Shown one piece after another: positions 1 through 21,185 of a stretch of DNA of 21,185 nucleotides. Every line of letters starts with the position of its first letter. Positions within the stretch are counted from its first letter, which is position 1. This stretch comes from a virus, in the IMG/VR virus record IMGVR_UViG_3300046777_000128, positions 1 to 21,185 of that record; one strand, given 5' to 3'. A model generated the notes under the pieces. That model did no database searches, had not been told where the DNA came from, and was given only the letters and a program-made list of their open reading frames with translations. The position numbers and the translations under genes are program-made.

Positions 1-1
1 G

Positions 2-562
2 GGAGATACAGCGCCACCTTACCCGGCATCGAATAACGTGTATCCCCCAACAACACCGTTCACTAGCGGAACTGCCACATTGCAATATGCTGGTAATTGC
101 GAAAAACTAAATTATGCAGCGTTCCCTGACAGTATAAATACGATTGATATTCTAAATATCAACCTTTATTGGGGAAATAGTCGTATTCCTTTGCAGTATT
201 TGCCTTGGACTCAGTTCAACGCTCAGTTACGTTATTGGCAAAACTACATAGGTAGGCCAGTAGCGTTCAGTGTTTACGGACAAAAAACAGCATTTATCTC
301 TCCTGTTCCAGATCAGGTTTATACGATTGAAATGGATACGGTGGTGCTGCCAGAAGACCTTGTTTCTGGTTCTGAGGTTGATGTTATTGATGAACCTTAC
401 ACCACTCCAGTAGCTTTCTACGCCGCACATAAAGCGAAGTTTAAAGAACAGAGCTATGGCGAAGCTGAAATCTACAAACAGCAATACGCACAAGAAGTTC
501 GCAGTGTTCTGGCAACAACCATGACACGGCGTATTCCTAACCCTTACGGCAGTCCATTTTAA
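2..562 (+). CDS. Tail adaptor-like protein, 5' end missing
   Basis: The reading frame is open from base 2 with no stop, so the gene enters from the left; the GTG at 38 is only an internal codon. The visible part is about 186 residues. It has a Trp- and Tyr-rich beta-looking N-terminal part (LPWTQFNAQLRYWQNY region), then a helical stretch of the type AFYAAHKAKFKEQSYGEAE, and ends in PNPYGSPF. This layout, and its place directly before a nozzle-like gene, resembles head-to-tail adaptor proteins of short-tailed phages (SU10 adaptor / T7 gp11-type), which join the portal ring to the tail nozzle. The family call rests on pattern and context only. Another head-tail connector is the main alternative. 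Confidence 0.6.
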   Translation, partial: GDTAPPYPASNNVYPPTTPFTSGTATLQYAGNCEKLNYAAFPDSINTIDILNINLYWGNSRIPLQYLPWTQFNAQLRYWQNYIGRPVAFSVYGQKTAFISPVPDQVYTIEMDTVVLPEDLVSGSEVDVIDEPYTTPVAFYAAHKAKFKEQSYGEAEIYKQQYAQEVRSVLATTMTRRIPNPYGSPF

Positions 563-564
563 TT

Positions 565-2541
565 ATGGCTGCGGCTGAACAAAAAAAATCATACAAAGTT
601 ATTAAGCAATTTCGTGGCGTAAACACGAAAGCAAACCGTACTGCCCTAGAAGATGGTGAGTTTTCATGGCTAGAAAATGCCATGCCTATTGGTTATGCCA
701 ATATTAAGACCGTATCAGGAGAGAGAAATACGGCGGTTACGTTTGGGAATGTAGCTACAGCATTACTTTCTGCAAACATTAACAACAAAGACTATCAGCT
801 TGCATTCCAAGAAGATGGTCGTTGCGAGTATGTTGACGTTGAGACAAATACGAAGGGTAATGTTGCTGTTGCTGGAACATTCTCTAACTCGCGCATCAAC
901 ATAACGCAGTACAAGGACGAGCGCGTTCTAATTGGCGACCCTAATAATGGCGTTTACAGTTGGGATGGCACTAACCTTGTATCTATCGGTTCTGTTGGAT
1001 TCATAGGAATTACCAATCGCGGTTCTGCTTACACGACCACGCCTTCTGTAGTTATTTCTGCGCCTAATGAGACAGGTGGCATACAAGCCCAAGCAGAAGC
1101 AATCATAACTGCCAATGCGGTTACTGGCATTGCCATTACTGAGGCTGGAACAGGCTACACAACCTCTCCGACAGTCACCATATCTGGTGGCGGTGGAGCG
1201 AATGCGACTGCAATTGCTGGTGTTACTACGTTCAAAACTGGAACCGTTACTGTTTTTGTTACAAACGGTGGTACTGGCTACATAAATGCGTCTAATACTG
1301 TAGTTACTATTAGCGGCGGTGGTGGAACAAATGCTGCTGGCACAGCTATTTTATCTGGCGGTCAGATAAGCCAAGTAATTATGACCAACAATGGTACTGG
1401 ATACACTAACGCATCCAATATCACTGTAACTATTACCGGCGGTGGAGGCTCTAATGCAGCCGCTAAAGCCATTATTAACAACAACCCTGTTACTGGTATC
1501 CAGACGTTCTCAGGACGCGCTTGGGTGGCTCAAGGGCGCTCTGTAAGCTATTCTGCGGCTGGCTCATATTCTGATTTTGTCAGCTTGTCTTCTGGCATAT
1601 TTACGATTACAGACGCAACCCTGCGAAGCAACATCACTCAGTTGCTTTCAGCTAACAACTTTCTGTATATTTTTGGCGAAGACAGCATTAACGTGTTCTC
1701 TGACGTTCGAGTAACGGACGCTGGTATTACATTGTTTACAAATACCAACATTAGTGCTTCTGTAGGATCACGTTTGCAGTACGCCATATTCCCGTATTTC
1801 CGTTCTGTGCTGTTTATGAACGAATATGGTGTTTATGCGCTGGTTGGCTCTACAACATCCAAGATTTCTGACCCGCTTGACGGGGTATTTCCTGACATAG
1901 ACTTCACTACAGCAAGAGTTACGGCTGGTCAGGTATTGTTAAATAACATATTATGTGCCGCATTTAATATAAGATATAACGATTCTGGAACGTATCGTTA
2001 TGTACAGGCAATATTCTTTGAGAAGAAGTGGTTTTTTTCTAATCAAAATACGGTTGTTTTAGTCTCTCCTATTGCTACAGGCGGTAGGATTAAGTTGTTT
2101 GGCACAAACGGCAGCAATCTTGTTGAGCTGTATGGCGATGCTACTGTGCCAGTAGATATTATTTTAGAAACCGCATTGGACGCTATGGGCGATCCTATTC
2201 GGGATAAGCAAGCATTAAAAATAGGTATTGAGGCCACATTAGGATCAACACCTACAACAATGAATGCTTATGTAGATTCAGAGTCAGCGCAATCTCCAGT
2301 TATTACGTTTGAGAATAGTATTGCTTGGACGAATTATTTAGGTAATGAAATAGATTGGACAAATAATTTAAGTGTAATTATTGGCTGGCTAGGCGCTGCT
2401 TCTGCTGGTGCTGGTTATTATTTGTATAAATCTGATGCTGAAATGTGGGGTAAATATTTAGGTATAACCATTAATAGCACATCAACACCTTTTGTTATTA
2501 ACGGTTTCCAATTTGAACATGAACTAAGAACGAGGTTCTAA
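565..2541 (+). CDS. Tail nozzle / DNA-stabilisation-like protein with beta repeats
   Basis: 658 residues. The start ATG at 565 lies two bases after the previous stop, with no strong Shine-Dalgarno, so translation is probably coupled. The N-terminus (YKVIKQFRGVNTKANRT) and the later stretch around residues 318-450, with repeated short beta strands and phrases such as LLSANNFLYIFGEDSINVF, resemble the propeller-like nozzle or packaged-DNA stabilisation proteins of podoviruses (P22 gp10 type). Residues 146-304 hold four diverged copies of a GTGY-TSPTVTISGGGG-type beta repeat, probably an inserted decoration domain. Residues 584-613 hold three tryptophans exactly ten residues apart. The last 50 residues contain a short Ala/Gly-rich stretch and a beta C-terminus. 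The role as distal tail tube is inferred from position between adaptor and fibre genes. Confidence 0.62.
   Translation: MAAAEQKKSYKVIKQFRGVNTKANRTALEDGEFSWLENAMPIGYANIKTVSGERNTAVTFGNVATALLSANINNKDYQLAFQEDGRCEYVDVETNTKGNVAVAGTFSNSRINITQYKDERVLIGDPNNGVYSWDGTNLVSIGSVGFIGITNRGSAYTTTPSVVISAPNETGGIQAQAEAIITANAVTGIAITEAGTGYTTSPTVTISGGGGANATAIAGVTTFKTGTVTVFVTNGGTGYINASNTVVTISGGGGTNAAGTAILSGGQISQVIMTNNGTGYTNASNITVTITGGGGSNAAAKAIINNNPVTGIQTFSGRAWVAQGRSVSYSAAGSYSDFVSLSSGIFTITDATLRSNITQLLSANNFLYIFGEDSINVFSDVRVTDAGITLFTNTNISASVGSRLQYAIFPYFRSVLFMNEYGVYALVGSTTSKISDPLDGVFPDIDFTTARVTAGQVLLNNILCAAFNIRYNDSGTYRYVQAIFFEKKWFFSNQNTVVLVSPIATGGRIKLFGTNGSNLVELYGDATVPVDIILETALDAMGDPIRDKQALKIGIEATLGSTPTTMNAYVDSESAQSPVITFENSIAWTNYLGNEIDWTNNLSVIIGWLGAASAGAGYYLYKSDAEMWGKYLGITINSTSTPFVINGFQFEHELRTRF
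1000..1476 (+). repeat. Four diverged beta repeats inside the nozzle-like gene
   Basis: Residues 146-304 of the 565-2541 product contain four units of roughly 35-42 residues. Each has the order I/V-strand, G-[ST]-[GA]-Y, a short Ser/Thr/Asn linker, a V-[TV]-I-[ST]-strand, a poly-Gly turn (GGGG in units 2-4) and an Ala-rich end. Units 2-4 are clearest, with GTGYTTSP, GTGYINAS and GTGYTNAS. The third and fourth are closest to each other. Similar repeats occur in many phage virion proteins, and an Ig-like or carbohydrate-contacting role is only a guess. Confidence 0.75.
2314..2403 (+). repeat. Three-unit decad repeat, Trp every 10 residues
   Basis: Residues 584-613 of the nozzle-like protein read as three ten-residue units with Trp at the fifth position (W588, W598, W608). 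The first two units share the core [IA]-x-W-T-N. The same arrangement occurs in the fibre gene at 7011-7100. The period of ten suggests consecutive beta strands with stacked tryptophans. Confidence 0.6.
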
Positions 2542-2542
2542 A

Positions 2543-3160
2543 ATGCCAGTGCCAAATACTTTTGCGAATGCAACTACATCAATCCCGTTATCGCAGTTAG
2601 ATAACAACTTTGCTACTCCAATTACGATTGGCAATACGGCTGTTCAGCTTGGTAATACCGTTACCACGCTAAACAACATGACATTTGCCAATGTCACTAT
2701 TAGCAGTGTAGCTACACCGTTGCCTAATAACTTCTTAGCTAACAGTACAGCTACATTAGGTAATACAACAGTTACCCTTGGTAGCACAACTACTAGCGTA
2801 GGTAACTTAACGCTGACTAACGGTACATACACTGACTATACGGAAAGTGTTGTTGCTATTGGTACAGTTACTAGCTCAAACACTCTTGCATTAACTAACG
2901 GTACAGTCCAGACAGCTACTCTAACGGCTTCTACGGCTTGTACGTTTACTATGCCTACTGCGACTGCTGGTAAGTCATTCATCCTATTGTTAAAGCAAGC
3001 TGCATCTACTGGTAACGGTAGTGCTACGTTTACTGGTGTTAAGTGGGGTACTGCTGGTGCGCCTACGATTAGTGCGACTGCTGGCAAGATGGATATTTTG
3101 ACCTTTGTAAGTGACGGTACTAACTGGTACGGCTCTATCGCTCAAGGTTACACACCATAA
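2543..3160 (+). CDS. Small fibre-type virion protein
   Basis: 205 residues, starting one base after the nozzle gene's stop, with a GAGG upstream. The protein is dominated by Thr, Asn, Ala and Val with almost no charged residues. The N-terminal pattern LSQLDNNFATP followed by strings of GNT-V-LG / TLGNTTVTLG short beta units (residues about 15-100) is typical of phage tail-fibre and tail-appendage proteins. Residues about 125-205 form a separate C-terminal beta domain ending in FVSDGTNWYGSIAQGYTP, a type often found at the tips of phage fibres. The role in host attachment is inferred from composition and position. No catalytic motif is visible. Confidence 0.6.
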   Translation: MPVPNTFANATTSIPLSQLDNNFATPITIGNTAVQLGNTVTTLNNMTFANVTISSVATPLPNNFLANSTATLGNTTVTLGSTTTSVGNLTLTNGTYTDYTESVVAIGTVTSSNTLALTNGTVQTATLTASTACTFTMPTATAGKSFILLLKQAASTGNGSATFTGVKWGTAGAPTISATAGKMDILTFVSDGTNWYGSIAQGYTP

Positions 3161-3170
3161 GGGTTTAATA

Positions 3171-4757
3171 ATGTTTGCTTATTCAAAGATTATGCAAGCG
3201 TTGGCTGTTGGCGGTGGCAATGTCACCGTTATTCAGCGTTTCCTTGCGTCTGGTACGTGGACTGCCCCTACTGGTGTCAGCACAGTTGATTACCTTGTTG
3301 TAGCAGGTGGTGGCGGTGGTGGTTTTGATGTTGGTGGTGCTGGCGGAGCAGGTGGATTTAGAACTGGTACAGGACTAAGCGTTACGGCAGGAACTGACTA
3401 CACAATTACTGTTGGTGCTGGTGGTGCTGGTGATACAGCATCTGGAGGAACTGGAGCAAATGGCAGTAATTCTGTTTTTTCTACTATTACATCAGCGGGT
3501 GGCGGTGGCGGTGGAACATTAGGTTCTGCTGGTGCGGCTGGTGGTTCAGGTGGCGGTGGAAGTGGTACTGGTGGTGCTGCTCCTGCTTATAGCGGAGGTG
3601 CAGGAAACACTCCATCAACTACTCCTTCACAAGGTAATAATGGCGGTGCTGGTTCAGGCGCATCAAACTATGCTGGTGGTGGTGGCGGTGGTGCGGGTGC
3701 GGTTGGCGGTGATAGGTCAACAACAACTGGCGGTACTGGTGGTACTGGAACTGCTTCAACAATTTCAGGTTCTTCAGTTACCTATGCTGGTGGTGGTGGC
3801 GGTGGTGCTGTAGGACCAGCGGGCGGAACTGGAGGAACGGGAGGTTCTGGCGGTGGTGGAAATGGTTCTGCTCCATCAAGTCAAGCTGGCGGTAATGGAA
3901 CTGCTAATCTTGGTGGTGGTGCTGGAGGTGGGGCAAACTCAGGCAATGGCGGCACAGGCGGTTCAGGCATAGTCATTCTTTCTTATTCCGTAGCATCACA
4001 AACAGTCTTTACATTTAAATCATCTACTACATGGGTATGCCCTACAGGTGTGACCTCCGTTGATTATTTAGTCGTGGCTGGTGGTGGTGGCGGTGGATCA
4101 AGACATGGCGGTGGAGGTGGTGCTGGTGGTTATAGAACTGGCACATCATTATCTGTAACGGCTGGCACAGAATATACAGTTACTGTAGGTAGTGGTGGAG
4201 CAGGGGCTACAAATTTAGGAACTGCGACCAACGGAAATGCAGGAAGTGACTCTACTTTTAATTCTATAACATCTACTGGCGGCGGCTATGGAAATGGAGT
4301 TGCTGGGGCTGGTGGAAATGGAGGGTCAGGTGGTGGCGGTGGTTATGCTGGTACTGCTGGTTCTGGAAACACTCCATCTTATACGCCATCACAAGGAAGT
4401 AACGGTGGTGCTGGTGGTTCTGCTCCTAATATTAATGGTGGCGGCGGCGGTGGAGCTGGAGCTACTGGAGGCTCATCTTCTGGTTCTACTTCTGGCTCTG
4501 GTGGTAATGGTTCGGCATCAAGTATTTCAGGAAGTTCAGTAACCTACGCTTGTGGTGGTGGCGGCGGGAATCTTAATAACGATAATCGAGGTTTAGGTGG
4601 TAGTTCATCCGTTAATGGCGGCAATGGTGCTGGTCATACTTCAGCACAAGGAAGCAACGGAACTGCCAATACTGGAACTGGCGGTGGTGGCGGTAGTGAT
4701 ACTTATGGAGCATATAACGGAGGCTCTGGCATCGTAATTATTAAAATCAACCAATAA
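3171..4757 (+). CDS. Polyglycine fibre-tip protein, two duplicated halves
   Basis: 528 residues from the ATG at 3171. A GTG at 3111 in the same frame lies deep inside the previous gene and is less likely; AAGGG sits about seven bases before the chosen ATG. After a short N-terminus, two units start with a T-W-x-[CA]-P-T-G-V-[ST]-[ST]-VDYLVVAGGGGGG motif (W30 and W288). Each continues into long Gly-rich loops and ends in G-SGIVI[LI] (near residues 264-270 and at the C-terminus). This is the glycine-rich domain seen in many phage fibres. Polyglycine adhesin tips, as in the Salmonella phage S16 gp38 protein, are a known structural parallel. It is likely the host-contacting tip. Confidence 0.7.
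   Translation: MFAYSKIMQALAVGGGNVTVIQRFLASGTWTAPTGVSTVDYLVVAGGGGGGFDVGGAGGAGGFRTGTGLSVTAGTDYTITVGAGGAGDTASGGTGANGSNSVFSTITSAGGGGGGTLGSAGAAGGSGGGGSGTGGAAPAYSGGAGNTPSTTPSQGNNGGAGSGASNYAGGGGGGAGAVGGDRSTTTGGTGGTGTASTISGSSVTYAGGGGGGAVGPAGGTGGTGGSGGGGNGSAPSSQAGGNGTANLGGGAGGGANSGNGGTGGSGIVILSYSVASQTVFTFKSSTTWVCPTGVTSVDYLVVAGGGGGGSRHGGGGGAGGYRTGTSLSVTAGTEYTVTVGSGGAGATNLGTATNGNAGSDSTFNSITSTGGGYGNGVAGAGGNGGSGGGGGYAGTAGSGNTPSYTPSQGSNGGAGGSAPNINGGGGGGAGATGGSSSGSTSGSGGNGSASSISGSSVTYACGGGGGNLNNDNRGLGGSSSVNGGNGAGHTSAQGSNGTANTGTGGGGGSDTYGAYNGGSGIVIIKINQ
3237..4757 (+). repeat. Tandem duplication within the polyglycine gene
   Basis: Unit 1 is about 3237-4010 and unit 2 about 4011-4757, with matching tryptophans exactly 774 bases (258 codons) apart. 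Landmarks recur in order: VDYLVVAGGGGGG, GGYRTGT/GGFRTGT, SVTAGT-YT-TVG-GGAG, NTPS-TPSQG-NGGAG, SISGSSVTYA and GGSGIVI. DNA similarity remains around the NTPS-TPSQG segment (near 3605 and 4366) and the SGSSVTYA segment (near 3768 and 4525). The many GGT/GGC runs are low-complexity DNA. Confidence 0.8.
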
Positions 4758-4762
4758 GGTCT

Positions 4763-5017
4763 ATGGAAACTAAACTCTACAGAATGTACGGTATCGATGT
4801 AGCTATGTCATTGCTGCGTCCTAATGCTAAATGGGAAATATCCAACACTACATTTACTCGTTGGGATGATCCTAGACCATGCCCATCATGGGAAGAAGTG
4901 CAATGGGTAATGGATAAGATACGTGAGTTTGAAGACAGTATTCCGACTATTTGGTTGCCAGAGCAACTTGAAAAAATGAAAGTTGATGCTGAAGAATTTG
5001 AGAAGGCGGTTGCATGA
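4763..5017 (+). CDS. Small XkdW-like tail-associated protein
   Basis: 84 residues, starting five bases after the previous stop behind an AAGG. The core is a short strand-helix pattern: ALL-RPNAKWEISN, then F-RWDDPRPCPSWEEVQ, then a helix to the C-terminus containing KIREFEDSI. This resembles the small XkdW-type proteins encoded beside tail-fibre genes in phages and prophages, whose function is not established; a fibre chaperone is one idea. Its stop overlaps the start of the 2OG-oxygenase gene (ATGA), so the two are probably translated together. The likeness is from memory of the motif and no alignment was made. Confidence 0.5.
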   Translation: METKLYRMYGIDVAMSLLRPNAKWEISNTTFTRWDDPRPCPSWEEVQWVMDKIREFEDSIPTIWLPEQLEKMKVDAEEFEKAVA

Positions 5018-5616
5018 ATATGCACAACCTTTTTCCTGTGCCTATTGGTATGTTTGATCTTGACCGTGATTTAACGGACGAGGAAATGTTGTTTGTTCGT
5101 GGGCAGGATACACGCGCTAACGAAGGCAATACCACTAGCAAGAATAACTTTGTTTTGCGTGATTCGGTAATGACATCGTTGCGTGGTTGGGTGGAAGATT
5201 GTGTTGCTGAATACTTTAAGACTATCAGTAACCCTAAGCATGACGTTCAACTAAGAATTACGCAGAGTTGGTTTAATTACAGCGAACAAGGTCAATGGCA
5301 TCATAAACACGCGCATCCAAATAGCTTTGTATCTGGTGTGTTTTATTTGAATACAAATCCTGATGACAAGATTTATTTCTATCGTTCAGGCTGGCAGCAA
5401 ATTAAGTTTCCACCAGAGGACTGGAATATCTATAACTCTGAAAGCTGGTGGTTTGAGGCTACCAAAGGCAGATTGATATTGTTTCCATCGTCGTTAGAAC
5501 ACAATGTTCCGACGGTTCAAGGTGATGAGACACGCATAAGTATGTCGTTTAATACATTTCCTGTTGGGGTGGTTGGCGACGAATTAAGTTTGACCGGATT
5601 GAAATTGGAGGCATAA
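5014..5616 (+). CDS. Putative 2OG-Fe(II) oxygenase
   Basis: 200 residues. The start overlaps the previous stop by four bases; a second ATG at 5020 is possible. The fold signature is that of the small 2-oxoglutarate, Fe(II)-dependent oxygenases common in phages (the TIGR02466 / 2OG-FeII_Oxy_5 type). It includes SWFNY, then an H-x-H-P-N-S pair (H99, H101) followed by SGVFYLN, then G-RLILFPS-LEHNV with H163, then ETRISMSFN with R174. H163 and one or both N-terminal histidines would bind iron, and R174 would hold 2-oxoglutarate. The family hydroxylates or otherwise oxidises a substrate using O2. The substrate here is unknown; DNA, virion protein or a host metabolite are all possible. It lies inside the fibre cassette, which is notable. 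Confidence 0.75.
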   Translation: MNMHNLFPVPIGMFDLDRDLTDEEMLFVRGQDTRANEGNTTSKNNFVLRDSVMTSLRGWVEDCVAEYFKTISNPKHDVQLRITQSWFNYSEQGQWHHKHAHPNSFVSGVFYLNTNPDDKIYFYRSGWQQIKFPPEDWNIYNSESWWFEATKGRLILFPSSLEHNVPTVQGDETRISMSFNTFPVGVVGDELSLTGLKLEA

Positions 5617-5979
5617 ATGGCTCACTTTGCACAAATTGATGAAAACAATATCGTCACTCAAGTTATCGTAATAGATAACAAAGACACTGCTGACGCTAAT
5701 GGCGTAGAGAAAGAATATATCGGTGCTGCGTTTTGTGAGCGATTGTTTGGTGGAACATGGAAGCAGACTAGCTACAACGCCAATTTTCGTAAAAACTATG
5801 CTGGCATTGGTTATACCTACAATGCAGATATAGATGCGTTTGTAGCTCCTAAGCCTTATGCAAGTTGGACTTTAGACGCTAATGCTCAATGGCAAGCACC
5901 AGTAGCTATGCCTACTGATGGCAAGATGTATTCATGGGATGAAGCCACTACTTCATGGATTGAAATTCAGGGGGCATAA
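5617..5979 (+). CDS. Conserved small phage protein (MAHFA-type)
   Basis: 120 residues, starting right after the oxygenase stop with GGAGG five bases upstream. The order of motifs is the N-terminal MAHFAQIDENNIVTQVIV strand pair, a central GGTWKQTSYN-NFRKNYAGIGYTY segment (residues 45-68), a PKPYASWTL segment (79-86) and a C-terminal DGKMYSWDEATTSWIE segment. This set is widespread in aquatic phages, usually near tail-fibre genes, but I know of no assigned function. Trp and Tyr richness with short strands fits a virion or fibre-associated beta protein. Its stop and the next start share bases (TAATG). Confidence 0.65.
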   Translation: MAHFAQIDENNIVTQVIVIDNKDTADANGVEKEYIGAAFCERLFGGTWKQTSYNANFRKNYAGIGYTYNADIDAFVAPKPYASWTLDANAQWQAPVAMPTDGKMYSWDEATTSWIEIQGA

Positions 5980-6299
5980 TGGGCATCCAAGCATTTACAA
6001 AACTTGGTAATACTGTAACATTTACGGCAGACACAGTTGCTCCTGCTGCTGTACAAGCTGCATCTACAACATTGGGCGGTAATCAATACCGTATTATCAA
6101 TGCTGGAACGAACATCGTATTTCTTGGTTATGGTACGGATGCTGCCACTGCGGCTGCTAATGCTGGCAATGTTGCTACATCTCTGCCTTTGTTAGCAGGC
6201 ACAGACGAGATTCTGAGCTTTGTGCCTAACGCTTACTTTACTGGTTTAACCGCTGGTGGATCATCTTTGATTTATGTGACACCGGGTGACGGACTATAA
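5979..6299 (+). CDS. Small beta-rich virion-type protein (copy 1)
   Basis: 106 residues, with its ATG overlapping the preceding TAA and an AGGGGG just upstream. Ala, Thr and Gly rich with few charges. It contains the segments NQYRIINAGTNIVFLGYG (residues 35-52) and a C-terminal SLIYVTPGDGL. A similar plan recurs in the 15668-16015 product (NQYFVSNP..VFVAFG and AKLYITAGEGL), so the two are probably paralogues. The fibre-cassette location suggests a virion decoration or fibre-linked role, but the function is unknown. Confidence 0.55.
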   Translation: MGIQAFTKLGNTVTFTADTVAPAAVQAASTTLGGNQYRIINAGTNIVFLGYGTDAATAAANAGNVATSLPLLAGTDEILSFVPNAYFTGLTAGGSSLIYVTPGDGL

Positions 6300-6308
6300 G
6301 GAACAATC

Positions 6309-7358
6309 ATGTTAAAGACGGTTGTAACTTTAGGGGGCGGTGGTGGTAACGGTTCAGGTACAGTAACCCAAGTTAGTACGGGTACTGGCTTAACTGGTGG
6401 CCCAATTACGACCAGCGGTACTATTAGCCTTGCTAACACAGCCGTTACCGCAGGGGTGTACGGAACATCAACTGTCGTTCCGCAGATCACTGTAGATGCA
6501 CAAGGCCGTATTACTAGCGTAGCAAACGTAAGCATTTCCTCTGGTGGTGTTGGCACAGTCACAAATGTGGCTACTGGTACAGGTCTTACTGGTGGCCCGA
6601 TTACTTCTAGCGGCACTATCTCACTTGCAAATACAGCGGTTGTTGCTGCTGATTATGGCTCTGCTTCCCAAGTTGGAACCTTCACGGTTGATGCTCAAGG
6701 CAGACTAACTGCGGCTTCTAACGTAGCTATTAGTATTTCTGTAGCTAACGTATCTGGTGCTGTACCAAACACAGTCAATGTTATTGCTGGCACAGGCTTA
6801 TCTGGTGGTGGTAACTTAGCATCTAACATCACAGTCAGTCTTGCTAATACGGCTGTTACGGCAGGAAACTACGGTAGTTCTACTCAAGTAGCCCAAATCA
6901 CTATTGACGCACAAGGTCGCATTACAGCGGCAGCTAATGTGGCTGTTAGTGGTGGCGGTGGCGGTGGAACAGGCAATGTAGTTTCCAATGTTGTGACAAT
7001 TACTGTTGGCGATAATATTTCTTGGACTAACGCAACTAGCGTAGTTTTGTCGTGGATTAACAGCTCAAGTAGTATTGTTACGTGGACGAATACCGTGTAT
7101 TCAGTTACTAACAATAATGCAACTATTCTAGTTAATCATCCTTCAGCACCGTTTGGCGTTCTTTTACCGTCAGCTTCAACGGTAGTTGGTCAGCAATATC
7201 AGATTAAGAAGATTGATAGTTCTGCTAATGCGGTAACTGTTAGCACTACGTCCTCACAAACTATTGATGGCAACTTAACGTATTCGTTAGCAACAATATA
7301 CAAGAGCGTTACGTTGCAATCAGACGGTTCTAACTACTATATTTTTGCGGCTTTTTAA
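6309..7358 (+). CDS. Tail fibre with three beta repeats
   Basis: 349 residues, preceded by AAGGA eight bases upstream. A Gly-rich N-terminus (9-16) leads into three copies of a unit around residues 24-78, 89-142 and 160-214. The unit core is GTGL-GG, then a TISLANTAV strand, YG, and VDAQGR[IL]T-A-NV. This unit is typical of phage fibre shafts and adhesins. After a Gly stretch (215-220) come three tryptophans ten residues apart (W239, W249, W259). A C-terminal domain (about 265-349) follows, with LLPSAS, the QQYQIKK strand and LQSDGSNYYIF. The whole fits a trimeric fibre with a C-terminal receptor-contacting or trimerising domain. Host binding is inferred. Confidence 0.7.
   Translation: MLKTVVTLGGGGGNGSGTVTQVSTGTGLTGGPITTSGTISLANTAVTAGVYGTSTVVPQITVDAQGRITSVANVSISSGGVGTVTNVATGTGLTGGPITSSGTISLANTAVVAADYGSASQVGTFTVDAQGRLTAASNVAISISVANVSGAVPNTVNVIAGTGLSGGGNLASNITVSLANTAVTAGNYGSSTQVAQITIDAQGRITAAANVAVSGGGGGGTGNVVSNVVTITVGDNISWTNATSVVLSWINSSSSIVTWTNTVYSVTNNNATILVNHPSAPFGVLLPSASTVVGQQYQIKKIDSSANAVTVSTTSSQTIDGNLTYSLATIYKSVTLQSDGSNYYIFAAF
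6378..6950 (+). repeat. Three fibre-shaft repeats
   Basis: Residues 24-78, 89-142 and 160-214 of the fibre at 6309 align as three units spaced 65-71 residues apart. GTGLTGGPIT is exact in units 1 and 2, while unit 3 has GTGLSGGGNL. SLANTAV and DAQGR[IL]T recur in all three, so units 1 and 2 are the closest pair. Confidence 0.8.
7011..7100 (+). repeat. Three-unit decad repeat, Trp every 10 residues
   Basis: Residues 235-264 of the fibre form three ten-residue units with Trp at position five (W239, W249, W259), each preceded by an [IVL]-x-[ST]-type strand and, in units 1 and 3, followed by TN. It matches the spacing and core of the 2314-2403 repeat in the nozzle-like gene. Confidence 0.6.
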
Positions 7359-7360
7359 AC

Positions 7361-7582
7361 ATGGACGGACAATCTTTATTTAATTTTGTTGTGGGTGTGG
7401 CTGCTTTCTTTGGTGGCTGGACGTTGAACAACATTACTAGAATGCTTAATCGTATTGATGACGATATTCGTGAACTGCCTCACGTATATTTGAGCAAAGA
7501 TGATTACAAATCAGATATTGCTGAGATAAAAGGAATGCTAGGCAAGATATTTGATCGGCTTGAAAACAAGGCTGACAAGTGA
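7361..7582 (+). CDS. Small membrane protein with one N-terminal segment
   Basis: 73 residues, ATG two bases after the fibre stop and no clear Shine-Dalgarno. Residues about 6-24 form one hydrophobic segment ending in GGWTL. The rest is charged and helical (MLNRIDDDIRELP, then DIAEIKGMLGKIFDRLENKADK). Phages often carry such a protein near lysis or fibre genes. A holin-associated, haemolysin XhlA-like or spanin-like role is possible but not shown. The stop TGA overlaps the next start (GTGA). Confidence 0.55.
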   Translation: MDGQSLFNFVVGVAAFFGGWTLNNITRMLNRIDDDIRELPHVYLSKDDYKSDIAEIKGMLGKIFDRLENKADK

Positions 7583-7923
7583 ATATGGATGGATTAAGCA
7601 TCGTCAAGTATGGCGATGTTGATTCCCTACAAGAGTTCTTGTTTGAGAACGGAATGCAGCATAAGTTGTTCCGTGAAGTTTTGATGGATCAAGGAAAGAC
7701 AGTTCCAGCGTTTCCGTTAATGGAGGCAAACACTGACAATCTGGATGATTGGTTATTAGCGCATCAGGTAGAGCATCAATCGTTTGCTGGTTATTTAGAC
7801 TTGAACAATCCTTTTAACTTGCTTGATGTTGATTGGAACAAAGAAGAAGCTTTTTATGATTGGATAGCTAATCACTATTACATTCATGTTCAGATAGCAG
7901 CCTCACTTAATTTATCGAGTTAA
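7579..7923 (+). CDS. Conserved hypothetical phage protein
   Basis: 114 residues from the GTG at 7579, which overlaps the previous TGA; an ATG two codons later (7585) is an equally good start. The protein is acidic and rich in Leu, His and aromatic residues, with NLDDWLLAHQVEHQSF in the middle and DWIANHYYIHVQIAASL near the C-terminus. It looks alpha-helical and soluble. I do not recognise a family with a known role. The position between the fibres and the large internal proteins suggests a small virion component or assembly factor. Confidence 0.5.
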   Translation: MNMDGLSIVKYGDVDSLQEFLFENGMQHKLFREVLMDQGKTVPAFPLMEANTDNLDDWLLAHQVEHQSFAGYLDLNNPFNLLDVDWNKEEAFYDWIANHYYIHVQIAASLNLSS

Positions 7924-7925
7924 TT

Positions 7926-9761
7926 ATGGCTTTAAAAGACGCTATAAATGCTTACAATTATGTTGTTAAAGCAATAGGAACAGCTAACTCAGCTATTGCT
8001 AAAGCAAAAAGCGCCCCTACTTCAAGAAACATTTTGCTTGCTGATGAGGCAAGAAATCGTGTTGGCGAAGGAATAGATAACTATAACTATTGGGTTGACA
8101 CTGTACCTGCTAAAGATAAATCAAGAGTTCCTACTTTGCCTGAGTGGCAGCCACAAGAGTACACTGAATTAACTAGAGATCAAGCAATGACATACGGCGT
8201 GAATGTTGACCAGCCGTCATCGCCTTCTCCTCAACCTTCTGCTCCTGCTGCTCCAGCTATACCAAATTACATTCTTAATCCAAAAACGGATTCAGAATAT
8301 ATTGAATCTGTTAAATATTATGCTCAGCAAAACGGATTAAATATCACCGACAATGATATTAAAACTATTTCTTATGCGTTTAGTGGAAAGCCAAATGTAA
8401 GTTCCATTGTTGAGGCTATGAGGGGTGGCAATGTTGATGACAACAATCCATTTCATCCTAAGAATGCAGCAATAAACTTTATTAATAACAAACAACAAGT
8501 TGTTGATGATGCTATTAAAAATTTAACGCTTAATGTAGTACAAAACCAATATAACGCTGCTACTGGTGGTGGGGCATCTGGCCCTGCTGACGCTGCTGTT
8601 GCTGGTCAAAACGCATCTATTCAATTAGAAGAATTTTTAAATAATGCAGTAAGGTCTGGCCTTGCAACTCCACAGAACATACAAAATGTTGTGGATAAAA
8701 CAGTTAGCTTTTATCAAAATGCTACAGAACAATTTGCAAAAGAAAGAGAAGCAGGGTTATTTCCTAAGATAGTAAGTTTTGCTGCTAATGCTATGGTTGC
8801 TGCTGGAACCGGAAAGCTTTCACTTCCACAGCAATTAGCTATTCGCGCTTCTATGAGTTACGCATCTGGAGCAAATCCAACCGATATTGTTCGTGATGTT
8901 GTGGGTACTTTGGCTGCTGCTCAAATAGGTGGTGATTCAAAAATTGGCGTTATTAATGATTTTAACGAAGCTGTAGCAGCAATAAAAAGTCCAGAACTGC
9001 AAAGCGCTATTTTTAATGGTGCTAGACAAGGTGTGTACGCTACTGCAACACAGCAAGACATTGCTAAAAACGTGGCTGCTGGTGCTGTTGCTGGAGCTAT
9101 TGCAACAAATGTTCAAGGAAAATATAAAGACCCTGCGTTATCAAATGCAATAGGTGAGTTTGTACAAGCAAAGATTGCAGGAAGAAATGACTTTGAAGCT
9201 ATATCCGCTGCTTTGTCTGGTTATGCGACAGAAGAAGAAAAAGCAAATGCCAAGAAAGTAATTGCTAATGAAATTTCTGGATTGCCACTAGAGCAAGTTC
9301 AAAAAACACTGCCTCCAGTAGAAGTTTTTGCTCAACGTGACCCACAAGACATTGATGGATTAAATCTTATTCGCAGAGTTAGAACGGGAACAGAAGTTGA
9401 TGAAGGAGGGAAACTTCCTCCAGTTGAAGTAACTGCCCAAAGAGAAGAAGATATTTCAGAACCACAAAGATTGATAACTGAAGAACAAGATCAAACACCA
9501 GCAGAAGAACCTGAAGTTCAAAGACCTATAAATAGTCCAGTATTGCTTGGGTTGTTAGGTGGTGGTATTAGCGGTAGATTTCAAACTGCACAACGAACTC
9601 AACGCGCACCAGATGAAAGACAAGCAGCAAGTATGCAAGCTTTATCGCAAGCATTAAGTGTTGGTGATCCGGGTGACGCTTTGTTTGGTAGTGGATTAGG
9701 CAGACGCAGGAATGTTTGGAACGTAGAATCCTTGAGACTTAAAGACGAATTAGGTGGCTAA
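7926..9761 (+). CDS. Large internal (ejection-type) virion protein
   Basis: 611 residues. The first third is helical, with a Pro/Ser/Ala linker (about 96-112). The middle (about 285-400) is Ala/Gly-rich helix with segments such as AAGAVAGAIATNVQG that could insert into or cross a membrane. Then come two copies of an LPPVEV-AQR motif (L462 and L497, 35 residues apart). The C-terminal end has SMQALSQALSVGDPGDALFGSG followed by GRRRNVWNVESLRLKDE. These traits fit the large proteins that short-tailed phages eject into the cell with DNA. No enzyme motif such as a lytic transglycosylase is visible. Position before three similar large genes supports the call. Confidence 0.55.
   Translation: MALKDAINAYNYVVKAIGTANSAIAKAKSAPTSRNILLADEARNRVGEGIDNYNYWVDTVPAKDKSRVPTLPEWQPQEYTELTRDQAMTYGVNVDQPSSPSPQPSAPAAPAIPNYILNPKTDSEYIESVKYYAQQNGLNITDNDIKTISYAFSGKPNVSSIVEAMRGGNVDDNNPFHPKNAAINFINNKQQVVDDAIKNLTLNVVQNQYNAATGGGASGPADAAVAGQNASIQLEEFLNNAVRSGLATPQNIQNVVDKTVSFYQNATEQFAKEREAGLFPKIVSFAANAMVAAGTGKLSLPQQLAIRASMSYASGANPTDIVRDVVGTLAAAQIGGDSKIGVINDFNEAVAAIKSPELQSAIFNGARQGVYATATQQDIAKNVAAGAVAGAIATNVQGKYKDPALSNAIGEFVQAKIAGRNDFEAISAALSGYATEEEKANAKKVIANEISGLPLEQVQKTLPPVEVFAQRDPQDIDGLNLIRRVRTGTEVDEGGKLPPVEVTAQREEDISEPQRLITEEQDQTPAEEPEVQRPINSPVLLGLLGGGISGRFQTAQRTQRAPDERQAASMQALSQALSVGDPGDALFGSGLGRRRNVWNVESLRLKDELGG
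9309..9443 (+). repeat. Duplicated LPPVEV-AQR motif
   Basis: Residues 462-471 and 497-506 of the 7926-9761 product are nearly the same decapeptide, differing at one position (Phe or Thr at the seventh), followed by an acidic residue in both. The 25-residue spacer contains DGLNLIRRVRTG. It is a short internal repeat in an otherwise unique, charged region. Confidence 0.6.
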
Positions 9762-9762
9762 A

Positions 9763-10965
9763 ATGTCAAAACAAATTGCTAGACTGTTAAAAACCGATGT
9801 TATGGCTGATATAGATATACCAGCTATTGCACAATTTTTACAATCACAAGGAAGGCGTGGAGACACCATCCTAGCGCACATCAATGCTAAAGAAGCTGAG
9901 ATGCTGAAAAAGATGGGTGGCGCAGAAGAACGGAACCCTGTTACTGGATTGCCTGAATATTTCAGTATTACTGATTACGGTACTGGATACGGCTCTGATT
10001 ACGACCAAACAGTTCAAACTTACAGACAGCCTCGGCAGGGTGGCAATTTAAGTGAAATGTCAAATTTTGATTTAGAGGCAAGACAAAGCCCTTTTTACGG
10101 AGAGTATGGCGGCACTTATACGCCTCTTGCTTATCAAGCTCCAACATTAACGCCATCAGGAATAGACCCAACAGAATACTATGCTCTGCAAAGCGCAGCC
10201 TCTCCATCAACTCCTTATGAAATTGATGAACCAAGAGTAGGTAGCGGCTACGCAATAAGTCCACAAAAATTTGTAGGCCCAAGTTTTCCAATACAAGCAG
10301 CACAGCAAACAGCAAATGAAATTGGTAGAGCAACTACATTAAGACCTGAAGATATAGCTCTTGGTAAAGATAGAATATCAAGACAAGAAAATAGAGAAAT
10401 AGCGGCAAAAATAGCAAGAGAAGCTGGCATAGAAGATGGCGTTCGCCCCGGCATGATGGATCGTGCCTCTGCCTATACAGGCTTATCTAAAGAAGCTCTT
10501 GCTCGTTTAGGTTTGGCTGGTTTAGGAACCATTCAGGGAATCATGGCATCTAGAGAAGCCTCAGATCAAGGTCGTCAAGCTCGTCGTGAGACAGAAGCAT
10601 TAGCTCGTCCGTATCAACAGCGTGGTCAACAGTTAATTCAGCAAGCAGAAAGCGGTGAGTTGACTGCGGCAGGACAGCAACAGCTACAAGCTCTACGCGC
10701 TAGATTGGCACAAGGTGCTGAAGCTAGAGGTGGTGTGGGTGCTGCGCAAGCGGCTGCCCAAGTAGAGGCTTTCCGTCAAAACCTGCTGCAAAATCAGTAT
10801 GATTACGGACAGAAGGTTAGCAATATTGGCGACCAGTTAATGTTAGGTGCTATACGTACAGGTTTAGAAGCTGACCGCTATGCGGCTAATCTTTCTAATA
10901 CGTACTTTACTAACATGGCTAGTATTGCTGCTGGTATGCCTGTTGGAACTCAAGGAGCGCAATAA
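9763..10965 (+). CDS. Internal virion protein with conserved N-terminal motif
   Basis: 400 residues. I chose the ATG at 9763; a GTG at 9754 in frame lies inside the AGGTGG that serves as Shine-Dalgarno. Residues 30-67 hold a motif run seen in many phage virion proteins: RRGDTILAHINAKEA, then a MLKKMGG step, then NPVTGLPEYF. The middle is Pro/Tyr/Gln-rich and probably flexible. From about residue 250 the protein is a long Ala/Gln/Arg helix (ASREASDQGRQARRE, then QALRARLAQGAEARGG), close in style to podovirus DNA-transfer proteins. A role in DNA ejection is inferred. The stop overlaps the next start (TAATG). Confidence 0.55.
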   Translation: MSKQIARLLKTDVMADIDIPAIAQFLQSQGRRGDTILAHINAKEAEMLKKMGGAEERNPVTGLPEYFSITDYGTGYGSDYDQTVQTYRQPRQGGNLSEMSNFDLEARQSPFYGEYGGTYTPLAYQAPTLTPSGIDPTEYYALQSAASPSTPYEIDEPRVGSGYAISPQKFVGPSFPIQAAQQTANEIGRATTLRPEDIALGKDRISRQENREIAAKIAREAGIEDGVRPGMMDRASAYTGLSKEALARLGLAGLGTIQGIMASREASDQGRQARRETEALARPYQQRGQQLIQQAESGELTAAGQQQLQALRARLAQGAEARGGVGAAQAAAQVEAFRQNLLQNQYDYGQKVSNIGDQLMLGAIRTGLEADRYAANLSNTYFTNMASIAAGMPVGTQGAQ

Positions 10966-12437
10966 TGGCTACTGCACTAGATTCTGCACTAGGCTTGTCA
11001 TCCTTGCCCATAAATTCTAGGGTGATGAGTAAAGCCACAGGCAAAGACCCTGCGCAGATTACTGCTGGTGAGTTGTATCCAGCCATGCAAGAGCGTCGAG
11101 GTGAAGAACTAAGACTGCGCCAAAGCATTGCAGACACGGAATCTCAACTTGCTGGCAAAGAGCAAGAGCAAAAGATTTCTGGCTTAGAGCAAAAAAAGAC
11201 TTTGCAGGAAACTCAGGCTACAGAGTTACGGGATTTGCCTGAACGCACTAACTTGAATCTTGCTAGAGAAGAATTAAGTAATGCTGCGTTTGTTCCAACA
11301 AAAGAAAACGCACAAGATATAGCAACCATCTTTAGTCTGGTTGGAATCATTGGCATGGCTATAGGTGGTGGCGCTAAAGACAATGCTTATGCTGCTATGG
11401 CTGGCATGAACGGAATGCTAGAAGGCTACAAAAAAGGTCGTGCTGACGTTTACAAGCGTGAGCGCGATATGTTTGACAAGAATCTTAAAGCTTTGCAGCT
11501 AAAGGTTCAAACGCTACAGCAAGAACTAACAGAGGCTATCCAGCTTAAACAGCAAGACTTCAAGGCTGGCGAGACCGCTATTGAAATAGCATTAGCCAAG
11601 TCTGGCTCTGACCTTCTTGATCTCAAACGCAAGAAGAATGGCGATATGGCTGCATTGGAAACTGTTATTGATACAGGCAAGGATGTTGATTCTCTTGTCA
11701 AAATGTCTAACGACCAGTTCAAGCAAGCAGAAGATCGTAAGTTTAAAGAAAAAGAATTGCAGCAGCAGGAGCGTTTACGCATGGCTCAACTGGCGCAGAC
11801 AAAGGCGCTTGCTGAACTGAAAAATACTGCTGGTGGTCTAAAGATGCCAGCCAAGCTGCAAGAGGCTTACATTGCTGACAATCAGCTTCGTGTTGATATT
11901 GGTTCTTTGAAGAATCAACTGCAAGACCCGCAGCTTGTTCAGCAAATTAAGCAGTACGGAGTAGAGTCTTTTTTGTCAGAAGAAGGTGGCAAAGCCATTT
12001 CTCAAGTGATGCAGCGTCAAATGCCAGACAAGTTAGCCAAGTTCTTAACGGAAGTTAGGGATATGCGTAATAACTACTACCTGACTATTTCTGGCAAAGC
12101 CGTTACTGGTGGTGAAGCATTACGTAACTACGGAGTTGTTCCGCAGCCCGGTGATTCGCAGCAACAAATGCTTAATAAGCTAGATGGCATGGAACGTCGA
12201 GTAGGCCAAAAGATTAACGCTATGCGTGGCTTGTACAACGCTCCAGACATTTCAGGCTCACTAACTCCCGGTACGCCAACAATGGTTAATCCTAACGAAA
12301 GCTATGCTGTTAGTGCTAGTGAACAGCCTCCTGCCGCTGGTGGTAGAACTATTGTTAGACAAGGAACCGTTAGTTCTGGCCCTAATGCTGGCAAACGTGT
12401 AATCGAATACTCTGACGGAACTAAGGAGTACCAATAA
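10965..12437 (+). CDS. Coiled-coil internal virion protein
   Basis: 490 residues, ATG overlapping the preceding TAA and preceded by AAGGAG seven bases away. The N-terminus carries a Glu/Gln-rich helix (about 45-110). One hydrophobic, Gly-rich segment at about 119-137 (IATIFSLVGIIGMAIGGG) could span a membrane. A long charged coiled coil (about 150-285) follows, ending in KEKELQQQERLRMAQLAQ. The C-terminus is mixed and ends in EYSDGTKEYQ. Such a plan fits an ejected protein that lines or crosses the cell envelope. No enzymatic motif was seen. It sits in a run of four large genes with overlapping starts and stops. Confidence 0.55.
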   Translation: MATALDSALGLSSLPINSRVMSKATGKDPAQITAGELYPAMQERRGEELRLRQSIADTESQLAGKEQEQKISGLEQKKTLQETQATELRDLPERTNLNLAREELSNAAFVPTKENAQDIATIFSLVGIIGMAIGGGAKDNAYAAMAGMNGMLEGYKKGRADVYKRERDMFDKNLKALQLKVQTLQQELTEAIQLKQQDFKAGETAIEIALAKSGSDLLDLKRKKNGDMAALETVIDTGKDVDSLVKMSNDQFKQAEDRKFKEKELQQQERLRMAQLAQTKALAELKNTAGGLKMPAKLQEAYIADNQLRVDIGSLKNQLQDPQLVQQIKQYGVESFLSEEGGKAISQVMQRQMPDKLAKFLTEVRDMRNNYYLTISGKAVTGGEALRNYGVVPQPGDSQQQMLNKLDGMERRVGQKINAMRGLYNAPDISGSLTPGTPTMVNPNESYAVSASEQPPAAGGRTIVRQGTVSSGPNAGKRVIEYSDGTKEYQ

Positions 12438-14704
12438 TGGCTGATGAGCAAGTTCAGTGGGATGAAAATGTAAAGTGGGATGAACCTGCTGCCCCTAAAC
12501 GCGAAAAAGGAATTATGGATCGTGTTGGGGATGTTGTTACGTCCACTGGATTTGGTGCGGCTGCTGGTGCTTTCACTCCAGAAATAGCGTATGGCACTGG
12601 TCAGGTACTAGAAAAGGTTCCTTATAAGCCAGTACAAATGGCAGGTCGTGGCATGAAGTCTGCCGCACTTGGAATGACGGGCACAAAACAACGTGCTTTA
12701 GGCTCTCTTGCTGGCGGCTTTAGTGGTGCTACTGGTGAGACTGCTGGTCAGGTAGCTGAGGTAGCTGGCGCTCCTGCCCCTATTGCTGAGTCTGTAAGGG
12801 TATTGGGTAGTCTTGCTCCTGTAGAAATACTTACTACTGGTGCTAAAGGATTCTCTGGCTTACTAAGGTCACTATCTCCTACTGCTGCTAATGCTCGTAT
12901 GGTATTGCGTAGTGTGATGGATGATGTTGGTGCTGCTAATCTTGCTGGTGCTAAGCGTGAAGAAGTCATGCGGCGTATTAACGAACTGCGTCAGGCTCCG
13001 TTCACTACTGAGGCACAGAAGAAGCTCTATGACGTTCTAGCTAAAGATGTGCAGACAATGACGGGTGCAGCAGCACAAGAAGCACAGGCTTTGGAACGCG
13101 CAGGAACCCGTGAAGGTTTAGAAGCTCAACGTAGAGCAAAAGGTTTTGCTGGATTAAGTGGTGAAGTAACAGAAACAAAAGCAACTATCCTGCAACGCGC
13201 TAAAGATTCGTTACGTAATCTTGGTGACGCTACACGCGAACTATCAGACGTTGGTAGAACCTTGAGAGATAGGATTGTTGCTAGGTTTGATGAGCAATCA
13301 TTGGCTAGGTCTAATGATTACTTAAAGCAAAAAGCAATACGTGATGATGCAGTACGAGCAAAAGAAGACAACGGTATTCTTGTTAATTCATTGCCTGAAT
13401 TCAACTCAATGATGACTGATTTACGCAGCAAGTTGCTGATAGGTAAGGAAGCAAGACAGCAAACTACTGCTCCAGTTACGGAGAAGGGATTACTAAATGC
13501 TTACAACAATATCTATGAGGCCGTAAGAGGTCGCAAAGTAATGACTGGAGTAAATGAACAAGGCAATCCTGTTTATAAGACTTACCCAAGTTCGTTTGAA
13601 GCTTTGGATGCTGTACGCCGCAAGCTTGGTGATGTCGCGTTTGGTAAAGAAGTTGCTGGCTACGAGGGTTTAACTCGCAAGGTTGCTGAAGACTATTACA
13701 TAAAGCTTAGCAACATTCAGTCTAAGTATGCTGGTGAAGCTCAAGATGTTCTGCAAAGAGATTATGAGATTGCTTCTCGCTTGATAGACAAGTTCAAAAC
13801 TAAGGCTGGTGCTAAAGCTACAGCAATGGATCGTATAGATGCAACCAAGTTTGCTACTGATGATAAGGCTTTGCCGGGTACATTCTTTAACAGCAGACAG
13901 TCTGTTGCTGACGCTATAGAGTTGGTGGGTGATGCGGCGTTAGTTGAACGTGCAGCAGCCGACTTTGTGGCTAAGAACTTGAATGGCAAGGATGCTTCCG
14001 CTGCTAGAACATGGCTTACCAGTAAGCAGAACTCTGACTTCCTTAGTGCGTTGCCTAACGTGCGTAGATCGGCAGAGGCTTACATCACTAACTTAGAACG
14101 TGCTGAAGCTAGGGCTGCTGGTGCTACTAAGGTAGAGAAGCGACTAGGCGTAGAACAAAAGCAAGCTGCGCGTGAAGCTGAGAAGGCTCCTGAACTTGGC
14201 GTTAAAGAAGCTGGCAAGGTAACTCAGCAAGCAGAGAAAGAAGCAAACAGAATTCTAGGCACTGCTGAACCTGCTGCCCGTGTAAGCGAGATCATCATGT
14301 CTGGTGATCGAACACTGTGGGATCGTATAGCTCCTGCTATTGCTGCTGCCCCCAAAGGCAGAGAGATACTAGGTGAGTCTGTGCGTCAGGTATTGGCTGA
14401 CCGGGCTACTCAGGGAGTCTTTGGCGCTATGCGCTTTTACGATACAAGCTTGAAGGATTCTCTGCTGAGAACTGGCTTGATAGGCAAGCAGGAAGCAGAT
14501 CAGATTAGCCGCCAGCTAGATGAAATTGCTAGTGTTTCAATTTCTGAAGCTGAGAAGTTGACGTTTATGGGCAGATTAATCAAAAATGCAATTGTTGGTT
14601 ATGCTGTTCCTAGAGCTGGAACTGGAACAATCAACACTATCGGGGATGTAATAAACCAGCGTGGTCAAATTAACTCTGCTGCGCCCAACTTAGGAGCAAG
14701 ATAA
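12437..14704 (+). CDS. Largest internal virion protein
   Basis: 755 residues, AAGGAG upstream and TAATG overlap at the start. It begins with a W-D repeat, VQWDENVKWDEP, common at the N-terminus of large phage internal proteins. An Ala/Gly-rich low-charge region with GFGAAAGAF and SLAGGFSGATGETAGQ follows (about 35-150). The long remainder is charged helix with many Ala/Glu/Lys/Arg heptad-like runs (for example around residues 540-610). It ends in NLGAR and its TAA overlaps the next ATG. The composition and place fit the largest ejected protein of a podovirus. There is no evident catalytic motif. Confidence 0.55.
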   Translation: MADEQVQWDENVKWDEPAAPKREKGIMDRVGDVVTSTGFGAAAGAFTPEIAYGTGQVLEKVPYKPVQMAGRGMKSAALGMTGTKQRALGSLAGGFSGATGETAGQVAEVAGAPAPIAESVRVLGSLAPVEILTTGAKGFSGLLRSLSPTAANARMVLRSVMDDVGAANLAGAKREEVMRRINELRQAPFTTEAQKKLYDVLAKDVQTMTGAAAQEAQALERAGTREGLEAQRRAKGFAGLSGEVTETKATILQRAKDSLRNLGDATRELSDVGRTLRDRIVARFDEQSLARSNDYLKQKAIRDDAVRAKEDNGILVNSLPEFNSMMTDLRSKLLIGKEARQQTTAPVTEKGLLNAYNNIYEAVRGRKVMTGVNEQGNPVYKTYPSSFEALDAVRRKLGDVAFGKEVAGYEGLTRKVAEDYYIKLSNIQSKYAGEAQDVLQRDYEIASRLIDKFKTKAGAKATAMDRIDATKFATDDKALPGTFFNSRQSVADAIELVGDAALVERAAADFVAKNLNGKDASAARTWLTSKQNSDFLSALPNVRRSAEAYITNLERAEARAAGATKVEKRLGVEQKQAAREAEKAPELGVKEAGKVTQQAEKEANRILGTAEPAARVSEIIMSGDRTLWDRIAPAIAAAPKGREILGESVRQVLADRATQGVFGAMRFYDTSLKDSLLRTGLIGKQEADQISRQLDEIASVSISEAEKLTFMGRLIKNAIVGYAVPRAGTGTINTIGDVINQRGQINSAAPNLGAR

Positions 14705-14874
14705 TGATGTACGGTAAAGATTACTCAAAGCAGGAAATGCGTCAGATGGAAGAAGATACTCGTCGTGCTGGCGAGAATGAGGTTCGTGGCTCTGCTGAGG
14801 CTCAGAAGAACCTAGGTCGCACTCTGAAGCCATCTATGCCGCAGCGTATGGGCAACCGTAAGATGAAGCGCTAG
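14704..14874 (+). CDS. Small basic Gln/Arg-rich protein, 56 residues
   Basis: A complete 56-residue frame. ATG at 14704 overlaps the previous TAA, with AGGAGC eight bases before; a second ATG follows at 14707. The N-terminal half is acidic-helical (KQEMRQMEEDTRRAGENE). The C-terminal half is Arg/Lys/Met-rich and ends in QRMGNRKMKR. Many phages carry mini-proteins with this basic end next to ejection genes. No function is known to me; nucleic-acid contact is plausible from charge. Confidence 0.6.
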   Translation: MMYGKDYSKQEMRQMEEDTRRAGENEVRGSAEAQKNLGRTLKPSMPQRMGNRKMKR

Positions 14875-14883
14875 GAGGCTGCT

Positions 14884-15033
14884 ATGCCATTAGTTAAAGG
14901 CTTTAGCCAAAAGTCTATGAGTAAGAACATTTCGAAAGAGATGAAGCGTGGCAAGCCTCAAAAGCAAGCCGTAGCTATTGCTTATAGCGTTGCTCGTAAG
15001 GCAAAGAAAGAAGCTAGAGGTCGTATGCGATGA
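14884..15033 (+). CDS. Small basic phage protein, DUF6496-like
   Basis: A 49-residue frame with a perfect AGGAGG five bases before the ATG. It has the familiar pattern of a Lys-rich start, then [20 protein letters not shown], then a basic tail [11 protein letters not shown]. This KQA[VI]AIA-S motif recurs in a widespread family of tiny phage and bacterial proteins (I recall it as DUF6496). The protein is very basic and probably one or two helices. The role is unknown. The stop overlaps the next start (ATGA). Confidence 0.68.
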
Positions 15034-15233
15034 GTAGGAAAAAGGATAAGGGGATAAATCCTGAACTCGAAGAAGCAATCAGCAAGTCTTTGAAAGAAGT
15101 GATGGCAGACACTACCGCCAGCATTACGGAGAAGATGAAAGTCATAGACCGCGCTTTGAAGCTGGAAGCTATTAAACTAAAGCTAACAGATGACGAGTGG
15201 GGAAGTGGATTTGCAACTGATGAAGATGAGTAG
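15030..15233 (+). CDS. Small helical protein ending in EWGSGF-type tail
   Basis: 67 residues, ATG overlapping the previous TGA. It is helical and amphipathic: [16 protein letters not shown], then [20 protein letters not shown], then DDEWGSGF and an acidic tip. I recall similar proteins in other podovirus-like phages near lysis or terminase genes, but no function. The central [12 protein letters not shown] helix could form a small oligomer. A small-terminase role cannot be ruled out but nothing in the sequence shows it. Confidence 0.58.
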
Positions 15234-15268
15234 TATTATCTGAATACCATTGTTATAAGGGGATATTC

Positions 15269-15484
15269 ATGGATGCTACTTCTATTATCAGGATTGCACT
15301 TAGCGTATTAGCTGGCAGGTTGTTGGTATTTTTGGCTTTAGGCATGGTTTGCGGTATGACTTCGTGGGCGATGTGGGGGCCGCAATGGGAAAGATTAGTT
15401 GCGCTATGTATCTTTTCCATATTTACCTTTTTGGTTTTGCGTAAAGACAGGAGTTTAAACGATGAAAAAGTATCAAACGAATAA
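15269..15484 (+). CDS. Small two-segment membrane protein
   Basis: 71 residues, with AAGGGG seven bases before the ATG, following the window's largest gap (35 bases). There are two hydrophobic segments (about 5-34 and 41-57) separated by WGPQWERL, then a charged C-terminus (KDRSLNDEKVSNE). The second helix starts around Trp40. The layout fits a class II-like holin or an accessory membrane protein of the lysis region. The gene overlaps the next one by 23 bases in a different frame. A holin role is a guess from topology and position only. Confidence 0.5.
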   Translation: MDATSIIRIALSVLAGRLLVFLALGMVCGMTSWAMWGPQWERLVALCIFSIFTFLVLRKDRSLNDEKVSNE

Positions 15485-15668
15485 CCAGCAAGTAGGTACA
15501 GCTATGCGTCCTCAGTTGCCTTCCGATATTACTGCTGGTGGCGATCCGTATTACAAATCTGGAACTCTGCCTAAGGGTGGCTTTCAATCTACATGGTGTT
15601 TTGGAAGTTCTCACGACAGTAAGAACAGTCCTACTGATACGGTCAAAGGCCAGAAAAAGGTGGCGTAA
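15462..15668 (+). CDS. Small Gly/Ser/Lys protein of unknown role
   Basis: 68 residues, AGGAG eight bases upstream, starting inside the end of the membrane-protein gene and ending in a TAATG overlap with the next. It has no hydrophobic segment. Segments include RPQLPSDITAGGDPYYKSG, then LPKGGFQSTWCFGS and a basic tail (KGQKKVA). It looks largely unstructured. Nearby virion-type and mini-protein genes suggest a small structural or accessory protein. I do not recognise a family. Confidence 0.5.
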   Translation: MKKYQTNNQQVGTAMRPQLPSDITAGGDPYYKSGTLPKGGFQSTWCFGSSHDSKNSPTDTVKGQKKVA

Positions 15669-16015
15669 TGGCTAATAATATTCCGTTTCAGCCTATGGGT
15701 AATTGCGTAGTGGCAACTGCTGCTACTGCAAACCTACAAGGTAATGTTGTATCTATAAGTGCGGTCAGTCCGGTTAATCAATATTTTGTCTCTAATCCAG
15801 ATAAAAATGATCCGGTGTTTGTAGCTTTTGGCGAGACTGCTAACATTACAGCAACTATTCCAGACGGTAATAGTGCGGCTGTTGTTGCCATTCCTCCATA
15901 TAGTTATAAGACATTTACTGGCCCACAGTGCAGTTCAACTAAGTCTATATACGTGCGAATCATTGCTCCGCATAACAACGCGAAGCTTTACATCACAGCA
16001 GGAGAAGGTCTATGA
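15668..16015 (+). CDS. Small beta-rich virion-type protein (copy 2)
   Basis: 115 residues, TAATG overlap and AAGGTGG upstream. It shares its plan with the 5979-6299 product: NQYFVSNP..PVFVAFG (compare NQYRIINA..IVFLGYG), a central beta hairpin with SAAVVAIPPYSYKTF, and a C-terminal AKLYITAGEGL (compare SLIYVTPGDGL). It is beta-rich and has few charges. It is probably a virion decoration or capsid/tail surface protein. Its stop overlaps the holin start (ATGA). Confidence 0.5.
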   Translation: MANNIPFQPMGNCVVATAATANLQGNVVSISAVSPVNQYFVSNPDKNDPVFVAFGETANITATIPDGNSAAVVAIPPYSYKTFTGPQCSSTKSIYVRIIAPHNNAKLYITAGEGL

Positions 16016-16185
16016 AAGACTATATTCTTGACAGAGCAAGAGAACCATCAACGTGGCGCGGAGCTATCCTATTCCTGACTGCAATTGGTGTTCCTATTGC
16101 TCCGGCTTTGAGTGAAGCTATTGTTACTGCTGGCCTTGGTCTTGCTGGCTTAATTGGTATGCTGACCTCTGACCATCGTGACTAA
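16012..16185 (+). CDS. Probable holin, 57 residues
   Basis: A 57-residue frame, ATG overlapping the previous TGA, with GGAGAAGG just before it. The N-terminus REPSTWRGAILFLTA is followed by a first hydrophobic segment (about 17-32) and a second Gly-rich one (about 36-51: AIVTAGLGLAGLIGML). The C-terminus is short and charged (TSDHRD). This EPSTWRG plus two-segment pattern is a recurring small phage holin type. It lies directly before the endolysin, whose start overlaps its end by eight bases, so the two lysis genes form a coupled pair. Confidence 0.72.
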   Translation: MKDYILDRAREPSTWRGAILFLTAIGVPIAPALSEAIVTAGLGLAGLIGMLTSDHRD

Positions 16186-16558
16186 GATAGACTGGTCAAA
16201 GTACCCTAACTTTACCGCTGCGGAGTTTTCGTGCAGTCATTGTGGCGCAAACGAAATAAACGAAAGCTTACTAAGCAAGCTTCAACTACTGCGGAACAAG
16301 TACGGAAAACCGATGAAGATAACGTCAGGTTATCGCTGCCCGAAACATCCCATAGAAGCGAAGAAAGCAGCTCCGGGGGCACACTCTACAGGTTTAGCTT
16401 GCGACATAGGCGTTAGTGGATCAGAAGCGCATCAAGTCTTATCACTGGCTATGGAGTTAGGCTTTACTGGTATTGGTGTGCAGCAAAAGGGAACAGGAAG
16501 ATTCATTCATGTTGATCTAACCGTTGGTCAGAATCGACCTACTGTGTGGAGTTACTAA
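16178..16558 (+). CDS. Endolysin, zinc M15-type peptidase
   Basis: 126 residues from a GTG at 16178. The N-terminal FTAAEFSCSHCG segment (residues 12-23) is typical of the M15_3 peptidase fold, so no later start is likely. A SGYRCPKHP segment starts at S50. H69 in GAHSTGLACD, D76 and H111 in FIHVDL fit the HxxxxxxD...H zinc site of VanY / D-Ala-D-Ala and L-Ala-D-Glu-type peptidases. The enzyme would cut peptide cross-links of host cell wall for release. There is no signal peptide, so the holin must open the membrane. It ends with an overlap to the next ATG. Confidence 0.82.
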   Translation: MTKIDWSKYPNFTAAEFSCSHCGANEINESLLSKLQLLRNKYGKPMKITSGYRCPKHPIEAKKAAPGAHSTGLACDIGVSGSEAHQVLSLAMELGFTGIGVQQKGTGRFIHVDLTVGQNRPTVWSY

Positions 16559-16818
16559 TGCCTAAGAATCCTAGTTTAGCTGTAGGCCGTGGTGAGAAGC
16601 TTCCAGCAAGCAAAGGCGCTGGATTGACTGCCAAGGGTAGGGCTAAGTACAATCGTGAGACAGGAAGCAATCTGAAGCCTCCTGTCACCACTAGCAAGCC
16701 TAGCAAGTCTGAGGCTGGCAGACGGGCATCTTTTTGTGCGCGTATGGGTGGGATTGTTAAGACAGCAAAGAATTCTGAACGTGCTAGAGCATCTATGAGG
16801 AGATGGAAATGCCGATGA
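16558..16818 (+). CDS. Small basic protein, DUF6321-like
   Basis: 86 residues. I chose the ATG at 16558, which overlaps the endolysin stop (TAATG) and follows GGAG; a GTG twelve bases upstream is less likely. The order is LPASKGAGLTAKGRAKYNRE (15-34), a Pro/Ser/Thr linker, then ASFCARMGGIVKTAK and a basic tail RASMRRWKC. The pattern GLTAKGRAKYN with the CARM segment is a widespread phage family (recalled as DUF6321) with no proven function. It is strongly basic and contains two cysteines. The stop region overlaps the next start. Confidence 0.68.
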   Translation: MPKNPSLAVGRGEKLPASKGAGLTAKGRAKYNRETGSNLKPPVTTSKPSKSEAGRRASFCARMGGIVKTAKNSERARASMRRWKCR

Positions 16819-16970
16819 AACCCGGACTCTATGCCAACATCCACGCCAAGCAAGCTAGAATCAAAGCAGGTAGCGGTGAGAGAATGAGAAAGCCGGGAAG
16901 CAAAGGCGCTCCCACGGCTCAAGCATTTATTCGCTCCGCGAAAACAGCCAGTAGAAAAAGCAAAAGATAA
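16809..16970 (+). CDS. Small basic protein, 53 residues
   Basis: A 53-residue frame. The ATG at 16809 lies inside the end of the previous gene and follows GAGGAG by about six bases. It is strongly basic, with MKPGLYANIHAKQARIKAGSG near the start, then RKPGSKGAPTAQAF and a Lys/Arg/Ser tail. The MKPGLYANIHAK segment is common in tiny phage proteins of unknown role. It is the last right-pointing gene, and its final 44 bases overlap a left-pointing ORF. Confidence 0.62.
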   Translation: MPMKPGLYANIHAKQARIKAGSGERMRKPGSKGAPTAQAFIRSAKTASRKSKR

Positions 16971-17037
16971 GCGCTGTAGCAATACCAGCGCCTACCAATA
17001 AGCCACCAATAAACGTAATAATGGTGAACGCTTCCAT
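16927..17037 (-). CDS. Possible small single-segment membrane protein
   Basis: A 36-residue frame on the minus strand from ATG at 17037, two bases after the stop of the Cro-like gene; there is no strong Shine-Dalgarno, so it would rely on coupling. The product is one long hydrophobic segment, ITFIGGLLVGAGIATALIF then CFFYWLF and a short RSE tail. A G-G-x(4)-G-x-G pattern fits tight helix packing. Its 3' 44 bases run under the end of the convergent gene. A hairpin with a T-rich tail lies inside it, which argues either for a terminator inside a real gene or for a chance ORF. Function is unknown. Confidence 0.45.
   Translation of the reverse strand: MEAFTIITFIGGLLVGAGIATALIFCFFYWLFSRSE
16950..16993 (-). 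terminator. Candidate hairpin terminator of the minus-strand operon
   Basis: Read on the minus strand, AGGCGCTG at 16993-16986 can pair with CAGCGCTT at 16976-16969 (eight pairs, one G-T) around a nine-base loop. T-rich sequence (atcttttgctttttc) follows. On the plus strand the outer pair is broken and no T-run follows, so a minus-strand stop is favoured. It lies within the small 16927-17037 ORF, and one of the two calls may be wrong. Confidence 0.4.
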
Positions 17038-17039
17038 AG

Positions 17040-17279
17040 TTATGGTTGCGCCAATAAGTTACGTATCTCAGCAACTGGCATACCTAACTTCTCATGAATA
17101 ACGAGAATGTGACCAGCACTAACTTTCTTTTTGCCATGACGATACCTGCTAATGTCTGGCTTACTTATCTTTTTATCAAAGAATTCATAAAGCCTTGCAT
17201 CATTCTTTAGGTTGTTTGTTTCCATGATGTGATCGAACAAAGCAAAGTCTGGTCTTTGTATGTATTTTTCTTCAGTCAT
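17040..17279 (-). CDS. Cro/XRE-like transcriptional regulator
   Basis: 79 residues on the minus strand, AAGGAG six bases before the ATG. A helix (about 26-36), then the probable recognition helix KPDISRYRHG (about 40-49) and SAGHILVIHEKLGMPVAEIR (54-73) fit the helix-turn-helix of small Cro-like repressors. Phages use such proteins to shut off an early or alternative promoter. It is unusual here as the near-last gene of the operon; no adjacent operator was found. The next upstream gene (glycosyltransferase) ends nine bases away. Confidence 0.65.
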   Translation of the reverse strand: MTEEKYIQRPDFALFDHIMETNNLKNDARLYEFFDKKISKPDISRYRHGKKKVSAGHILVIHEKLGMPVAEIRNLLAQP

Positions 17280-17288
17280 GCTGTCTCC

Positions 17289-18026
17289 TTATGGTGCTGG
17301 AATAAGTTTTCCATCAAATGCGTAGGTTCCTATATGCGTCAAACCTACCCACGGTGCTGCATATATCTCGCCACCGTTATCTCTCCATGTCTTACAGAAG
17401 TGGTAATCCTCTGACAGCAAGCGTTTAGTCTCTGGCTCAATACTCTCTGTAAAGTATTGGCTAATCTGTTCTGCCCCTATATTTCCAGATAGATCGGTAA
17501 CGTCATTAACGTACCAAGGAACGATAGGCTTTAGCTTTTCAAACACTTCACGCTTAATCAGCATAAATCCTGTGCCACCATTCCATATCTCTACTGGTTC
17601 ATTTACTGGAACGGTAACTTCACCTTCATAGTTCTTGAGATTAACCACGAAAGAACCTGTGTGATACTTCAACTGAGTATCAGGCACACCAGACTCTATT
17701 GCCTTGCGTACTCCTGCCCAATTGATTTCTTTCTTAGGATAGATACCGCAGATAACATCCTTGTCTGACTCCATCATCTTCAAGAAGTCAGCAGGGTTGA
17801 ACTGAATGTCTGCATCTATGAACATCAAATGCGTTGCGTCTGACTTCATAAAGCCATGCGCTAGAGCATTCCTGCCGCGAGTAATCAAACTTTCATTGAA
17901 CATGAATGACATCATGCTCTGTATGTTGTTGTCTCTAAGCAGGTTGTTTAGTTGCAGCAAGCTTTGTGCGTAAAAACCGTAGCATTGGCCTCCGTACATC
18001 GGGCTGGCAATAAATATTTTTTTCAT
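17289..18026 (-). CDS. GT-A-fold glycosyltransferase
   Basis: 245 residues. I chose the ATG at 18026 (MKKIFIASPMYGG), which overlaps the previous stop (ATGA) and has AGGAT upstream; an ATG at 18047 lies inside the previous gene. The order is an N-terminal beta strand then Gly-rich turn, an RGRNALAHGFM helix (50-60), the metal-binding DAD at 71-73 in LMFIDADIQFNP, a GGTGFMLIKREVF acceptor-side segment (150-162) and a late EDYHFCKTWR segment (206-215) ending near H231. These fit family 2-like nucleotide-sugar transferases. The sugar and acceptor are unknown; phage enzymes of this class glycosylate DNA, virion or host surface. It has no membrane segment. Confidence 0.75.
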   Translation of the reverse strand: MKKIFIASPMYGGQCYGFYAQSLLQLNNLLRDNNIQSMMSFMFNESLITRGRNALAHGFMKSDATHLMFIDADIQFNPADFLKMMESDKDVICGIYPKKEINWAGVRKAIESGVPDTQLKYHTGSFVVNLKNYEGEVTVPVNEPVEIWNGGTGFMLIKREVFEKLKPIVPWYVNDVTDLSGNIGAEQISQYFTESIEPETKRLLSEDYHFCKTWRDNGGEIYAAPWVGLTHIGTYAFDGKLIPAP

Positions 18027-18229
18027 TTGTTCATCCTGTAAAACCATTTGTCTGCTCTGCGCTCACAGTTAATGCTGTAACCGTTAGCTCTGAGTTCTGA
18101 AATAATGCTATTAACTGCACACACTCCTGCCTTCTGGATAATATCTAGCGTTGTGTATTCCCCTCCCCGCCCCAAAAGATTTGCGACTTTCTGTAATCGT
18201 TCAGACTTATCAAACTTTGCAGCATTCAC
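18023..18229 (-). CDS. Small winged-helix DNA-binding protein
   Basis: 68 residues from a GTG at 18229 that overlaps the preceding stop; GGAGG lies six bases upstream. The pattern RLQKVANLLGRGGEYTTLDI, then AVNSIISELRANGYSI, then a short wing ending in WFYRMNK is a helix-turn-helix with a C-terminal wing (HTH_39-like). It is common in phage and prophage early regions. It probably binds DNA, possibly as a regulator or replication accessory. The stop overlaps the glycosyltransferase start. Confidence 0.62.
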   Translation of the reverse strand: MNAAKFDKSERLQKVANLLGRGGEYTTLDIIQKAGVCAVNSIISELRANGYSINCERRADKWFYRMNK

Positions 18230-18546
18230 GATATATCCTCCACTCTAATGACGTATCTGCCTTTACTATTCTTGCGCCAGCCATGTACTTCAATTCTTAT
18301 TCCGGCATCTCTGACTAGCGCAACCGTGGTTGAATCTTGAATTTTCTTTATGCGGTCAGCAACAGCGGAAGCCGTTACTTGTACCGCTAGAACTTCATCC
18401 TTACGTATAGCGAGAATGTCGCACCACCCCCACAAGTCCTTCCTTTGTTTAGTAAAAGAATTCCACTTCTCTACAATCTCGCAGTGGTAGCCTTGCTCTC
18501 TTAAATACTCAAGGCTTCGTTGTGTGGGTGAGCGACTAGCAGCCAT
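18226..18546 (-). CDS. Nuclease-fold (PD-(D/E)XK-like) protein with atypical site
   Basis: 106 residues. The start ATG has no clear Shine-Dalgarno. The fold resembles small restriction or resolvase-type nucleases: a helix SLEYLREQGY, E26 in EIVEKW, D43 in the strand after WGWC (DILAI), then the strand LAVQVT. Usually the last motif carries E/Q-x-K; here it is Q56-V-T58, so the catalytic lysine is missing from its normal place. K67 or K68 may replace it, or the protein may be inactive and only bind DNA. It ends in a beta segment VHGWRK then RYVIRVE. Neighbours are recombination and DNA-binding genes, and it overlaps the next start (GTGA). Confidence 0.55.
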   Translation of the reverse strand: MAASRSPTQRSLEYLREQGYHCEIVEKWNSFTKQRKDLWGWCDILAIRKDEVLAVQVTASAVADRIKKIQDSTTVALVRDAGIRIEVHGWRKNSKGRYVIRVEDIS

Positions 18547-18560
18547 ATGTTGTCAAAATG

Positions 18561-18842
18561 CTAAAATGGGATTTCTTCATCTCTGTGAGGGCTGTACTCT
18601 CTTACTGTGCTGCCCTCAGTCGGTTTCTTGTAGTTCGGATCAGGCATGAAGTTATCCTGCGCTAAAGATATAAGCTCACCTACTGGAGTAGGTTTACGCC
18701 ACCCTGCAAGCTTGACCCACTCACCTTGTTTAATATCTCTGTCAGCAGTAAAGCCGCCTTTAAGGTGAGGTTGTGTATCTGTCTTGCGCTTGTCGTTCGT
18801 GAATAGAACGCCCTTACCCGGTCTTTCATTATGGTTCTTCAT
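18561..18842 (-). CDS. Small SSB-like protein with acidic tail
   Basis: 93 residues, GGAGGA upstream, ATG overlapping the RecT stop. The N-terminal GVLFTNDKRKTDTQPHLKGG and the EWVKLAGWRK strand fit a small OB-type or related beta protein of phages. The extreme C-terminus is RDEEIPF, closely resembling the acidic tip of single-stranded DNA-binding proteins (DDDIPF) that recruits partner enzymes. Its place between the RecT and nuclease-like genes supports a DNA-recombination accessory. Neither the OB fold nor DNA binding is shown by sequence alone; the family is not certain. Confidence 0.55.
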   Translation of the reverse strand: MKNHNERPGKGVLFTNDKRKTDTQPHLKGGFTADRDIKQGEWVKLAGWRKPTPVGELISLAQDNFMPDPNYKKPTEGSTVREYSPHRDEEIPF

Positions 18843-19648
18843 ACTTCCTCCAACGAATTAGCGGCTGCCATTACTTTCATTTTGGTAGGCGCATCTAGTT
18901 TATCTATCACTTCACCGTTTGCATCTTTAAGCATCTTTAGCTTTTCGCGTTTAACATCGCTAGTAAGCTTTTGGCTTGCCTTTATTTTGTGAACCATGTC
19001 GTGAAAGGAAATCTCCCATTCTGCTAAATCCGTGGATTCGCTGAACGGCTCGTCCATCCCCGGCACGTAGAGAGGCAAAAAAGTCTCACCTTCTTTTCTC
19101 TCTTTCGCTTTATTTATTTCCTCAACCACGACTTCCGCTTTGCCCATGTTGACTTCCTGAGTTTGCTTTGGCGGCTCCATGTCCTGTACTTCCTCTGGCG
19201 TATAAACACCTGCGACACAGCCGGGATATACGGATCGGATACCTTCTGAAATGCAACGCGCTCTGAGCATAGCTCTAGGATATTTGTGCCATCCAGAACC
19301 CGGTTTAACCAAGCCGATATTCTTGCCCATCTCGATAGTCCAAGTGACAGACAAAGACCCACCAGCGGGATGACTAAAAACACCAGTAACTCGCTCATCT
19401 GTGTACTCCTTCCATTCCACTTTCCCACCTGCTTGCTGGAACCTAGCCATCATTGCGTCTGCTTTCAAGGCTGGTCGCCCTTGGATAACGTGATAGTCAC
19501 GCGCAGCTATAGCAGGGTGAGAACCTTCTGCCTGTGCTACTAGCATCAAAGCCATAGCTTCTTCGGCTGTCTTGACGTTGAATAGTCCAGACTTGGCAAC
19601 TGCTACTGCCATCTTTTCTATATCTTGGTACGGAACTAAGTTACTCAT
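18839..19648 (-). CDS. recT: RecT-type single-strand annealing protein
   Basis: 269 residues, GAGGA six bases before the ATG. The motif order is that of RecT-family recombinases: ALMLVAQAEGSHPAIAARDYHVIQGRPALKADA (33-65, seen as two linked parts), a VEWKEYTDERVTGVF segment (78-91), SLSVTWTIEMGKNIGL (98-113), and the KYPRAMLRARCISEGIRSVYPG segment (122-143). The C-terminal third is acidic and Lys-rich, thus likely flexible or partner-binding. The protein anneals complementary single strands after exonuclease resection. The exonuclease of the pair is two genes upstream (19846-20751). It overlaps both neighbours (ATGA). Confidence 0.8.
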   Translation of the reverse strand: MSNLVPYQDIEKMAVAVAKSGLFNVKTAEEAMALMLVAQAEGSHPAIAARDYHVIQGRPALKADAMMARFQQAGGKVEWKEYTDERVTGVFSHPAGGSLSVTWTIEMGKNIGLVKPGSGWHKYPRAMLRARCISEGIRSVYPGCVAGVYTPEEVQDMEPPKQTQEVNMGKAEVVVEEINKAKERKEGETFLPLYVPGMDEPFSESTDLAEWEISFHDMVHKIKASQKLTSDVKREKLKMLKDANGEVIDKLDAPTKMKVMAAANSLEEV

Positions 19649-19836
19649 TGTGTCCTCGCTTTCATCATCTCATCTGCATATTCATAAGCTGCTGTACAAA
19701 CATCATCTTTAGAATCTAAATTAGCATCAGGATTCCACAGTAACGATTGCATAGCTTGTGCTGCAAAATAATCACGCAAGTCCATGCCACGATCAGTATT
19801 TGTGGCGAATGCGTCTTGAACTGGAAATGCTTTCAT
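19645..19836 (-). CDS. Small conserved phage protein (GM-LRDYFAA type)
   Basis: 63 residues, AAGGGG five bases before the ATG. The segment GMDLRDYFAAQAMQSLL (17-33), followed by an Asp-rich linker and CTAAYEYADEMMKAR, is a common small phage and prophage protein with no assigned role. It is helical. It lies between the exonuclease and RecT and its stop overlaps the RecT start, so it may serve the same recombination or replication pathway, though this is only context. Confidence 0.6.
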   Translation of the reverse strand: MKAFPVQDAFATNTDRGMDLRDYFAAQAMQSLLWNPDANLDSKDDVCTAAYEYADEMMKARTQ

Positions 19837-19845
19837 TTAATCCCC

Positions 19846-20751
19846 TTATTTAAGTAAGAACCTACGTGAACCATTTACTTCAACTACAAACTTTTGATAA
19901 ACGTCTGGCATAGCTTGTTTAAACAACTCGCTTGAAAACTTCATGCTTGGCTTAGAGTTACGCCACGTTACAAGCGTCTTTCCATCCACGCTAACGAGCG
20001 AACCTTTCGCACCCATATATTCCCTAATCTTAACCTCGACTTTCTCTGCTTCTGTCTCAAGCTGCTTGATACGTGCCTTGTACTCTTGAAGAACAACGCA
20101 AGCCTGTTCAACCGCGCCTGTTGCAGTTGCGACTTCCTCACTTGAAGTAGGCCAGATAAGCTTGGTTGATTCAACATCACTAGCCTGTGGCTCGGCATTC
20201 GATACAACAATGCCCCAAAACTTTGCCATCGCTTTAACAAGCTCATCTTTCATTTCCTGCGTAATGTTGAAGTGGAATGTTCTGAACTTTTGTCCACCAA
20301 ACAAGACCGCAAGATAAATCTCATCCACGTTATGACAGGCCGCTTCGTGTATGAGTTGCGCCAGATCAGCAGCAGGAACCATGTTTGTTTCTTCGTCGAA
20401 CTTAGACATAACGCCAGCGTTGTAGTTCTTGCATTCAACGAGTATTCGTCCATCTGCACTGATGTAGTCAAAATGAGATTTAAGCCACGGCTCAGTCTTA
20501 TGCGAAAGAACATAGTCAGCATCCTTGAGTTCTATGCGGTGCTTCTCTTGAAAGAGTCTGGCAATGGTTGGCTCCATCACCTTACCCATCTGTACTTCTT
20601 CCACCTCAGATAGATCAGGCGGCTCCTTCTTTCCCTGTTTAACTAGGATTGCGTCAGCAGCGCGACCGTTAGCTGCTAGTCTGGAATCACCCGACCACCA
20701 TGCTGCATTACGTACCTCTGGTGCAAAATCATCTGTATTAACGCTTGTCAT
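19846..20751 (-). CDS. YqaJ-type exonuclease (phage recombination)
   Basis: 301 residues; the ATG overlaps the previous stop and AAAGGAG lies eight bases upstream. The N-terminal WWSGDSRLAANGRAADAI (18-35) is the YqaJ family start. The nuclease site fits PD-(D/E)XK: E60 in MGKVMEP, D95 in SHFDYIS, the E106-C-K108 of ILVECKNYN, then Q132 in DLAQLIHEA. A coiled coil (about 212-250) and a C-terminal beta part ending in SRRFLLK follow. The protein would resect DNA ends to give single strands for the RecT protein. Direction and product chemistry are known only by family. Confidence 0.8.
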   Translation of the reverse strand: MTSVNTDDFAPEVRNAAWWSGDSRLAANGRAADAILVKQGKKEPPDLSEVEEVQMGKVMEPTIARLFQEKHRIELKDADYVLSHKTEPWLKSHFDYISADGRILVECKNYNAGVMSKFDEETNMVPAADLAQLIHEAACHNVDEIYLAVLFGGQKFRTFHFNITQEMKDELVKAMAKFWGIVVSNAEPQASDVESTKLIWPTSSEEVATATGAVEQACVVLQEYKARIKQLETEAEKVEVKIREYMGAKGSLVSVDGKTLVTWRNSKPSMKFSSELFKQAMPDVYQKFVVEVNGSRRFLLK

Positions 20752-21185
20752 GTGTTCTTCTCCTTTAGTTTATTTTCTATGGCTTTGGCAATAGTATTAA
20801 AAGAACCGCCTGACATACTAAGAAGCTCTTGATGTACTGTTTCTAAATCTTCTTTAGTCAGTCCTACGAATTCTTTCTTTTGCGTACCAATTACTTGTGC
20901 GCTTTGTGCAAAACTTTCTGGTACTGCTTTTTTAAATCCAACTCCTAACGCCCAATCCTCTTGTAGCTTTATAGCTGGCAGCGGATTTGTAGTTAAGCCT
21001 TGATCTTCTTTTGGCTGCGGCAATCCTGAGTACAAAGGATAACCATCTATCATTGGTTCGCTTAGTTTGGCGCGGAGTAGTTCGATTGCATTGGTAATCC
21101 ATTCAGGCGTATTGCAGTCGTTTTCCGAATAGAATGGAATTTCCCCTTCCAAGTCATTCAGCACCTGCTGCGCTTCTTCGCGTGT
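20748..21185 (-). CDS. Unknown helical protein, 5' end missing
   Basis: The frame is open to the window edge (codons at 21165-21185 read on with TREEAQQ), so the GTG at 21164 is probably internal. The visible 145 residues have an acidic N-terminal part with PEWITNAIELLRAKL, a Pro-rich middle, and a C-terminal helix LTKEDLETVHQELLSMSGG followed by NTIAKAIENKLKEKN. I do not recognise a family. Its 3' end carries the Shine-Dalgarno and overlaps the exonuclease start, so it belongs to the same operon. Confidence 0.5.
   Translation of the reverse strand, partial: TREEAQQVLNDLEGEIPFYSENDCNTPEWITNAIELLRAKLSEPMIDGYPLYSGLPQPKEDQGLTTNPLPAIKLQEDWALGVGFKKAVPESFAQSAQVIGTQKKEFVGLTKEDLETVHQELLSMSGGSFNTIAKAIENKLKEKNT

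Follow-up and report, generated by a model that had tools for sequence, protein, structure and literature searches.

In the window analysed here, 21,185 nucleotides of the viral record IMGVR_UViG_3300046777_000128, a gene for a 2OG-Fe(II) oxygenase occupies a fixed place among tail-fibre genes, and comparison with related loci identifies it as an optional member of a fibre cassette that is itself exchangeable, in a freshwater phage. In sequence, the oxygenase is one further member of the PF13759 family; the value of the finding lies in its slot, which is both defined and optional.

An optional gene in an exchangeable fibre cassette

The cassette in the window reads, in order, glycine-rich tip (PF21722), 84-aa XkdW-like protein, oxygenase and 120-aa phrog_7759 protein (Table 1). 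The end of the XkdW-like gene overlaps the start of the oxygenase by the 4 bases ATGA, an overlap that suggests translational coupling of the two, and the phrog_7759 gene starts at the base right after the oxygenase stop, leaving no gap. The open reading frame of the tip gene opens at GTG 3111; several relatives start at the matching methionine of MFAYSKI..., which lies here at 3171. The initial annotation had called the small upstream neighbor XkdW-like, a name that fits tentatively at the level of the family, 4 of 12 rows of which match PF09636 (XkdW) with E values up to 1 (best 2.2e-4), but not for the window copy itself, which gives no match.

Table 1. Positions of the oxygenase, its predicted active-site codons and neighboring genes in the window
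Feature	Position	Strand	Basis
Tail-fibre-like protein upstream of the cassette	2543..3160	+	phrog_9017, E 2.4e-8
Glycine-rich fibre-tip protein, PF21722, phrog_2295	3171..4757	+	Gly_rich_2 match, E 4e-50
84-aa XkdW-like protein, phrog_21526	4763..5017	+	Family-level match
2OG-Fe(II) oxygenase, PF13759/TIGR02466, 200 aa	5014..5616	+	Profiles, alignment, predicted fold
H99 codon, predicted metal ligand	5308..5310	+	Invariant in relatives
H101 codon, standing where Asp/Glu is the usual ligand	5314..5316	+	Invariant in closer relatives; H in 33/34 diverse rows
H163 codon, distal predicted metal ligand	5500..5502	+	Invariant in relatives
R174 codon	5533..5535	+	Invariant in closer relatives; 33/34 diverse rows
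120-aa phrog_7759 protein, putative fibre chaperone	5617..5979	+	Predicted N-domain weakly like Pam3 gp25
106-aa protein, common to phages without the cassette; backbone control	5979..6299	+	Neighbor comparison
Fibre-like repeat protein downstream	6309..7358	+	phrog_36881, E 1.9e-12; phrog_38058, E 4.9e-4

The phrog_7759 protein looks weakly like a folding helper of the fibre, in that its predicted N-domain resembles the Pam3 chaperone. A Foldseek search with its model (pLDDT 89) gave no match at E 0.001 or below. In a second structural comparison, Z 2 was reached by 2 of the 154 aligned chains, both from fibre-assembly complexes: chain a of the Pam3 fibre complex (7ypx), a weak match whose Z of 5.3 over 53 aligned residues is of a size that could reflect nothing beyond a shared arrangement, and chain B of the Mu fibre-chaperone complex (Z 2.6, 54 aligned). 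Chain a has 162 residues, the same length as gp25, which passages of PMC9608196 describe as the 162-residue chaperone of the fibre gp24, with an N-terminal beta-sandwich that binds the TNF-like and Gly-rich domains of the fibre. The helical trimerisation C-domain described for gp25 is absent from the phrog_7759 model, which has no helix after residue 44, and we therefore do not claim full Tfa membership.

The arrangement recurs widely among viral loci selected by the enzyme. We drew two such sets, taking the best 80 loci each time, from 159 matches in one and from 378 in the other, and set aside loci too short to judge. The phrog_7759 gene lies downstream of the oxygenase in 75/75 and 73/76 of the loci judged, the XkdW-like gene upstream in 77/77 and 67/71, and the Gly-rich tip upstream in 66/66 and 57/59. 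These counts, like those that follow, are not independent events, because the loci are metagenomic contigs, many of them closely related, and each set is the best 80 of a longer list. The fibre setting named in the initial annotation also stood when contigs were picked by the neighbors instead of the oxygenase. Among the best 80 loci picked by the XkdW-like gene (79 new, 2 too short), the oxygenase is directly downstream in 69 of the 77 judged, and among the best 80 picked by phrog_7759 (76 new, 2 too short), it is upstream in 69 of 74. When loci were picked by the 106-aa backbone gene (best 80; 6 too short), it was present in only 12 of 74; the tail protein at 565-2541 has a homologue on the same locus in 57 of the 62 that lack the oxygenase. 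This difference between neighbor-selected and backbone-selected loci shows that the oxygenase goes with the exchangeable fibre-tip cassette and not with the backbone. Both the XkdW-like and the phrog_7759 genes also occur without the oxygenase, so neither depends on it.

Gene order in relatives had been proposed as a test of this setting, with relatives that keep the gene among DNA-modification or nucleotide genes, and never beside fibres, as the contrary pattern. That pattern was not found among the relatives compared, although the broader family does have members in metabolic or replication regions. A copy in S-B64 (42% identity) lies by photosystem genes, more distant homologues are found among replication or metabolic genes, and a lineage with 51% identity (L172:50-646, L176:8001-8597) lies before a terminase-like gene and not in a fibre cassette. 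The oxygenase of L157 adjoins fibre-like genes without the XkdW-like and phrog_7759 partners.

The oxygenase is present or absent as a whole gene. De-duplication of 289 rows left 206 cassettes, 197 with the oxygenase and 9 without. In four of the nine (L215, L230, L235 and L245) the site is closed to 3 bases, against 602 in the best enzyme-bearing relative; L227 leaves 5 bases against 601, L232 leaves 15 against 610, L328 leaves 65 against 656, L273 leaves 78 against 690 and L243 leaves 87 against 682. Flanks at these nine sites are 63 to 96% identical to those of enzyme-bearing relatives. Eight XkdW-selected loci lack the oxygenase, and our gene-by-gene reading covered seven of them, all but L236; among the five phrog_7759-selected loci that lack it, the XkdW-like gene is kept in three and absent in two. 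Enzyme types are mixed as well: of 38 cassettes in which the XkdW-like protein shares 85% identity or more with that of the window, 30 carry an enzyme type about 56% identical to the window's, 3 carry the window type and 5 carry none. From the whole-gene absences and the mixed types it follows that the oxygenase is gained, lost or exchanged as a whole unit. The nine natural oxygenase-free cassettes would also be useful as controls.

Within the window's enzyme type, the median pairwise dN/dS of the oxygenase is 0.044 (64 sequences), the lowest of the four cassette genes compared (XkdW-like, 0.106, 64 sequences; phrog_7759, 0.102, 54; tip, 0.229, 59), with the ratios to be read as rough because median dS, at 1.2-1.5, is near saturation. 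The values support purifying selection on the oxygenase, and their ranking fits a constrained, functioning enzyme.

Family, fold and predicted active site

The initial identification of the gene as a 2OG-Fe(II) oxygenase is confirmed by profiles and predicted fold alike. Its product matches PF13759 with E 1.1e-21 (77.5 bits against a cut-off of 27), TIGR02466 with 71.7 bits (curated cut-off 62.5) and phrog_81 with E 2.8e-46; against PF13640, the prolyl 4-hydroxylase type, it scores 27.1 bits at a cut-off of 27. An AlphaFold2 model built from a 27-row alignment (mean pLDDT 83) has the double-stranded beta-helix fold and compares best with 2rg4 (Z 20.0; 177 residues aligned at rmsd 2.4) and with 3bvc (Z 19.8; 178 residues at rmsd 2.5). 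The next rows include OGFOD1 (15.6), PHD2 (14.9), a Pseudomonas prolyl hydroxylase (14.7) and AlkB (14.7). No row of the fold comparison separates protein from nucleic-acid substrates; since prolyl hydroxylases and AlkB are tied, the predicted fold gives the superfamily, that of the 2OG-Fe(II) oxygenases, and does not tell the substrate. Two scans of bacterial genome contigs confirmed no bacterial relatives, and the bacterial members that we used came from plasmids. When the MW202483 and S-B64 proteins served as queries in wider scans of viral sequence, only 2 and 1 loci were obtained.

The residues on which the initial annotation had rested the family assignment, H99/H101, H163 and R174, stand where it placed them. 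All four are invariant in 27/27 aligned rows, the window included, and in 179/179 distinct homologues with at least 45% identity and coverage of the four positions (300 of 351 rows passed before de-duplication). R174 presumably binds the 2-oxoglutarate carboxylate, as expected for the superfamily. A more diverse alignment of 34 rows takes in paralogues from cyanophages and three bacterial members found on plasmids. Here H99 and H163 are kept in every row, and H101 and R174 in 33 rows each; the one exception at position 101 is an F in L095:9581-10180. With H-x-H also present in the sequences of both solved relatives, 2rg4 and 3bvc, the alignments indicate that it is the usual motif of the PF13759/TIGR02466 family. 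The H-x-H that had seemed an oddity in need of explanation thus ceases to be one, and we rejected it as an anomaly.

Prolyl 4-hydroxylases of the PF13640 type carry the metal motif H-x-D/E, and the AlkB DNA/RNA dealkylases carry H-x-D. Neither is found in the oxygenase: position 101 is H in the window and in 179/179 homologues, and the fold match to AlkB at Z of about 14-15 shows the superfamily only. We consider it likely that the enzyme of the window is active.

Candidate substrates and alternative roles

Lying between a fibre-tip gene and a chaperone-like gene, the oxygenase has a plausible target in a fibre protein. Our leading guess, held tentatively and placed ahead of the moron explanation discussed below, is that it is an optional cassette accessory that hydroxylates a protein of the fibre module. 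On this reading the gene would code for a functional PF13759-family hydroxylase dependent on Fe(II) and 2-oxoglutarate, whose coupled and late expression would time it with that of the fibre genes. During assembly, this enzyme would hydroxylate a side chain of the tip, the XkdW-like or the chaperone-like protein, and the modification could alter folding, stability or receptor contacts of the fibre module.

A more specific suggestion of the initial annotation, that the substrate is a Gly/Pro/Asn-rich fibre chain, gained no support from the tips. The G, P and N fractions of the tip are the same in cassettes with the oxygenase (152) and without it (9), and we discarded tip composition as a substrate signature. 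Tip k-mers fared no better: those that differ come from a comparison uncorrected for relatedness, and we ascribe them to clade membership. Covariation of tip type with enzyme type was also rejected as a substrate signal: nearest-neighbor agreement is 0.78, with a null of 0.63 ± 0.11 (38 cassettes, 32 with a usable tip), no better than the agreement with enzyme type of the XkdW-like (0.79) and phrog_7759 (0.82) neighbors.

The gene could instead be a moron or auxiliary gene, an active 2OG oxygenase whose target is a protein or metabolite of the host, with an effect such as a shift in 2-oxoglutarate or nitrogen status, and which sits in a permissive late-gene site with no functional link to the fibre. 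We regard this as possible, if somewhat doubtful. Whole-gene presence and absence fits it, cyanophages do have homologues among their metabolic or replication genes, and roles of this kind have been proposed for cyanophages (in passages of PMC3037559) and for the nearest named relative, DSL-LC04, whose oxygenase is discussed as acting on host metabolism (in passages of PMC10611076). However, the same slot is kept in 69/77 and 69/74 of the neighbor-selected loci judged, distant PF13759 genes lie by the same gene pair in five cyanomyophages and none of the other three cassette genes has a dN/dS as low as that of the oxygenase.

Repair of nucleic acids in the manner of AlkB, or base modification, seems improbable for a gene that is flanked by fibre-type genes, in a window whose RecT- and RecE-like genes lie some 13 kb from it and on the opposite strand. 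The structural rows would allow it, with AlkB and ALKBH structures tied with prolyl hydroxylases at Z of about 14-15, and some authors have tied phage 2OG enzymes to DNA repair (passages of PMC3037559 and PMC11288001). Still harder to credit is a catalytically dead double-stranded beta-helix protein that the fibre uses for structure or for binding. Although H-x-H in place of H-x-D/E can be read as the loss of a carboxylate ligand, it recurs in 33 of the 34 diverse rows, including the three bacterial plasmid members, and the four residues invariant in all 179 closer homologues are ones that a dead enzyme would hardly need.

A bolder form of the fibre-protein proposal holds that, in aquatic phages, the cassette is a plug-in tailoring module, in which separate 2OG lineages, accompanied in cyanomyophages by a nearby carbamoyltransferase, have been recruited beside the same fibre-assembly pair to hydroxylate the Gly-rich tip and perhaps to add further decoration. 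We think this unlikely on present evidence; if it were true, host range or stability would depend on a removable enzyme. With natural versions that have and lack the gene, this fixed slot makes directly testable what was a vague annotation: the comparison is between cassettes with a like tip and the same chaperone-like partner that differ by one enzyme. Elsewhere in the window, at 17289-18047 on the minus strand, lies a glycosyltransferase-like gene (PF00535, E 5.4e-5; phrog_1574), a possible partner if hydroxyls are decorated; it is far from the cassette and on the opposite strand to it.

Other phages and known systems

Homologues of the XkdW-like protein occur in 13 of 50,697 phage records, which represent six phages: DSL-LC04, S-SSM5, P-RSM4, S-TIM4, S-CAM8 and S-MS29. 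We viewed one record for each. A phrog_7759 gene lies within one gene of the XkdW-like gene in all six: the two adjoin in each of the five cyanomyophages, whereas in DSL-LC04 they flank the oxygenase. A PF13759 gene is directly downstream of the XkdW-like gene in five; S-MS29 has one intervening gene, which matches no Pfam family. A labelled tail-fibre gene is in view in S-SSM5 and S-CAM8, and the neighboring block is labelled hypothetical in P-RSM4, S-TIM4 and S-MS29. The enzymes beside the pair in S-SSM5 and S-CAM8 are 17% and 21% identical to the oxygenase of the window and fall outside its group (support 90/64) in a tree of the wider family in which 11 of 36 inner branches are well supported and 16 are open, long branches meet and the bootstrap is unsettled. 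MW202483 shows another order, namely Gly-rich protein, phrog_7759 and oxygenase (46% identity). The phrog_7759 gene is also found in phages of Roseobacter, Pontimonas and Methylophilales, names that are absent among the 213 enzyme-bearing records (E 1e-5), and so does not need the oxygenase.

Cyanophage genes whose label reads 'DNA endonuclease' or 'DNA endonuclease V' match 2OG oxygenase profiles, one clearly (L086:10782-11297; PF13640, E 2.8e-10) and two weakly (L083:7489-7989 and L084:7879-8394; E 1.1e-4 with PF13661 and 1.9e-3 with PF13640), and the endonuclease label of phrog_274 may be wrong. A 'TPR domain protein' in S-SSM5 (L086:9724-10251) and in P-RSM4 and S-TIM4 (L182:7343-7867, L185:7343-7867) scores as PF13759, with E 3.1e-7, 2e-7 and 2e-7. 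In MW202483, L082:6639-7487 is labelled 'baseplate wedge protein gp6' and is a phrog_2295 Gly-rich protein, like the tip of the window. Further 2OG genes and a carbamoyltransferase, which is Nol-like, lie near the XkdW-like/phrog_7759 pair in S-SSM5, P-RSM4, S-CAM8, S-MS29 and S-TIM4 (L086, L182-L185), and the 2OG cluster of syn9 (L084) has two tryptophan halogenases upstream; arrangements of this kind suggest a tailoring cluster.

2OG oxygenases are widespread in cyanophages, with 14 of 16 genomes reported in passages of PMC3037559, and phage members have been said to resemble human EGLN3 (passages of PMC12774648). A link between prolyl 4-hydroxylase and viral collagen tail fibres has been the subject of speculation (passages of PMC9301287). 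In the literature on phage 2OG oxygenases, tail-fibre modification and H-x-H triads, covered in part, with few subscription papers and without bioRxiv, we found no report of fibre hydroxylation by the PF13759/TIGR02466 family.

Among solved structures, the uncharacterised PF13759/TIGR02466 proteins 2rg4 and 3bvc are like the window enzyme in fold and in H-x-H; they come from bacteria, whereas the window copy sits in a phage fibre cassette. The collagen prolyl hydroxylase vCPH of the Chlorella virus PBCV-1 (5c5t) is viral and of the same superfamily (Z 13.9), but we take it to be of the prolyl 4-hydroxylase type with H-x-D, unlike the H-x-H of the window. Pam3 gp24/gp25 likewise combine a Gly-rich fibre tip with a small chaperone, and the passages of PMC9608196 that describe them mention no oxygenase. 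The clusters of S-SSM5, P-RSM4, S-TIM4, S-CAM8 and S-MS29 share with the window the XkdW-like and phrog_7759 homologues beside PF13759 genes, but differ in having several 2OG genes each, the pair in the other order and a carbamoyltransferase nearby. Closest to the window among named relatives is DSL-LC04 (OR003939), whose oxygenase is 63.5% identical and whose genes follow the same order of Gly-rich, XkdW-like, oxygenase and phrog_7759, with the difference that a long lectin/glucanase-like protein lies downstream.
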